A DNA stretch of 64,000 nt from an uncultured Pirellulaceae bacterium (GTDB taxonomy: Bacteria; Planctomycetota; Planctomycetia; Pirellulales; Pirellulaceae), in contig CALKCK010000030.1 of assembly GCA_938083195.1 (NCBI GenBank), positions 1 through 64,000 on the forward strand. The letters are read 5' to 3'. Positions within the stretch are counted from its first letter, which is position 1. Every line of letters starts with the position of its first letter. The notes beneath the pieces are model-generated. The model ran no database searches and had not been told where the DNA came from. It saw nothing but the letters and a program-made list of their open reading frames with translations. Positions 1 through 64,000 of the stretch are shown here, in pieces. The translations under genes were made by a program, and so were the position numbers.

Positions 1-59
1 TGGTTGGCAACGCGGCTCAATGCTTCTAGTAAGTTGAGTCGCCGCCACTTGAGAAATTC

Positions 60-148
60 GGACGGATGGCTGAGTCTGGTCGAAGGCACCGGTTTTGAAA
101 ACCGGCGACGTGGTAACGCGTCCGGGGGTTCGAATCCCTCTCCGTCCG
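60..148 (+). tRNA. tRNA-Ser (anticodon UGA)
   Basis: An 89-nt cloverleaf can be drawn by hand. The 7-bp acceptor stem GGACGGA (60-66) pairs with TCCGTCC (141-147), followed by discriminator G148. The anticodon stem CCGGT/ACCGG closes a loop TTTGAAA whose middle triplet is TGA, which reads UCA serine codons. A long variable arm (about 105-122) and a TTCGAAT T-loop are present; both the long arm and discriminator G are typical of class II serine tRNAs. CCA is not encoded. A short T run follows at about 151-155. It is not tRNA-Sec, whose anticodon would be UCA. Confidence 0.95.
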
Positions 149-664
149 CTTTTTCTTAAATAAAATGGCAAAAGTATTCAGTCTGCCCCGCACTCCGGCG
201 GCATACAACGCGGCTTTTCTTGGCTTGCAGTTGCTCTTTTTTCCGATCTTCAATTCCGGGCTTTCTGTTGGTAGCGCCGTTGCCCGATGGGCGGAGGTTT
301 GAGTATTTTTTTTAACAGTCTCTGGGGTTCAGGTACGATAACAGGTCCCAATGTGCATTGGTGTCGGCCAACCATTACCTCGTATTCCCATCGTCGAAAG
401 TACCTTTCAGGCTGGAGTTATTGGCTGTGAGTCGAAACATTCAAATTATTATTGATTAGTTTCTGCAGCTCGCTTGCTGTTTTAAAAATATGGCGTGGGT
501 CGAGGAGAAGTGTTAAAGTAAACTTAAAGGATCGGTCGGAAATGGTAAGTTTCTGCTTGTCGGCTGCTTTCCAGGTTTTCGTCATTTTAGTTTTGCTTGT
601 GGGGATTCCCAGTTGTAGAAATGGAATGCGACGACGCCCTTTCATTTGAGTTGTCCTCTGGTCA
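149..664. other. Spacer between tRNA-Ser and the dehydrogenase gene
   Basis: About 515 bases follow the tRNA. The only candidate gene I see is the small minus-strand frame at 418-645, listed separately. I found no convincing terminator hairpin apart from the T run just after the tRNA, and no recognisable riboswitch. Confidence 0.4.
418..645 (-). CDS. Possible small basic protein, 75 aa, unknown
   Basis: This is a minus-strand frame with an ATG at 645. It is preceded by AGAGGA about 6 nt upstream, a fair Shine-Dalgarno match. The product is basic at the N-terminus (MKGRRR) with no signal peptide or membrane segment, and I recognise no family. A 65-aa frame overlaps it on the plus strand (452-649), so at most one is real. 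The minus frame is favoured by its ribosome site and its ordinary mix of codons. It would be transcribed divergently from the large plus-strand gene that follows. Confidence 0.3.
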   Translation of the reverse strand: MKGRRRIPFLQLGIPTSKTKMTKTWKAADKQKLTISDRSFKFTLTLLLDPRHIFKTASELQKLINNNLNVSTHSQ

Positions 665-718
665 TTGTGTAATTGCCAGTTTATTCAGAAAATTAGATCT
701 CAACGTATGCTAGGAATT

Positions 719-3700
719 ATGACTTATTCTTCGAATTCAATACTGAAGACCGACTTGTTGCGTTTCCTCGTTTTCATTTTTTCGGCGTTGTTGGTAATTG
801 AGACCGCGCACAGCGACGAGAAATTTGAATTTAAGAAAAATGATATCGTCGCTGTTTATGGAAACGGTCTGGCGGATCGAATGCAACACGACCCTTGGGT
901 TGAGACGGTTCTTCAGAGCCAGCTGAAGGGAAAAAATGTTAGCTTCCGGAATATGAGTTTTTCGGGCGACATGGTCAATCAAAAACCTCGAAGTAAGGGC
1001 TTTACTAACGACGAAGAATATTTGCAATTGGTCGGGCCCGACGTTGTCTTTGTTTTTTACGGTTACAACGAGTCCTTTGCGGGGGCAGATGGCGCTGACG
1101 CTTACCGAAAGGAACTTGTTAAGTTTGTCAATCGATACAAGAAACTTCGAAAGGAAGCGGGTAAGAGCGTACGGTTTGTTTTATTCAGTCCGATTGCAGC
1201 TCAAAATACTGGAGACCCTCTTCTTTCAGATGGCGTGGATTTGAATAAGAATTTGGCGGCATACACCGATGCCACCCAAGCGGCGGCTAGCGAAACTGAG
1301 GCCACGTTTGTTGATCTGTTTTCTCCAACAAAACGCTTGTTTCAAACGAGCGTCAAACGCTACACGCTAAATGGAATACATCTCAATGCGTTGGGATACA
1401 AAAAGCTTGCAGGCTTTATTTCGGAAGCGTTATTAGGCAAAAGTATGCCCGCAGAGAAATCTTTAGAGAGTCTGCACGCAACGGTCAAAGACAAGAACTG
1501 GCACTGGCATAATCGTTATCGGGCAACCGACGGGAATGATGTTTGGGGTGGTCGCTCAACATTGACTTTTGTGGATGGCCAGAGCAATGCTGATGTTTTG
1601 AAGCACGAGTTAGTGATGCTCGATGTGATGACTGCGAATCGGGATAAAGTTATTTGGGCCGCTGCAAATGGTAAAAAAATTGTCGCAGACGACAGTAATG
1701 TGCCACCACCGATCAAAGTTGTTTCCAATGTTGGTGGCGGTAGTAAAAGTTCAAGTGCAGAAAAAGAAGGAACCCTCGCTTACCTGAGCCCTGAAGAGAG
1801 CCTTGCGAAAATTAAGGTGCCAGAGGGCTTCGAGTTGAATATCTTTGCCTCGGAAGAGATGTTTCCCGATTTGGCAAATCCCGTCCAAATGCAAGTGGAC
1901 ACCAAGGGGCGGCTGTGGGTGGCAAGTTGGAACACTTATCCCAAGTGGGAACCGCTGAAGGAGATGAATGACAGCCTCATGATTTTTGAGGACACCGATA
2001 ACGATGGCGTTGCGGATAAGCGAAAGATCTTTGCCCATGTCCACAATCCGCTTGGTTTTGAGTTTTGGGGTGGCGGAGTTTTGGTCACTTCTGGTCCCGA
2101 CTTGTTGTTCTTGAAAGACACTGATGGTGATGACAAAGCTGATGTCCGTTTTCCAATTCTTCAAGGACTTGGTACCTCCGATACTCACCATGCGGCGAAC
2201 AACCTAATTATGGGGCCCGATGGTGGTATTTATTGGCAGAGCGGAATTTTTCTAGTTCATAACCATGAAACCCCGTGGAAGCGAAATATGACGACGGGCG
2301 GTTCGGGAATGTACCGATTCGATCCGCGAACGTTCTCGATTACCCCGCACGCAGCTAATTCTCCCAACCCTCACGGTACGAGTTTTGATTATTGGGGTTA
2401 TTGTTACGCCAATGATGGAACCGGCGGTCGATCCTATCAAGTTCGCCCGGAAGGTAACGGATTTAAAATGCATCCGTTGTTGGTCAAAGAGTTTCGTCCT
2501 GTAGCGGCCGATGAGATTTTATCCTCGGAGCATTTTCCCGAGGAGATGCAGAATGATTTTTTGATTTGTAACTGCATTGGTTTTCTTGGTGTTAAGCAAT
2601 ACGTGCTTGATCGCGAGGGCAACGGACGAAATCGTAAATTTGGTGATGTTTGGGGAACTCCTGGTGTTGAGTTGCTTAACAGTGAAGATCGAAATTTCCG
2701 TCCAACGGACGCCATTATTGGTTCCGATGGAGCGTTGTATGTATCGGATTGGCAAAACGCAATCATTGGTCACATGCAGCATAATATTCGCGATCCAAAT
2801 CGTGACCATTTGCATGGCCGAATTTTCCGTTTGACTGTCAAGGATCGTCCTCTGCAAAAACCTGTGAAAATTCACGGGGCACCAATCGAAGCACTGTTGG
2901 AAAACCTGAAACATACGGTTGACGGAGTGCGTCAACGGACAAGAGTTGAGTTAAGCGCTCGCGATGGTGACGCGGTGATTTCAGCGACTCAAAAATGGAT
3001 GCGAGATTTTGACCCGAATGATGAAGCGGAAGCCCACCATCTGTTAGAGGCGCTTTGGTTGCATCAACAGCATCACGTGCGGGATGACCAACTCTTGCAA
3101 TCTTTATTGAGTTCGAAAGTTGGCCATGCGGCATTGGCTGCCAACACCGTCAAGCATTTCTGGGACAATGTGGACGTCAAAGGCGCCACCAAATTTGCTG
3201 CTCCCGCCGCATCTCATGTCGTGAAATACGCAATTCCGAAGCACCTGAAACCAGCTGATAAGAAAATTTATAAGCTTGGGTCTGAAATCTATCAGCGTGA
3301 GTCGCACTGTGCGACTTGTCATTTGACCGATGGAAAAGGTAACTCGAATGTTTATCCGCCCCTGGTCGGAAGTCCATGGGTTCTGGGAAACGAGGATCGG
3401 CTTATTAAAATGACGTTGCATGGATTGTGGGGAAAAATGAAAGTCAATGGTAAGACCTACGACCCAGCTCGGGGCGTACCTCCCATGACTGCCTTTCGCT
3501 CGATACTCAAAGATGAAGAACTTGCTGCCGTACTGACTTTCGTTCGTAATACATGGGGTAACAAGGGTTCTAAGATCGAGCCTGAAGACGTGCGAAGAAT
3601 TCGCAAAGCCACGAAAAAGCGAACGATCTTTTGGACTCCGGATGAATTACTAGTAGAGCACCCGTTTGGGAAGGCTGAGCTGGCGATGGACAAAGCAGGA

Positions 3701-4219
3701 ACTGAGGTCGATGACTTCACTAACGATCAACTTGAAAAAGAATTGCTCGCTGCCGATCCTGCCGAGCTCGCGCAGATTGCGATTTCTGAGGGAAATGCAA
3801 ATCGCGGGAAGGCCCTCTTTTATCAATCCGCAGCCGCATGTTTTGCTTGCCATGACCCCGGTAATGGTGCACCACAAGCGGGGCCCGATCTAAAGGCACT
3901 TACGACATCCCTGACTCATGAAGAGTTGGTTGAGTCTATTCTTTATCCTTCGAAACGAATCGATAAAGAGTTTGCCCAGGTCAAGGTGCTGACACTCGAC
4001 GGTGTCTTGTACACTGGTATTCGCGTTTCAGAATCGGACGATGAGTTCGTTATCCGAAGCTTAGCTCAGCCCAAGCCAATTGTTATTAAGCAGGATGACA
4101 TTGACGATGTCGTCGAAGCGAAGACGTCATTGATGCCTGCAAATTTGGTCAAGGCGTTGAAAAGCCGCGAAGAATTCAATGACTTAATGAAGTACGTGAT
4201 TGAAGTCAGAAAACAGTAG
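719..4219 (+). CDS. Secreted PVC-type dehydrogenase with SGNH-like and two cytochrome c domains
   Basis: This is a large exported multidomain protein of about 1166 aa from the preferred ATG at 719. An AGGA lies just upstream, and the N-terminus then begins directly with a signal peptide ending near ETAHSD. The frame is open back to 665. Domain order, in 665-based numbering: an SGNH/GDSL-like domain (about 60-270); a linker; a PVC-type dehydrogenase beta-propeller (about 370-730, beginning [14 protein letters not shown]); a helical repeat-like part; a cytochrome c domain with CATCH at 882-886; and a C-terminal heme-binding domain with CFACH at 1059-1063. Such proteins are typical of planctomycetes and probably oxidise sugars or alcohols in the periplasm, passing electrons to the c-hemes; the substrate is unknown. 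In the SGNH domain the usual GDSL serine position reads G-N-G-L and the usual D-x-x-H block reads N-G-I-H, so esterase activity is doubtful. Confidence 0.85.
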
Positions 4220-4376
4220 CTTTTGCAGTCCTTGGAAACTGTTCGAGGGCGTAGGGGAACCGTGGTGAATAAGCCACGGCCTCCTCTCAAAAGACTGGCT
4301 AGGTCCGATTCTTTTACCTTCGCGGTGAAATCAAATAGGGTGAATGCCCACTTTCCATCCTTGGTGGGCTGATTAG

Positions 4377-7016
4377 TTAATCCGTCTTAAGGTTGTCTGG
4401 GGCGGTAGAGAACAAGGGGAGCAGATGATCAACAATTGCCTTGAGTGGGAGGTTGATTGATTTCTTGTTGTGAGCGGTGGCGACGGCAACCAAGTTCAGC
4501 TTGGGGAAAATCGACATGTACTGCCCGCCCGCGCCAATTCCACTAAAAAAATTAATCTCTGGGTTGGAGTTTCCAACGCTGCGGTTATGGAAAAAGTAGA
4601 AATAACCGGCACCTTTACTCGGGTCCATGACTTGGTCGATGTAGGCGCGAGAAAACAGTTGTTGTCCGTCGTGTGTGCCGCCATTCAGCACCGCCATGCC
4701 GAGTTTGATCAAGCTTCGTGAAGTCAAACTACTTCCTGCGCCGCATTTAGGAATTCCGCAGTTTTGATTTTCCCAAACGTAACTGAGGCCGAGTCTGTCG
4801 GCGATCTCTTTTTTGATGAATGTTTGTACGTTGGAATCGGTCTTGATATCAATCAGCATCATGATCATCGAAGGATCAACGCCACTGTATTTGTATTCTT
4901 TGCTTGCCTCAGTGACCGGCGAGGTTATTTCAAATAGTTTTTGAAAGTACGCCTGTCTCTTGAAGTCTTTTCCAAGAGTAAAGATCGCCTTAGGGTCTGG
5001 GAACCGAAGTCCAGATTTCATCATGAGTGCGTTGCGAAGTGTAATTGAGTCAACGCCGGTTTGGATTTTTGTACGGTCAATTTCTGGCATGAAATCAATG
5101 ATTGGTTTATCGAGGTCGGTCATCTTGAAGATTCCCAACTGAATGGCCCGGGCCAAAGTAAGTGATGTCAATGTTTTTGTCACTGACATTGCGTAATGTG
5201 GAGCGTCAACACGTCCGCGGCGGTTATACATTTCAAATACTAATTTGCCGTCTTGCCAAATTAAGATACTGTCGAGGTCTTGGTAATTGCCAGCTTTGTC
5301 CGCAGCGATCAAGGCCTGAACTGCCTCGTTCGTTTGGGGGTGGTTAAGTTGACCGACGTCGAGTCCGTCGTGGAGATTGAGGGGAGCGACGCTTACATAG
5401 GGTTTTTCTAAATCGGGGAGTTTTTTCTGCTCTTGGAAAGTCTGTTGCTCTGCGGGGAACCGGTCTGAAAGTCTCGGTATCCCATTCTGCGGTTCCCTAT
5501 CATTGGCGGGAGCCGTGGTTTGTATTTCTTTTTTTAGTGGTAGGACTTCTTTTAAATTCTCGCGGTCGGGGCAACGATCGTCTGTCATGAATGGAGAGGC
5601 AGGAAGTCCCTCCAGGTTGATTAAGCTGATTTTGGGGTTGGGAATAGGCTTTCTAAATAAATAGCGGACGTGGACAGGGTTGGGGACAGACGGTGAGGAG
5701 AGCACTACAGAATTGTCGACAATCTTGGCATCGGCATCGAAGTATTTTCCATCGGCCCCTGAAACTTCAAAGTAGTTGAGTTGATCTCCAGATTCCGCAT
5801 TCGCCAGTCCACTTCCTATATGGTCAAAAGTAAGCGTTGCCTGTTGCTGACTCATGGCGACGTTTTTTAACAAGGGACCAGAAAAAACTATTTCGGTTTT
5901 TCCATAGTCTTTCGCCAGTGCCCAGAGAGACAGGCGTTCACCTGCGTGGCGTTTTTCCGGCGGGTGCAAGCTAGGGCCGTAATCGTAAAAAACGGCCATG
6001 CCAGTGTTTACGCTGTGATCGAGGGCACGTCGCATTCCATCTCGCAGCCACGGCCATTCATTGCTGGTTTTTACCGAACGATTGGTGGGCGTCATGGATT
6101 GTGTTGGGACTTGGACATAATAAAAAGGAAAATTGCGGACATCCAAATTTGCGGACTTCGCCCATGTTTCCCGCCACGTTTGAATTAAGAACGGAAGCAG
6201 TTCCTTGTATTCCCAGCCAGTAAATGCTTTTGCATTTCGCTCGCCTTGATACCACACGACGCCGCGGAAGGCGAAAGGCATAATTGGGCGAATTTTGTCT
6301 TCAAATTGAACGGCAGGGTTTCGGTTTTCTTGATCGTCATTCCAGTCGGCAGGAATGTTGAGACGTTTTCGTATGACTTCCGATTCCATTTTGGGTATCC
6401 ATGCTTGGATTGGAGTACCGGAGTTGTAACGAAGAACCAAGCCAATTGGGATATCTAGTTTCTGGTAAAGCTCGTATCCAAAATAGAATCCAACTCGAGA
6501 AATAGAACGCTGAGATTTCTCATTGATGGTTTCCCAGCCTCGCTGAGTTGAAACTCGAAACTTGGAAAGATCTGAATCGAGGATGTCTTCTGGAATGAAT
6601 CGTTTTTTACTTGGGTTGAAAGAATCTGCCATGTTTGACTGCCCGCTGCAGAGCCAAACTTCTCCTACTAAGACGTCGTTTAAGATCAATTCGTTAGAAC
6701 CCTTTATCGTCAGTTTACTTCCCTTTGACGACGTGGAAAGCGGATTGAGCTTAATCATCCAATTGCCATTTTCGTCAGCCTTTGTTGAGTGCTGTTGGCC
6801 GGCAAAATTGACGGTCACCTTTTCTTGGGGAGTCGCCGTTCCCCAAATGGGAACGGGTAGATTACGCTGCAAAACCATCCCCTCTCCGAAGACAGTTGGT
6901 AGAGTAATGTCAGCGGAGGCGGTTGTTGCGAGACTGGCAAAGACCAACGTCAATCCAGCAAGGACTAATCTGCCGATTTTTATTTGGTGAGGTCGGTTCG
7001 GTGAAATTGTAATCAT
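4377..7016 (-). CDS. Sialate O-acetylesterase-like / serine beta-lactamase-like fusion, secreted
   Basis: This 879-aa exported protein joins two hydrolases. After a signal peptide (cleavage near TTASA) the first half, to about residue 520, resembles 9-O-acetyl sialate esterases. It has the nucleophile motif GQSNM (Ser about 127) and a late L-H-P-P block likely to carry the catalytic His. The second half, from about residue 560, is a class C beta-lactamase/serine hydrolase fold. Its S-V-T-K motif (about 610-613) matches SxxK, Y-S-G sits at the YxN position, and a G-A-G-G stretch lies near the third motif. The esterase part may deacetylate glycans; the second part could be an esterase or peptidase rather than a true beta-lactamase. 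No intact Shine-Dalgarno is visible before the ATG. It lies 48 nt after the receiver gene on the same strand. The two-domain frame is unbroken, so this is a real fusion. Confidence 0.85.
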   Translation of the reverse strand: MITISPNRPHQIKIGRLVLAGLTLVFASLATTASADITLPTVFGEGMVLQRNLPVPIWGTATPQEKVTVNFAGQQHSTKADENGNWMIKLNPLSTSSKGSKLTIKGSNELILNDVLVGEVWLCSGQSNMADSFNPSKKRFIPEDILDSDLSKFRVSTQRGWETINEKSQRSISRVGFYFGYELYQKLDIPIGLVLRYNSGTPIQAWIPKMESEVIRKRLNIPADWNDDQENRNPAVQFEDKIRPIMPFAFRGVVWYQGERNAKAFTGWEYKELLPFLIQTWRETWAKSANLDVRNFPFYYVQVPTQSMTPTNRSVKTSNEWPWLRDGMRRALDHSVNTGMAVFYDYGPSLHPPEKRHAGERLSLWALAKDYGKTEIVFSGPLLKNVAMSQQQATLTFDHIGSGLANAESGDQLNYFEVSGADGKYFDADAKIVDNSVVLSSPSVPNPVHVRYLFRKPIPNPKISLINLEGLPASPFMTDDRCPDRENLKEVLPLKKEIQTTAPANDREPQNGIPRLSDRFPAEQQTFQEQKKLPDLEKPYVSVAPLNLHDGLDVGQLNHPQTNEAVQALIAADKAGNYQDLDSILIWQDGKLVFEMYNRRGRVDAPHYAMSVTKTLTSLTLARAIQLGIFKMTDLDKPIIDFMPEIDRTKIQTGVDSITLRNALMMKSGLRFPDPKAIFTLGKDFKRQAYFQKLFEITSPVTEASKEYKYSGVDPSMIMMLIDIKTDSNVQTFIKKEIADRLGLSYVWENQNCGIPKCGAGSSLTSRSLIKLGMAVLNGGTHDGQQLFSRAYIDQVMDPSKGAGYFYFFHNRSVGNSNPEINFFSGIGAGGQYMSIFPKLNLVAVATAHNKKSINLPLKAIVDHLLPLFSTAPDNLKTD

Positions 7017-7064
7017 GTTTGGGCTGTGGAGGGAGGATTAACTAGATTGTGATGCGTTGCAAAA

Positions 7065-7445
7065 TTAGATGTTTTCTTTCATGAGAAAATTGGATAAAAG
7101 TGCGAAAGTTTGTGGTGTGTCCAGCGTCGCTTTGCCAAAACCCAAGCTCGCGCCCGCTGCAACGGCGGCCTCCTGTGCTTCTTGGTAATCTGAAATGATC
7201 ATCACTGGTGTGTGCTCTGTCTGTGGATTTGATTTTAGCTCATGGAGAACTGCCATGCCCTCTGACCGGTCAATATCCAATAGTCGATTAATCATGATTA
7301 GATCGTATTGAGTGTCGAGAGCACTCTGGATCGCGTCATCGAATAAGTCTGCTCGATGGATCTCAATGTTGTAATTTTTTTTGACTACAAAGCTGATGCG
7401 TTGGTAGTCAAAATCGCACTGGCCAACGATTAATAATTTTTGCAT
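7065..7445 (-). CDS. Stand-alone receiver-like domain lacking the phospho-Asp
   Basis: This 126-aa protein has the CheY-like alternation of strands and helices. It starts with the hydrophobic strand KLLIVG, has a central strand DLIMINRLLD, then a VMIISDY strand, and near the end the F-G-K-A segment that supplies the conserved lysine. The residue expected to be the phosphorylated Asp reads Asn (I-N-R), and the acidic pair after strand 1 is not intact (G-Q-C-D). It therefore probably works as a phosphorylation-independent pseudo-receiver or protein-interaction domain. It sits between the isomerase (90 nt upstream) and the esterase fusion (48 nt downstream) on the same strand. No histidine kinase is nearby. 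Confidence 0.7.
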   Translation of the reverse strand: MQKLLIVGQCDFDYQRISFVVKKNYNIEIHRADLFDDAIQSALDTQYDLIMINRLLDIDRSEGMAVLHELKSNPQTEHTPVMIISDYQEAQEAAVAAGASLGFGKATLDTPQTFALLSNFLMKENI

Positions 7446-7535
7446 GAACTTGCCGAAGTGTGGCTGAGAGGGATAGGGGCTTATATGACATCCACAAGGA
7501 GTGTTCCCCGGGGGATTAGATTCAAGCGGAATAAT

Positions 7536-8411
7536 TTAAACAGTACAGATAGTAATCCCTTGTTTGAGGGACGCCAACGGATTGGAGCGAGAGGGGATGA
7601 ATTCCTGACCGACGAATCCAGTGTAGCCAGTGTCGCGAATAGCACGCATGATTGCAGGGTAAAAGAGTTCCTGTGATTCGTCGATTTCATTCCGTCCCGG
7701 GACACCACCGGTGTGATAATGACTAATGTAACGATGTGATTTGGTAATTGTATTAATGACATCGCCTTCCATTACTTGCATGTGGTAGATGTCGTAGAGT
7801 AATTTGAAGTTATCGCTTTCAATGAGATCGCATAACGCGATTCCCCAATCCGATCGATCGCACATGTAGTCTTCGTGGTCGATCTTGCTATTTAGCAATT
7901 CCATCGTTAGCGTCATGCCTAGTTTTTCACATAGTGGCAAGATGCGTTTCAAACCATCAGCGCAGTGCTGCAGGCCTTCTTCGTCGTTCATGCCATCTCG
8001 ATTGCCAGAAAAACAAATTACATTCTTGGCTCCAGCATGGAATGCGTCGGTAATTTGTTCGCGATAAGCGGTTTCAAGGACGTCGTGATATTGCGGGCGA
8101 TTCCATGCGAGAGGAATTCCACCGACCTCTTTTCCGTCAGCGGCAATAACAGTCGGGAACGTTACCATTGCGCACTGCATATCAAATTGATTAAGGATGC
8201 CGATCTGTTGCGGCGTAAGTAGTTCGACCGATTGAAGGCCAATTTGTTTTCCTTCACGGCAGAGTTCATCGAGTGGCAGGGAATCGTAGCACCATTGGCA
8301 GGCGGAGTGGCGAATGAAATTCGCTTCACCAGCATTCGCCGATTTGCCAGTTTCCAATCTCGAAGCGATCGGTGAAATGAAACATTCCGCTGATTTTAAT
8401 TCGTTGTGCAT
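7536..8411 (-). CDS. Hydroxypyruvate isomerase-like TIM-barrel protein
   Basis: This 291-aa cytoplasmic protein belongs to the sugar phosphate isomerase/epimerase (AP endonuclease 2-like) TIM-barrel superfamily and is closest by eye to hydroxypyruvate isomerases (Hyi). Visible blocks are HSACQWCY near the start, MELLNSKIDHEDYMCD with the metal-ligand Glu, LLYDIYHMQVMEGD carrying the Asp/His ligands, and GQEFIPSR at the end, with the last metal Glu. It would interconvert hydroxypyruvate and tartronate semialdehyde or a related sugar acid. About 30 N-terminal residues precede the barrel. It starts 27 nt after the RimK stop, so it is probably cotranscribed with the retropepsin-RimK pair. The precise substrate is an inference. 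Confidence 0.8.
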   Translation of the reverse strand: MHNELKSAECFISPIASRLETGKSANAGEANFIRHSACQWCYDSLPLDELCREGKQIGLQSVELLTPQQIGILNQFDMQCAMVTFPTVIAADGKEVGGIPLAWNRPQYHDVLETAYREQITDAFHAGAKNVICFSGNRDGMNDEEGLQHCADGLKRILPLCEKLGMTLTMELLNSKIDHEDYMCDRSDWGIALCDLIESDNFKLLYDIYHMQVMEGDVINTITKSHRYISHYHTGGVPGRNEIDESQELFYPAIMRAIRDTGYTGFVGQEFIPSRSNPLASLKQGITICTV

Positions 8412-8438
8412 GGCTTTTCTGGGGGGGTGGAAATGATT

Positions 8439-9644
8439 TTAAGAGGAAGGCAATTCTGTTTGAGAATCAGGTGGTAATTTTTTGACAACTGGGCGTCGGT
8501 TCCGGCGTGTCTTTTTAGGGACCAGTTCTCGCATGGATTCAAGCTTTCCAAAACAAAGAAGTCGATCTTCTGGCTCCAAAGTTCGGTCCGATCTTGGGTT
8601 GGGGATGATCTTCCCATCTCGGTAAAGCGTTAGCGCATTTATATCACGGTCTTCAAAACCGGAAGCGTTTATTGCCTGGCCAATATATTTAGAACCGTCG
8701 GGAATATGTATTTCGGTCACACCGTAACCGCGACTGACGGTCAGTCGTTGCCGCAAGTCAATTTCTGGAAAGTCGACCTGAGCGGCGATGTAATCAATGA
8801 TGGCACCGGCGATGTCGAGTTGCAGACAGTTTTCAATGCCTTCGAGGCCGGGTGATGAGTTGATCTCCATGATTTGAGGACCATCGGCACCCTCTAGCAT
8901 GTCGACACCGGCGACGCGTAAGCCAAGGATTTGTGTGGCGCGAACTGCAGTTTCGCAATAATTTTCATCGAGAATCACCCGTTCGGTTTTCCCTCCCCGG
9001 TGGACGTTACTTCTAAATTCTTGGCCTTGGGCAACGCGTCGCATCGCGCCGATAACTTGGTCGCCTACCACAAAAGCGCGAATGTCCCTCCCTTTGCTTT
9101 CGGAGACGAACTTTTGGATTAAGACGCTTTGTTTCTGGCTCTGTAGTAATTCAATAATGGCTTCGGCTGATTGTTGGGTTTCAGCCAAAAGAACTCCAAT
9201 TCCTTGCGTGCCCTCCAGCAGTTTGATGATGACGGGCGCCCCGCCCACCCGTTCGATGGCAGGTAAGACGTCCTTTTTATCTCGTACGAAGGTGGTTTCG
9301 GGGATGCCAATTTGATGTCGGCTAAGGATTTGAAGGCATCTCAATTTGTCTCGCGAGTTCGCAACGCCTGCGGCAGTATTGGTGCAAAAAATGTCCATTT
9401 GTTCAAATTGACGCAAGACTGCCGTACCAAAATAAGTTATCGATGCGCCAATTCTTGGGAGTACGGCGTCGTAATCGGAGAGGGGGTTTTGCCGATAAAA
9501 AAGAGCTGGATTTCCAGCGGCAACGTCGATTGAAAACTTCAGCGTATTGAGTACTTTGCAGGTGTGACCACGGTTGAGCGCGGCCTCACGCAATCGGCGA
9601 GTGGAGTAGCAACTGGGACTGGTTGAAAGGATACCTAGCTTCAT
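8439..9644 (-). CDS. rimK: RimK-family ATP-grasp ligase with C-terminal RCK_C-like domain
   Basis: This 401-aa protein has an N-terminal RimK pre-ATP-grasp domain (MKLGILSTSP), then an ATP-grasp core. The core shows VIIKLLEGTQGIGV (ATP-binding loop), GRDIRAFVVG, and the Mg-binding end VDMLEGADGPQIMEINSSPG. RimK enzymes add glutamates to ribosomal protein S6 or related carboxylates. Residues about 300-375 (EIHIPDGSKYIGQ to DRLLCFGK) look like a TrkA-C/RCK_C regulatory domain, which classical 300-aa RimK lacks. A basic, Pro-rich tail follows. The start ATG lies 2 nt after the stop of the retropepsin-like gene, implying translational coupling. This pairing of RimK with a retropepsin-like zinc protease recurs in other bacteria. 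Confidence 0.88.
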   Translation of the reverse strand: MKLGILSTSPSCYSTRRLREAALNRGHTCKVLNTLKFSIDVAAGNPALFYRQNPLSDYDAVLPRIGASITYFGTAVLRQFEQMDIFCTNTAAGVANSRDKLRCLQILSRHQIGIPETTFVRDKKDVLPAIERVGGAPVIIKLLEGTQGIGVLLAETQQSAEAIIELLQSQKQSVLIQKFVSESKGRDIRAFVVGDQVIGAMRRVAQGQEFRSNVHRGGKTERVILDENYCETAVRATQILGLRVAGVDMLEGADGPQIMEINSSPGLEGIENCLQLDIAGAIIDYIAAQVDFPEIDLRQRLTVSRGYGVTEIHIPDGSKYIGQAINASGFEDRDINALTLYRDGKIIPNPRSDRTLEPEDRLLCFGKLESMRELVPKKTRRNRRPVVKKLPPDSQTELPSS

Positions 9645-9646
9645 GG

Positions 9647-10114
9647 TTAACTCTTGTTAGATTTCTTTTTTCGCTTGGGCTTGCCACCATAGAACGATCG
9701 TCCCGCATCGACGATAAATTTGCCGCGAAATGCCTCCCGACCCAGCAACATCCGAAATCCCATTTCTGAGCGATTCGCGAGCGTCAACTCAACGGGCCAG
9801 ACTTCACCAAGTAAGGACACTGCGCTCGAGATCACCGGACGATTCGTTGTTTTTCCAGATGAGCTTCTGACGATGCGGAATTCTTCGATCTTGGCCTGTA
9901 CTGAAACGAATCGTTCGGGAAAGCGATGGTAGGGATGTATTTTAAACCGAGCGTATTTAAGTCCGTCCAGTTCGAATTCTTCGATTTCCGTGGCGTGCAG
10001 CGATGAGGAACGTGCTCCAGTATCAACTTTCGCTTTTATGCGTTTGATTCCCAGATCCGGCAGGCCGACCCATTCGCGCCAGCCAATGATCGGTAAATTG
10101 GTTTGATGGTTCAC
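9647..10114 (-). CDS. Retropepsin-like RimK-associated putative zinc protease
   Basis: This 155-aa cytoplasmic protein belongs to the family annotated as ATP-dependent zinc protease (Zn_protease, formerly DUF785). The motif V-D-T-G-A-R at about residues 30-35 is the aspartic-protease-like DTGA box. A second conserved block, MLLGREAF, is followed by a basic tail (KRKKKSNKS). The fold is predicted retropepsin-like. Members are commonly coupled to rimK and have been linked to glutamate ligation or trimming on S6; the activity here is an inference. It is the first gene of the minus-strand run that continues through rimK, the isomerase, the pseudo-receiver and the esterase fusion. The promoter should lie in the 260 bases before it, which it shares divergently with the UDP-glucuronate decarboxylase gene. 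Confidence 0.8.
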   Translation of the reverse strand: MNHQTNLPIIGWREWVGLPDLGIKRIKAKVDTGARSSSLHATEIEEFELDGLKYARFKIHPYHRFPERFVSVQAKIEEFRIVRSSSGKTTNRPVISSAVSLLGEVWPVELTLANRSEMGFRMLLGREAFRGKFIVDAGRSFYGGKPKRKKKSNKS

Positions 10115-10376
10115 GTTTATTTAGTTTCTTGAGAGGCGTTAGGAGGCTGCGTAAATACTAGTCTTTTTTAAGTTTTTTTCGACCATCATTTGAGGATTCC
10201 ATCAATCTGACTCGCAGATTTTTCGGTGAATTTCAGGTTTATTAATAAAATGAGGGGGTCTGATTCACAACGTCCCGGAATGGTAAACTACCCAGGAGAA
10301 GATGGTCTGCCGGTTGTCATGGCGTTTGCTTCGCTGATGGGGTGGAATTGTCGATTTTATTGCAAGGCAAGTACTA

Positions 10377-11345
10377 ATGATCAAGCGGATTTTGATTGCT
10401 GGCGGTGCGGGTTTTTTAGGATCTCATCTGTGTGAGCGTCTCGTGGAAGACGGGCACGATGTCATCTGCCTCGATAATTTTTTCACAAGCCAAAAATCCA
10501 ACGTTGCTCATTTATTGAGTCGACCTAATTTCGAGTTGATCCGTCATGACGTGGTCGATCCAATTCTGCTGGAAGTTGATGAGATATACAATCTCGCATG
10601 TCCAGCCGCGCCGGGACACTATCAATACAATCCGATCAAGACGATGAAGATTTCGATTCTCGGATCGATTAATTTGCTGGGAATGGCGAAGCGATGCAAT
10701 GCGAAAATTTTTCAGGCTTCGACGAGTGAAGTTTACGGAGATCCAGAAGTTCATCCCCAACCCGAATCTTATCGAGGTTGTGTCAATCCAATTGGATTGA
10801 GAGCTTGTTATGACGAAGGAAAGCGGGCGGCTGAGACGCTTTTTTTCGATTACCATCGAATGAATAAGACGAACATCCGAGTTGCGAGAATTTTCAATAC
10901 TTACGGCCCACGAATGCACCCCTTCGATGGCCGTGTCGTCAGTAATTTTATCAGACAGGCGTTGAGCGGTCAGGATATCACAATTTTTGGAGACGGGTCC
11001 CAAACCCGTTCCTTCTGCTATCGAGATGATCTGGTTGAAGGCTTTATTCGTTTGATGGAGGCACCTAACGAAGTAGTAGGGCCAATCAATCTTGGTAATC
11101 CAGGTGAGTATACGATCAAACAACTTGCCGAACTTACCATTGAGATGGTCGGCAACGACAACAAGATTATTTATGAGCCGCTACCGCCGGATGATCCGAC
11201 TCGTCGGCAACCCGATATCACGCTCGCTCGACAACATCTTAATTGGGAGCCCACTGTTTCACTGCGAGAGGGTCTATCCAAAACCATTGATTGGTTTAAG
11301 ACGATAAACGCTGACGACTATCGACCCCCAACTCCCAATTTTTGA
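10377..11345 (+). CDS. UDP-glucuronate decarboxylase (UDP-xylose synthase)
   Basis: This 322-aa extended short-chain dehydrogenase has an N-terminal Rossmann motif [10 protein letters not shown] (residues about 9-18), the family-typical stretch [12 protein letters not shown], the STSEVYGDP segment, and the catalytic pair Y145/K149 in C-Y-D-E-G-K. It converts UDP-glucuronate to UDP-xylose using bound NAD, supplying xylose for surface polysaccharide. The length fits soluble bacterial UXS enzymes. The ATG has an AAGG about 9 nt upstream. An overlapping frame starting at 10226 is not needed to explain it. The BamB-like propeller gene follows after 69 nt on the same strand. Confidence 0.92.
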
Positions 11346-11414
11346 TTTGTGTGGATGGTTGAAATTGCCTTGGATTGATTTCACTTTTGAAAAAAATTAA
11401 CTAAAGGATCGACG

Positions 11415-12767
11415 ATGTTAATTCAATGGGATCGAGTACGCGTAGCGGGTATCGTAAAGCCTGCAATCCTGCAGATTGGTTGCCTCGTATATTTCGTTTG
11501 CTTGGCTGGGTATTTACCTGCCGACGACTGGACCCAATGGCGTGGTAATAACCGAGATGGGGTATGGCATGAAACTGGTGTGATTACCTCTTTTGAAAAA
11601 TCAGATCTGGAACCGCTCTGGCGGCGGCCAATCGGCACTGGGTACTCCAGCCCGACTGTTGCCAATGGGAAGGTCTTGTTGATGGACTTCGATGAAGCCA
11701 AGCAAAATGAGTCGGTGAGATGTTTTGACGCAAAAACGGGAGAAGTAGTTTGGAGTCTTACTTATCTCTCTGAATATAGAATCAGTTACACCGCAGGCCC
11801 AAGGGCCGCGGTTACGATTGTGGGAGACCGTGCATTTTGTTTAGGTGCGATGGGGCGATTGCATTGCTTGAACATTAACGACGGAGCAGTTTTGTGGGAG
11901 AAAGATCTTGATGTCGATTATCAGGTTTCTGCAGATCGTCGGATGCCGATCTGGGGAATTGCCTCAAGTCCCATTGCCGTTGGTGACAACGTCATCATTC
12001 AGCTGGGCGCAAAAGAGGCTTCGGTGGTGGCGTTCAATCAAGAATCGGGCGATGAGGTCTGGCGGTCGTTAAATGATCGTGGGCAATATGCCTCTCCCGT
12101 ACTCGTCAAGCAGAATGGAACAGAAGTTTTGGTTTGCTGGACTGGAGATGGAGTTGCCGGGTTGAACCCGACCACAGGAACACCCTACTGGCAACATCCC
12201 TTCAAACCGACACGAATGCCGATTGGAGTGGCGACTCCTGTCGTTAATGGAAATAAGATTTTCCTAACTTCATTTTATGATGGGGCGATGATGCTTGAGA
12301 TGTCTGAGACATCGATGGAGGTAAAGCAATTGTGGCACCTGATTGGTCCCAATGAGAGGAAAACTGCGGCGTTGCATTCGATCATTAGTACGCCGATTTG
12401 GATCGGTGACTACATTTACGGTGTGGATAGTTATGGTGAGCTTCGCTGCATTCGAGCCAGTGACGGAGAGCGGGTTTGGGAAGACTTAAGTGCTGTGGAA
12501 CGTCAGCGTTGGGCGACAATTCATTTTGTGGCTCATGGTTCCAATACTTGGATGCTTAACGAACAGGGGGAACTCATGATTGGCCAGCTGACGGGAGATG
12601 GCCTCAACGTTACTTCTCGTGAGACGATTCTCACGCCAGATCAAATGAGAACACCTAATCGAAAAGGTGGAGTATGTTGGTCGCATCCGGCGTTTGCGAA
12701 TCGATGTATTTTCCTTCGTAATGACCGTGAGTTGATTTGTATTGATCTTGCTGCTCCAAAAAAGTAG
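11415..12767 (+). CDS. Exported PQQ-type beta-propeller protein
   Basis: This 450-aa protein has an N-terminal hydrophobic export segment (about residues 15-35, ending YLPADD) and then repeated propeller blades of the PQQ/BamB type. Recurrent motifs are D-A-K-T-G-E-V-V-W, N-D-G-A-V-L-W, E-S-G-D-E-V-W and S-D-G-E-R-V-W. The opening WTQWRGNNRDGV is common in planctomycete secreted propellers. It probably binds a partner or cofactor in the periplasm; no catalytic residues can be assigned and it is not necessarily BamB. AAGGA lies about 6 nt before the ATG. The oxidase that follows starts only about 40 nt after this gene's stop. Confidence 0.82.
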   Translation: MLIQWDRVRVAGIVKPAILQIGCLVYFVCLAGYLPADDWTQWRGNNRDGVWHETGVITSFEKSDLEPLWRRPIGTGYSSPTVANGKVLLMDFDEAKQNESVRCFDAKTGEVVWSLTYLSEYRISYTAGPRAAVTIVGDRAFCLGAMGRLHCLNINDGAVLWEKDLDVDYQVSADRRMPIWGIASSPIAVGDNVIIQLGAKEASVVAFNQESGDEVWRSLNDRGQYASPVLVKQNGTEVLVCWTGDGVAGLNPTTGTPYWQHPFKPTRMPIGVATPVVNGNKIFLTSFYDGAMMLEMSETSMEVKQLWHLIGPNERKTAALHSIISTPIWIGDYIYGVDSYGELRCIRASDGERVWEDLSAVERQRWATIHFVAHGSNTWMLNEQGELMIGQLTGDGLNVTSRETILTPDQMRTPNRKGGVCWSHPAFANRCIFLRNDRELICIDLAAPKK

Positions 12768-12807
12768 CAAGTGGGGTTTGCGAATAGTACTATTAAAGGA
12801 GCAGGGT

Positions 12808-13977
12808 TTGGCGGATCAATCGATTGTTTACGACTGCATCGTTGTCGGCTACGGCGGAGTGGGTAGCGCATCTCTTATGGCGGCAGCTAAAAAGGGGTGG
12901 AATGTATTGGGTATTGATCGATTTGGTCCAGCCCATGATCGTGGAAGTTCTCACGGGCAAACTCGAATCATTCGCCGTGCTTATTTTGAACACCCTAACT
13001 ACGTGCCTTTGGCAAACCGCGCCTTCGAGATGTGGAACGATCTGAACAAACGCCATCGAACGTCGCTTGATAAGAAGGAGCTGCTGACCCAGACCGGCTT
13101 ACTTCAGATGGGCCGCCAAGATAGTGATGTGATTCAAGGTGTGGTTGCCAGTGCTAAGACTCATGATTTGAAAATTGAGCACTTTACGCCAGATGAAATT
13201 CGCCAGCGATTGCCGTTGTTTAAAATTCCCGATAACTTTGTCGGCGTATTCGAGCCCGGCGCGGCGTTTCTGAGAGTTGAGCTTTGTGTTGCGGCAATGA
13301 TTCAACAGGCCGTCAAACTCGGAGCTAAGTTGAAATCCAACCATTGTGTTGAGCGTTGGGATGTCGACGAACAGGGGTTGGTGACGGTGGAAACGGATCG
13401 GGGAGTACATCGGGCTCGGCGGCTTGTGATCGCTGCAGGAGGGTGGAGTGCGCCTTTGCTGGGTGATTTAAATTTGGGGCTTCAGCTAATTCACAAGCAG
13501 CAACAGTGGTTTCAATTGGATCGAGTGGACCAGAAACTCGAAAGCAAGTTCCCGTGTTTTCTGCTCGAACAGGATAATGGGGACTGTTTTTACGGTTTCC
13601 CCGAAATCGACTATCTTGGAATGAAGGTCTGTGAGCACACCGGTGGTGTTCCGGTAAACTCTCCGGCTGATATCGACCGTGGATTGGATGAGGCTCAGTT
13701 GATGCGAACTCGCCAGTTTATGAGGGATCATTGTAATTATGGCAAGAGTCGATTGGTTCACCACAGTGCGTGCGTTTATACAATGTCACCGGACGGTCAT
13801 TTTTTCGTTGATCGGTATCCTGGGCATTCCAATGTTGTATTTGCTGCTGGCCTATCCGGTCACGGATTTAAGTTTGCCCCGGTGCTTGGGAGTTATCTGG
13901 TCGATTTATTAGAAGGAAATCAAGCGTCAGAATTTGATTTCCTGAGGATTGGAGATCGCGTCACCGCCAGTGACTAG
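12808..13977 (+). CDS. Monomeric sarcosine oxidase / N-methyl amino acid oxidase family flavoenzyme
   Basis: This DAO-family FAD oxidase is about 389 aa from a TTG start at 12808. I chose that start because AAAGGAG (12795-12801) lies 6 nt upstream and the protein then begins immediately before the FAD-binding strand. The longer frame back to 12742 would overlap the propeller gene. Motifs are VVGYGGVGSAS (dinucleotide binding), GIDRFGPAHDRGSSHGQTRI as in MSOX/SolA enzymes, and S-A-C-V-Y-T-M with Cys322 in the position of the covalent FAD cysteine of monomeric sarcosine oxidase. A late segment, AAGLSGHGFKFAP, also matches. It would oxidise an N-methyl amino acid to imine and hydrogen peroxide; the substrate cannot be fixed from sequence. 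Confidence 0.88.
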   Translation: MADQSIVYDCIVVGYGGVGSASLMAAAKKGWNVLGIDRFGPAHDRGSSHGQTRIIRRAYFEHPNYVPLANRAFEMWNDLNKRHRTSLDKKELLTQTGLLQMGRQDSDVIQGVVASAKTHDLKIEHFTPDEIRQRLPLFKIPDNFVGVFEPGAAFLRVELCVAAMIQQAVKLGAKLKSNHCVERWDVDEQGLVTVETDRGVHRARRLVIAAGGWSAPLLGDLNLGLQLIHKQQQWFQLDRVDQKLESKFPCFLLEQDNGDCFYGFPEIDYLGMKVCEHTGGVPVNSPADIDRGLDEAQLMRTRQFMRDHCNYGKSRLVHHSACVYTMSPDGHFFVDRYPGHSNVVFAAGLSGHGFKFAPVLGSYLVDLLEGNQASEFDFLRIGDRVTASD

Positions 13978-14134
13978 AATTTGGGCTTTGCCGAGTTGAT
14001 GGGCAAGAGTAATGTCATTCGAACGGTTGGGTGTAGAGCGAGGTTATCATTTGTTGTTTTAAAATCGTATCGTCCGAGTTTGGATTCGGGGTTGCGAGTA
14101 AATTGAATTAACTAGATTCAGGATTGAGGTTTGC

Positions 14135-15526
14135 GTGTCGAAGGATCGGAAAGTCGATGTAGTGGTGATTGGATCGGGGCCTGGTGGAGAGGGCGCTGCG
14201 ATGCAGCTAACCAAAGCGGGGAAGCGTGTTCTATTAATCGAGCGATTCAGCCGGATTGGTGGAGGGTGCACTCACTGGGGTACGATACCGAGTAAAGCAT
14301 TGCGTTATTCGATCAACCGTCTGACGGAGGCACTTAATAATCCACTGCTGCAAAAATGTGGAGTTAGCGTCAAGCCGAGTGTGGCCGAGTTAACACGCGC
14401 CGCAAAAGAGGTGATTTCGAGTCAGGAAACGATGCGCCGAAACTTTTATACGCGCAATGACGTCGAGGTGGCATTTGGGCATGCTCGATTCGAGGATGCC
14501 AACACGATTTCCATTAACGAGGAAGAGCGAGTCACTACCGAAAGTATTGTGATTGCCGTTGGCTCACGACCGTATCATCCGGAAGGAGTTGATTTTTCTC
14601 ATCCACGTATTTTTGACAGTGATACCATACTTAAGTTGGATCATAAGCCGCATTCAATTACTGTTTTGGGCGCCGGTGTCATTGGTTGTGAATACGCATC
14701 GATGTTTCGTAATTTGTCAATCAAAATAAATTTGGTCAATAGTCGAAGCGAATTGCTGGATTTCCTCGACGATGAAATTAGTGATGCCTTGAGTTATCAC
14801 ATGCGTGAACACGGAGTCGTGATTCGCCACAACGAGAGTTTTGAAAAAATTGAAGCGTTGGACGATGGAGTGATTGCTCACATGAAAAGTGGGAAACACT
14901 TTAAGACTGACGTACTTTTGTGGGCGACGGGGCGAACCGGTAACACCCAAGACCTGGGATTAGAGAAGGTGGGCTTGGTGGCTGATAGTCGCGGTTATCT
15001 TCAGGTTAATGATTGTTTTCAAACGGATTGTGAGAATGTATTTGCCGTCGGAGATGTCATCGGATTTCCTTCGCTTGCAAGTGCGGCTTACACCCAGGGC
15101 CGCGCTGCCGGAATGCGAATTCTTGGCATGGACGAAGCTCAGTGTAAGTTAGCAAGTGAAATTCCTTCTGGAATTTACACAAGTCCCGAGATCAGTTGCA
15201 TTGGGAAAACAGAAAAAGAGCTGACTGAAGAAAAAGTACCTTATGAAATTGGAGTCGCTAATTTTAAAAGCCTGGCGCGCGCTCAGATTTTGAACCAGCG
15301 GGTTGGAATGTTGAAGCTATTGTTTCATCGAGATACGCTTGAGATCCTTGGGATTCATTGTTTTGGAGCAAGTGCCTCCGAGATTATTCATATTGGTCAA
15401 GCAATTATGAATCAGAAAGGTGGAGCTAATACGATTAAGTATTTCACCGAAACAACATTCAATTATCCGACGATGGCGGAAGCTTATCGAGTGGCAGCGC
15501 TCAATGGATTGAATCGCTTGTTTTGA
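14135..15526 (+). CDS. sthA: Soluble pyridine nucleotide transhydrogenase
   Basis: This 463-aa flavoprotein, about the same length as E. coli SthA, transfers reducing equivalents between NADPH and NAD+. It has an FAD motif [10 protein letters not shown] near residue 12 and the family-specific [15 protein letters not shown]. In that segment only the first of the two redox cysteines of lipoamide dehydrogenase-type enzymes is kept, as expected for SthA. An NAD(P) motif [11 protein letters not shown] (about 177) and a C-terminal dimerisation domain follow. The GTG start at 14135 is supported by TGAGGT 5 nt upstream. It ends with TGA, one of several ordinary TGA stops here. A terminator hairpin for the opposing gene lies just downstream. 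Confidence 0.93.
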
Positions 15527-15543
15527 TGAATGAGGGTTGCGGA

Positions 15544-15576
15544 AGGACAAAAAAAGCCTCTCAAAATACGAGAGGC
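15544..15576 (-). terminator. Rho-independent terminator for the Cys-rich protein gene
   Basis: The stem GCCTCTC (15556-15562) pairs perfectly with GAGAGGC (15570-15576) around a 7-nt loop. Read on the minus strand, a run of T residues (15549-15555) follows the hairpin, so it terminates the leftward gene ending at 15603. No T run follows on the plus strand, so it is not an obvious terminator for sthA. Confidence 0.75.
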
Positions 15577-15602
15577 GTTGGTCGGTAGCGAGGTGATCTG
15601 TT

Positions 15603-16163
15603 TTACTTGGTAGGCGCTGTGAAATCAGTTCCCTTTCGCAATCTGAGCTTGGTGTGTGAAGCTCGGATGATTGGCGGCAGGGGGTTGAGGGGCTTGGTTA
15701 AAGATCTTGGCTCGATGGCAGTCGCGGTTTTTTCGGTCGTCGAGATGGGTTCGACTGCTTTCGCGACGGACCACTTATAAGAACAAGCTGGGCATTCGTA
15801 GCTTTCCTTTTTAAGAACCTTAACTGTTTTCGTTTTGGAAGTTGTTGGTGGATTGCATTTGTTCCAGGGCATTCGCACGGCTGGAACGCAAATGACTTTT
15901 TCTTCAACCTTAAAGCAGGTTTTTTTCTCTGTGACGGATTTGACTTCCAGTGTGCAAACTTCGCAGTCGCATTCTGGGCATGCCATGCGTGACGATTTTC
16001 GCAGTCTAATTTTTTTGACACTCCTGTTTGCATCACAGTTTGCGTCACCACATTCACACTCGGCGGTGGTCAATGCGACCTCTTGAGCATTGCTAAAGTT
16101 CGTGCCTAAGAGTACGGTGGCTGCGATTGCCAAAGCAGTGCATAGTTTAGTTCCGTAATTCAT
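15603..16163 (-). CDS. Secreted Cys-rich protein, unknown function
   Basis: This is about 186 aa from the ATG at 16163; a GTG three codons upstream is an alternative. A signal peptide ends near FSNAQE. The mature part contains Cys clusters E-C-E-C-G-D-A-N-C, C-P-E-C-D-C-E-V-C and Y-E-C-P-A-C-S-Y-K-W. The last looks like half of a zinc ribbon or a redox/metal knuckle. Two basic stretches (KKIRLRKSSR and KLRLRKG) flank the Cys region. I do not recognise a family; metal or c-type cofactor binding is only a guess. It is followed by a strong terminator and lies 3' of the porin gene on the same strand. Confidence 0.7.
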   Translation of the reverse strand: MNYGTKLCTALAIAATVLLGTNFSNAQEVALTTAECECGDANCDANRSVKKIRLRKSSRMACPECDCEVCTLEVKSVTEKKTCFKVEEKVICVPAVRMPWNKCNPPTTSKTKTVKVLKKESYECPACSYKWSVAKAVEPISTTEKTATAIEPRSLTKPLNPLPPIIRASHTKLRLRKGTDFTAPTK

Positions 16164-16223
16164 TTTGATCACTTATGTATTGTTCTAAATTTTACTGTTG
16201 GCTTGGACGGACACGGTCGTTGA

Positions 16224-17768
16224 TTAGAAGTCGACCATTAATCGGACGCCAGCAATTTGGTAGTTTCCTTGCCCGGCTGCTTGAGCACCGGAGTGAATAT
16301 CGCCGAGAATGTAATTGAACTGCATTCGGGCGTGAGAGTTCCAGTACCAATTCATGCCGAATGTATACGAGTCGGCATCCCCTCCAAGTACGTTATCGTC
16401 ATTGAGATCCGCGTGGGAATATCGAAATGCGACTTCCCAAGCACCAATGCCTTTTTGACGGCATCCATCGCAGTCTCGAACCATGAAGAAATTTTCGAAT
16501 GGCTTTAGGCGGCCCAGTGTTCCAGTTTTACGATCCCAAGGGTGGTGCTCTCCCGTGAGGACATAAGCGACCTGAGTGTAGAGGCCATTGAAAGTCACGT
16601 TCGGGCCAAATGCCGGGCGTCGTTCAACCTTGGTTTGCAGGTACTCTGATGTCCAGCTAAAGGCGCCAATGTTGACGACAGATTCCAGGCCGAAGACAGA
16701 GTTTCTATCGGCTCCAGCGATTCTATCTGTGTTTAGCCAGCGACTATTGGTACGTGCTTCCGGACGTGTGCGATAACGAGCTTGGTTATTGGTAGGCGAG
16801 TTGCCATCAGGAACGCCAAAAGAGGTACTGGCTGCGAGGTGGATATAGCCTCGTCCTCCCGAGGCTTCGTCGTACCAAGCGGTTCTGGCTAGTCTGCTCG
16901 CGAATTCTGGTTGATAGTGATCGCCTATGTAACCGGACTTGCTTTGCGTTAGTTCTTGGTTCCACACTCCGAATCGCCAGTTCCATCCTAAATCGTCGGA
17001 GTAGCCGTTGCTGGATATTCCCATTCTTCGAGCATCCTGATTGATCGCTTCGACGATAAAAGGACGTTCGATGAAAATGTTGTAGCGACTACTGTTTAAA
17101 TGGTCTAAGCCGTAAGGACGCTTTTGATTTCCAATCAGAACAGTACGGAATAGAGGCAGGTCTTTAAAACCAAGGAAGGCATCGCGGTAGGAAGTAGCAA
17201 CGCCTCCCGCGAATTCCCATTCAAATTTGTAGAGCATGTTGTCATTAAGATCGCCTGAAACTCCAAGCCGCATCCGTCGGAAATTAAACCGATCCTGTGG
17301 ATTGCCGCCTGCTTCTAGTGGAAATAAAGACTCGTCTACATTGGGGAACGCCCAATAGTCAGTATGAATGCGACCAAAGAGTTTTAGTTTAGGGGTCTTG
17401 TGGCCGTGAACCACATATCCTGGAGCAGCGGATTCTAAATTATCGATCGATTCCTCTTGAGCATTGAGTTCGTCTTCAAAGAAAGAGAGACGCTTGCCCC
17501 AGTCACTTTGATCATCTGGAACCGAAGGTTCGGCTTTTAATTTACTGGCGACGTCAATCTCAAGCTCTTTCAGGCGAGCCTCGAGCATGGCAATTTTCTT
17601 GTTTGCTTCGTCTTCTTCTTGGCTGGCGAAGCTGTAAGCGGCACTGGTAGTTGTCAGTCCCGAGGTGGCCGTTTGCTGGGCAGGTATGGTTTGTCCGCTT
17701 GCGAAGTTACAAAGTCCGCACGCAACCAATAGTGTTGAAATTAAGAATTTGGTTAGCATCAGTCTCAT
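16224..17768 (-). CDS. Phosphate-selective porin O/P-type outer-membrane porin
   Basis: This is about 514 aa from the ATG at 17768; a second ATG at 17759 and a TTG at 17786 are also in frame. Signal peptide, then a short coiled coil (about 55-80, ANKKIAMLEARLKELE) as in many planctomycete and OprP-type porins. The rest is a beta-barrel rich in aromatic and Gly residues. Features such as GRIHTDYWAF, FRRMRLGVSGDLND and a C-terminal aromatic residue (VRLMVDF) fit outer-membrane barrels. It would pass small anions, perhaps phosphate, through the outer membrane. Two GGGT...ACCC palindromes lie just upstream and could be operators. Confidence 0.85.
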   Translation of the reverse strand: MRLMLTKFLISTLLVACGLCNFASGQTIPAQQTATSGLTTTSAAYSFASQEEDEANKKIAMLEARLKELEIDVASKLKAEPSVPDDQSDWGKRLSFFEDELNAQEESIDNLESAAPGYVVHGHKTPKLKLFGRIHTDYWAFPNVDESLFPLEAGGNPQDRFNFRRMRLGVSGDLNDNMLYKFEWEFAGGVATSYRDAFLGFKDLPLFRTVLIGNQKRPYGLDHLNSSRYNIFIERPFIVEAINQDARRMGISSNGYSDDLGWNWRFGVWNQELTQSKSGYIGDHYQPEFASRLARTAWYDEASGGRGYIHLAASTSFGVPDGNSPTNNQARYRTRPEARTNSRWLNTDRIAGADRNSVFGLESVVNIGAFSWTSEYLQTKVERRPAFGPNVTFNGLYTQVAYVLTGEHHPWDRKTGTLGRLKPFENFFMVRDCDGCRQKGIGAWEVAFRYSHADLNDDNVLGGDADSYTFGMNWYWNSHARMQFNYILGDIHSGAQAAGQGNYQIAGVRLMVDF

Positions 17769-17788
17769 TCCATCGAGGTAAGGCAATC

Positions 17789-17846
17789 GGGTGCGTTACC
17801 CATTTAATCGGAACGATCCCCATTTAATACGTAGGGGTAATTACCC
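17789..17846. promoter_or_regulatory. Paired GGGT-ACCC palindromes upstream of the porin gene
   Basis: A perfect 12-bp palindrome GGGTAATTACCC lies at 17835-17846. A related GGGTGCGTTACCC lies at 17789-17801. Between them CCCATTTAAT occurs twice, at 17799-17808 and 17819-17828, 20 bp apart. This density of repeats and dyads directly before the porin start suggests a transcription-factor or promoter-proximal operator. The regulator is unknown, and PhoB control is not shown: no clear Pho-box was seen. Confidence 0.45.
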
Positions 17847-18056
17847 TTTCAATTGAAATAGTCGAATTCTTAACACAAATCCCCCAATACCCCTTCGGAA
17901 TAACCGCTACATCTTGCCTATTTTTCGCAACACTCAAATATTGTGACGAACAAGTTTCGTGATGATGATGATTAAACTATTGGAGTTTTCAGACGAGCAT
18001 TCTCCTCGCCCTTTTTTTCAGCGATTGGAAAGCTGACCTTTGAAAAGACGAGTTTC

Positions 18057-18944
18057 TTAATTGCCCTGGTTGTCACGGAGGATCTCAGCGGTGCGTTGGG
18101 CGATTAATTCAATCGTCTGTTCAGAGAGGTGGAGGCCGCCTTGGTCTGAAGCTTCAGACTTAGAGAGTGATTGAGAAGGATCAACCGAGCTTGGGTGACT
18201 GGCAAATGCAGTTTGCTCTATCGCAGATTGTGTCCAGGATGATTTGAACGAGGCGAAGTCAGCAATGTTTTCCTTCGCATCGATTGATTCTGAACGGGGA
18301 TCGGAAAACCCCCAATCCTTTCTCATGGCGAGTAATTCGCGGCCTTTTTGCAGGGGAAGATATTTAATGCCTCCCAATTGCTTTGCAAGAATAAGAATTC
18401 GGCAATAAGCATCTAGTATTTCGGTAAGCCAATAAGCCGTTTCAAGGTCAGCTTCGTAGCTTACGGTGCCGTGATTTGCTAACACGATAATGTTGGTTTT
18501 ATCCACGAATGGAAGAATTGTATCGGCAAAATTTTGACTGCCGGGGGTTTCGTAGGCGGAAATTGGAATCTCGCCTAAGAAAATATCTGGCTCGGGTAGA
18601 ACACAATTTGGAATAGGTTCGTGGGCCACGGCAAAGGCCGTCGCGTGAGGCGGGTGGCAGTGAACGATGCTGTTGATGTCGTCTCGGTGTTTGTAGATTT
18701 CGATGTGGAGTAAAACTTCACTGGTTCGTTTGAGTTTGCCGTCGATTTGTTTGCCTGTCATGTCAACCGTGCAAATGTCATCGGGAGTCATGAATCCTTT
18801 GCAATGACGGGTCGGAGTGCACAAGACCCGATTTTCATCCATTCGGATTGAGATGTTTCCTTCGTTGGCCGCGGCGAAACCTTTGGCATAGACGCGTTTG
18901 CCAATGTCACAGATGAGTTGCTTTTTCGCTTCAATATCAGTCAT
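18057..18944 (-). CDS. Class II aldolase/adducin family protein
   Basis: This is about 295 aa from ATG 18944, chosen because the family begins at MTDIEAKKQL. The frame is open to 19085, but that would overlap purN. The aldolase domain (about 1-215) shows AANEGNISIR, the metal-binding H-C-H-P-P-H, and the later N-H-G-T-V-S-Y with the third zinc histidine. Members include L-fuculose-phosphate aldolases and ribulose-5-phosphate 4-epimerases, which use zinc to stabilise an enediolate. A C-terminal extension of about 80 residues, polar and rich in Ser and Gln, is not part of the core fold and may be an oligomerisation or targeting tail. It is the third gene of the ileS-purN-aldolase run. Confidence 0.85.
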   Translation of the reverse strand: MTDIEAKKQLICDIGKRVYAKGFAAANEGNISIRMDENRVLCTPTRHCKGFMTPDDICTVDMTGKQIDGKLKRTSEVLLHIEIYKHRDDINSIVHCHPPHATAFAVAHEPIPNCVLPEPDIFLGEIPISAYETPGSQNFADTILPFVDKTNIIVLANHGTVSYEADLETAYWLTEILDAYCRILILAKQLGGIKYLPLQKGRELLAMRKDWGFSDPRSESIDAKENIADFASFKSSWTQSAIEQTAFASHPSSVDPSQSLSKSEASDQGGLHLSEQTIELIAQRTAEILRDNQGN

Positions 18945-19032
18945 TAAGGTACCGTCGAATGTGGAAGGAAATTGAGTCGAAGTCAGGGCAGTCAAATAAG
19001 AGATGCACGCGTTGATTGTAATTTCGAGGGTC

Positions 19033-19659
19033 TTAAGGTTTCGAAATTTCGACACAACGGTTTTTGATTTCAACGTTGCCCTCAAGGATCGCGTTGATAA
19101 CGGTTGGGTATACTTGACACTCTTTTTCGAAGATGCGTTTCGCCAGCGTATTTGCGGTGTCCATCGTTTTCACTGGTACTGTTTCCTGTGCAATAATGGG
19201 GCCGTGATCATACTGGTCATCGACATAGTGAACACTGCAACCGCTGAGCTTGCATCCATAGTCGATCACTGCTTGATGAACCTTTTGTCCATAAAACCCC
19301 TTGCCACAGAAGGCTGGGATTAAGCTAGGGTGAATGTTGATCACGCGATTTTCGTAAGCGGGTGGAATGGTCAGCCGACGAAGGAATCCACCCATCACGA
19401 CGAGGTCAATGTTCGCGGCTTGGATCGCTGAAAAAATTGCATTACTGAATGTAGCAATGTCATCGAATTCTTTGTGATTCACAACCAGATGAGGGATGTC
19501 GGCTTCGGATGCGTAGGCAAGCCCTCCCGCTACGGGATTGTTCGAGATCACCAACTCAATTTGAGCGCTTAATTTTTGCTCATCCCGCCATTGAATTAAG
19601 TTTTTCAGGGTTGTTCCACCGCCGGAAATTAACACTGCAATCTTATTGCCATCAGGCAT
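19033..19659 (-). CDS. purN: Phosphoribosylglycinamide formyltransferase
   Basis: This 208-aa enzyme of purine synthesis transfers formyl from 10-formyl-THF to GAR. It contains the N-terminal [14 protein letters not shown], the catalytic region [12 protein letters not shown] (His of the H-P-S-L motif), and [17 protein letters not shown] with the catalytic Asp. The ATG at 19659 overlaps the ileS stop by 8 nt, and GGGGGAA lies about 5 nt upstream inside ileS, so translation is coupled. A TTG one codon upstream is less likely. It sits between ileS and the class II aldolase gene. Confidence 0.95.
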
Positions 19660-22600
19660 CAACTTCCCCCGTTACCTTGATGAAAATCTGTAGTTTGCCA
19701 TCGCCCACGTTACATTCTTTTACGTCAATCGCATCTGCTGGTGACTCGACACTCAAATGAGTGGCAAGAGTTTCACCTTTGAGGTAATCGGTGTTTTCTA
19801 AAATTGCCTGCTTCAGTTCCTCGGATTCGGTAACGAGATTCAACTCAATGCGATCGGATCGCTCCAGATCGAGTTCTTTGCGTCGATCCTGGACGAGACG
19901 GTTCACATCTCGAGCGAGTCCTGAGCGGATTAGCTCTGGAGTGAGTTCGGTTGCAAGAACGATTACGGCTTGGGGCCCCTGAGCGGCTGCCCAGCCTTCG
20001 TTGGCCTGCAGTCGAACTTCGACATCGTCTTGGTCGAGTGCGATCACTTGATCCTCAATGGTGAGTGAGGCTTGTTGTGTTTGAGTCAGTTCCGCGAGCA
20101 TGGCTGCTCCATCAGCTGCTTGAAATGCCGCTTTGAGTTTGGGCATCAATTTGCCAACGCGAGGGCCAAGGCGTTTGAAATTTGGGACTACCTGGTAAGT
20201 GACAAATTCACCTGCATCGGTCGTGTAGGTCACTTGGTTAACATTGAGCTCCGTTTTGAGCAATTCGTCATGCGTTTCAAGCCAGGCTTGGTCAAGCGGT
20301 TCATTGAGGACTACCGTCACTCCAGAGAGTGGTTGGCGTACTTTTAGTTGGGCATTCATTCGAGCCGATAAGCCCGAAGAGGCAATTTCACGAAGCAAAC
20401 CCATCCGACGCGATAGATCTTCATCAATCATCGCAGGGTCAGGGGTCGGGAAGTCACACAGGTGAACACTCTCAGTGGCACGACCGTCAAATACGCTGCT
20501 GAGGTTTTGCCAAATGGTCTCAGCCATAAACGGAACGAAAGGCGCGACCATTTTGGCGGTGGTTGTGAGGCACTCGTAGAGCGTCCAATAGGCATCCAGT
20601 TTTTCTGGAGCTGCTTTATCCTTTGACCAAAATCGATCCCTACTTCGACGGACATACCAATTGCTGAGGGCGTCAACAAAAGCGGTGATCTGGGTGCAGG
20701 CTCGGTAGTTGTCGTACTGATCCATGGACTCAATGACGACTGAAAGAGTGCGGTGAAGTTCACTTAAAATCCAGCGATCTAGTTCACCGCGTTGATCGAC
20801 TGGTCGATAACCATGACCATCGGAGAAATTGTCGGCCGCTAACTGGCCAGGATTGTTGAGCGAGGCCGGTGAGAATCCGTCGAGATTAGCATATTGAATA
20901 AAGAATCCGTTGTAGACGTTCCAGAGTCGCAGTAGAAACTCGGGAATGCTCTCTTTAATCTGACGTTCACTGTATTGGATCGAGGTCCACGGCGGTTGTT
21001 TTGCAAAGAAGTACCACCGCAGTGCGTCGGCTCCATATTGGTCGAAAATTTCCTGCGGCGCTCGGTAGTTACGCTTGCTCTTGGACATCTTTCCAACGGT
21101 TTGCGTTGTTTTTGTCGAAGCTGATTTTGCCTCTTCCGGCGTAAGGTAAATGTTTTTCTCTTTGTCCTGCCACCATTCTGAAAGCATCAAGCCAAGCACG
21201 ATGCAGTTCTTGAAGGGGTGTGGATAAGGGATTGCTTTGTGCGTCTCCGATGTCTTGTCACCGAAGAGTAACGTGCTGATTGCCAATTGACTGTAAAACC
21301 AACCGCGAGTTTGATCGAGGGCTTCGCTGATGAAGTCAGCTGGAAATTGTGATTCGAACTTTTCTTTTCCTTGATGCGGATAGCCCCACTGAGCGAACGG
21401 CATTGCGCCGCTGTCATACCAGCAATCGATCACCTCTGGGACGCGGTGCATTCTAGCACCCTCCTCGAACGGGGAATCGTAGGAGATGTGGTCGATGTAG
21501 GGTTTGTGAACCTTGAGGTCATCGGGCAGTTCTGGGTTGGCCGCCTTGGCTGCTTCCCAGACTTCCATTCCGGTAGCCCCGGGTTTCAATGTCAGTTCGT
21601 CCCAACAACCGACCGCTTCAAATTTCCCTGTGCTCTCGCAGGTCCAGATTGGCAGCGGTGTTCCCCAGTATCGTTCTCTCGAAAGTGCCCAGTCGACATT
21701 CGACTCAAGGAAATTCCCAAATCGCCCGTCCTTAATGTGTTCGGGCTGCCAGTTGATCTCGCGGTTGTTAGCGAGCATTTGGTCTTTGAACTGAGTTGTT
21801 CGGATAAACCAGCTTTCTCGAGGATACTGAATTAGCGGATCATCATCGGCTCTCCAGCAGAATGGGTACTCGTGTTGGTACTGTTCTTGGTGGTAGAGCT
21901 TGCCGTTATCCTTGACTTGGCGGGTAATGGGCTTGTCGGCATCTTTGACCCACTGGCCTTCGTAATCGGGCGCTTCGGCGGTGAACTTGCCGTTGGGGCC
22001 AACGGCGCAAATCATTTTGGGCCCCTGCCCTGGTTTGTAGCGAGCCTGTTCGGCGACGAGCAGTTCATAATCGACTTCACCGAACGCAGGGGCTTCGTGA
22101 ACCGCGCCACTTCCACTGTCCGTCGTTACGAAATTCGCAGCGGTCACCCGCCAAGCGAGATGTTCTTCGGTCCCGTCCAGTAGTTCACCGGTGAGCTCGG
22201 CTTGAGTTTTGTAATAGTAATCGAAAGGGGGCACATACCGTTCTCCAACGAGTTCGGAGCCCATTTCAACTGATTTGACTTCTAATTCACGTTTAACTTT
22301 AAGACTGATCTTTTCGACAAGGTCTTTTGCAAACACGATGTTTTGGTCTAGCTCTGAGTCGTAGACGGTTACGTATTCGATTTTCTCGTTGACTGCGGCA
22401 AACTGGTTGCTTGGTAAAGTCCAAGGAGTCGTCGTCCACACGAGCAAGCTTGTGTTTTCTCGATTGACGAGTGGAAATAACACGTAGACCGAGGGGTCCA
22501 TGACGGTTTTGTAACCTTGACCGACTTCACCGCTGCTGAGCGCGGTGCCACCTTGTGCCCACCACCAGATAATCTTGTGGCCTTTGTAAAGCAAGTTCCG

Positions 22601-23131
22601 GTCGAAGAGGTTTTTTAGTGACCACCAAACGGATTCGACATAACTCTGATGATAGGTTACGTAAGCGTCGTCCAGTTTAACCCAAAAACCAAGTCGTTCT
22701 GTGAGCTTTTCCCAGTCCTGCATGTACTGCCAAACTGATTGTTGGCATTTCTGAATGAAAGGTTCCACTCCAAATTCTTCAATTTCCTCTTTGGAGTGAA
22801 TTCCCATCTCTTTGCAAACTTCAACTTCGACGGGGAGTCCATGCGTATCCCAGCCGGCTTTTCGCTCGCAATAATAGCCCCGCATCGTTTTGTAGCGAGG
22901 GAATAGATCTTTGATCGCTCTCGTTAGACAATGGCCGGGATGAGGTTTCCCGTTCGCTGTTGGCGGACCTTCGTAAAATACATACCGCGGCCCCTCTGTT
23001 CGCTGTTCGAGAGATTTGTCGTAGATTTCGCTCTCACGCCAAAAGTCTAAAATTGCCTCTTCTTGTTTAGGAAAACTAGGTTTGTTTTCGAAGGGGCGGA
23101 ACATGCTGGAATCCTTCAGCGGAGTAGACAT
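19652..23131 (-). CDS. ileS: Isoleucyl-tRNA synthetase, type 2-like
   Basis: This 1159-aa class Ia synthetase charges tRNA-Ile. The HIGH-type motif reads H-P-G-H (about residue 64). The editing (CP1) domain contains [14 protein letters not shown]. The KMSKS motif K-M-S-K-S is at about 681-685. The segment [13 protein letters not shown] and the length are characteristic of eukaryote-like or type 2 bacterial IleRS, which are often less sensitive to mupirocin. A C-terminal anticodon-binding and extension region follows. It is first in the ileS-purN-aldolase run; the start ATG has no strong ribosome site. Confidence 0.95.
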
Positions 23132-23465
23132 ATCTCAAAGCTCGCGAGCGATAATATAGTTCGACATTGAAAATAAAACGCGGATCAGTTCGTAAGGGTG
23201 CAAAGACGATATTCAAAAAAATATCGAATCGACTTCTGATCAACGAAAGTCATTATCCCCAAAGAAACGTCACGTGTAAATGACGGACTCTGCCAAAGGG
23301 GGCCGGTGTAGACTGGCAAAAACAGCGACCATGGAGAGGAATCTGGCATTTGTTCCTCAATCCACTACCTGATCCGTTTGCTCGGGCCGATATTGCATTT
23401 CGCAGTTCAAAATTGCCCGAGCATCTAAAGGATAGATTTCTAGAGTTTAGTGCTGCAAAGACAGA
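23132..23465. other. Leader region of ileS
   Basis: These 334 bases separate the ileS start (minus) from the stop of the acidic protein gene (minus). They should hold the ileS promoter and possibly the terminator of the upstream gene. I saw no T-box, long hairpin or coding frame I could support. Confidence 0.3.
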
Positions 23466-23798
23466 TTAACGCTTCTTCTTGTCGGCCTCTTTTTTGCTTT
23501 CCGCCGATTTTTTCGGAGGAGTCGCAGCAGGATTCGTAAGGTGCCCAAATTCCTTGTCGAATTCCGTTCCGTACTGATCATCAGCTAGATCGTACTCACC
23601 TTTGATTTCTTCTTCGAAATCGTCATCAAAATCTTCATCAAAATCGTCTTCGTCGATCTCGTCAATGATTTCAATTTCAAGATTATCAATTGGTTCGGCG
23701 GAAACATCCTCAATTGAATCGTCGACCGCGTCGTCTTCGGACGTGTTTTGGTCGTCGCCAGGAGCGTCCAGTGGATCTACAAGATCGTCATCTACCAT
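23466..23798 (-). CDS. Small, highly acidic protein, unknown
   Basis: This 110-aa protein is dominated by Asp and Glu between residues 1 and 75 (for example EIDEDDFDEDFDDDF), followed by a short ordered-looking stretch GTEFDKEFGHLTNP and a basic Lys-rich tail (KKSAESKKEADKKKR). There is no signal peptide or membrane segment. The strong charge split suggests a flexible protein that binds basic partners, perhaps a nucleic acid-binding or ribosome-associated factor, but no family is recognised. It lies upstream of ileS on the same strand and ends 335 nt before it. Confidence 0.65.
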   Translation of the reverse strand: MVDDDLVDPLDAPGDDQNTSEDDAVDDSIEDVSAEPIDNLEIEIIDEIDEDDFDEDFDDDFEEEIKGEYDLADDQYGTEFDKEFGHLTNPAATPPKKSAESKKEADKKKR

Positions 23799-24210
23799 TT
23801 TTTCTCTGCCTCATTGTCATGTGAAATTGAAACTCGCCCAATTTCGGTTCAGTATTCACCGTTACTCATCGAATCGATAACGAAATCAACCAATTGCGTA
23901 TCGGTAAAGGGTATGTGGACGCCGACGGATGTCAACCGACATCGGCAAATGTTCGCAAAAATAGTCAAACAACGCATGGGTTTTGAGTTTTTGAGCTGAT
24001 TGAGCCTTGGATATCTGGCAGACAGCCGCGGCTTTTTCCCTGCCGTTACCATCGTTCAATTGATTGTCGGAGACCCGCTCAGATGGCGTTTTCTAAGACT
24101 CTAGGCAATTGTCTTCATTGGAGGTGATCGTCGGTAAATAGGAGGTGATTGAAAGCAGGTAGACATCCAGCGTGTAAATCATGGTTTTGGGGAATTCTCG
24201 AGTGCCTAAC

Positions 24211-24244
24211 GAAAAACAGGGCCAGTAATCATTACTGGCCCTGT
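24211..24244 (-). terminator. Second terminator downstream of argJ
   Basis: ACAGGGCCAGTAAT (24216-24229) is the exact reverse complement of ATTACTGGCCCTGT (24231-24244). On the minus strand the hairpin runs directly into a T run (24212-24216). It is about 270 nt beyond the argJ stop and 55 nt beyond the first hairpin, so it may be a back-up terminator or the end of a small untranslated RNA. Confidence 0.6.
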
Positions 24245-24289
24245 CCAACACGGGGTGAGAAAGTCGTTATGGTTTGACTTCCCGCCACT

Positions 24290-24335
24290 CAAAAAAATAG
24301 GCCAGTTTAAAAAGTGGGAGACTCGCAACTGGTCT
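24290..24335 (-). terminator. Terminator of the argC-argJ transcript
   Basis: AGGCCAGTT (24299-24307) pairs with AACTGGTCT (24327-24335), 9 bp with one G-U pair. Read on the minus strand the hairpin is followed by A and then seven T residues (24291-24297). It lies about 180 nt after the argJ stop. Confidence 0.6.
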
Positions 24336-24511
24336 TATCAATTCTAAATTTGATAAAATAGAACGGTTAAGCCGGTTTTAATGAAAACTCAGTTTTCAGA
24401 CGGCTGGCTAATATGAGGTGAATTACGTGCTGATAGTGGCAGTGGTCGACGTTAGGACCAGTTTGCAAATGAAGTCGACAGGAAACAAAATCGAGAGGAA
24501 ATGTGAGTCAA

Positions 24512-25696
24512 CTAAGTCGTGTATTCTGAATTAAACCGAACGTAGTCTTGGGTAAGGTCACTGGTCCAGTGTCTTGCAGATCCTGTTCCACCGCCGATGC
24601 TCAATTCAATCAGGGTTTCAAATTGCTCTTTTAAAGCCTCACTGACTTGTTTTGCATTAAAATTAACGGGCTGGCCATTTTCGAACACGAGAAAGCCATT
24701 GAGTTTTAGGCTGGTCATCGAGACGTCCATTTCGGCACCAGCATAGCCAGCCGCTGAAACAATGCGTCCCCAATTGGGGTCGGAGCCAGTGATTGCTGTT
24801 TTTACCAACGCACTTGCTGCGACGGTTCTTGCCACTGAGTCGGCCTGGTCATCGTTGGTTGCTCCGGCAATGTCGATGGTGATTAGATGACTTGCCCCTT
24901 CGCCATCGGCAGGGATTTGTTTGGCAAGTTGGATGCAATTTTCAGTGATGGCTCTCTCAAATGCTTGAACTGATTCCTCGGAATCGACCTCGACCTCCGA
25001 ATTTCCATTGCAGATCATTACCAGGGCATCGTTGGTGCTGGTATGACCTTCGACGCTGATTCGGTTGAACGATTTTTCAACCGCCCGATTTAAAATTTGT
25101 TGAGCTTTTTCGGAGCTGATCTTTGCGTCCGAAAGGATGATGGCCAGCATCGTTGCCATTTTTGGACCAATCATTCCCGCTCCTTTGGCCATTCCCGCAA
25201 TTTTGATCTCTCCAGATTCTGTTGAGACGACTGATTCAACAGTTTTGGGACCTTTGTCGGTCGTCAGGATCGCCATCGTTGCACGATCAAAATGATCCTG
25301 TGAATTTCCCTGCTCTGAGATAGCTTTCTCGATTCCCTTGGCTGTTGTTTGCATCGGGAGGTGTTGACCAATAACGCCCGTGGAAAGCACCAGCACCTGA
25401 GTTTCCTTCGCATTCAAGTGCTTAGCCGCAATCGCAGCGATGGCTTGGTTGTCATCGATTCCCCGCTGCCCTGTACAGGCGTTGGCGTTGCCTGAATTGA
25501 TAATCAGCGCTTTGAATCCCTCGGTCGGTGTCCGTTGCTGATTCCACTCAATGCTTGCCGCCCTGACGACATTCTGTGTATAGACGCCCACTGCGACGCA
25601 GGGTGTTTTGGCGGAGACAACCGCAAGGTCAAGTTTGCCGGAAGGTTTAATACCGCAGGCAATTCCAGTGAATTCAAAGCCGCCGGGAAGTCCCAT
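24512..25696 (-). CDS. argJ: Glutamate N-acetyltransferase / amino-acid acetyltransferase
   Basis: This 394-aa bifunctional arginine enzyme transfers acetyl from N-acetylornithine to glutamate and may also use acetyl-CoA. ArgJ precursors self-cleave before a Thr; here the site lies in K-M-A-T-M-L-A (the second Thr of MATMLA context, about residue 185), preceded by the conserved AGMIGP. Other family signatures are LIINSGNANACTG, VLSTGVIGQ, TTDKGPK and GSDPNWGR. Length is normal. It follows argC by 116 nt on the same strand, consistent with an acetyl-cycle arginine pathway. Two terminators follow. Confidence 0.95.
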   Translation of the reverse strand: MGLPGGFEFTGIACGIKPSGKLDLAVVSAKTPCVAVGVYTQNVVRAASIEWNQQRTPTEGFKALIINSGNANACTGQRGIDDNQAIAAIAAKHLNAKETQVLVLSTGVIGQHLPMQTTAKGIEKAISEQGNSQDHFDRATMAILTTDKGPKTVESVVSTESGEIKIAGMAKGAGMIGPKMATMLAIILSDAKISSEKAQQILNRAVEKSFNRISVEGHTSTNDALVMICNGNSEVEVDSEESVQAFERAITENCIQLAKQIPADGEGASHLITIDIAGATNDDQADSVARTVAASALVKTAITGSDPNWGRIVSAAGYAGAEMDVSMTSLKLNGFLVFENGQPVNFNAKQVSEALKEQFETLIELSIGGGTGSARHWTSDLTQDYVRFNSEYTT

Positions 25697-25812
25697 CTCA
25701 GTGATCCAAGTTAGTGAGGTTTGTATTTGTTTGTAGTGTATTCAACGGACTGTTATCGACGGAGGAGCAAATTGGTAACGATGATTTTTGCCTCAATCCG
25801 TAGGCCGCGTTT

Positions 25813-26823
25813 TTAAACGAGTCCGGTCGTCTCAGGTAAACCTACCATTATATTGAAATTTTGAACTGCGGCTCCAGAAGCCCCTTTAATAAGATTATCC
25901 AGCACACTCACGATCACTGCGAAGTCACCGCATTGAGCAATTGAAATGTCGCAGAAATTAGTATGGGAAACGTCTTTTGTTTTGGGCAACATATCCGTGA
26001 CTCGAACGAACGTCTCCTCGCGATAAAAATCTTTCAAGTGATTTTGAAGTGCGCTCGCATCTACTCCCTGTTTAGGGCTCACGTAAATTGTCGAGAGGAT
26101 ACCGCGATCCATCGGAATTAAATGTGGCGTGAAGGTTGCAGAAATTTCAAGGTTGCAAACACGGGCAATGATTTGATTGATCTCGGGCATATGTCGATGT
26201 TGGCCAACACCGTAGGCAGCGACCGACTCGTTGCACTCTGGATAGTGAAATTTAAGATTTGGTTTTCGACCGGCTCCTGAAACCCCTGTTTTCGAATCAA
26301 TGATGATGGGAGTCGATTCAATTAGATTTTGACTCAACAGGGGCGCTAAGGGAAGCAACGCGGAGCTTGGAAAGCACCCTGGATTTGCGACCAATTCGGC
26401 GTTTTTAATTTCAGTTCGAAATAGTTCTGGAATTCCGTAGGGCACGGATCCGACGCGAGCTGCATCGGGGTGCTCGACCTGGTACCACTGTTCAAAGGTG
26501 GCGGCGTCGTTAAGTCGATAATCGGCGCTAAAGTCGACGACTTTGATGCCGCGATCGAGTAGCTGTTTGACAATCTCTGCTGACGCCGCATGTGGAAGAC
26601 AGCAGAATGCAAAATCGACCTGCTCGGTAAACGAATTAATTTCGAATAAAGAAAAATTAAGATCCAGACGCTCACGGAGTTGCGGATGTACATCTGAAAG
26701 AGCTGGGCAAGACTCATCTCTGGATGTTAATGTTGTGATGCAAACATCTGGATGGCGCAGCAGAATTTTAATAAGTTCCAATGCGGTGTATCCGGTACCG
26801 CCTACAATTCCAACTCTTATCAT
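25813..26823 (-). CDS. argC: N-acetyl-gamma-glutamyl-phosphate reductase
   Basis: This is about 336 aa from ATG 26823; the frame is open to 26919 but the extra 32 residues are not family-like. It reduces N-acetylglutamyl phosphate with NADPH in arginine synthesis. Motifs are the Rossmann start VGIVGGTGYTALELI, the catalytic cysteine in N-P-G-C-F-P-S-S, and the substrate segment KTGVSGAGRKP. It lies directly upstream of argJ on the minus strand. Confidence 0.94.
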   Translation of the reverse strand: MIRVGIVGGTGYTALELIKILLRHPDVCITTLTSRDESCPALSDVHPQLRERLDLNFSLFEINSFTEQVDFAFCCLPHAASAEIVKQLLDRGIKVVDFSADYRLNDAATFEQWYQVEHPDAARVGSVPYGIPELFRTEIKNAELVANPGCFPSSALLPLAPLLSQNLIESTPIIIDSKTGVSGAGRKPNLKFHYPECNESVAAYGVGQHRHMPEINQIIARVCNLEISATFTPHLIPMDRGILSTIYVSPKQGVDASALQNHLKDFYREETFVRVTDMLPKTKDVSHTNFCDISIAQCGDFAVIVSVLDNLIKGASGAAVQNFNIMVGLPETTGLV

Positions 26824-27065
26824 CGTGCTAGGTTTCTTGAAGTCTGTTGTCGTATAACAATCCGATTTTATCGGATTGAGGGCTTCAAGAACATCAGGGA
26901 GTTCTCGAAGACGAGCCAAAGTTAAGCTGATGCCACCCGCCGTTGCTTTGCAGGGCTAGGTCACTGAGGCGATGCACCAAACACCGCACCTGTTAGGAAT
27001 CGTCAGTAGTCACTAAGTTACGCGGATTGAGCGTGTTGAAGGTCAGAGGATTTCTGGGCTCGCGT

Positions 27066-29726
27066 TTATTTCTCGGGCTGCGGGAGTTTAGAGTCCGTTA
27101 CTGCGAGCGGAACTTGGTAATTTCCTAGCTTGGCGTAAATTCGGACAGTAATCGGATGTTCGATAACCTTGGGGATGGTCCCGAGATAGTCGGTGAGTTT
27201 CTCATTTGTTTGGATGTGTTTTTGGTGTTGCGATTCAAGATTGTTTCTCTGGGCCGCGAATTGTTGCCCTTGATTAGAACTTCTGAATGCCTGAAGCATC
27301 GCTTGTGACTGTCTGCTCATGCCTTCTGACGTAATTGCGAGGTTTTCGAGCATCTTCGGAGATTGGATCGGTTTGATTTTGCCATTGGCATTCATTACCA
27401 AATTACTTTTGAGAGTCAATTTTGAGCGAAGATCACCAGCAACTTGAATCCACATGAATCCGGTTTTATCACTTCGTTTAAGCCAGATTCTGGCTGGCAT
27501 GTTTGCTTCAATTCGGGAGTTGGGGATGGCTGTTTCAACCCCTTTGATGCGTAACGGGAGAACCTCGACAACGATCGTTTCGGGCGCTGGCATAGCAGGG
27601 ATTAGAATTTCCAGTTCATTCGAAAACGATTCTTTATCGAGACGGAGGTCGGGGATTTTCATTGGAGTTCGAAGGAAAACAATGGTTCCCTGGTCTTCGG
27701 GGAGTTTTAATTTCAACAAACAGTTTCGCAGGTTGCTCGCCAACTTTGCGGCCGTCTTGTCCGTGGTGGCTTCGGCAAGCCATTGAAACAGAAACGCATT
27801 TTCTGATTTCCGGAACGTAGCGATGGGAAGCGGTCGCTGTTTCGCACTTTTACGAACCGTTACATTCCATTTTTGCTTATCGTCTTTGGACCGCTCAAGT
27901 TCAAAAACGGGTTTGCCACGAGCAACCCCTTCCTCGCAAATGATTTCGACGCCCAGTAAGTACTGTCGTTTAATGACAAGATCAGCAAGTTTTTTCTCTT
28001 TTGTATTTTCGATCGGCGGTAAACTGAACCGCTTTGGGAAATTAGCAAATGGAGTTTTTGCTGCGTCTGGTTGGGAAGGTTTGGTTGTTGCGACGGAAGG
28101 TGGGGACTGTTTTATAGGCGAAGTGTCGCCAATGATCCCTTTGGATTGTTTAATCCAGGATCGATATTCTTCTAAATTGTTTGCAGGGTTTCGGCCGCCT
28201 TTTTGCAACGCCAGTTTAATTTCGGTCGGGCTTAACTTTGCCATTTGCTCGATTGTTTTGACATCGCCTTTGTTGAGAACTTCTTGCGTCTTTTCAGCAA
28301 TTCCCTTGATGATGGTTAAGTCAGTTTTGGGTTCGGGCTTTACGGCGACTGGTGGGGTTGGTTTTGCTGGAGGCTTGGTCTCGGCGGGAGGCTTGGGGGT
28401 GTTGTCTTTGGGATTAGGTTTTACAAGCGAAATGTCTTTGTTGGGGGGATCTCCTGAATTTTTCGAATTGTCATTCTCGAATTTTTTGTCAAGCCACTCA
28501 TCATAATCTTCCTCGTTTTTGGCCGCCGTCTTTGTTTCTCCAGCGCCCTCGGGCGTAATAGTCTCAAGAGGCGAATTGGCTGGCAGCAACAAGCCATCTA
28601 AGTTGGCGTTAACTATTGTTCCCGATGTTGAGAGATTCAGTGCGGCGATAACCGCGAAAACTGAACCGACGATTAAAAACAGGGCAACCACACTGGCTGT
28701 CGCAATGACGGCGACTGGATTGTCGCGCCAAACGCGAGACAATCCACTGAGTTCTTGAGGTACGGGGGGGGCTTCTGTCTCCGGTGCAACTCTCTTTTTC
28801 TTTCGAGGGGAGAGTGACGTGCTGGCAACGGGCTGGTTAAATCCTCCGAAATCCATAGGCTCTGGAGCAGCGTTCATCTGAATGAAGCTTAACAGCGAGG
28901 CTGAAATGTCTTTTATCGACTCTGGAGATGCATCGTTTAGCTGTGTTAGCAGGTCGGAGAGTTCTGTGCCAAGATTAGTTTCCTCGAGATTTGACTCTTT
29001 CAATAGTGACTGGCCAATCGTCGCCATCGCAGAAAAATCTTGTGTGACCGTTGATTGTTCTTGTGTACCAGAGAGTTGTCGTCGCAATGGAGATAGCGGA
29101 AGGTTCTGGATTTTTAGATTTTGCTGGGCATCGAGAATCAAATCCTCCCGGCCGATCCAGCCATGGATGACTTCCAATTGATGAGCGTGCTGTAGGCCAT
29201 CAATTGCCTGCTGAATGATCTTTGCAATTAGTAATTCATCAAATTGGATGGATGTCGATTGGTCTAGCGTTTGGCCTTCGATATGTTCGGTAACTAAAAA
29301 GTACCTGCCGCCTTCTTGGTCGATGTCAAAAACATGAGTTAGGTGGGGGTGGTCTAACTGAGCCGCGAGGCTGGCCTTTTGGATAAAGCGATCGCAGTTC
29401 TTTTGATCTTTTGTGAGTGCAGCGGGGAGGATTTGGATGTCGACTTTTCGCGCCAGCGAAGTGTGAATCGCGAGCAAGCGATCCCCTAGTTCGTCTCGAT
29501 GAATGCGTTCAAGAAGACGGTAACTTCCGACGTCCAACCTCGTTCGGCCAGTCATCAGGAACTTGGCTTGCCAAGTCGTGATCAGTTCTTCACGGATGAA
29601 TAGCTGGGCAACAGCTTCGGGGGTCTCAGCGGTGTTGTTGTTGAGCAGTTCCTCGAGCTGGCTTACCTCGACGATCCCGCTTTGTTTTAAGCCGCTTATG
29701 AAGTCATTTTTTGTGATCTTCGACAT
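27066..29726 (-). CDS. Membrane-anchored protein with Ser/Thr pseudokinase domain
   Basis: This is about 886 aa from ATG 29726; the frame is open to 29795. After an N-terminal helical region comes a planctomycete STK-like kinase fold (about 50-230). Its key residues are lost: the VAIK lysine reads V-D-I-Q (about 95), the HRD catalytic loop reads H-G-W-I-G-R-E-D (about 188), and the DFG site shows no DFG (Q-N-L-K-I). It is therefore probably a pseudokinase that binds rather than phosphorylates. One transmembrane helix (about 335-365, VIATASVVALFLIVG) is followed by a Pro/Lys-rich linker, a helix-hairpin-helix-like segment (LTIIKGIAEKTQEVL) and a C-terminal part of about 300 residues of unknown fold, presumably outside the cytoplasm. 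It may sense or scaffold across the membrane. Confidence 0.75.
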   Translation of the reverse strand: MSKITKNDFISGLKQSGIVEVSQLEELLNNNTAETPEAVAQLFIREELITTWQAKFLMTGRTRLDVGSYRLLERIHRDELGDRLLAIHTSLARKVDIQILPAALTKDQKNCDRFIQKASLAAQLDHPHLTHVFDIDQEGGRYFLVTEHIEGQTLDQSTSIQFDELLIAKIIQQAIDGLQHAHQLEVIHGWIGREDLILDAQQNLKIQNLPLSPLRRQLSGTQEQSTVTQDFSAMATIGQSLLKESNLEETNLGTELSDLLTQLNDASPESIKDISASLLSFIQMNAAPEPMDFGGFNQPVASTSLSPRKKKRVAPETEAPPVPQELSGLSRVWRDNPVAVIATASVVALFLIVGSVFAVIAALNLSTSGTIVNANLDGLLLPANSPLETITPEGAGETKTAAKNEEDYDEWLDKKFENDNSKNSGDPPNKDISLVKPNPKDNTPKPPAETKPPAKPTPPVAVKPEPKTDLTIIKGIAEKTQEVLNKGDVKTIEQMAKLSPTEIKLALQKGGRNPANNLEEYRSWIKQSKGIIGDTSPIKQSPPSVATTKPSQPDAAKTPFANFPKRFSLPPIENTKEKKLADLVIKRQYLLGVEIICEEGVARGKPVFELERSKDDKQKWNVTVRKSAKQRPLPIATFRKSENAFLFQWLAEATTDKTAAKLASNLRNCLLKLKLPEDQGTIVFLRTPMKIPDLRLDKESFSNELEILIPAMPAPETIVVEVLPLRIKGVETAIPNSRIEANMPARIWLKRSDKTGFMWIQVAGDLRSKLTLKSNLVMNANGKIKPIQSPKMLENLAITSEGMSRQSQAMLQAFRSSNQGQQFAAQRNNLESQHQKHIQTNEKLTDYLGTIPKVIEHPITVRIYAKLGNYQVPLAVTDSKLPQPEK

Positions 29727-29977
29727 TACGCTACCAAAGAAGGGGTTTTCCGTGCCTGACTTTGTTATTCTTGCACTCGCTAAGGGCAACTTCAACCATG
29801 GAATTGAGAATGAAGCGGAATCGTGAGGGGATTCTGCCGTTTAGTCGGTTTAAACGTGAAAATGCGTTTTTAACCACGCGAAGTTAGTGATCAGCTGTTT
29901 TCGTCGACACTGCAAGTGAAGCGGTCTGCATTTGTGGTTGGAAGGAATGTAGCGTTTGAATTAGATCGCATGACGCC

Positions 29978-31126
29978 TTAATTCATTTCTAGGAGCCAGC
30001 GGTAATGCCGGTCGATATTGCTGACACAGTTTTCAACCGAAAATTTGGCTATGGCCATGGCTCTCAATTGGCTGCCGATGGCATTTAATTTTTCTGTTGA
30101 GGTCGACAAATCGATAACTTTTTCCGCGATCACTGCTGGACTCTCTGTCGGAACCAACAACTCGTCGAACTCCGGTGACGATAAGATCTCCGGTGTTCCG
30201 CCTACGTTCGTGGCAATCATTGGGAGCCCACTGGCGGCTGATTCGAGTAACACACGTCCCAGGGGTTCTTGGCGAGCGGGGTGAATCAGGATCGTTGACT
30301 GTCGCATTAAGTTGGGAATGTCATCGCGGATGCCAAGCCAGGATATCCGATCACTGTGGGGAGAGTTGGTGACCAGTTGTTTCAGTCCCTGTTCGTATTC
30401 GATCGCTTCCTGTTTCTGTGAATAGCGTTGTCCAACGATCGCGAGTTCGGCTGTAGGTATTTCCGAAGCAACTCTTAGAAATGCGTCGATTAAGGAATCG
30501 ACTCCTTTGCGAACTCCAATTTGTCCCACGAATAATAATTTCGGGTGATTTAATGTTGAATGAGGAGCTTCAGTTATGGGAAGCGTATTAGAGGTTTCGT
30601 CGGGAGAAAAGACGGTGGTGTCGATTCCATTGTGGACAACGAATGTTCGCGATGGATCGAGGCCACGTTCGCAATGCCATTGCTTTGTGGCGTGGGATAC
30701 AGCGATGAGCCGGTCGATCTGGTTGAGGTCGGCCATGGCGGTCTTGCTCAGCTTTAAAATGTCGCGGAGATATCCAAGGCTTGGAATGGCAAGCGATCGG
30801 CAGACGGGACCGCAGATGCGACCGGTTGAAAGGCTGTTGCAATGAACTAGGTCGCAGCCAACGCTGGTAGAAAGTGTCGCAAATTCCTCGCGGATTTCTG
30901 TCTGTGATTTTTTTACGCCGCTTGCGTCGTGCATGCAAAAGTCAACCACTTCGACTTTGGATTCGCGCAGTCGATTTGCGAAAGGTGATTGCTGAGGGAC
31001 GGCAGCTTTGAAATTCCAGCCGCATTGCCGTAAGCCATCGACGAGAGTGAGAAATGAATTCTCGCCGCCGTTAACAGATCCATATTCGCTGGCTACGAGA
31101 ATCTTGTTTTTCAAAATTTTACCCAA
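29978..31126 (-). CDS. GT4-type glycosyltransferase
   Basis: This 382-aa GT-B enzyme starts ILVASEYGSVNGGENSFL, with a Gly-rich acceptor loop, and continues with the donor-domain LLFVGQIGVRKGVDSLIDAF. It ends with the family signature H-P-A-R-Q-E-P-L-G-R-V-L-L-E-S-A-A-S-G-L, which carries the EX7E nucleotide-sugar motif. It would transfer a sugar from an NDP donor to a glycan or lipid; the acceptor is unknown. It follows korB by about 108 nt on the same strand and stands alone, not inside an obvious polysaccharide cluster. Confidence 0.88.
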   Translation of the reverse strand: MGKILKNKILVASEYGSVNGGENSFLTLVDGLRQCGWNFKAAVPQQSPFANRLRESKVEVVDFCMHDASGVKKSQTEIREEFATLSTSVGCDLVHCNSLSTGRICGPVCRSLAIPSLGYLRDILKLSKTAMADLNQIDRLIAVSHATKQWHCERGLDPSRTFVVHNGIDTTVFSPDETSNTLPITEAPHSTLNHPKLLFVGQIGVRKGVDSLIDAFLRVASEIPTAELAIVGQRYSQKQEAIEYEQGLKQLVTNSPHSDRISWLGIRDDIPNLMRQSTILIHPARQEPLGRVLLESAASGLPMIATNVGGTPEILSSPEFDELLVPTESPAVIAEKVIDLSTSTEKLNAIGSQLRAMAIAKFSVENCVSNIDRHYRWLLEMN

Positions 31127-31234
31127 GATTCATCGTTGAAAAAAAACCGGGCCGGCAGGGTATCGGTTGGCCTCACCACTAAATATTTTTGCACGACTAG
31201 GTTCTGTGAGCGATCAATTGAGATTGCCCACGCA

Positions 31235-32245
31235 TTAATCAACCTGCCAGGTATCGCCGGAGTGGAACAAGTTTTGCAACTCCCCTGCCCCCTTTTCCGA
31301 GACAGCGTCGTCGACTTGCGAATTGATCATTTCGTCGTAGGTCGGTCGGTCAACGTCTCGAAATACGCCAATCGGTTCTGGGAATTCTGGATGTCGCATA
31401 CGGCTCAACAAAAATGCCAGTTGGGAATTGGGAGCCTTCTCATCGTGAAACAGGAGATCGTCTTGAGCAACATTGGCAAGCTCAACAACTTCCGGGTTAA
31501 ATCCATTGAGTTGGATTCCTTTGGTTCCGCCGGCATAAATGAGGGGCTTGCCATGCTCGAGGAGAAGCGTCGTCTCTGCCTTGGTGTTTTTGTTTTTTGC
31601 GTAATCCCAAATGCCATCATTAAACACGTTGCAGTTTTGGTAGACTTCTAAAAAAGAGGTCCCTTTATGGGCTGCCGCACGTTTCATCATTGCAACGAGG
31701 TGCTTAATGTTGGTGTCGATTGACCGAGCAACAAAGCTGGCCTCGGCGGCAATGGCAACTGAGATGGGATTCAGAGGGTGGTCGATTGACCCACGAGGTG
31801 TGCTCTTGGTGACTGAGCCAACCTTTGAGGTGGGCGAATATTGTCCCTTGGTGAGTCCATAAATTGCGTTGTTAAAGAGAATGATGTTTACATCAACATT
31901 TCGTCGCACGATATGCATGAAATGATTTCCGCCGATGCTCAACGCATCGCCATCCCCAGTAATGACCCAAATGTCAAGTTCTGGGCGGGTTGATTTAAGA
32001 CCCGTTGCGAAGGCGGGGGCACGACCATGAATGCTGTGCATGCCATAAGTGTTCATGTAATAAGGGAATCGACTGGAGCAACCGATCCCGGAAATGAATA
32101 CAGTGTTTTCTCGTGTGGATCCAATCTCAGGAAGCACTTTCTTCATCTGTGCAAGAATTGAATAGTCGCCGCATCCCGGGCACCATCGCACGTCTTGATC
32201 TGAAGCAAAGTCAGCTGGTTTCAGGACAGGTAGTTCAGTACTCAT
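31235..32245 (-). CDS. korB: 2-oxoacid:ferredoxin oxidoreductase, beta subunit
   Basis: This 336-aa TPP- and iron-sulfur-binding subunit probably belongs to 2-oxoglutarate:ferredoxin oxidoreductase. C-P-G-C-G-D (about residues 22-27), I-G-C-S-S-R-F and a later Cys in Q-N-C-N-V provide four cysteines for a [4Fe-4S] cluster. The TPP motif is GDGDALSIGGNHF with NNAIYGLTKGQ. The enzyme decarboxylates a 2-oxoacid to the acyl-CoA and reduces ferredoxin. It follows the alpha subunit by 62 nt on the same strand. 2-oxoglutarate is favoured by resemblance to KorB, but other oxoacids are possible. Confidence 0.92.
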   Translation of the reverse strand: MSTELPVLKPADFASDQDVRWCPGCGDYSILAQMKKVLPEIGSTRENTVFISGIGCSSRFPYYMNTYGMHSIHGRAPAFATGLKSTRPELDIWVITGDGDALSIGGNHFMHIVRRNVDVNIILFNNAIYGLTKGQYSPTSKVGSVTKSTPRGSIDHPLNPISVAIAAEASFVARSIDTNIKHLVAMMKRAAAHKGTSFLEVYQNCNVFNDGIWDYAKNKNTKAETTLLLEHGKPLIYAGGTKGIQLNGFNPEVVELANVAQDDLLFHDEKAPNSQLAFLLSRMRHPEFPEPIGVFRDVDRPTYDEMINSQVDDAVSEKGAGELQNLFHSGDTWQVD

Positions 32246-32307
32246 GGTTCAATACTTTGAATTTGAAATAAGGATTGAGGGTTAGAAGGTGTTCAGCTGG
32301 TGAAGAA

Positions 32308-34182
32308 TTAGCTGACGACTTCGCGTGTGGCAGCCTTGATGCCGTCAACAATTTCACTGACGTGAAAAGGTTTGCCTTGGATTTTATTGATGCCGATAAC
32401 ATCCACAAGAAATTGTTGCCGGATCAATGCGGACATTTGTCCCGTGTTAAGTTCCGGCACAATGATACGATCAAATTGCTGAATAAGCGATTCTAGGTTG
32501 CGCGGGAAAGGGTTGATCCAGCGGAGGTGGACGTGCCCTATGTTCATGCCGTCGGCGAGGCAGGTTTGGACTGCGGTATGGCAAGCACCGTAAGTTCCGC
32601 CCCAGCTGATGACAAGCGTTCCGTTGTTGCTGCCTTCGAGTTCGGCTTCGTCGACGAATTCTGCAACCATTTCGACTTTTTTAGCACGAGTTTCAACCAT
32701 GTGCTGATGATTCGCAGGGTCGTAGCTCACATTGCCGGTGCCATCCTGTTTTTCGAGGCCTCCCACGCGGTGCATTAAATCGGGAGTGCCTGGTAAAGCC
32801 CATGGACGAGCTAGGTTCTCGTCGCGTTTGTATGGCAGGAATTCTTCTTCGCCATTAAATTCGGTGGGGTGACTGACTTCGATTTTAGGCAAGGTGTCGA
32901 TTTCAGGAATTTTCCAAGGTTCGGCTCCGTTCGCAATATAACCATCGGAAAGGATAACAACCGGCGTCATGTAGCGAGTTGCGACTTGCCAGGCTTCGAT
33001 TGCGGTTTGAAAGCAATCACTTGGACTGCGGGCAGCGATAATTGGCAATGGCGATTCACCATTTCGGCCGTACATCGCCATCATTAAATCAGATTGTTCC
33101 GTTTTAGTGGGCAGTCCTGTGCTAGGCCCTCCCCGTTGGACATCGATAATTATCATGGGAAGCTCCAGGATAAGCCCCAGTCCCATGCCCTCTCCCTTGA
33201 GCGCGATGCCCGGGCCACTACTGGTCGTGACGGCCATGCTGCCGCCAAATGCTGCACCCACTGCAGAACAGACAGCGGCAATTTCATCTTCGGCTTGAAA
33301 AGTTCTAACGCCAAAGTTTTTATGTTTGCTCAACTCGTGCAAGATATCGCTGGCAGGGGTGATCGGATAAGAGCCTAGAAATAATTCTTTGCCGCTTAAC
33401 TTTGACGCTGCAATCAAACCCCATGCGAGTGCCTGATTGCCCATGACATTTCGATACGTGCCGGTCTTCAGTTCAGCTTTCGGGACTTGGTAGGTGGAGG
33501 CAAAGTCTTCGGTTGTTTCCCCGTAGTGCCAACCGGATTTAAGTGCGAGACGATTGGCCTCAGCGATCTCTGGTTTAGAGGAAAATTTGTTTTCGATAAA
33601 GCGTAGGGTCGGTTCTACATCTCGACCGTAAAGCCAAAACACCAAGCCCATCGCAAAAAAGTTTTTGCAGCGGTCGGCTAACTTAACGGAGAGTCCAGTG
33701 GGTTCAACGGCGCCACGAGTCAATGTCGTCATTGGCACTCGGATCGTCCGGTAGTTTTCAATCGTGCCGTCTTCGAGTGGATTGTCTGCCAGTTTTGCAA
33801 GCTTCAAATCTTTCGCTTCAAAACTGTCGGAATTGACAATCAAAATGCCTGTTCCCTTAAGGTCAGAAAGATTGGTGACCAGGGCTGCAGGGTTCATACA
33901 AACGAGAGCATCTAGCCCATCGCCAGGAGTGAAGATTTCCTCTGCAGAAAACTGAACCTGAAAACCGCTTACGCCAGCTCTGGTTCCTCGCGGAGCGCGG
34001 ATTTCTGCTGGAAAGTCAGGAAACGTTGCAACATCATTGCCAGACAAAGCGGACGTATTGGTGAGTTGGGTTCCCAGCAGTTGCATACCGTCTCCAGAGT
34101 CACCGGCGAGTCGGACGGTAACACCGGACACGGATTCGGAAGGTTTTTGCGTGGGTGGAAACTGTTCGTTGGCACTTATCAT
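32308..34182 (-). CDS. korA: 2-oxoacid:ferredoxin oxidoreductase, fused gamma-alpha subunit
   Basis: This 624-aa protein joins a gamma domain (about 20-200, starting VRLAGDSGDGMQLLG) to the alpha PYR domain (from about 235, GNQALAWGLIAASKLSGKELF). It includes the YPITPASDILHEL and TSSGPGIALKGEGMGL segments and a C-terminal Rossmann-like part. It pairs with KorB to form the oxoacid oxidoreductase linking the TCA cycle to ferredoxin. The gamma-alpha fusion is normal for this subfamily, seen in many aerobic bacteria. It is the first gene of the korA-korB-glycosyltransferase run; a palindrome lies upstream at 34390. Confidence 0.93.
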   Translation of the reverse strand: MISANEQFPPTQKPSESVSGVTVRLAGDSGDGMQLLGTQLTNTSALSGNDVATFPDFPAEIRAPRGTRAGVSGFQVQFSAEEIFTPGDGLDALVCMNPAALVTNLSDLKGTGILIVNSDSFEAKDLKLAKLADNPLEDGTIENYRTIRVPMTTLTRGAVEPTGLSVKLADRCKNFFAMGLVFWLYGRDVEPTLRFIENKFSSKPEIAEANRLALKSGWHYGETTEDFASTYQVPKAELKTGTYRNVMGNQALAWGLIAASKLSGKELFLGSYPITPASDILHELSKHKNFGVRTFQAEDEIAAVCSAVGAAFGGSMAVTTSSGPGIALKGEGMGLGLILELPMIIIDVQRGGPSTGLPTKTEQSDLMMAMYGRNGESPLPIIAARSPSDCFQTAIEAWQVATRYMTPVVILSDGYIANGAEPWKIPEIDTLPKIEVSHPTEFNGEEEFLPYKRDENLARPWALPGTPDLMHRVGGLEKQDGTGNVSYDPANHQHMVETRAKKVEMVAEFVDEAELEGSNNGTLVISWGGTYGACHTAVQTCLADGMNIGHVHLRWINPFPRNLESLIQQFDRIIVPELNTGQMSALIRQQFLVDVIGINKIQGKPFHVSEIVDGIKAATREVVS

Positions 34183-34558
34183 TCGAAACTCGTAACAAAC
34201 TCAGACGGTAGTCGGATCGTGCTGCCAAATCACATTTGATATTGACACTGCAATTTAGTCTTTTTCTATCGATATCGGTACTTAAAATGTACCAGTCGAT
34301 CGGGGTCCTGACGACATCGCCCCGGTTGGTGTACTTATTCTCCAATTCGGCGTGAACCGAGAGTTAGCGTTATTGGATCCTTTCGCCCCCCGTTCAAATA
34401 GTGAACGGAATTATCAAGGAGTTGAAGTTTCCCAGATATGACCGGTTTTCGAAAGGGGAAAACATCTGTTAGACTCAGAGTAGTGGCCGCTTTTTGGCAA
34501 TTAATTTAGCAACCAGCACCTACTCAATCAAACACTTAACAGAGGTTAACCTACTGCG
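34183..34558. other. Divergent regulatory region between korA and ndk
   Basis: These 376 bases separate korA (minus) and ndk (plus) and must hold both promoters. The one clear structure is the inverted repeat at 34390-34408. No supported small gene is visible. Confidence 0.4.
34390..34408. promoter_or_regulatory. Palindrome CCGTTCA-N5-TGAACGG, candidate operator
   Basis: Two perfect 7-bp half sites, CCGTTCA at 34390-34396 and TGAACGG at 34402-34408, are separated by AATAG. The symmetry, the 12-bp centre-to-centre spacing and its place between divergent genes suggest a dimeric repressor or activator site. No T run follows, so a terminator is unlikely. Confidence 0.4.
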
Positions 34559-35017
34559 ATGGAAAGATCACTCGTATTACTCAAGCCCGACTGCGTTCAG
34601 AGACGTCTCGTGGGCACCATCATTTCCCGATTTGAGGAAAAGGCCATCAACATCATTGCGATGAAGTTGATCCAGGTGACACCTGAACTGTCAAAGCAAC
34701 ACTACGCTGAGCATGTAGAAAAGCCATTTTACCCAGGTCTTGAAGAATTTATCACCGGTGCTCCTGTTGTGGCTATGGTGGTCGAAGGCCTCGAAGTCAT
34801 CCGTGTTGTTCGTGAGATGCTTGGGGCAACCAATGGATTGAACGCTGCTTCGGGGACGATTCGTGGCGATTTTAGTAGCAGTCGTCAGATGAATCTCGTT
34901 CATGCTTCCGATGGCCCAGAAGCATCAGCCCGAGAAATTAATCTCTATTTTGGTGATGACGAAATTTGTGAATACACACCAACGCTGACACCGTGGCTAA
35001 AAGCTGGTGACGAATAG
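34559..35017 (+). CDS. ndk: Nucleoside diphosphate kinase
   Basis: This 152-aa enzyme equilibrates NDP and NTP pools by a phospho-histidine intermediate. It starts with the typical ERSLVLLKPDCVQRRLVG. The active-site motif N-L-V-H-A-S-D-G-P-E carries the catalytic His (about 117), and RGDFSSS provides nucleotide contacts. Length is normal. A strong terminator follows at 35045, so it is probably monocistronic. Confidence 0.96.
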   Translation: MERSLVLLKPDCVQRRLVGTIISRFEEKAINIIAMKLIQVTPELSKQHYAEHVEKPFYPGLEEFITGAPVVAMVVEGLEVIRVVREMLGATNGLNAASGTIRGDFSSSRQMNLVHASDGPEASAREINLYFGDDEICEYTPTLTPWLKAGDE

Positions 35018-35044
35018 TCGTCAAGAACAATCTTGAGAACTAGA

Positions 35045-35075
35045 AAACCCACAGTGTGAACTGTGGGTTTTTTTT
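35045..35075 (+). terminator. Rho-independent terminator of ndk
   Basis: AAACCCACAGT (35045-35055) pairs with ACTGTGGGTTT (35060-35070) around a 4-nt loop and continues into eight T residues (35068-35075) on the plus strand. It lies 27 nt after the ndk stop. Confidence 0.9.
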
Positions 35076-35311
35076 GTGCGGTTAAAGTGTGAGGGGGAGG
35101 GATTCTTGATTTTCGAGAGATTCAAAGGATGGCTACTGCTCCCGTGAGCGGTTTGGAATCGCGATATGGAAATTTGGGTATCGTCGATTTTTGTATGCGT
35201 GCAAACAAACAATTGCGAATAACGGTGGGTGTTGTGCGCGAGGCCATTTAATCTTGAATGAACTAGCTTGGATTATTTGACGATCTTGGTTGTTCTCGAT
35301 AGTCTGGATGT

Positions 35312-37963
35312 ATGAAAGCTCACAACCGAATTTTAATCGCCGGCCTTGGTTTTGCTCTCCTGGGATGCAATGGTAATTCTGAGCCCATTGAAAAATCCGC
35401 TCCTCCTGAAAAGGTGGTGGATAGAGTCTCCCTCTCGCCTGAACAGGCAAGCATTCAAGGGATCACGGATTCTGAGACTTTGATTCAGTCTTTATCAGCA
35501 AAAAAAAGTATGCTGGGCCGCTCTCTAATTGATTCCGGCATCGATACGTCTGCCTTCGCGGTTGAGGCGGTGCAGTGCCGTGGTCTTCAAGATGTAGATT
35601 TAAAAGATTTACTCGCGCGGTCTTCTTCTGAGTCAGCCAAATCGTCTTTGCTGCCGCAGGATTTGGCAACCGAAGTGTTATGGCCAATTTCTGAGGAACA
35701 GCATTCGTTAAGTCTTCGAGAAGTTTGGCAACCGCTGTCACGTCAAAACGAATTCGAAAACGCACAGTTCGGAGTGCTTTCGGGAGCCTTGTTGCCAAGC
35801 GGAGATTTCGAAATGGCGACAAAGTTTGAAGGTCGCATTCGCACTGCCGACGGATCTCTTTTGGGTGTAATTGGTTATCAAACTTTGGTGTGGCATCGCT
35901 CCGATACAGGCGACTGGAAAATAGCTCAGTGGAAGCAAGAGAAATTAAAGGTCATTAATTCGGTTTCGTCTTTGTTTGAAGACGTAACAAGACAAGCGAT
36001 CACTGACCCCGTTACTTTTGAAAAGCTGTCGACCGCTTCCCATGAGGAGTTAATTATTCAGCGTTGCGATGAGTTGGAGGAATCCGTGCGACAGGCTGAT
36101 GCTTCAGGCGGCCAATCCCAGAAGCAAAGACAAGAAATGGTTGCGAATTTTGCGGCCCGAGCGGAGTACAAGGGGTGCAACGATTGGACCTCCGTTGGGC
36201 AGTATCCGGCAGTCAGTTCCGTCGATTTTAATCAAGACGGTTTTGATGATTTATTTGTCACCGATCGCTGGCAACCGCCGCAAATGCTTCGCGGCAACGA
36301 TGACGGTACCTTTACTGATGTGACCAGCGAGGTCGGGCTTGAAGTCGATGAAATGGTGACCTGTGGTTATTTCTTTGATTATGACAACGATGGCGATGCT
36401 GATTTGATGCTTGGCCTTTCACTCGTGCCCAGCTTGTTTTATGAAAATCAAGATGGCAAATTCACTCCTCACGCGGAGATTAATCGGGTTTTGAAAGACG
36501 TTCGGTGTGTGAATGCAATATCGATTGCCGATGTTAACCGTGATGGACTGTTGGATATGTACCTAAGCACCTACGCGACGGGGACCGGACCAATTGAAGA
36601 TTGGATCGGATTTATTACCACGGAAAAGGAGCAATTGAAAACGCGTTTGAAAATTGAGCGCGCCGACAAGTTTGTGGATCGAGGCGGCCCTCCAAATATT
36701 CTATTGATGAACCGGGGCGGAGGATTCGAGTGGGCCAAAATCTCTGATGAATTGAAGCAGTACCGAGGCTCCTACCAGAGTTCTTGGGTGGATTACGACA
36801 GTGACGGAGATCCAGACCTCTATGTCTGTAATGATTTTGCTCCCGATGTGTTTTTGCGAAACGATACCGTGAAAGGCAGTTTCAAGCCTGAGTTTGTCGA
36901 CGTCACGCCCGATATTATTCCAACGATGGATATGGGATTTGGAATGGGATGTTCCTGGGGCGATTTTAATAACGACGGTGATCTCGATTTATATGTATCT
37001 AATATGTACTCCAAAGCAGGTAATCGAATTGTGGATCAAGTAGCAGGGTCCGATCCGAGGCTGAAAGTTTCGGCTCATGGTAATTTCTTGTTTGAAAATG
37101 AAGGTGGGAAGTTTCGGCAAATTGCTGGACCGGATGAAGATCAACAGCATGTCGCTCGAGTCGGTTGGTCATTCGGTGGGCAGTTTGCTGATTTTGACAA
37201 TGACGGAGAACTTGATCTTTATGTTCCCAGTGGGTGTTATTCGGCACCTTCCGAAGTAAAGACCAAAATCGATTTGTGAAGTTGTCTCTGGCGCGAAGCG
37301 GTTCGCTTCGGTGTGGGACGGGACTCCGAATTTTCGATGGCCGAACAGTGGGGGGCGTTAGAGTCAACTCGGACGATCTTTTTTGAATGGACGGATCAGC
37401 CTCCTGAGGGAGAAAGGCACCTCAATAGTAATTCACTGAGTGGCCAGGAGCGAAACCGGATATTTTTTCGAAGAGACGGGAATTATGAAGACCTTTCACT
37501 CGTTTCGGGTGCGGATTTTATGTCGGACGGCCGAAGTTTTGTGCTGTTTGATTACGATCGTGATGGTTGGCTCGATCTTGGAGTTGCCAGTTCGAACCAT
37601 CCACGCTTTCGAATCGTAAGAAATAAGATTGGAGATCAGGCCAAGATCGATAATCAGTTTCTCGAAATTTCACTCGTCGGTGGACAAACATCAGCTTCGC
37701 CTAGCGACGAGTGGAGTTCGCGAGACGCTTTTGGCTCGATGGTAAAAGTGACAACGTCCAAGAACCAACGGCTGTTCCAGCTTTCATGCGGGGAGGGACT
37801 ATCGGGCGTCAACGCCCAGAGAATTCATGTTGGCTTGGGGCCCCTTCAATCAGTTGACCGAATTGAAGTATTGTGGCCTAGTGGAAAGACCACGGTTCTT
37901 GAGAATGTTGAAGCCGGAGAGCGTATTACGGTTTATGAGAACCCGGAGATGTCGAAGGACTAG
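35312..37963 (+). CDS. Probable selenocysteine FG-GAP/ASPIC_UnbV lipoprotein, copy 1
   Basis: I read this as one 883-residue protein with the in-frame TGA at 37277-37279 decoded as Sec656. The N-terminus is a lipoprotein signal (lipobox ALLGC). About 230 residues of unknown fold follow, then FG-GAP/VCBS propeller repeats with Ca-binding-like DxNxDG loops such as DFNQDGFDD, DYDNDGDAD and DFNNDGDLD. After the TGA the frame continues S-C-L-W-R-E-A-V-R-F-G and ends in an ASPIC/UnbV domain (VLWPSGKTTVLENVEAGERI). The TGA site gives a Sec-Ser-Cys motif, redox-like. Without recoding it would be a 655-aa protein followed by an orphan 216-aa frame starting GTG at 37313 with no ribosome site. Copy 2, 294 nt downstream, has the same arrangement. 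A hairpin after the TGA fits a SECIS. It is probably an outer-membrane or periplasmic surface protein; function unknown. Confidence 0.8.
37280..37319 (+). promoter_or_regulatory. Candidate bacterial SECIS element, copy 1
   Basis: Fourteen nt after the TGA, CGAAGCG (37294-37300) pairs perfectly with CGCTTCG (37304-37310), closing the loop GTT. A lower helix GTCTC (37284-37288) with GGGAC (37315-37319) is possible across a small internal loop. The apical loop begins with G and sits 21 nt after the TGA. Both points meet the general bacterial SECIS rule (apical loop about 16-37 nt from UGA, G in its first two positions). The hairpin lies within the continuing coding sequence, as bacterial SECIS elements do. 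Confidence 0.65.
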
Positions 37964-38256
37964 GTTTGCACCGTTCGTTTGTTTTCGAACTGTGCTCTCG
38001 GCAAAGTTAGTCGCTGAAAAGTGGCTCGGACCAATAGCCGGACATTCAGAATCATCTGGATTAGGCCAAGGTGCGATAGTTATCCCCCCCGAACCTTCCC
38101 TGTTTTTTGGCTCGATTAAAAGTTGGCGTTCGGGCAGTTGTCCGGTTGGGTTAAGATGAGAAGATAGATTTTGCATTGACTCTAGCCTGATGGCGAGACG
38201 TCAGTGGTAACCACGGCGGTGTTGGTCATGGTCAGCATCATCGTAAGGCTTAAAAT

Positions 38257-40881
38257 ATGAACTTTAAATTTGTTTATTTTACCCTCTTGGCTTGGGCTGT
38301 TAGTTCGGTCGTTTTGTTAGTTGGCTGCCAGCCTGAACCGGCGCCTCCGAATGATGTGGAACGTCCCGTTGTCGACGAGCCCGAGTTGTCGGCCGAGCAG
38401 CTTCGCATTAAAGGAATAACTGACTCTGAAACGGTGATTCAGGGGTTGGCTGGTAAAAAGAGCCTGCTAACCGCGGGGTTGAAAGATTCTCAATTAGATC
38501 TCTCGGCTGTGGTCCCTGAGACCATCGAATACGTTGGTATCGAAGACAAGACGATTGAGTCGTTGTTATTCTTGGCAGAAGAGAAGTCTGATGATTCTCT
38601 TGCAACGTTCGTGGATTGGCCGATCAGACGGCAGTCAGAGGTGATTGGTTTTAGCGAGGTCTGGGCGCCTTTGTTTAAAAAAGGACGTTTTGAAGATGCT
38701 CAACTAGGAGTTCTCAAAGGCTCGCTCCTTGAGTCGGGTGTCTTCGAGATGGAAACAAAATTTGAGGGTCGTATGCTGCGAGAGGGGGCGCCACTCGGAG
38801 TTCGCGCCTATCAAACGCTTGGTTGGCGCGAAGTTGCAGATAACGACTGGAAGCTTGTTTCTTGGAAACAGTCAAAGTTTTCAATCATCACTTCGTCGGA
38901 GACGTTATTTGAGAATATTACGGCCGATTCCATTCCCGATCTAGAAACATTGAACGCCGTATCGAAAGCGACTCACGAAGACTTGATTGTCACCCGTTGT
39001 GGGGAGATGGAAATTATTCGCTCTCTCGAAAATGGTAAGGTGGTTGAATCGCAGTCGATAAAGGAAGCGAGGGATGAATTCAAAGGCTGTAATGATTGGG
39101 GTTCTGTAGGGCAATATCCATCGGTCAGCGTCGTCGATTTCGATAACGATGGTTACGAGGATTTGTTTATGACAGATCGCTGGCAAGCCGTGCAGTTGCT
39201 TCGGAATCAGGGGGACGAGACCTTCGTTGACGTGACCAAGTCGGTTGGCATCGATGTGCCCGAAATGGCGACTTGCGGATATTTCTTTGATTTTGATAAC
39301 GACGGTGATTCTGATTTGCTGATCGGGATGTCGATGGTGCCAAGTCAGTTTTTCGAAAATATCGGCGGACAGTTCAAGCCGCATGACGCCATTAATGAAG
39401 TGCTTCGAGAAACTCGTTTTGTCAATGCAATTTCAGTTGCAGATTTGAATCGGGACGGCCTCGAGGATCTTTACTTGAGTACCTATGCTACGGGAACTGG
39501 ACCGATTGATGATTGGATCGGGTTTGTTACTCGTGAAAAAGAGCAGTTGAAAACGCGGCTGAAAATTCTTGGGAACGATAAGTTTGTCGATCGAGGCGGA
39601 CCTCCAAATATATTGCTGATGAATCGTGGAGAGAGTTTTGAATGGGTGAAGATGGATGATGAATTAAAGCAGTATCGTAATTCTTACCAAACATCATGGA
39701 ATGATTACGATAGCGATGGCGACCTCGATCTCTATATCTGTAATGATTTTGCTCCCGATGTTTTTCTTCGGAACGATACGGAACGAGGCAGTTACAAGCC
39801 AAAATTTACGGACGTGACGGCGGCAGTCATTCCTACGATGGACATGGGTTTTGGCATGGGATGTAGTTGGGGCGATTACGATAATGACGGTGATTTAGAC
39901 CTTTATGTTTCTAACATGTATTCCAAAGCTGGGAATCGCATTGTCGATCAGGTCGAGGGGGCTGATCCCCGGTTGAAGGTGGCCGCCCATGGAAACTTCT
40001 TGTTTGAGAACCAAGGTGGAGTTTTTGAGCAGGTCGCGGGAGATGAAAAGGGAGAGCAGCATGTCGCGCGAGTTGGATGGTCTTATGGTGGTCAATTTGC
40101 CGATTTCGATAACGATGGAAATTTGGATATTTACGTGCCGAGTGGGTGTTATTCGGCTCCGGAGGAAGTGAAAACGAAAGTTGATTTGTGAAGTTGCTTA
40201 TGGCGTGAAGCAGTTCGCTTCGGAGAGGGTCGAGGACACGATTTTTCAAATGCGAAAGAATGGGGGCCATTGGAAGAAATGCGGACCATTTATTTCGAGT
40301 GGATTGATGATCCGCAACCTGGCGAGCGGTACCTGAATAGCAATTCCCTCAGTGGTGGCGAAAGGAACCGGATTTTCTTTCGACGCGACGGCAATTATAA
40401 AGATTTCTCACTTGTTTCTGGTGCCGATTTTCGGGAAGACGGTCGTGGGTTTGTTCTATTGGATTTCGACCGAGACGGGTGGATTGACCTTGGTGTGACC
40501 AGCCCCAATCATCCGAGATTTCGTTTGGTTCGGAACACGATTGGTGATCGAGGGGGAAAGGCTGGTTATGTCGAAATCGAGCTTGTGGGTGGACAGACAA
40601 CAACTGTCGCGAGTGAGCAATGGAGCCCGCGGGATGCCTATGGTGCCACGGTGACCGTGTGGCAGAATGGTGAAAAACAGAAACGGATGTTCCACTTGTC
40701 TTGTGGAGAAGGTTTGTCGAGTGTGAATTCCAAACGCATTCATGTGGGAATGGGAGACGTGAAGAAGATCGACATGCTCGAAGTGACATGGCCCAGTGGC
40801 AAAAAGACGATTAGGGAAGACGTCAATGCAGGAGAGCGAATCAAAATTTTTGAAAATCCCGCATTCGACAATCAAGACTAG
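38257..40881 (+). CDS. Probable selenocysteine FG-GAP/ASPIC_UnbV lipoprotein, copy 2
   Basis: This tandem paralogue of the previous gene reads as 874 residues with TGA (40189-40191) as Sec645. Lipobox LLVGC near residue 24; the same unknown N-terminal domain (E-Q-L-R-I-K-G-I-T-D-S-E-T); FG-GAP/VCBS repeats (DFDNDGYED, DYDSDGDLD, DYDNDGDLD, DFDNDGNLD); then KTKVDL-Sec-SCLWREAVRFG and a C-terminal ASPIC/UnbV domain (VTWPSGKKTIREDVNAGERI). The frame after the TGA has no start codon until an ATG at 40270, 26 codons on and without a ribosome site. The protein-coding signal already begins directly after the TGA. Compared with copy 1, the 11 residues after the TGA are identical although five codons differ synonymously. 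It starts 293 nt after copy 1 ends. Confidence 0.8.
40192..40222 (+). promoter_or_regulatory. Candidate bacterial SECIS element, copy 2
   Basis: TGAAGC (40206-40211) pairs with GCTTCG (40217-40222), including one T-G pair, closing the loop AGTTC. It is in the same alignment position as the copy 1 hairpin, starting 14 nt after the TGA. G is the second loop residue. The lower helix of copy 1 is not kept. One stem position is changed to a mismatch next to the loop (A40212 against C40216), which only enlarges the loop. Confidence 0.6.
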
Positions 40882-41026
40882 GTATTGAATGCTCACACGC
40901 AATTCTGGCTTGTCAGCGCAATTGGGTGTCGGGCTTGCACCGATGGCGGGGGATTTGAGAGAATACATCTGGTGACCTCAGACCACCATTTCCATTTTCT
41001 AACACAACTTAACTCCGTTTAAAAAA

Positions 41027-41878
41027 ATGCGATTTACCAAAATGCACGGTGCAGGCAACGATTATGTTTATGTCGACTGCTTTCAGGAGCCCATTCCGGC
41101 AGACCCAGGATCGTTGGCGATTTTGGTATCGGACCGGCATCAAGGAATCGGTTCGGACGGCTTGATTTTAATTTGCCCGTCTGAGAAGGCTGACGCTCGG
41201 ATGCGAATGTTCAACGCTGATGGGAGTGAATCAGCCATGTGTGGGAATGGCATTCGCTGCGTTGCCAAATATGTATTTGATCACGGGTTGTGCCAGAAAA
41301 GCCGCATGACGATCGAAACGGGAGCTGGGATCTTGGCATTGGATGTCGAGGAAGAAAACGGTAAAGTCCAGCAAGTGCGTGTGGATATGGGGGAACCCAT
41401 TCTGCTAGCGGCGGAGATACCGACTACACTTGCCGGGAATCCTGAAGTCAATCATTATGTGATCAATGTTCCATTGTCAGTCGGCGGACACGAATTTGCT
41501 GTCAATTGTGTTTCAATGGGTAACCCTCATTGTGTCATTTTTGTTGACAAAGCGACCGATGATTTGGTTTTGAAAATTGGATCACGAATTGAAAATGATG
41601 AGAGATTTCCTCAGAGGGTCAACGTCGAATTTGTCGAAATAATATCGCCGACGGAAGTCCGTCAACGGACTTGGGAGCGAGGCTCGGGAGAGACAATGGC
41701 TTGCGGAACTGGTGCGAGTGCAGTTTGTGTGGCGGGAGTTTTGTCGGGCAAAACAGAACGAAAGATAACCAATCATCTACTCGGTGGGACGCTTTTGATC
41801 GAGTGGGATGAATCGACGAATCATGTGTTCAAGACGGGGCCAGCGAGCGAAGTGTTTACTGGCGTTTGGGACGATTGA
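41027..41878 (+). CDS. dapF: Diaminopimelate epimerase
   Basis: This 283-aa cofactor-free epimerase converts LL- to meso-diaminopimelate for lysine and peptidoglycan. Both catalytic cysteines are present: one in [13 protein letters not shown] and the other in [12 protein letters not shown]. The start [17 protein letters not shown] is typical. It ends with an ordinary TGA stop. The 145-nt gap after the second FG-GAP gene shows no terminator. The presence of dapF is of note in a phylum once thought to lack peptidoglycan. Confidence 0.96.
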
Positions 41879-42027
41879 GGAAATGATTATTGAATGTCAT
41901 TCTGATTTGAATTCCTTTCAAAAAAGCTAGAGTTGCCGTTGGCCAGTTAGATTACGGATTGTGATGGACGTGGAAATTCGTTTTTGCTGGGTTTTGTGTT
42001 TTTGATTAGTAAGGATGCTAAAGCGAC

Positions 42028-42843
42028 GTGTCAGACGCAAAGTTAAGTCAAAGAATCACAGGTCATCTCAATGCGCTTTTGATGCCGCGTGCGCTAGACC
42101 TCATTAACTTTCGGATTCGGTATTATGACCGAACGGTTGATCCTGTTCGTTCGGAGTACAACGAGCACGTGATATTCTCGTTTTGGCATGAGTATATTGT
42201 TGTCATTCTTCCTCGATGGGGACATACGCCTCTGACGGTTCTTTGTTCGCAGCATCGAGATGGCGAACTAGTGAACCAGACTGCTGAATCGTTAGGCTTG
42301 AATATTGTCAGAGGCAGTACTAGTCGGGGCGGCGCCTCTGCCATTCGGGCGATGAAAGCAAACTCGAAATTTTCCAGTATTGCGATGACGCCCGATGGTC
42401 CCCGTGGGCCACGGCGTGAAATGGCTATGGGGCCTGTTTATTTAGCTTCGCTGCTTGGAATGCCGCTGGTTCCCGTTGGTATAGGTATTAGCAATCCCTA
42501 TCGTTTGTCGACTTGGGATAAGTTTGCAATTCCACGGCCTTTGTCCCGTGTGCGTGTGATCTTTGGTCCAAAGATTCGCGTGCCGAGGAAGGCCAGCAGG
42601 GAAACATTGGCTGCTTTTCGGGTGGGTGCGCAAGGTTTGATGAACGATCTTACCGATGAGGCTCAGCATTGGGCGGACTCAAAACAGAAGATGGTCGGTG
42701 AGCAACGTTTCACACGGGAGCGGCGGTCCAATCGCGTTGTGTTTGAGCAGCCTGTCGTTGCTCCGTTGAAATTGAAGATCGTCAAAGCGCCACAGCCCCA
42801 GAGTCCACTCGAGGTGCACCGTTCCGATAAACGAGTGGGTTAA
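42028..42843 (+). CDS. DUF374 lysophospholipid acyltransferase-like protein
   Basis: This is 271 aa from a GTG start at 42028. The DUF374/LPLAT fold is shown by VIFSFWHEYIVVIL with the catalytic-type His (FWH), CSQHRDGELV, RGSTSRGGASAIRAM and the PDGPRGPRREM block, near-invariant in the family. Such proteins acylate lipid A or other envelope lipids at the inner membrane. There is no long N-terminal transmembrane helix. A basic C-terminal tail of about 50 residues follows the domain. A short AAGGA lies about 12 nt before the GTG, so the start is moderately secure. Confidence 0.87.
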   Translation: MSDAKLSQRITGHLNALLMPRALDLINFRIRYYDRTVDPVRSEYNEHVIFSFWHEYIVVILPRWGHTPLTVLCSQHRDGELVNQTAESLGLNIVRGSTSRGGASAIRAMKANSKFSSIAMTPDGPRGPRREMAMGPVYLASLLGMPLVPVGIGISNPYRLSTWDKFAIPRPLSRVRVIFGPKIRVPRKASRETLAAFRVGAQGLMNDLTDEAQHWADSKQKMVGEQRFTRERRSNRVVFEQPVVAPLKLKIVKAPQPQSPLEVHRSDKRVG

Positions 42844-42858
42844 ATTTCCCCGCGTCCT

Positions 42859-44070
42859 TTATTGGCGTTTGTCGTTTCCTTTATTGGTCCATGTATTTCT
42901 TGCGCGCGTGTTGAGCCAATACTCACGCGTTTGCATTTTTATTTGGTCGCCTGCGATTCGTTTTGAAATGCGGGTGCCGTCCCAACGATTAGATGCTTCT
43001 GAGATTTCAATTGAAAGTCCACGAGACGGGTTGAATTTTTGCTGAGCGGCGACCGCTACGGCGAACTCAAATCTTGCCTGGGGATAAACTGGAACCGCTA
43101 GAGTTTGGTTTGACCATTGTCCAAAGTTATTCCAAAGCTCATTGTTTTCGATGGGGCTCTCGAGTTTAGCGCGACTGCATCGCGGAGCATAAACTTGCCA
43201 CGCAGGCCAATGGTCGCAAATTCGCATCGGTTGGGTCAGGGGAAATGTGACGACACCTAGAGTGACCAAGTAGCCGATTGAATCTAGCAAAGAGTGATTG
43301 GCAGTCGGAGTCAATTTTGGTTTTGGTTGTCGATAAAAGATCCAAATAATTTGAAAGATGAAAAACAGATTCCAGATTAAGACGCCAGAGCCACTGACAT
43401 CGTTGAACAATAGGACCAGTAAGGCTGTGTGCATTACGACTGCACTGGCGACCGCATAATTTCGGATCTTGGGAATTAGCAAGCCAACGCCAATGAAAAT
43501 TTCGGCGGTTGGAAAGCAAAGGACCGCGGAATTTCTTATTTGTGTCGGCCAATTTTCAGTCGTTAATCCAAAGATGCCGATTAGAGTTGAGAGCATCTGA
43601 TCTCCTACGGTATGGACAAACTGGTAGTCCAGTTTGCTTACGCCCGAGAAAATATAAATGCTGACCGTGATGACTTGGATTCGTCGAACCGCATTTAATT
43701 TTGTGGAGGTGGCGATTACGATTGCCAGGACTACCAGTTGGTAAGCCCAAGGTTGGAGGCGATGCTGATCCAACAGAATGAGCACGATGGTTGGCAAGGC
43801 GAATAGAATCAACGCGGTGTTCAGTGCCTTGCCCTCTTTCGCAAACAGGCAAATCACGAGGCCACTGGCAGCCAGTCCTAGGCATATCCAATCGACCGAG
43901 GTTGGCGTCGTGATTAAGGATGCGAGAAATGGGATCTGCGGAAATACATCCTGAGGCGTCCACAGTTTCCATGTCGATGCAAACAACAAGAGCGCGAAAC
44001 CCGCCATGCCTCGCGTGTAACCGCGCAAAGATGCGGAGGCAGTATCAGGGGATTGGGGCGGTAATGTCAA
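42859..44070 (-). CDS. Multi-pass membrane protein, HTTM/DoxX-like
   Basis: This 403-aa protein has about eight or nine hydrophobic segments between residues 20 and 290, then a soluble C-terminal part of about 115 residues (from ICDHWPAWQVYAPRCSRAKLE). The helix content and the ISKLDYQF-type loop after helix 4 recall DoxX/MauE or vitamin K-dependent carboxylase-like HTTM proteins, but no catalytic motif can be confirmed. Its function is unknown. It is convergent with the acyltransferase gene, only 15 nt apart, and lies 16 nt downstream of the Tat-exported isomerase gene on the same strand. Confidence 0.7.
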   Translation of the reverse strand: MTLPPQSPDTASASLRGYTRGMAGFALLLFASTWKLWTPQDVFPQIPFLASLITTPTSVDWICLGLAASGLVICLFAKEGKALNTALILFALPTIVLILLDQHRLQPWAYQLVVLAIVIATSTKLNAVRRIQVITVSIYIFSGVSKLDYQFVHTVGDQMLSTLIGIFGLTTENWPTQIRNSAVLCFPTAEIFIGVGLLIPKIRNYAVASAVVMHTALLVLLFNDVSGSGVLIWNLFFIFQIIWIFYRQPKPKLTPTANHSLLDSIGYLVTLGVVTFPLTQPMRICDHWPAWQVYAPRCSRAKLESPIENNELWNNFGQWSNQTLAVPVYPQARFEFAVAVAAQQKFNPSRGLSIEISEASNRWDGTRISKRIAGDQIKMQTREYWLNTRARNTWTNKGNDKRQ

Positions 44071-44086
44071 AAAGTTTTTTTAGACC

Positions 44087-44992
44087 TTATAGCGAATTGA
44101 GGTGATCGATGCTCTGACCAATACTGACGATTGGATTGGGGGATTGATCCTGCTCGACATGGCATTGATCTACACCAATTTCTTCGGCGACAGCCATGAC
44201 TTTTGCCATGTCGATATTCCCGCTGCCTAGTTCCTTAAACGCTTCGTGCGGAACCTGGCCTTCATCGAAGCAGGTTTTGGAACCATCTTTGAGATCTTTC
44301 AGGTGGACTTGAGAGACGCGTCCATTGAGTCGCTGAAGTGTCTCAATGGGATCCCAGCCTCCGATTTTCGCCCAGAACACGTCGAGTTCGAATTTGCAAT
44401 GATTCTCATCGAGTTCTTCTATCAGCAAGTCGAAGCCAGTCTTTCCATCGTCAAGCGGAGCGAATTCAAAGGAGTGATTGTGGTAACACAGTTGAATGCC
44501 GGCCTCGGTGCATTTCTCGCCGAATTGATTTGAAGTTTCCGCATAACGCTTGAATTGATCCGACGTTTGTCGGTTCGGTTTATTGATGTACCCAAACACT
44601 AGATGTTTGAGATTGGCTTTTTGAGCTTGCTCAAGGACCTTGTCGAGTGAGGGAGCCCCTTTAGCGTTGGGAGTGCAGACAGCTTGCCAGTTAAGAAAAC
44701 TGGAGGTCACGGCTAGGCCAAGGTCTGTGCAGATTGGAAGTAACTCGGCCGCGTCGTTGGTATCACCGAGTTCTACTTGATAATAACCGGCATCCGAGAT
44801 TGCCTTTAGCGTTTTCAGCTTGTCCTGCTCCATCTGGTTTCGAACGGTCCACAATTGCAAACCGATTGTTTTTTTATACTTGCTGTTCTCTGGAAGAAGA
44901 TTGGGAAATGCCATGATTGAGTTGGTGAGTGAGGATGCGATTGCGACCGAAGCTATACCGGAAGTCGATTTTAAGAAAGTTCGCCGTTTCAT
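44087..44992 (-). CDS. Tat-exported sugar phosphate isomerase/epimerase-like protein
   Basis: This is about 301 aa from ATG 44992, chosen because M-K-R-R-T-F-L-K-S starts a twin-arginine signal; the longer frame to 45073 would overlap the next gene. After the signal (to about residue 30) comes an AP_endonuc_2-type TIM barrel with IGLQLWTVRNQM, YYQVELGDTND, LCYHNHSFEF, FELDVFWAKIGG and QVHLKDLKDG, with the usual metal-binding Glu, His and Asp positions. Many planctomycetes carry such secreted isomerases near sugar-oxidation genes. The substrate is unknown. It is probably cotranscribed with the membrane protein downstream. Confidence 0.85.
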   Translation of the reverse strand: MKRRTFLKSTSGIASVAIASSLTNSIMAFPNLLPENSKYKKTIGLQLWTVRNQMEQDKLKTLKAISDAGYYQVELGDTNDAAELLPICTDLGLAVTSSFLNWQAVCTPNAKGAPSLDKVLEQAQKANLKHLVFGYINKPNRQTSDQFKRYAETSNQFGEKCTEAGIQLCYHNHSFEFAPLDDGKTGFDLLIEELDENHCKFELDVFWAKIGGWDPIETLQRLNGRVSQVHLKDLKDGSKTCFDEGQVPHEAFKELGSGNIDMAKVMAVAEEIGVDQCHVEQDQSPNPIVSIGQSIDHLNSL

Positions 44993-45047
44993 GATTTCGA
45001 TTCTCTGAATGGTTGAGGAGCGTTGAGTTGATGATCGGTGGGAATTG

Positions 45048-45251
45048 TTAATAGTTAAGTGCGATATCCACAATTTGCTCTGCGGTCATTGCTTTTCCGC
45101 TTGGTGGATTAAAGATTAACTCGCTGACATTAGGGTGCGGCACATTTTGTTCCAGTCGACTCAGTAGTGCATCAACATCGACGATGCACCCGCTAGTCGT
45201 CATGATGTGATCGACTAAACGAATTAGTTCTTCTCGGTTAAGTTTGGACAT
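45048..45251 (-). CDS. Colicin/pyocin DNase immunity-like protein (orphan)
   Basis: This 67-aa acidic protein matches the Colicin_Pyocin (Im7/Im9-like) four-helix family by eye. N-R-E-E-L-I-R-L-V aligns with the helix 1 start, and H-P-N-V-S-E-L-I-F-N-P aligns with the Im9 toxin-binding segment H-P-S-G-S-D-L-I-Y-Y-P. T-A-E-Q-I-V-D-I-A aligns with the last helix. The two tyrosines of Im9 read Phe and Asn, and the Asp reads Glu, so its specificity differs. No HNH DNase toxin is nearby, so it could be a stand-alone immunity gene or serve another protein-binding role. It ends 55 nt before the Tat-exported isomerase gene, same strand. Confidence 0.8.
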   Translation of the reverse strand: MSKLNREELIRLVDHIMTTSGCIVDVDALLSRLEQNVPHPNVSELIFNPPSGKAMTAEQIVDIALNY

Positions 45252-45802
45252 CTCTTTAAGATAGGCATTGGATCAATTTTTTTCAAACGGACTCTATAAT
45301 GGTGGGTATCACAAAACGACTGCTTATTGGTTCGTCGACTATGCGGATCTTTGAAAAACGACCTTGATCGAAAATAGGTGTGATTTGTCTCACTCTCGTC
45401 GTTGAGTGGGCAGATCGTACTCTCGAAAGTTATCCTGGCTCTTTTTAATCGAGGGAAACTTTGGGGCGTTAAATTCTGTTTTGCAGCGATCCTCTGGTTG
45501 CAAAACCGCCTTTGATTGCCGATTCACTTAAATTCGAGTTTATTGTTGCAGAATTGTTTATTCATTGGGTATACTTTGCGCATAGGGATTTGTTAGCCGC
45601 TTGCAGCCTTTATCTGCTAAAGAGCCTTCCGACTTCACCGACTGCAATTGCATTGAGGTGGAGCGCACACTGCCTGACGGTAGTTCTTTGTAGGTCTTGC
45701 AATCGCTGACTTCTCTAGGTTTCACCTCCGTTTTTTCGCCGTAAATGTATATGCGCGATTTTGGAGGATGCGATATCTATCATTGAGTAGGGTTGAAATA
45801 GC
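45252..45802. other. 551-base region before the PLP enzyme gene
   Basis: This region holds the divergent promoters of the immunity gene and the PLP enzyme gene. The inverted repeat GTTTTGCA (45478-45485) / TGCAAAAC (45499-45506) has a 13-nt loop and no T run. A short plus frame (45512-45709) has no ribosome site or homology I recognise. GAGGTG (about 45654) and CACCTC (about 45724), followed by a T run, could form a weak attenuator. I could not identify a SAM riboswitch. Confidence 0.35.
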
Positions 45803-47029
45803 GTGTCAAGCAATCAAATCAAAGCAAGAGATAACGATCTAGTCGATGGGCGAGTGCCGGGGTTTTCAACACTTTCGGTTCACGCTGGCGAACAAAGGCA
45901 AAAGATGGCTAATTCGATTACGGATCCAGTAGTCTTGGCGTCGACCTTTACGTTTGCGAACACTCAAAGCATCATCGACTTCATCGAAAACGACGAAGAC
46001 CGCGGTGAGTACGGTCGGTACGGTGTCCCCGGTGAGCAGGTTGTTGAAAGGAAGTTAGCAGCTCTGGAAAACGCGGAGGAGGGGGTTTTGTTTTCTAGTG
46101 GAATGGCTGCGTTGGTTGGATTGTTTAATGCCAAGTTGAGCGCTGGGGATGAGATCATATTTTTTGATGAATGTTATCATCGCTCAAGGGAGTATTGCAA
46201 AAAGCATCTTTCCCGATTTGGAATTGTGACGCGTCAAGTAAAGACTGGGGATTACGATGCAATGGAATCCGCAATAAGTTCGAAAACCAAATTGTTGGTA
46301 AGTGAGTCTCCAACGAATCCTCATTTAAGTATTCTTGATCTCGCTCGGTTTGCTGAGATTGGGGAAAAGTATCAAGTCGAAACGATGATTGATGCAACCC
46401 TGGCGACCCCCTTTAACGTGCAGCCTCTTAATTTTGGAGTTGATTATGTCATGCACTCCGCTACTAAATATTTTGGTGGACACAATGACCTTTTGGCTGG
46501 AATTGTTTTGGGAAGTTCTGATAAGCTGGCCGAGATTCGCGCCTTGCGGGGAGTAACGGGAGCAGTTAATTCTCCGCATAACTGTTACCTTCTTGAGCGA
46601 GGATTAAAAACATTTGAAATTAGAATGCAGCGTCATAATGAAAACGGGCAACGCGTGGCGGAGTTTCTTGAGAGCCATCCTCGGGTGTCTCGCGTACTTT
46701 ATCCTGGCCTTCCCTCGCACCGCGATTATCAAATCGCCAAGGAGACGATGCGTGGCTTCGGTGGGTTGGTAACTTTTGAAGTCGCGGATGCAGATTGGAA
46801 AGACGCTTCGAAAGTCGTTGATCGTGCCAAGTTAGCGAGAATTGCTCCGAGTCTTGGAGGGGTCGAAACTTTGATTGAGCAACCGTTGGTGATGAGCTAT
46901 TGGGGGTATGAGCCTGAAGAAAGGAAGTCGTTCGGGATTTCCGACAACATGATCCGGTTAGCGTGCGGCATTGAAAATAGCAGTGATATAATTGAAGATC
47001 TCCAGCAGGCTTTAGCCACGACTGATTAA
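45803..47029 (+). CDS. Cys/Met metabolism PLP-dependent enzyme
   Basis: This is 408 aa from a GTG start. It belongs to the fold-type I trans-sulfuration family (cystathionine gamma-synthase/lyase, O-acetylhomoserine sulfhydrylase). The PLP lysine is K222 in M-H-S-A-T-K-Y-F-G-G-H. Other blocks are FSSGMAAL, YGRYGVPGEQVVERKLAALE and LGGVETLIEQP, plus IRLACGIEN at the C-terminus, which fits the IRLSVGIED family ending. It would transfer or cleave a sulfur-linked side chain. Synthase and lyase activity cannot be separated by eye. It stands alone, with a long upstream region. Confidence 0.87.
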   Translation: MSSNQIKARDNDLVDGRVPGFSTLSVHAGEQRQKMANSITDPVVLASTFTFANTQSIIDFIENDEDRGEYGRYGVPGEQVVERKLAALENAEEGVLFSSGMAALVGLFNAKLSAGDEIIFFDECYHRSREYCKKHLSRFGIVTRQVKTGDYDAMESAISSKTKLLVSESPTNPHLSILDLARFAEIGEKYQVETMIDATLATPFNVQPLNFGVDYVMHSATKYFGGHNDLLAGIVLGSSDKLAEIRALRGVTGAVNSPHNCYLLERGLKTFEIRMQRHNENGQRVAEFLESHPRVSRVLYPGLPSHRDYQIAKETMRGFGGLVTFEVADADWKDASKVVDRAKLARIAPSLGGVETLIEQPLVMSYWGYEPEERKSFGISDNMIRLACGIENSSDIIEDLQQALATTD

Positions 47030-47126
47030 GGCGGCTGTTGGCTGGGTGATCGGATCCGCCACGATTGCAATTTGATTTTTGGGTTTCAAGGAATGAGCTT
47101 CTCAAAGAAGTTCATGACCGTCCCTA

Positions 47127-47154
47127 GGCTGCTGATTATTGGCTGCTGATTATT
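47127..47154. repeat. 14-bp tandem duplication at a gene end
   Basis: GGCTGCTGATTATT occurs twice head to tail, at 47127-47140 and 47141-47154. The second copy covers the TAA stop of the minus-strand Cys-rich protein gene (47150-47152). It is probably a recent replication-slippage event without coding effect. Confidence 0.7.
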
Positions 47155-47821
47155 GGTTGGCGGTTGCTGCAGGTGGCCGCCGGTACTGAATCAAACCGAA
47201 TTTCTTGCCATGATTCGTTGCCTCGGTTTGGGGTGTGATGACGGGGCGTCGTGAGGACTGCGTCGTGGAGGCATTGCGAATCAATGTATCGGTAGGCAGC
47301 GGAGCTTTCAAGCGAACATCGTCGATGGCGGGGGCTACCATTGGCAAGGTGTTGTCACCACAACTTTCGCAGGATTTTTGGTTGCATCCGCCGTTGGTCG
47401 CCGACGCAGCACATCCTCCAATATCGCCATTTTTTCGAGCTCTGTGGCAATCTGCACAAGTGCATCCCAGATCACAGCAAGAGCCGTCTCTCACACGTTG
47501 CTTGACTTCTGCGATATCTTGCTTGATCGAATTCCAGATTCCTTTTCGAGTAGGAAGTGCCTTCTCTGTAATTGGCTTCCAGCAGATGTAGGGCGAGTAG
47601 CGTTTTGCTTGCTCGCCGTCGCAATTGAAGAAAAGCCCGCTGTTACCCGTCTGGATGTTGTAGAGCTTGCCGCGAGTCCACGGGTCGCTTGGCTTGTAAA
47701 ATTCAGTAGGAGCGCAATTCTCGTTCTGGTAGATAACTTGCTGAGCGTAAGCATCCGTCGCGATGCAGAAATAACCGGAAAAGACGGTGGTCAAAATCAT
47801 GAAGGTGGATGAAAAACGCAC
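47150..47821 (-). CDS. Secreted Cys-rich protein, unknown
   Basis: This is 223 aa from a GTG start supported by AGGAGAG 5 nt upstream. A signal peptide ends near DAYAQQ. The mid-region holds a dense Cys cluster D-G-S-C-C-D-L-G-C-T-C-A-D-C-H, then G-G-C and C-E-S-C-G. C-A-D-C-H resembles a c-type heme site, but its crowding with other Cys pairs suggests metal or disulfide binding instead. A YICWKP segment and a basic, Pro-rich tail complete it. No family is recognised. It is divergent from mqnA across a 534-base spacer. Confidence 0.75.
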   Translation of the reverse strand: MRFSSTFMILTTVFSGYFCIATDAYAQQVIYQNENCAPTEFYKPSDPWTRGKLYNIQTGNSGLFFNCDGEQAKRYSPYICWKPITEKALPTRKGIWNSIKQDIAEVKQRVRDGSCCDLGCTCADCHRARKNGDIGGCAASATNGGCNQKSCESCGDNTLPMVAPAIDDVRLKAPLPTDTLIRNASTTQSSRRPVITPQTEATNHGKKFGLIQYRRPPAATANQ

Positions 47822-48355
47822 GTTGCTCTCCTAATAATTAACGGTCTTTGTTAGTTTCGACCAATACAACCAGAGAATGCCTTGTTTTTGTCAGTGTTAA
47901 AAAAGTCTCGCCAATGGGTAAGGTCGGCGATCTGGCTCTATTCGGTATAATGCGTATAAATTACCGAGCAAACAGGGAAATCAAATTGGATTGCGAGTTT
48001 CTGAGGCGAATTCGAGCCGTGTTATTTCGAAACGCGGGTGGATTTCAGTTCCGGTGACTTGAGTAGGAAGGCGAATGTGTGTCGCCCAATATGTCTTGTT
48101 TCCTGTTTTTTTAAGGGTCTTGGCGACTCCTGCGTGGGTTGCGCGAACCGTGCTAATGCGGTTAAAACTGTGTTGTAAGACGGAAATTTACTTTGTTTTG
48201 TGGCTTCTTGAGTCGGTCAGGCGTTGCTGTCTGCGGAACGACCATGGATAGTTTTACTAAGGACTGAGACACACTTGATTAAGCTGCCTTTAACCAACTC
48301 GCATCGCGGTTTAAACTACGAAATACATCCCGAGTTTCAGGCTTGAAAGTGACCC
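47822..48355. other. Divergent spacer before mqnA
   Basis: These 534 bases lie between two divergently oriented genes, so they should hold both promoters. A plus-strand frame at 47848-48057 is open but has no ribosome site or recognisable product. I saw no terminator, riboswitch or repeat worth naming. Confidence 0.3.
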
Positions 48356-49156
48356 ATGGGTCGACCCAAAATTGGCGCGGTTTCCTACTTAAACACCAAA
48401 CCCTTGGTAGCCGGGCTTGAGAACCAGCAGGATTTTGAGGTGATCTTCGATTTGCCGAGTCGTCTCGCGGATCGCCTTTCAGCTCAGCAATTCGATGTTG
48501 CGCTGATTCCAGTGGTCGAGGCTGTCAGTAATCCGGAGTACGTCATTGTTTCGGATGCCTGTATTGCCTGTCGTGGGCCTGTCTGGAGTGTGAAGCTCAT
48601 GAGTCGCGTACCCGCTGAGGAAATCAAGACATTAGCGCTGGATGAGGGATCGCGAACGAGTCGAGCATTGACGCGAGTATTTCTGGAAAAGAAATTCGAT
48701 GTGACTCCGACCTGCCACTCGCTCTCGATTCGTGACGACTGGCGAGAGACGTCTTCCGATGCAGCATTAATCATTGGCGATCGGGCGATGAAAGCCGCCG
48801 ACGAGAATTTTCCCTATGTTTGGGACCTTGGCGAAGCGTGGAATCAATGGGCGGGGCGTCCGTTTGTTTTCGCTGTATGGGCAGCGTGGGCGGACTGCGA
48901 TCTCGATCGATTGGATCGGGTTTTGTCAGAATCTCGTGATTTTGGATTGAAATCCATCGAGTCAATTTCCCGCGCTCATCATGCCGAGTATGCTTTGCAG
49001 GAACAGGAATGCGTTCAGTACCTGCAGGAATATTTACATTTTCATTTGGGAGTGGACGAGAAAGCGGGAATGGACCGTTTCTTTCGTCATGCTTCGGAAC
49101 TTCAACTGATCCCACAATCTTACCAACTACAATTTCATGATTGCCAAACTGCTTGA
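48356..49156 (+). CDS. mqnA: Chorismate dehydratase of the futalosine pathway
   Basis: This 266-aa protein of the periplasmic-binding-like fold removes water from chorismate to give 3-enolpyruvyl-benzoate, the first step of futalosine menaquinone synthesis. It begins K-I-G-A-V-S-Y-L-N-T-K-P-L, the typical start with the conserved Ser/Asn substrate site. SRTSRALTRVFL and IIGDRAM further match MqnA. It overlaps mqnC by 20 nt, which implies translational coupling. Confidence 0.93.
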   Translation: MGRPKIGAVSYLNTKPLVAGLENQQDFEVIFDLPSRLADRLSAQQFDVALIPVVEAVSNPEYVIVSDACIACRGPVWSVKLMSRVPAEEIKTLALDEGSRTSRALTRVFLEKKFDVTPTCHSLSIRDDWRETSSDAALIIGDRAMKAADENFPYVWDLGEAWNQWAGRPFVFAVWAAWADCDLDRLDRVLSESRDFGLKSIESISRAHHAEYALQEQECVQYLQEYLHFHLGVDEKAGMDRFFRHASELQLIPQSYQLQFHDCQTA

Positions 49157-50288
49157 AAAATCTGTTGCCGGAGAACGTCTGAGTCCCGAAGAGGGGCTTG
49201 AATTGACTAAGTGTAATGACCTGGCATTGTTAGGCTCGGCGGCCAACGCGGTCACTCGGCGCTTGCATCCTGAGTCATATCGCACCTACAACATTGACCG
49301 AAATATTAATTACACGAATGTCTGTACTGCCGTTTGCAACTTTTGTGCATTCTATCGGGGCCCCAAAGATCCTGAGGGTTATGTGCTGGAGCGTTCTGAA
49401 TTACTGGAGAAAATTCGAGAGACAGTTGCCCTTGGCGGAGATCAAATTTTGCTTCAAGGTGGTTTGCATCCCAAATACAAATTGGATTGGTATGAGGAGA
49501 TGCTATCCGATATCAAATCTCACTTTCCTCAATTAAACATTCATGGATTTAGTCCTCCGGAGATTTACCATTTCACAAAGGTGAATAACTGTTCGCTGAA
49601 GGAAGTTCTCACGCGACTCAAGGCGGCGGGACTCGGGAGTTTGCCCGGGGGCGGCGCCGAGATCCTGGTAGATCGAGTTCGAGACGCGATCACTCGTGGA
49701 AAAGTCAATTCAGATAACTGGCTCGATGTAATGCGTGTTTGGCATCAGTTGGGTGGCAAGAGTAGCGCTACCATGATGTTTGGGCATGTGGAAACGAAAC
49801 AGGAACGCATTGAGCATTTAGATCGATTGCGGCAACTCCAGGATGAGACCGGCGGTTTTAAAGCGTTTATTTGTTGGACTTTCCAACCGGACAATACCCA
49901 AATGTCGGACGTCAAACCATTGGGTGCGTTTGAGTATTTAAAAATGCAAGCCATCGCTCGTTTGTATCTCGATAATATTCCTAACATTCAATCCAGTTGG
50001 GTGACTCAAGGACTGAAGGTCGGACAGCTTGCGTTGGTCTACGGAGCCAATGACATGGGCAGTCTTATGATCGAAGAGAATGTGGTTGCGGAGGCGGGAA
50101 CAGTTCATTACCTGTCGCTTGAGCAGATGCGAGAAGCAATTTCGTCACTTGGGTTTACACCAAGGCAACGCAACGTCCACTACGAGTTGTTTGATGAGGA
50201 TTATGAATCAAGGGCGGTGGCAGCCAATGAATTGTGGATGCAGCAGAAACAGGATGCGGGTGACGGAGAAGTTTACCAACTCGCCTGA
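49137..50288 (+). CDS. mqnC: Cyclic dehypoxanthine futalosine synthase
   Basis: This 383-aa radical SAM enzyme cyclises dehypoxanthinyl futalosine in menaquinone synthesis. The cluster motif is C-T-A-V-C-N-F-C (CxxxCxxC), in the context NVCTAVCNFCAFYR, which is distinctive for MqnC/MqnE/CofG enzymes. LQGGLHPKYKLDWYE and the LPGGGAEILVDRVR segment follow. Its ATG lies 20 nt before the end of mqnA. It ends with an ordinary TGA stop. MqnB, MqnD and MqnE are not in this window. Confidence 0.95.
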   Translation: MIAKLLEKSVAGERLSPEEGLELTKCNDLALLGSAANAVTRRLHPESYRTYNIDRNINYTNVCTAVCNFCAFYRGPKDPEGYVLERSELLEKIRETVALGGDQILLQGGLHPKYKLDWYEEMLSDIKSHFPQLNIHGFSPPEIYHFTKVNNCSLKEVLTRLKAAGLGSLPGGGAEILVDRVRDAITRGKVNSDNWLDVMRVWHQLGGKSSATMMFGHVETKQERIEHLDRLRQLQDETGGFKAFICWTFQPDNTQMSDVKPLGAFEYLKMQAIARLYLDNIPNIQSSWVTQGLKVGQLALVYGANDMGSLMIEENVVAEAGTVHYLSLEQMREAISSLGFTPRQRNVHYELFDEDYESRAVAANELWMQQKQDAGDGEVYQLA

Positions 50289-50372
50289 TTTGTTCCCCTC
50301 GTTTGATGGCAATTTCGGCAGTCGCTGTCTAAGATGTTGGTTTCCTCAACTAAATTCAATTGGAGGTAACCG

Positions 50373-51125
50373 ATGTCGAATCTTAATCGTCGGACTTTTA
50401 GCCAAGGTATCATTGGTTCCACATTGACGTTTTCGCTGTTGGAATCTCTGTTCTGCAAGAGCGCTTTTTCAGATGAGATAAAACCGCTTGCTGCGGCATG
50501 GTTGGCGGAACTGAACACTATTGGAAACGATATAAAGAATCGGAAATTGACTCAGGTAGAATGGCAGGAACAAGTCGAAAAATTGATGGCAAAAGTCAAT
50601 TTGACCGACTTGATGAAATTCGTCGATTTTGAGAAATTGACAAAGAACCTGCCGCTCAGTGACCGCGGTGAACGAGCCGTGAGTAAGCGATTTCCAGAGG
50701 TCGAAGGATTGCCAACGAAATTGGTGTTTGGACACCAGATCTTTGCCTTAAAGAAAAATCGTTCAGTCGCGCCACATGGTCACTATAATATGGCGACCGC
50801 TTTCCTCGTACTCAAAGGTGACTGTCACGGTCGGCATTATGATCGCGTGGAGGACGGCGAAAACTTTATGATCATCAAGCCTACGCTTGACCAGAAATTC
50901 GGGGTTGGTGACTACTCTACTGTTTCCGACTACCGAGATAATATTCATTGGTTCAAGGCCAGCTCGCAGAGTGCTTACATATTCAACATTCACGTACTTA
51001 ACGTGGATGCGGACAAAACGAAGCGGGGACGGGTTTATGTCGATCCGTTTGGTGAGTCGTTGTCGCATGGATACATAAAGGCAAAAGTTCTCAGTAAAAA
51101 GCAAGCTTATGATCAATTTGGTTAA
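50373..51125 (+). CDS. Tat-exported cupin-like protein
   Basis: This 250-aa protein has an excellent ribosome site, GGAGGT, 6 nt before ATG. N-R-R-T-F-S-Q-G starts a twin-arginine signal ending near KSAFSD. A helical part (about 35-110) precedes a small beta-barrel region with P-H-G-H-Y-N-M-A-T-A-F-L-V-L-K-G-D, the H-x-H metal motif of cupins, followed by GRHYDR and a late F-N-I-H-V-L. It is probably a metal-dependent cupin enzyme or sensor in the periplasm. The substrate is unknown. Confidence 0.75.
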   Translation: MSNLNRRTFSQGIIGSTLTFSLLESLFCKSAFSDEIKPLAAAWLAELNTIGNDIKNRKLTQVEWQEQVEKLMAKVNLTDLMKFVDFEKLTKNLPLSDRGERAVSKRFPEVEGLPTKLVFGHQIFALKKNRSVAPHGHYNMATAFLVLKGDCHGRHYDRVEDGENFMIIKPTLDQKFGVGDYSTVSDYRDNIHWFKASSQSAYIFNIHVLNVDADKTKRGRVYVDPFGESLSHGYIKAKVLSKKQAYDQFG

Positions 51126-51129
51126 TTGA

Positions 51130-51160
51130 TTGGAAGGCTTGATTGGTTGGAAGGCTTGAT
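51130..51160. repeat. 14-bp direct repeat, 17-bp period
   Basis: TTGGAAGGCTTGAT occurs at 51130-51143 and 51147-51160, just after the cupin gene stop. It looks like a slippage duplication; there is no hairpin. Confidence 0.55.
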
Positions 51161-51344
51161 GAGTTGGTATGGCTTAACCTTGAAGTTGCTCCGTGCGTCT
51201 CCCGTTTGTGAAAAGAAGTGAGTTGGCTCGCGAATAAACCAATTTTGAGTGGCGGATTCGGACGGTTGGAATTACTGAAGCACTTGCTAGGTAGTTGAGT
51301 TTCTACGGCGGTATTTGTTTGCATTTTATTTGACGGAACACATC

Positions 51345-53072
51345 ATGGCTAAGGTTTTTGGTTTGGCGATTACTTTGTTAGTTTTGATTTCGGGTTCATT
51401 GTTCGCCCAGCGCCCGAACATTGTTTTGATTTTGTCGGACGATATGGGGTATTCCGATATTGGATGTTATGGAAGTGAAATTAAGACACCAGTCCTCGAC
51501 GGATTAGCAAAGAATGGATTGAAGTTTACTCAGTTTTATAACACGGGGCGATGTTGTCCCACGCGTGCATCGTTGCTGACTGGGTTGTATCCGCATCAAG
51601 CTGGAATTGGCCATATGGTTGCTGATCGAGGTGTTGCAGGTTATCGCGGTGAACTTAACGATTCGTGTGCCACCATCGCAGAGGTGTTGCAGCCGAAAGG
51701 ATATTCGACCTACTGCGTGGGGAAATGGCATGTCACGGGACGTACATTTCCCAAGACTGAAACAGGGAAATTCAACTGGCCACTGCAGCGTGGATTCGAT
51801 CGGTATTATGGAATCATCAATGGAGCATCAAGCTTGTGGGATCCTAATTCTCTAACACGTGATAACAAATCGATTACGATTCGCAATGACGGCGAGTATC
51901 AACCTCGAGAGCCTTATCATTTTACAGATGCGGTGAGCGACAACGCCGTGAAATTTATAGATGAGCATTCAGATGAAAAACCATTTTTTATGTATGTCGC
52001 GTACACCGCGGCCCACTGGCCAATGCACGCTCGGGATCGTGATATCCAAAAATATGAGGGTGTTTACGACGATGGCTATCAAGGGATTCGGCAAGCTCGG
52101 TATGAGAAAATGCAGGCGTTGGGCGTTATCTCCAAGAAGGCTGAATTGTCACCAGCAGTTGGGGATTGGACGAGCGTTGAAGATAAAGAATGGGAGTCGG
52201 CCTGCATGGAAGTTTATGCGGCAATGGTCGATCAAATGGATCAGGGGATTGGAAGGATCGTAGAAGCACTTCGCAAAGATGGGAAATTAGATAACACACT
52301 CATCATGTTTATGCAGGATAATGGTGGATGTGCTGAGGCAGCAGGTAGGAATACCAAAGGGCAACGGTCTTTGCGGGTCGCTGGGCCTACTTTGCCGGTC
52401 ATCCCCGATGACTTGCAGCACTATCAAGCTTCAGCACCGTCGCAAACGCGGGATGGATATCCTGTGCGACGTGGTCACGTCATGCCCGGTCCTGCAGACA
52501 CTTATATTGGTTACGGCGAAAATTGGGCCAATGTGTCCAATACTCCTTTTCGTGAATACAAACATTATGTCCATGAGGGTGGGATTTCTACTCCGTTGGT
52601 CGTGCATTGGCCAATGGGAATTGAAGCAAAAGATGAGCTGCGAACCGAGCCATCCCATTTGGTTGATTTGATGGCGACTTGTTTAGATGTGGCAAGTGTT
52701 GGGTATCCAGAAACACTTGGAAACAACCCCCTAACACCGTTAGAAGGATTGAGCTTGCGGCCGGTGTTTCAGGGGCAGCAACTTGATCGAAAGATGCTCT
52801 TTTTTGAGCACGAGGGTAATCGTGCCCTTCGGATTGGCGAATGGAAATTGGTGGCCAAAGGTCGTCACGGTCAAGATGAGGTAAAGTGGGAGTTGTTTAA
52901 TATTTCCAATGATCGAAGCGAAATGCATGATTTGTCTGCGGTCGAACCAGAGAGGTTCCAACGTATGCAAAAAATGTGGCGAGAGAAAGCGACCGCAGCA
53001 AAGGCACTTCCGTGGCCAAAATCGAAAACGAAGAAAGCAAAAGCAAATTCAAAAGCAAATTCAAAAAAGTGA
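51345..53072 (+). CDS. Secreted arylsulfatase-type sulfatase (Cys-type)
   Basis: This is about 575 aa from ATG 51345, with GACGGA about 7 nt upstream; the frame is open to TTG at 51315. A signal peptide ends near SLFAQ. The sulfatase begins RPNIVLILSDDMGYSDIGCYG with the calcium-binding Asp pair. The signature C70-C-P-T-R supplies the cysteine converted to formylglycine. YCVGKWHVTG and HEGGISTPLVVHWP complete the active site. It would remove sulfate from a glycan or sterol. The C-terminus is a Lys-rich tail made by a 12-bp tandem duplication (53040-53063). Stop is an ordinary TGA. Confidence 0.9.
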   Translation: MAKVFGLAITLLVLISGSLFAQRPNIVLILSDDMGYSDIGCYGSEIKTPVLDGLAKNGLKFTQFYNTGRCCPTRASLLTGLYPHQAGIGHMVADRGVAGYRGELNDSCATIAEVLQPKGYSTYCVGKWHVTGRTFPKTETGKFNWPLQRGFDRYYGIINGASSLWDPNSLTRDNKSITIRNDGEYQPREPYHFTDAVSDNAVKFIDEHSDEKPFFMYVAYTAAHWPMHARDRDIQKYEGVYDDGYQGIRQARYEKMQALGVISKKAELSPAVGDWTSVEDKEWESACMEVYAAMVDQMDQGIGRIVEALRKDGKLDNTLIMFMQDNGGCAEAAGRNTKGQRSLRVAGPTLPVIPDDLQHYQASAPSQTRDGYPVRRGHVMPGPADTYIGYGENWANVSNTPFREYKHYVHEGGISTPLVVHWPMGIEAKDELRTEPSHLVDLMATCLDVASVGYPETLGNNPLTPLEGLSLRPVFQGQQLDRKMLFFEHEGNRALRIGEWKLVAKGRHGQDEVKWELFNISNDRSEMHDLSAVEPERFQRMQKMWREKATAAKALPWPKSKTKKAKANSKANSKK

Positions 53073-53115
53073 ACCGACCGAAAGTGCTAAACGGGGGCCG
53101 GTGTTGAGTTTCTGT

Positions 53116-54498
53116 TCATTGCTTGGGGCTAAGTTTCGTTCCAGTTTTTTTGGGTTCGGTTTTCGTTAGCAGGGATTTCAACTGGAGGACAATCTCTGGG
53201 TGTTGAGCCGCTAAATTATTAGATTCGGAAGGATCGTTTTCAAGATCGTAAAGTTCTTCGACCGGTTCCCGGTTTCTATCTTTTGCGTATCCAGGCACAT
53301 CGTGTTTGGCCTTTAAGTATTTCCATTTACCCTTTCGAAATCCATTTCCCTGATAGTAGAAGGTGTCTCTCGCCCCTGTTTTATTTTTGCCAAGTAGTAA
53401 TTGAGTTTGGTCAACTCCGTCAATAATTCGGTCGGTAGGTATCGAGAACTTGGAAAGGTTTGCGAAAGTAGGCAGGAAATCAATGGTTGCCAGAATCGAA
53501 TTGGAAATTTGATTTGCGGGAATTTTTCCAGGCCATCGAATGATGCAAGGCGCCCGTGACCCTGCTTCGTAACAAGAGCCTTTTCCGTCACGCAATCCTT
53601 TCGATTCTCCCCAGAAAATTGAATCCTCGGGATGCCCTTTTTTATTGTTAGTGTAAGCGGGTTGGTTCCAGGGGCCATTGTCACTGGTGTAAATCACGAT
53701 GGTATTCTCATCCAACCCGAGTTCCTTGAGAGCATCGAGTAGGCGACCTGTGTGGAAATCAAATTCTTCGACGACGTCGCCGTAAAGCCCGCCCGCCGAT
53801 TGGTTTTTGAATTTCGGTGACGCATCGATGATGGTATGCATCATCGTGTGGGCTAAGTAAAGTAAAAAGGGTTTTTGAGGATCCCGTCGTTTCGATAGGA
53901 AGTCAATCGCCTTGTCTGTATATTGTTCGGTCAAGTTCCCCATGTCCCGAGTCTGTCCAGCCGGTTCGTTGTTTTCGTGAAACCTGACCAGTCCGCTGTC
54001 GTTAGCGCCAAGTGTTCCAAAAAAGTAATCGAAACCTTGTGCATTTGGCATTCGGTCAATAACTGGTTTTCGGTTTGATACGTCCCACTTACCAACGCAC
54101 GCGGTTTGATATCCTGCCTGATTAAGTAGCTCTGCGAATGTTATTTCACTTGCTGGCATTCCCCAGCCTTTGCTGCGGAACGGGTAGCGGCCAGTTAACA
54201 GTGCGGAACGAGACGGTCCGCAGACGTGTTGGGCGTAGAATTGAGTGAATCTTGTCCCCTCTTTGGCGAGCTGGTCCAAACGCGGGGTTAAATTGGTTGG
54301 CGAGCCATAGCAGCCGAGGTCGCTTACACCTTGATCGTCGGTGAAAATGATCAAGATATTTGGACGTGTCTCATTTCCTTGAATTCGATCGGGTGCAAAA
54401 AGAATAATCAAGCCAATGGCTGTGAGTTGGCAAAAGGTTCTCATGATCCGCGAACCGTACATGGTGTTTGTGCGAGGATTATTCATTGGAGGAATCAT
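53116..54498 (-). CDS. Secreted sulfatase (Cys-type)
   Basis: This is up to 460 aa. The ATG at 54498 overlaps the upstream sulfatase end by 20 nt; ATGs at 54486, 54462 and 54444 are also possible, and the last gives the neatest signal peptide. RPNILIIFTDDQGVSDLGCYG opens the sulfatase fold. The signature C-G-P-S-R (about residue 93) gives the formylglycine cysteine, followed by LLTGRYPF and CVGKWDVSN. The end contains the typical ELYDLENDPSESNNLA. It is the second gene of a minus-strand sulfatase pair and converges on the sulfatase at 51345. Confidence 0.9.
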   Translation of the reverse strand: MIPPMNNPRTNTMYGSRIMRTFCQLTAIGLIILFAPDRIQGNETRPNILIIFTDDQGVSDLGCYGSPTNLTPRLDQLAKEGTRFTQFYAQHVCGPSRSALLTGRYPFRSKGWGMPASEITFAELLNQAGYQTACVGKWDVSNRKPVIDRMPNAQGFDYFFGTLGANDSGLVRFHENNEPAGQTRDMGNLTEQYTDKAIDFLSKRRDPQKPFLLYLAHTMMHTIIDASPKFKNQSAGGLYGDVVEEFDFHTGRLLDALKELGLDENTIVIYTSDNGPWNQPAYTNNKKGHPEDSIFWGESKGLRDGKGSCYEAGSRAPCIIRWPGKIPANQISNSILATIDFLPTFANLSKFSIPTDRIIDGVDQTQLLLGKNKTGARDTFYYQGNGFRKGKWKYLKAKHDVPGYAKDRNREPVEELYDLENDPSESNNLAAQHPEIVLQLKSLLTKTEPKKTGTKLSPKQ

Positions 54499-56119
54499 CC
54501 CACAATTGATTTCTTAATTTTAGCAATTCAGGATATTGGTCGTCTCGATCGTCATATTCGATTTTTAAATCCAGTAATCGTTGTTTCATGCGACGGATTT
54601 CCGAAGCGTATTCAGTTTTTTCATAAACATTGTTCGTTTCGTTTGGGTCCTGTTGAAGATCGTAAAATTCCCAACCTGCGGTTGAGGGTGGAAAAACACC
54701 TGCTCCGAGTTTGGCGTCCAAAGGCAGTCCATGAAAAAAGACAAGTTTGTAACGGCTGTCCCTGACGCCATAGTGGCCTGGGATTTGGTGGTGAGCGAGG
54801 TGCATCCAGTAGCGATAATAGACCGCATCTCTCCATGAGTTCGGAGGTGTGCCTTCGAGGATTGGTTTCAAGCTCAAGCCTTGCATCTGCGAAATCTCCG
54901 GTGCTTCGGTGATCTGCGCGTAGTCTAGGATGGTTTGAGCGAAATCTAAATTGGAACAAAGATGTTGTTGGTCCGCTGTGCCTGGTTTAATTCGATTTGG
55001 TAAACTGGCGACGAATGGCATTTTAAAACACTCTTCGTAAATCCAGCGTTTATCAAAATAGTCATGTTCTCCTAAAAACATCCCTTGGTCCGAGGTGTAA
55101 ATCACAAGGGTGTTTTCCTTGAGGCCGTTGGTGTCCAAATAGTCAAGGACGCGACCAACATTTTCGTCCACTGCTTTGACGCAGGCGAGGTATTGATGGA
55201 GGTACTTTTGGTAAGCTGCTTGTCCTTTTTCTTTTTCATTCATGCCGGCCATTTCGACTGGGCCGCCGTACCAATTTGGTTTTTGGACATCGCCGACCAT
55301 GGACCGTCGATCTTTCAAGCGATTGGTGATTGAGGTTCCCTTGTCGATGGTGGCTGGCGAACGATGAGAAAAGTCTTCCCAAAGTGAGTCCGGTTCGGGG
55401 ATTGAGATGTCTTTTAGGTAGTCTTGGTGACGTTTGGCAGGTTCCCATTTTCCATGAGGCGCTTTGTGGTGAAGCATCAGGAAGAACGGTTTGGAAGTAT
55501 CTCTTTGGTCTAACCACTCCGTTGCATAATCAGTGACTAGGTCAGTGTAATAACCCTTGGTTCTGCCAAGTCCTCTGACTTTTGTTGTGTAGGGAATTTC
55601 GTCGGTTGAAGCTATGAAAAATGGGTCGTGGTATTTACCTTGACCCGGCCCGATTTTCCAGTAATCAAAGCCCCACGGAGCAGAACGAAGATGCCATTTA
55701 CCAATTAAGGCAGTTTGGTATCCAGAGCGTTGCAGGATACTGGCAACATTCGGAGTTCCCGAATCAGGACCGGGAAATGCATCGACAAGGGTCTTTACTC
55801 CATTTTTGTGGGAGTGCTGACCAGACAGAATAACAGCTCGGCTAGGCGTGCAAATTGAATTGGTGACGAAGCAGCGGTCCAAACGAATACCGCTCGCTGC
55901 AATTCGATCAATGTTCGGAGTCGGAGCAGTGCCCGCAAGCCGGCCGCCGTAAGTGCTGATCGCATTACAGGCATGGTCATCCGACATGATAAAGACGATG
56001 TTAGGTCTTGTGTCGCATTGGTGAATCGCTGTTTTTTCTTCTCCTTGGGTAGCTTTTTGAGCGATCCACAAGAAGCTAATTCCAATCAGGATCCCAGCGG
56101 CAGATCGGCGAATGACCAT
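54479..56119 (-). CDS. Secreted sulfatase (Cys-type)
   Basis: This 546-aa exported enzyme has a signal peptide ending near KATQGEE. RPNIVFIMSDDHACNAIS opens the fold. The signature C-T-P-S-R (about residue 92) carries the formylglycine cysteine; LSGQHSH and ALIGKWHL follow. It resembles heparan/iduronate or choline-type sulfatases by its DDHA start, but the substrate is uncertain. Its stop codon overlaps the start region of the next sulfatase on the same strand, so the two are probably one transcript. It is divergent from the PVC dehydrogenase gene. Confidence 0.9.
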   Translation of the reverse strand: MVIRRSAAGILIGISFLWIAQKATQGEEKTAIHQCDTRPNIVFIMSDDHACNAISTYGGRLAGTAPTPNIDRIAASGIRLDRCFVTNSICTPSRAVILSGQHSHKNGVKTLVDAFPGPDSGTPNVASILQRSGYQTALIGKWHLRSAPWGFDYWKIGPGQGKYHDPFFIASTDEIPYTTKVRGLGRTKGYYTDLVTDYATEWLDQRDTSKPFFLMLHHKAPHGKWEPAKRHQDYLKDISIPEPDSLWEDFSHRSPATIDKGTSITNRLKDRRSMVGDVQKPNWYGGPVEMAGMNEKEKGQAAYQKYLHQYLACVKAVDENVGRVLDYLDTNGLKENTLVIYTSDQGMFLGEHDYFDKRWIYEECFKMPFVASLPNRIKPGTADQQHLCSNLDFAQTILDYAQITEAPEISQMQGLSLKPILEGTPPNSWRDAVYYRYWMHLAHHQIPGHYGVRDSRYKLVFFHGLPLDAKLGAGVFPPSTAGWEFYDLQQDPNETNNVYEKTEYASEIRRMKQRLLDLKIEYDDRDDQYPELLKLRNQLWDDSSNE

Positions 56120-56234
56120 TTTGTTTTCTCCTTCATCGTAATTTTTTTTGCCAGTGGGAATGTATCCGATATATTGTCTTTAGCGGCTAACAACTGTATC
56201 GGTTGGTCCACGACTACATTCTAACGGGAATACT

Positions 56235-59200
56235 ATGCATTACAGTCCCAAAGCTCTTTTAATTTGTCAGATTCGAAATATGGTTGCGCTTCTCTTGGTG
56301 TTCCTGTATTGTCTGGCAACGCCTGCTCAAGCTCAAAAGGCGACTGACGCTTCAAAATCGATCACCTCAAAGTGGCTGAATTCCAAGCCTAAGGCTCAGT
56401 GGATCTGGAGTAAATCTCCCTCGAGTAATCAAAAATTGTGGTTTCGAAGTTCATTTGAATTGGGCTTAGCCCCCAAGTCCGCGACTGTGTATGCGACCTG
56501 TGACAATCAAATGGCGATGTGGATTAATGGTAAGAAGGTAGGCGCAAGTAGCGCTTGGGAAACACCGCTCAAATTAAATGTGGCTCCTTTTTTGGTAAAA
56601 GGGAAGAACGTGATCGCCATTGAAGGAGCCAATGAAGGTGGCGTTGCTGGAATTGTTTTTAAACTTGGCATTTCCCAATTGAGCAAAGGTGGTAAGCCTG
56701 CTCAATCAGACACTTTGACAATTGTGTCAGATGTTGCGTCATGGAAGTTTAGTGAAGAAAAACTTCCTTTATGGGAAACGGCAGCTTTTGATGATTCACA
56801 ATGGAAGACACCAGTTAAAGTTGGCACGCTTGGAGGAGGTCCTTGGAATATTCCAGGGCTTCGTTCTGCCAGTCCGGTATCGAAATTGAATTCAGAGGAT
56901 ATTTTCGCACCTGAGGGGTTCATCGTTGAGCCCGTTTATACCGTTCCCAAAGAACAAGGAAGTTGGGTTTCGATGGCAACTGATCCGCAAGGAAGGATCT
57001 ATGCATCAGACCAAGGCGGTGCGGGGTTGTATCGCATGACGGTAAGGAAGGATGCGTCACCAATCGTTGAGAAAGTTTCTGTCAACTCACTTGAGAAACT
57101 GTCCGGTGCTCAGGGGTTGCTGTGGGCTTTTGACAGTCTTTGGTTCCATCGTAATGGAGGCCATCTTTATCGTCTTACTGATTCAGATGGAGACGATAAA
57201 CTGGACTCGATGACAGAAATTCCCAGTACAACGGGAGGGGGAGAGCATGGTAACCACGCCTTGATTCTTACCGAAGATGAACAAGGTATTTTTGTTAATA
57301 GTGGTAATCATTCGAAACTGGCGGCTCATACGGCAGCCCGGGTTCAGACCTGGGCAGAGGATCTGCTTTTGCCGCGGATGCCGGATTCGAACGGTCATGC
57401 CAATGGAATCATGGCTCCGGGTGGGTGGGTCACGCGACTTGATCCCAAGACGAATGACCAGGTGGTGCATGCGATTGGGTTTAGGAATCAGTACGACATT
57501 GCTTTAAATCAAGCTGGAGATTTGTTTACCTATGATGCTGATATGGAATGGGATTTGGGGTCTCCTTGGTACAGGCCGACTCGAATTTGCCATGTAGTCA
57601 GCGGAGCCGATTTTGGCTGGCGACATGGCTCAGGCAAGTGGCCAACGTATTATGAGGATAGCCTCCCATCGGTTGTCGACATTGGGCCGGGATCTCCAAC
57701 TGGCGTTGTTTCCGGTGCGGGTTTGAAATTTCCAACTCGATATCAGAGTGGATTATTCGCGTTGGATTGGACGTTTGGAACGATTTATTCGATCGAGCTC
57801 AACCCTGTAGGAGCCGGTTATACTGGAACAGCTAATCCGTTCGTTTATAGTTCTCCACTGCCAGTGACCGATGCGATTGTTGGTCACGACGGCGCGCTTT
57901 ATTTTGCGGTGGGGGGACGAGGCGCTCAGTCGGCTGTGTTCCGAGTTCGCTATTCCGGTGATGAGTCCTGTGATGAGTCCTGTGATCCCCCGGCAAAACC
58001 GAGTTTGACGGAGGCACAAAAGCGACGGCGCGCTCTGGAAAAATTCCATGGAGTAATCGACGGGCAGGCGGTGGATGCCGCATGGCCAGAGCTTTCGAGC
58101 GAGGATCGGTTTCTCCGCCATGCTTCCCGGGTTGCAATTGAGAGTCAACCCGTTGAGCAGTGGGCGGATCGCGTGTTAACGGAATCGAATCCACAGGCAA
58201 GAATTACTGGTGCGGTCGCGCTCGCACGAATGGGGGATCCTACGTATCAACAGTCACTGTTTGATTCCCTGACGAGTCTAGATCCCAAAGATTTGTCCGA
58301 GACGCAGCTTCTTGGTTTGTTACGTGCGTATTCACTCGGCATGATCCGACTCGGTGATTTATCAAAAAAACAAAGAGAGGTTTTGACAAAAGAACTGGAT
58401 CCACTGTTCCCTCATTCAGGGCCCGATGTGAACACCGAACTCATCCGTGTGTTGACATTTTTAAGAAGCGAAACAGTAGCGAAGAAAGCGATGGAGTTAA
58501 TCAAAAATCGAAAGTCTCCCGAAATTCCGAGCTGGTCGGAACTGATTTCGAGAAATAGAAGATATGGTGGTTCGATCGAGCGGATGTTGGGTAATCATCC
58601 ACCGAGCCGAGAAATTGGTTACGCATTCATGCTTCGGAATCTTCGTGAAGGTTGGTCACTGGATTCGCGACGCGTTTATTTTGAGTTCTTAAATGCGGCA
58701 GCTAAAACGGCTGGCGGAAATTCGTTTGCAAAATATCTAACGCGAATACGCGATGAGGCACTTACCAGTTGTACAAACGCCGAACGGGAGGCGCTTGAGT
58801 CCATAACGGGCGAAGATTTTAATCCTGTACCCGATTTTGAGTATGCCGCGCCAGTTGGGCCGGGAAAAAAATGGTCTGTCGAAATGGTGTCAAAGGAAGT
58901 CAAGAATAAATCTAATTTTGAGCGAGGGCGTTCTTTGTTTTTTGGTGCCGGTTGTGCTCAGTGCCATCGAGTCCGTGGGCTTGGCGGAAGTGTAGGCCCC
59001 GACCTCACGAGTGTTCCCAATAAATTTGATCGCAATTATGTAATCGAGACGATCATTCACCCAAGTCGTAATATTTCTGATCAGTATAGTTCATCGTTGG
59101 TCGTACTGGCTGACGGTCGGTTAATCGAGGGAATCGTAACCGAACAAGACGGGGGCAAAGTAGCGATTTATCCCGGGAAAGTGGGAGCGGATCCGATTGT

Positions 59201-59354
59201 CGTTGCCAAAGATGAAATCGACGAAATTCGACCATCAAGGGTTTCTCAAATGCCGGAGAACTTGTTGGATAAATTGAACGCCGAAGAACTCAACGACCTA
59301 ATGGGCTATCTGATGACCGGTGGCGATGCCCAGCATCGGCAATTCAAGAAATAA
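56235..59354 (+). CDS. Secreted PVC-type dehydrogenase with C-terminal cytochrome c
   Basis: This is 1039 aa with a signal peptide ending near TPAQAQ; ATG 56280 is an alternative start. The N-terminal beta-sandwich (about 50-165, KAQWIWSKSPSSNQKLWFRSSF) resembles a carbohydrate-binding or galactose-binding-like domain. A PVC dehydrogenase propeller (about 230-565) is followed by a linker with two copies of D-E-S-C (576-583), a helical repeat region (about 590-860) and a c-type heme domain with C-A-Q-C-H at 907-911. The ending matches planctomycete heme-binding domains (LADGRLIEGIVTEQDGGKV). The hydrolysis or oxidation substrate is unknown. It sits beside three sulfatases and glycan-active enzymes. 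Confidence 0.85.
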   Translation: MHYSPKALLICQIRNMVALLLVFLYCLATPAQAQKATDASKSITSKWLNSKPKAQWIWSKSPSSNQKLWFRSSFELGLAPKSATVYATCDNQMAMWINGKKVGASSAWETPLKLNVAPFLVKGKNVIAIEGANEGGVAGIVFKLGISQLSKGGKPAQSDTLTIVSDVASWKFSEEKLPLWETAAFDDSQWKTPVKVGTLGGGPWNIPGLRSASPVSKLNSEDIFAPEGFIVEPVYTVPKEQGSWVSMATDPQGRIYASDQGGAGLYRMTVRKDASPIVEKVSVNSLEKLSGAQGLLWAFDSLWFHRNGGHLYRLTDSDGDDKLDSMTEIPSTTGGGEHGNHALILTEDEQGIFVNSGNHSKLAAHTAARVQTWAEDLLLPRMPDSNGHANGIMAPGGWVTRLDPKTNDQVVHAIGFRNQYDIALNQAGDLFTYDADMEWDLGSPWYRPTRICHVVSGADFGWRHGSGKWPTYYEDSLPSVVDIGPGSPTGVVSGAGLKFPTRYQSGLFALDWTFGTIYSIELNPVGAGYTGTANPFVYSSPLPVTDAIVGHDGALYFAVGGRGAQSAVFRVRYSGDESCDESCDPPAKPSLTEAQKRRRALEKFHGVIDGQAVDAAWPELSSEDRFLRHASRVAIESQPVEQWADRVLTESNPQARITGAVALARMGDPTYQQSLFDSLTSLDPKDLSETQLLGLLRAYSLGMIRLGDLSKKQREVLTKELDPLFPHSGPDVNTELIRVLTFLRSETVAKKAMELIKNRKSPEIPSWSELISRNRRYGGSIERMLGNHPPSREIGYAFMLRNLREGWSLDSRRVYFEFLNAAAKTAGGNSFAKYLTRIRDEALTSCTNAEREALESITGEDFNPVPDFEYAAPVGPGKKWSVEMVSKEVKNKSNFERGRSLFFGAGCAQCHRVRGLGGSVGPDLTSVPNKFDRNYVIETIIHPSRNISDQYSSSLVVLADGRLIEGIVTEQDGGKVAIYPGKVGADPIVVAKDEIDEIRPSRVSQMPENLLDKLNAEELNDLMGYLMTGGDAQHRQFKK

Positions 59355-59444
59355 GAGCGAACAAATGTTGTCGGACCTAGATTCGATTGGATAACTGAAA
59401 ACATGTTCTGTGTTGTTGCATTTCAACGTAGCGTTGCTGTCGGT

Positions 59445-59753
59445 TTATTTTTTAATTTTTCTAATCCACCAACGAAGGCCAATGAATAGAAACCTCCAGT
59501 CTTTAAAAAATTCAGGAGGTTTTCCTTCAAAGGCATGCCCAACGAATTGAAGAATCCATCCCAACACAAAAAGAGCGATTCCCGCGTAAAGACACCAAGT
59601 CCAAATAAACCCTAATGGCATCAGCAACAACCCAATCACAATGGTTGGAATTCCAATCGTGTGACAAACTTGGTTGATCCCATTTTGGTGGCTTGACGCG
59701 TATTCATCGACCCAGTCATCGACGTTTCTTCCGAAAATCTGTTTGTTACTCAT
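59445..59753 (-). CDS. Mpo1-like (DUF962) membrane protein
   Basis: This 102-aa protein has two or three hydrophobic helices. H-Q-N-G-I-N-Q-V-C-H-T-I-G-I-P (about 22-36) and the later G-H-A-F-E-G-K-P-P-E-F-F are the conserved histidine blocks of the DUF962/YGL010w (Mpo1-like) family. Yeast Mpo1 is an iron-dependent 2-hydroxy fatty acid dioxygenase in alpha-oxidation; a similar lipid role is plausible but not shown here. It is small and convergent with the dehydrogenase gene. Confidence 0.85.
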   Translation of the reverse strand: MSNKQIFGRNVDDWVDEYASSHQNGINQVCHTIGIPTIVIGLLLMPLGFIWTWCLYAGIALFVLGWILQFVGHAFEGKPPEFFKDWRFLFIGLRWWIRKIKK

Positions 59754-60060
59754 AATGATCAGTCTAGCGTTGTAGTTTCATTCCGCAAACGAATCCTCAA
59801 GTGAGTGGTCCATGGTGGCTTGTGGAGGGAATAATGAACAACGGCTCGGTTGATGGTGCAATTTAGGAGAATTTTTTGGGTGTTGAAGATGGAAGAGAGC
59901 CAAGTCGTAACCGTTGCTTAAATCTTATGGCTGATACTGGGTTGTCGTTTTTTAAAAACATTGGAAAAATGAGTGATCGTTGGTTATTCTATTATACGCA
60001 CCTCTATTCAAGTTTTTGAATGACGAGGACGCCTCCTGCCTCTTGCCGATGGATAGTTTT

Positions 60061-61524
60061 ATGAAGTCGAAAGGAAAACTGGCTTGCAGCCTAATTTGTT
60101 GGCTGAGTGTAGTGAATCTAGGACTTGTTGTAGAGGTTTTCGGACAAGATCTTTCGCATCGCAAATCCGATCTTACCCTGACTGTCCATGACGCTTTTGG
60201 AAATCCAATCGACGATGCGATCGTTGGCGTCCAGATGAAAAAGCATTCGTTTAAATTTGGTACTCAAGTAAGGGATCGTTTTTTTTCAATTAGCGAAACC
60301 GAATTTGATTCACTGAATGAAACTCAGAAACAAAATTTACTTCCTAATTTGACTGATTTGGGGCAGTCACGTTATACGCCCGATTGGCAAGATGCTGTGA
60401 ATTATCGGCAAGCGGTTTTGTCTAATTTTAATCATGTTGTGCCAACGGTTGGATTGCAGTGGGTTTCTTTTGAAAATAATGGTCCCACGGTTCCCGATAG
60501 CGCGATTTCGATTGCACAGGAAAATGGCTTAACTGTTACTGGCGCGTCAGTTGTTTGGCAGCGGGATCGCTGGCCCACCCCAGTCGAATTTCGCCCCGAG
60601 TCATCTTTTGAAGCGCAAGACTTTCATGATCGCTTGATCGAAGACCGTCTAAGTGCGAATGGCATCATGGGGAGGTACAGCGAGTTCGGTCCCGGTCCCG
60701 TGATCACGGATTGGAAGGTACTCAACGAGCCGATTCACGAGAGCTATTACGCCGATACCTTTGTCGAAGCGGGGATCTATGAAAATGAAGTTGATGCCCT
60801 CGCCGACTATTTTGTTCGAGCGGATAGTCTTCGGTCTGATTCAGTGCTTTCGATCAATGAGTTTAATATTTTAAATTCGGGAAGCGATAACGACGTTATT
60901 GAATATCGAGACCTTGTCAATGATTTGCTCGCGGCTGGAGCGCCAATCGACCGGATTGGAGTGCAAGCGCATATGTCGCGTAATGACGTTTCCAAAGCGG
61001 ACATCGTTCGTCGCCTTAACATCCTCGCTGAGACTGGTCTGGGGGTTGAAATTACGGAGTTCGATTCGCGGGATGACGCTGATCAATTAACACCGGAGGA
61101 ACAGGAACGAGTCTTTCGAGATATGCTGGAAGCCTCATTTGAAAGTCGGTCCGTCGACGGGTTTATAATGTGGGGTGTTTGGGATCCAGGTCACTGGCGT
61201 GGAAACGCTCCCCTTTACGATAAAGACTGGAACGTGAAAGACGAGGCGGCTCCTTGGTTTGACCTAGTTCAAGGGGAATGGTTGACCGAGTTGGATGGTT
61301 TAACCCTAGATAGTAACGGGCAGTGGATTGCTGCGGATGGAGTGTTTAGCGGTTTGTATGATTTTACTGTGACCGTCAACGGAAAAACCAAACTATTCAG
61401 CGGTTACGATCTTGGATCCAATGGAAGTTTCATCCTTGCCGTACCTGAGCCAGGGGGAGCTGTTTTTCTTCTCGGCATGACCACGTTTATGATTGGGCGG
61501 CGGAATCGTAGAACGCGCGATTGA
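60061..61524 (+). CDS. GH10 xylanase-like secreted protein with PEP-CTERM tail
   Basis: This is about 487 aa from ATG 60061, chosen as the start of the signal peptide (M-K-S-K-G-K-L-A-C-S-L); ATG 60049 and the frame start 59980 are alternatives. A small N-terminal beta domain (DLTLTVHDAFGNPIDDA) precedes a GH10 TIM barrel. The acid/base Glu is E223 in L-N-E-P and the nucleophile is E333 in I-T-E-F-D. V-P-E-P at the C-terminus, then a hydrophobic helix and R-R-N-R-R, form a PEP-CTERM sorting signal, so the enzyme is probably attached to the envelope or exopolysaccharide by an exosortase. It likely hydrolyses xylan-type glycans. Confidence 0.88.
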   Translation: MKSKGKLACSLICWLSVVNLGLVVEVFGQDLSHRKSDLTLTVHDAFGNPIDDAIVGVQMKKHSFKFGTQVRDRFFSISETEFDSLNETQKQNLLPNLTDLGQSRYTPDWQDAVNYRQAVLSNFNHVVPTVGLQWVSFENNGPTVPDSAISIAQENGLTVTGASVVWQRDRWPTPVEFRPESSFEAQDFHDRLIEDRLSANGIMGRYSEFGPGPVITDWKVLNEPIHESYYADTFVEAGIYENEVDALADYFVRADSLRSDSVLSINEFNILNSGSDNDVIEYRDLVNDLLAAGAPIDRIGVQAHMSRNDVSKADIVRRLNILAETGLGVEITEFDSRDDADQLTPEEQERVFRDMLEASFESRSVDGFIMWGVWDPGHWRGNAPLYDKDWNVKDEAAPWFDLVQGEWLTELDGLTLDSNGQWIAADGVFSGLYDFTVTVNGKTKLFSGYDLGSNGSFILAVPEPGGAVFLLGMTTFMIGRRNRRTRD

Positions 61525-61835
61525 ATGAGTCTGTTCGTGTTTGGGCATTTAAGATCCTGTGGGACCCCGCCGCGTTTCTTAGGGGCAATATCTTAAGGGT
61601 TTCATGTTTCCTAGCCTGCGAATTCACTCTTTCGTGAGCTCGCCCCTGAGGGGAGACGGAGTGGATTGGGTGGGCCTTTCCAGGGTCTGATTTAGGCATT
61701 TGGAACGAGGCTGTCTCTAGGCAAATCAGCAATTAATCGGGTAAAGCAGGCCCCGATCATTGCAATTCCGGCCAGTCTTCGGTACTTTGTGAAAGCGTTT
61801 TCAAGAATGTTCCGCACCGCTCAATCTGGATTGAC
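61525..61835. other. Spacer between GH10 and GH16 genes
   Basis: These 311 bases contain no frame I can support. A GCCCCTGAGGGG segment near 61650 can form only a short stem without a T run. The GH16 promoter is expected here. Confidence 0.3.
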
Positions 61836-63098
61836 ATGAAATTAATTTACCTTCCGACTATCGTTTTATTGGGAGCGGTGATCGCCTGCTCAAATCAAGC
61901 AAATATGCAAGCAAATAATCAGCAGACGCCTTCGGACAATGTACGAGTTTTTCAAGCGGAAGATCTCACTGGGTCCAGTAAAGATTTTAAAACTGAGTCT
62001 GGTGATGCGATCGTCGTCAACATGAATGAGCCGGGTTGGATCTCATTTGAAATGGATTTTGGAGTCGCGGCTCGCTATCGGGTTCAAGTGTTTGCTCATT
62101 CTGCGGCGGATGCTAAGGTGTGGGTCGAGGACTACGTTGATAACACAGACGGGCGAACCTACAACGTTACGGGTAATATTCCAGTCAGTCCTACAGATAC
62201 TGTTTCAGAGTTCTTTATTGAAGGAAGCCCGTTTAATAAAGGGCCCCACAAAATGAAGTTTCATGTCTCCGACGGAAGTGTCATGATCGACAAAGTCGTA
62301 TTTACACCGATGGTAGAACATCAAATGACACCGGAGAGTCTCACCCAGAAGATGGATGGAGATAAATGGAAGTTGGCTTGGTCTGATGAGTTTGACGGAG
62401 ATGAAGTTGACGATGCAAAATGGACTTATGATGTTGGAAATTGGGGCTGGGGAAATAACGAACTTCAGTATTACACGGTCAAGCGTAAGGAAAATGCCAG
62501 AATTGAGGATGGCAATCTAGTCATTGAGGCACGCAAGAACGACGATGGTAAAACCTGGACTTCGGCCCGCTTGACCACTCGCGGCAAGGTGAGTTTCCTT
62601 TACGGGAAAATTGAAATGCGGGCTCAAGTTCCTCGTGAACGTGGAAATTGGGCAGCGGGTTGGACGTTGGGAGATACTTATCGGGACGAGATTAGTTGGC
62701 CCTATTGCGGCGAGATCGACATCCTTGAGTCAGTTGGTTTCGAAGTCAATGACGAGACTGGCGATGGAATCGCTCATGCGACGGTTCACACGCCAGCCTA
62801 TTACTTTAAAATTAACAACCAGATCAGCAGTACAAAGAACATTCCCAATATGGCCGGTGAATTTCATACCTACGCAGTGGAATGGACACCAACTGAAGTC
62901 AGAGGCTACGTTGATGGTGAACAGTATTACGTTTACGACAAGAACGCGAATGATAAAGAATGGCCCTTTAATCAGGCACAGAACCTAATTCTCAATTTGG
63001 CGATGGGCGGCGGATGGGGTGGTGCAAAAGGATTGGACGAGTCCATAACGTCACAGAAGTTCATGATTGATTATGTGCGAGTCTACAGTAAAGAGTAG
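61836..63098 (+). CDS. GH16 beta-glucanase-type lipoprotein
   Basis: This 420-aa protein has a lipobox A-V-I-A-C (Cys18). An N-terminal CBM6-like beta-sandwich (about 30-155, FQAEDLTG to MIDKVVF) precedes a GH16 jelly roll. The GH16 catalytic motif is G-E-I-D-I-L-E with nucleophile E293, D295 and acid/base E298, the E-x-D-x-x-E signature of laminarinases. It would cut beta-1,3- or mixed-linked glucans, abundant in algae. A GGATTGAC lies just before the ATG. Confidence 0.92.
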   Translation: MKLIYLPTIVLLGAVIACSNQANMQANNQQTPSDNVRVFQAEDLTGSSKDFKTESGDAIVVNMNEPGWISFEMDFGVAARYRVQVFAHSAADAKVWVEDYVDNTDGRTYNVTGNIPVSPTDTVSEFFIEGSPFNKGPHKMKFHVSDGSVMIDKVVFTPMVEHQMTPESLTQKMDGDKWKLAWSDEFDGDEVDDAKWTYDVGNWGWGNNELQYYTVKRKENARIEDGNLVIEARKNDDGKTWTSARLTTRGKVSFLYGKIEMRAQVPRERGNWAAGWTLGDTYRDEISWPYCGEIDILESVGFEVNDETGDGIAHATVHTPAYYFKINNQISSTKNIPNMAGEFHTYAVEWTPTEVRGYVDGEQYYVYDKNANDKEWPFNQAQNLILNLAMGGGWGGAKGLDESITSQKFMIDYVRVYSKE

Positions 63099-63206
63099 TT
63101 CCACCACATGGTTTCCATGGGCAGGTTTTGAAAATTAGGTTCGTGTCGAAGTTTGCCAATAAAACCTGAGAGTCTTCGAGGTGCGTGTCAGAAAGTTGGG
63201 GGTCTC

Positions 63207-64000
63207 GTGAAGGTATCGGTCCAGACGACAACGTTGATGGTGCTAATCTGTTGGGTCCTAAGCAGCGCTTCGCTGCTGAGGGGCGCCCAGCAACCACCGG
63301 TTTCCGAGCGTATCTTGGTTTCTAATTCTCGTACTAGTCTTGGTACACAGGAGAATTTAACGGCCTCGGTTCGCGCAGGTGATTTGAATGCTGACGGCAA
63401 TTTAGATGTTGTCGTTGCTAATGGTAGGCACTGGCCGCAGCAGAATTTCATTTTCCTAAATCAGGGAAATGCCCGCTTTAATCAGGTTTGGTTGCTGGGA
63501 ACCAATCAATCGACATCCTACGCGTCGGAAATTGCGGATATGGATGGAGATGGCGACCTCGATATTGTCGTTGGAAATGATATGGCGCCTAATTTACTAT
63601 TTCTTAACAACGGGCATGCGGAATTCGAGAAAGGTATACCATTCGGAAGTGTTTCGAGTGTGCGAAGTTTGACCTTGAGTGATTTGGATAGCGACGGCGA
63701 CGTCGATGTTTTAGTAACTTGCCGTGGCCGCCAAAATTACTACTGTTTAAATGATGGTAAAGCGAACCTTGGAATCCCCCAGCCGTTTGGTGAGCAGAGC
63801 GATTCGACGATCGATGTTGTCGTAGCCGATTTAAACCGTGATGGTTTCAATGATCTCATTCTCGCAAACCGTGACCAGCAACAGAATTTCGTTTTACTCA
63901 ATGATGGACAACTTGGGTTCGATCAGAAAATCCCGTTTGGAACTGGAAAAGACGAGACACGTTCAGTGGCGGTCGGAGATCTTAACCGTGATGGCCATCT
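63207..64000 (+). CDS. Secreted FG-GAP/VCBS repeat protein, 3' end beyond window
   Basis: A GTG start at 63207, preceded by GGGGG, opens a frame that stays open to the window edge (264 codons). A signal peptide (M-K-V-S-V-Q-T-T-T-L to RGAQQ) precedes at least five repeats with DxNxDG-type calcium loops: DLNADGNLD, DMDGDGDLD, DLDSDGDVD, DLNRDGFND and DLNRDGHL. The repeats are more regular than in the two Sec proteins, and the N-terminal unknown domain is absent, so it is a different architecture. Whether an ASPIC/UnbV domain or a TGA follows lies outside this window. Confidence 0.85.
   Translation, partial: MKVSVQTTTLMVLICWVLSSASLLRGAQQPPVSERILVSNSRTSLGTQENLTASVRAGDLNADGNLDVVVANGRHWPQQNFIFLNQGNARFNQVWLLGTNQSTSYASEIADMDGDGDLDIVVGNDMAPNLLFLNNGHAEFEKGIPFGSVSSVRSLTLSDLDSDGDVDVLVTCRGRQNYYCLNDGKANLGIPQPFGEQSDSTIDVVVADLNRDGFNDLILANRDQQQNFVLLNDGQLGFDQKIPFGTGKDETRSVAVGDLNRDGH

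Follow-up and report, generated by a model that had tools for sequence, protein, structure and literature searches.

A predicted FG-GAP/ASPIC lipoprotein of a Pirellulaceae bacterium with an in-frame UGA almost certainly decoded as selenocysteine

A large lipoprotein gene in the genome of an uncultured Pirellulaceae bacterium is interrupted by an in-frame TGA, which raises the question of whether this codon ends the protein or is translated and, if so, as which amino acid. The window, meaning the whole 64,000-nucleotide stretch of DNA analysed here, carries this gene (copy 1) and a tandem copy (copy 2):

35312..37963, + strand: inferred selenoprotein gene copy 1, encoding an 883-residue lipoprotein; selenocysteine (Sec) at codon 656, stop codon TAG at 37961-37963
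37277..37279, + strand: UGA codon 656, putative Sec; TGA is found at this alignment column in 182/203 distinct relatives and Cys in 8
38257..40881, + strand: inferred selenoprotein gene tandem copy 2, 874 residues; Sec codon 645, one in-frame TGA and the same motif
40189..40191, + strand: UGA codon 645 of copy 2, putative Sec, in the same motif DLUSCLWREAVRFG

The reading frame of copy 1 continues through the TGA and is conserved on both sides of it. The gene starts with the ATG at 35312 and contains 655 codons upstream and 227 sense codons downstream of the TGA, apart from which it is a single open frame; its homologues likewise have one TGA in the same frame. A preliminary description of this locus had claimed that the frame runs on from 37277-37279 for 227 residues into an ASPIC/UnbV domain and that TGA is a normal stop elsewhere in the window. 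Both claims hold, with a UnbV_ASPIC match at residues 806-873 (E 2.2e-15) and TGA as the terminator of 9 of the 31 other ORFs. Comparison of copy 1 with two orthologues (ca. 88% identity) gave dN values of 0.05-0.07 and much higher dS values on both sides of the TGA. For the downstream part, dN is 0.05-0.06 and dS 0.66-0.88, indicating purifying selection in the frame of copy 1, and because dN is low and dS much higher, we infer that this part is translated in the same frame. Homologues in which the two halves are separate genes with their own starts, named beforehand as a potential refutation, were not seen. The adjoining genes encode nucleoside diphosphate kinase, diaminopimelate epimerase and 2-oxoacid:ferredoxin oxidoreductase and, being housekeeping genes, provide no hint of function from genome context.

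The TGA recurs at the same position in a large set of homologues. Searching 60 related genomes with the protein yielded well over 100 matches whose open frame is interrupted by exactly one TGA, and a profile search covering 149 genomes of the phylum extended this set. Same-column TGA codons occur in records named Planctomycetota, Verrucomicrobiota, Myxococcales and Gemmatimonadetes, and one distant relative was found in viral contigs. Of 203 distinct sequences, 182 carry TGA at the site, 8 encode Cys and 4 Gln, with the remainder showing other residues or gaps; this set was collected with TGA-containing queries and is consequently not unbiased. Judged from these sequences, the TGA of copy 1 is not a chance occurrence, as it recurs at the same column in copy 2 and in the 182 relatives. 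In the 36-sequence alignment, Asp at position -2 and Trp at position +4 relative to Sec are invariant, and the family motif around Sec is D-x-U-[ST]-x-x-W. Aligning homologues at the site, a check suggested in the preliminary description, thus returned TGA in homologues and Cys in one group: the eight Cys sequences share the motif DYC[ST]xFW and group together in a FastTree tree (SH-like support 91). The other non-Sec residues require several separate changes in this tree. The occurrence of Gln, Arg, Asn, Ile, Ala, Ser or Gly at this position in several relatives shows that the residue is dispensable in some paralogues.

In sequences L251-L256, L147, L149 and L107, Sec is replaced by Ala, Arg, Asn, Gln, Ile or Ser and the W motif is retained. 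Some non-Sec relatives share genomes with Sec copies (e.g. G461 and G508), which suggests paralogues that have lost the Sec function. One relative, L263 (G389:C78:24701-25474), contains the Sec-site TGA plus two further in-frame TGAs ca. 20-25 codons later, and may represent either a protein with several Sec residues or a decayed copy.

The genome of this organism encodes Sec machinery and a second, known kind of selenoprotein. The 4.8 Mb draft (92% complete) contains selA (591 bits), selB (366 bits), selD (259 bits) and a tRNA-Sec with the anticodon TCA (UCA; 67.4 bits), all above curated cut-offs; the search for selA, selB, selC and selD that had been proposed as a check therefore found the complete set. 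The selD gene (L020, G000:C40:5264-6172) occupies the end of an open frame of 740 residues; by eye, the first half of this frame resembles an NADH-dehydrogenase-type FAD protein, and SelD of this genome appears to be a fusion. A formate dehydrogenase gene (L271, G000:C20:108515-109786) carries a TGA in CAATUHAP, at the classical Sec position UHxP. This Sec-type formate dehydrogenase is an independent positive control, and by this criterion the genome uses Sec.

The motif and tRNA-Sec co-occur across genomes. Scanning 346 genomes of the order with a DNA pattern for the motif, we found tRNA-Sec of at least 60 bits in 39/45 motif genomes versus 47/301 motif-free genomes (Fisher p 2.5e-21). The 60-bit line was drawn because the scores form two groups, one at 62 bits or above and one at ca. 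50 bits. The filter applied to the motif matches used no tRNA data but was written after the matches had been seen; unfiltered, the co-occurrence gives p 8.5e-17. These p-values are not corrected for shared ancestry. The lack of tRNA-Sec in six of the 45 motif-bearing genomes is possibly due to incomplete drafts. Outside the order the picture is mixed, with five genomes at 62-72 bits, ten at 53-55 bits and five without a match, one of these last being the genome of the Ser relative L107.

SECIS-type hairpins are located just downstream of both UGA codons:

37294..37310, + strand: SECIS-type hairpin of copy 1, CGAAGC-GGUUC-GCUUCG; the loop begins 20 nt after the UGA
40206..40222, + strand: SECIS-type hairpin of copy 2, UGAAGC-AGUUC-GCUUCG; hairpin scan p 0.0498

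The hairpin is close to a published bacterial SECIS model (PMC13188914). Folding energy alone, computed for the 42 nt following the TGA, showed only a weak shift relative to synonymous shuffles (median z -0.71), and for this reason a hairpin-specific test was adopted. The resulting scan was devised after hairpins had been seen in the sequences, its limits are close to the published model (PMC13188914), and the relatives scanned are not independent. A hairpin with G in the loop and the right spacing was found in 89% of 123 TGA relatives versus 22% of synonymous, protein-preserving shuffles, and in 0/9 non-TGA relatives. No unbroken stem is present in 13 of the 123. The stems fall into four registers, within which compensated pair changes occur, for example A-U to C-G or G-C. 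The copy 1 hairpin reaches p 0.005 against synonymous shuffles with the tighter GUU loop, and its 48-nt fold has a z of -2.59; in copy 2, the minimum-energy fold of the corresponding isolated 48 nt differs from the hairpin.

UGA codon 656 is almost certainly decoded as selenocysteine, an inference that rests on comparative genomics only, without protein or selenium data. This reading, already favoured in the preliminary description, gains support from the Sec machinery, the TGA and Cys residues of homologues, the formate dehydrogenase control and the SECIS-type hairpin. If the TGA were instead a true stop, arising from a nonsense mutation, an assembly error or a boundary between two genes with the second starting at GTG 37313, its normal use as a stop in the window and the 216-residue ORF with a GTG start that comes after it would be in keeping. 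The retention of the TGA in 182 distinct relatives from several phyla, the purifying selection on the downstream frame and the conserved motif directly after the TGA, which includes residues upstream of GTG 37313, make termination here vanishingly improbable. If a suppressor tRNA, leaky termination or an altered genetic code caused the UGA to be translated as one of the ordinary amino acids, no SECIS would be required, and the Gln, Arg, Asn, Gly or Ser found at the site in some relatives would be compatible with this. We nevertheless consider such readthrough very improbable given that other window genes end in TGA, that tRNA-Sec and selA/selB/selD are present in the genome, that the site tracks tRNA-Sec across genomes, that the SECIS-type hairpin is a hallmark of TGA members, with none found in those lacking the TGA, and that Cys is the commonest alternative residue. 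The nonsense mutation, two-gene and ordinary readthrough models were all rejected on comparative grounds. Sec decoding might also be accompanied by a dual output in which low selenium leads to a functional 655-residue truncated product and the UGA acts as a selenium-dependent switch. Stopping at the UGA would indeed leave a lipoprotein with most of the FG-GAP repeats, but truncation would break the predicted propeller (ca. residues 214-780) and there is no sequence support for a functional short form, so that we regard this as unlikely.

Copy 1 belongs to a family with multiple members per genome. Copy 2 is 64% identical to copy 1, and the genome contains seven TGA copies altogether. These are grouped in three clusters, namely the pair in the window, another pair on contig C20 and a set of three on contig C32. 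A genome of the same family (G031) contains at least 20 copies, with 20 matches to the motif pattern compared with 0 for a reversed control. Tandem arrays with several TGA-containing family members in ca. 15 kb were observed at L264 (G484:C253) and L265 (G514:C204).

The predicted copy 1 protein combines a lipoprotein signal with a propeller and a C-terminal ASPIC/UnbV domain:

35312..35368, + strand: lipoprotein signal peptide with lipobox LLGC and lipidated Cys19, predicted by eye; sequence MKAHNRILIAGLGFALLGC
35951..37651, + strand: FG-GAP beta-propeller region, ca. residues 214-780, containing Sec; range from Pfam FG-GAP, model and structural alignment
37277..37306, + strand: predicted helix 656-665 with Sec as its first residue, preceded by strand 650-654; DSSP on the AlphaFold2 model
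37727..37930, + strand: UnbV_ASPIC domain, residues 806-873 (PF07593, E 2.2e-15), translated only with UGA readthrough

A Cys is present at the lipobox column in 25/36 aligned relatives. The FG-GAP match (PF13517, E 3.2e-35) reflects repeats located mainly upstream of the TGA. The region preceding the propeller (35438-35962, ca. residues 43-217) has no Pfam match and is predicted to form helices followed by four long strands. An AlphaFold2 model built with 36 relatives and Cys in place of Sec (pLDDT 89, pTM 0.89) has murine CRTAC1 (9etn) as its closest solved structure (Z 40.1, 457 residues, rmsd 2.4 Å); lower-ranking fold matches, which are general propellers, were left out of the inference of function.

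Sec is located in the propeller region of copy 1, not in a thioredoxin-like domain: no thioredoxin-type Pfam match was obtained for the window proteins, and both copies lack such a domain. A C-terminal ResA/TlpA-like domain with a CxxC motif is found in 15/36 aligned relatives. This fusion and the position of Sec at a predicted helix start, combined with the exchange of Sec for Cys, make a redox role likely, although activity has not been shown experimentally. The Sec-Ser-Cys motif of copy 1, taken as a redox-like arrangement in the preliminary description, is not general, the +2 residue being Cys in only 20/36 aligned relatives. A redox role is less certain than Sec decoding because no partner Cys near Sec is conserved family-wide in the 36 aligned relatives and because a thioredoxin-like domain is missing from the window copies.

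FG-GAP propellers bind calcium, and Sec could mainly serve as a metal ligand or structural residue and not as a recycled redox centre. Besides calcium binding, the lack of a family-wide partner Cys and the precedent of Sec bound to metal in formate dehydrogenase and NiFeSe hydrogenases (PMC13188914) point in this direction. Thiol chemistry is favoured by the fused CxxC domains and by the predicted helix-start position. We judge a mainly metal-binding or structural Sec to be less likely, and a metal-ligand role remains possible.

We are highly confident in the overall reading that copy 1 encodes an exported FG-GAP/ASPIC lipoprotein whose UGA 656 is decoded as Sec via the hairpin and most likely forms a redox centre, none of which has been shown biochemically. 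The exported lipoprotein would consist of an N-terminal alpha/beta region, the FG-GAP beta-propeller and the C-terminal ASPIC/UnbV domain. Decoding of UGA 656 by SelA, SelB, SelD and tRNA-Sec, directed by the hairpin with its loop ca. 20 nt downstream, is strongly inferred. The selenol is predicted to lie at the start of a helix, within D-x-U-[ST]-x-x-W, and would most likely act as a redox centre at the cell surface or in the periplasm, on a substrate that we cannot name. In many relatives the fused ResA/TlpA-like CxxC domain could reduce the selenol, and copies without this domain, such as copy 1, would need reduction by a separate thiol-disulfide protein.

The inferred decoding mechanism is standard; this protein family does not appear to have been recognised as selenoproteins before. 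As in bacterial SelB/bSECIS selenoproteins such as formate dehydrogenase FdhA, there is an in-frame UGA accompanied by selA/selB/selD and tRNA-Sec, Cys homologues exist, and a hairpin with G in the first loop positions lies just downstream; unlike these, the window family is built on an FG-GAP/ASPIC beta-propeller scaffold and has many paralogues per genome. CRTAC1 (cartilage acidic protein 1; ASPIC-UnbV) shares the FG-GAP repeats and the ASPIC domain and has the closest solved fold, but the window protein is a predicted lipoprotein with an extra N-terminal region and its Sec motif was not seen in the CRTAC1 sequence. ResA/TlpA thiol-disulfide oxidoreductases resemble the CxxC domain fused C-terminally in 15 of the 36 relatives; this domain is absent from both window copies, where Sec lies in the propeller region. 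Sec use in Planctomycetes was already known, with selenoprotein candidates reported for two planctomycetes (PMC4807772). A 2026 review counts 119 prokaryotic selenoprotein families/subfamilies (PMC13188914), among which there is no FG-GAP, ASPIC or propeller entry. We found no FG-GAP/ASPIC selenoprotein in the literature searched, two earlier surveys included, with a prior mention in table S9 of PMC4807772, Haft & Tolstoy 2025 or Deng et al. 2026 not excluded; a comparison with NCBIfam at E 1e-5 gave no model for the window protein.

A broader proposal, which we hold to be evenly balanced, is that FG-GAP/ASPIC propellers constitute a new selenoenzyme class, acting at the surface or in the periplasm, that is recycled by ResA/TlpA-type partners, has expanded in tandem and places some Planctomycetota among the richest bacterial Sec users. 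If true, this Sec richness would be achieved largely through one family missed by current catalogues. Selenoprotein-rich bacteria are viewed as mainly anaerobes (PMC13188914), a view on which the family bears, the lifestyle of the present organism being undetermined. Annotation of UGA as a stop would shorten seven of this organism's genes and no fewer than 20 in its relative. The family places selenocysteine on a propeller scaffold that the 2026 catalogue lacks. It would also provide a testable redox site in bacterial CRTAC1-like proteins, for which we found no function here.
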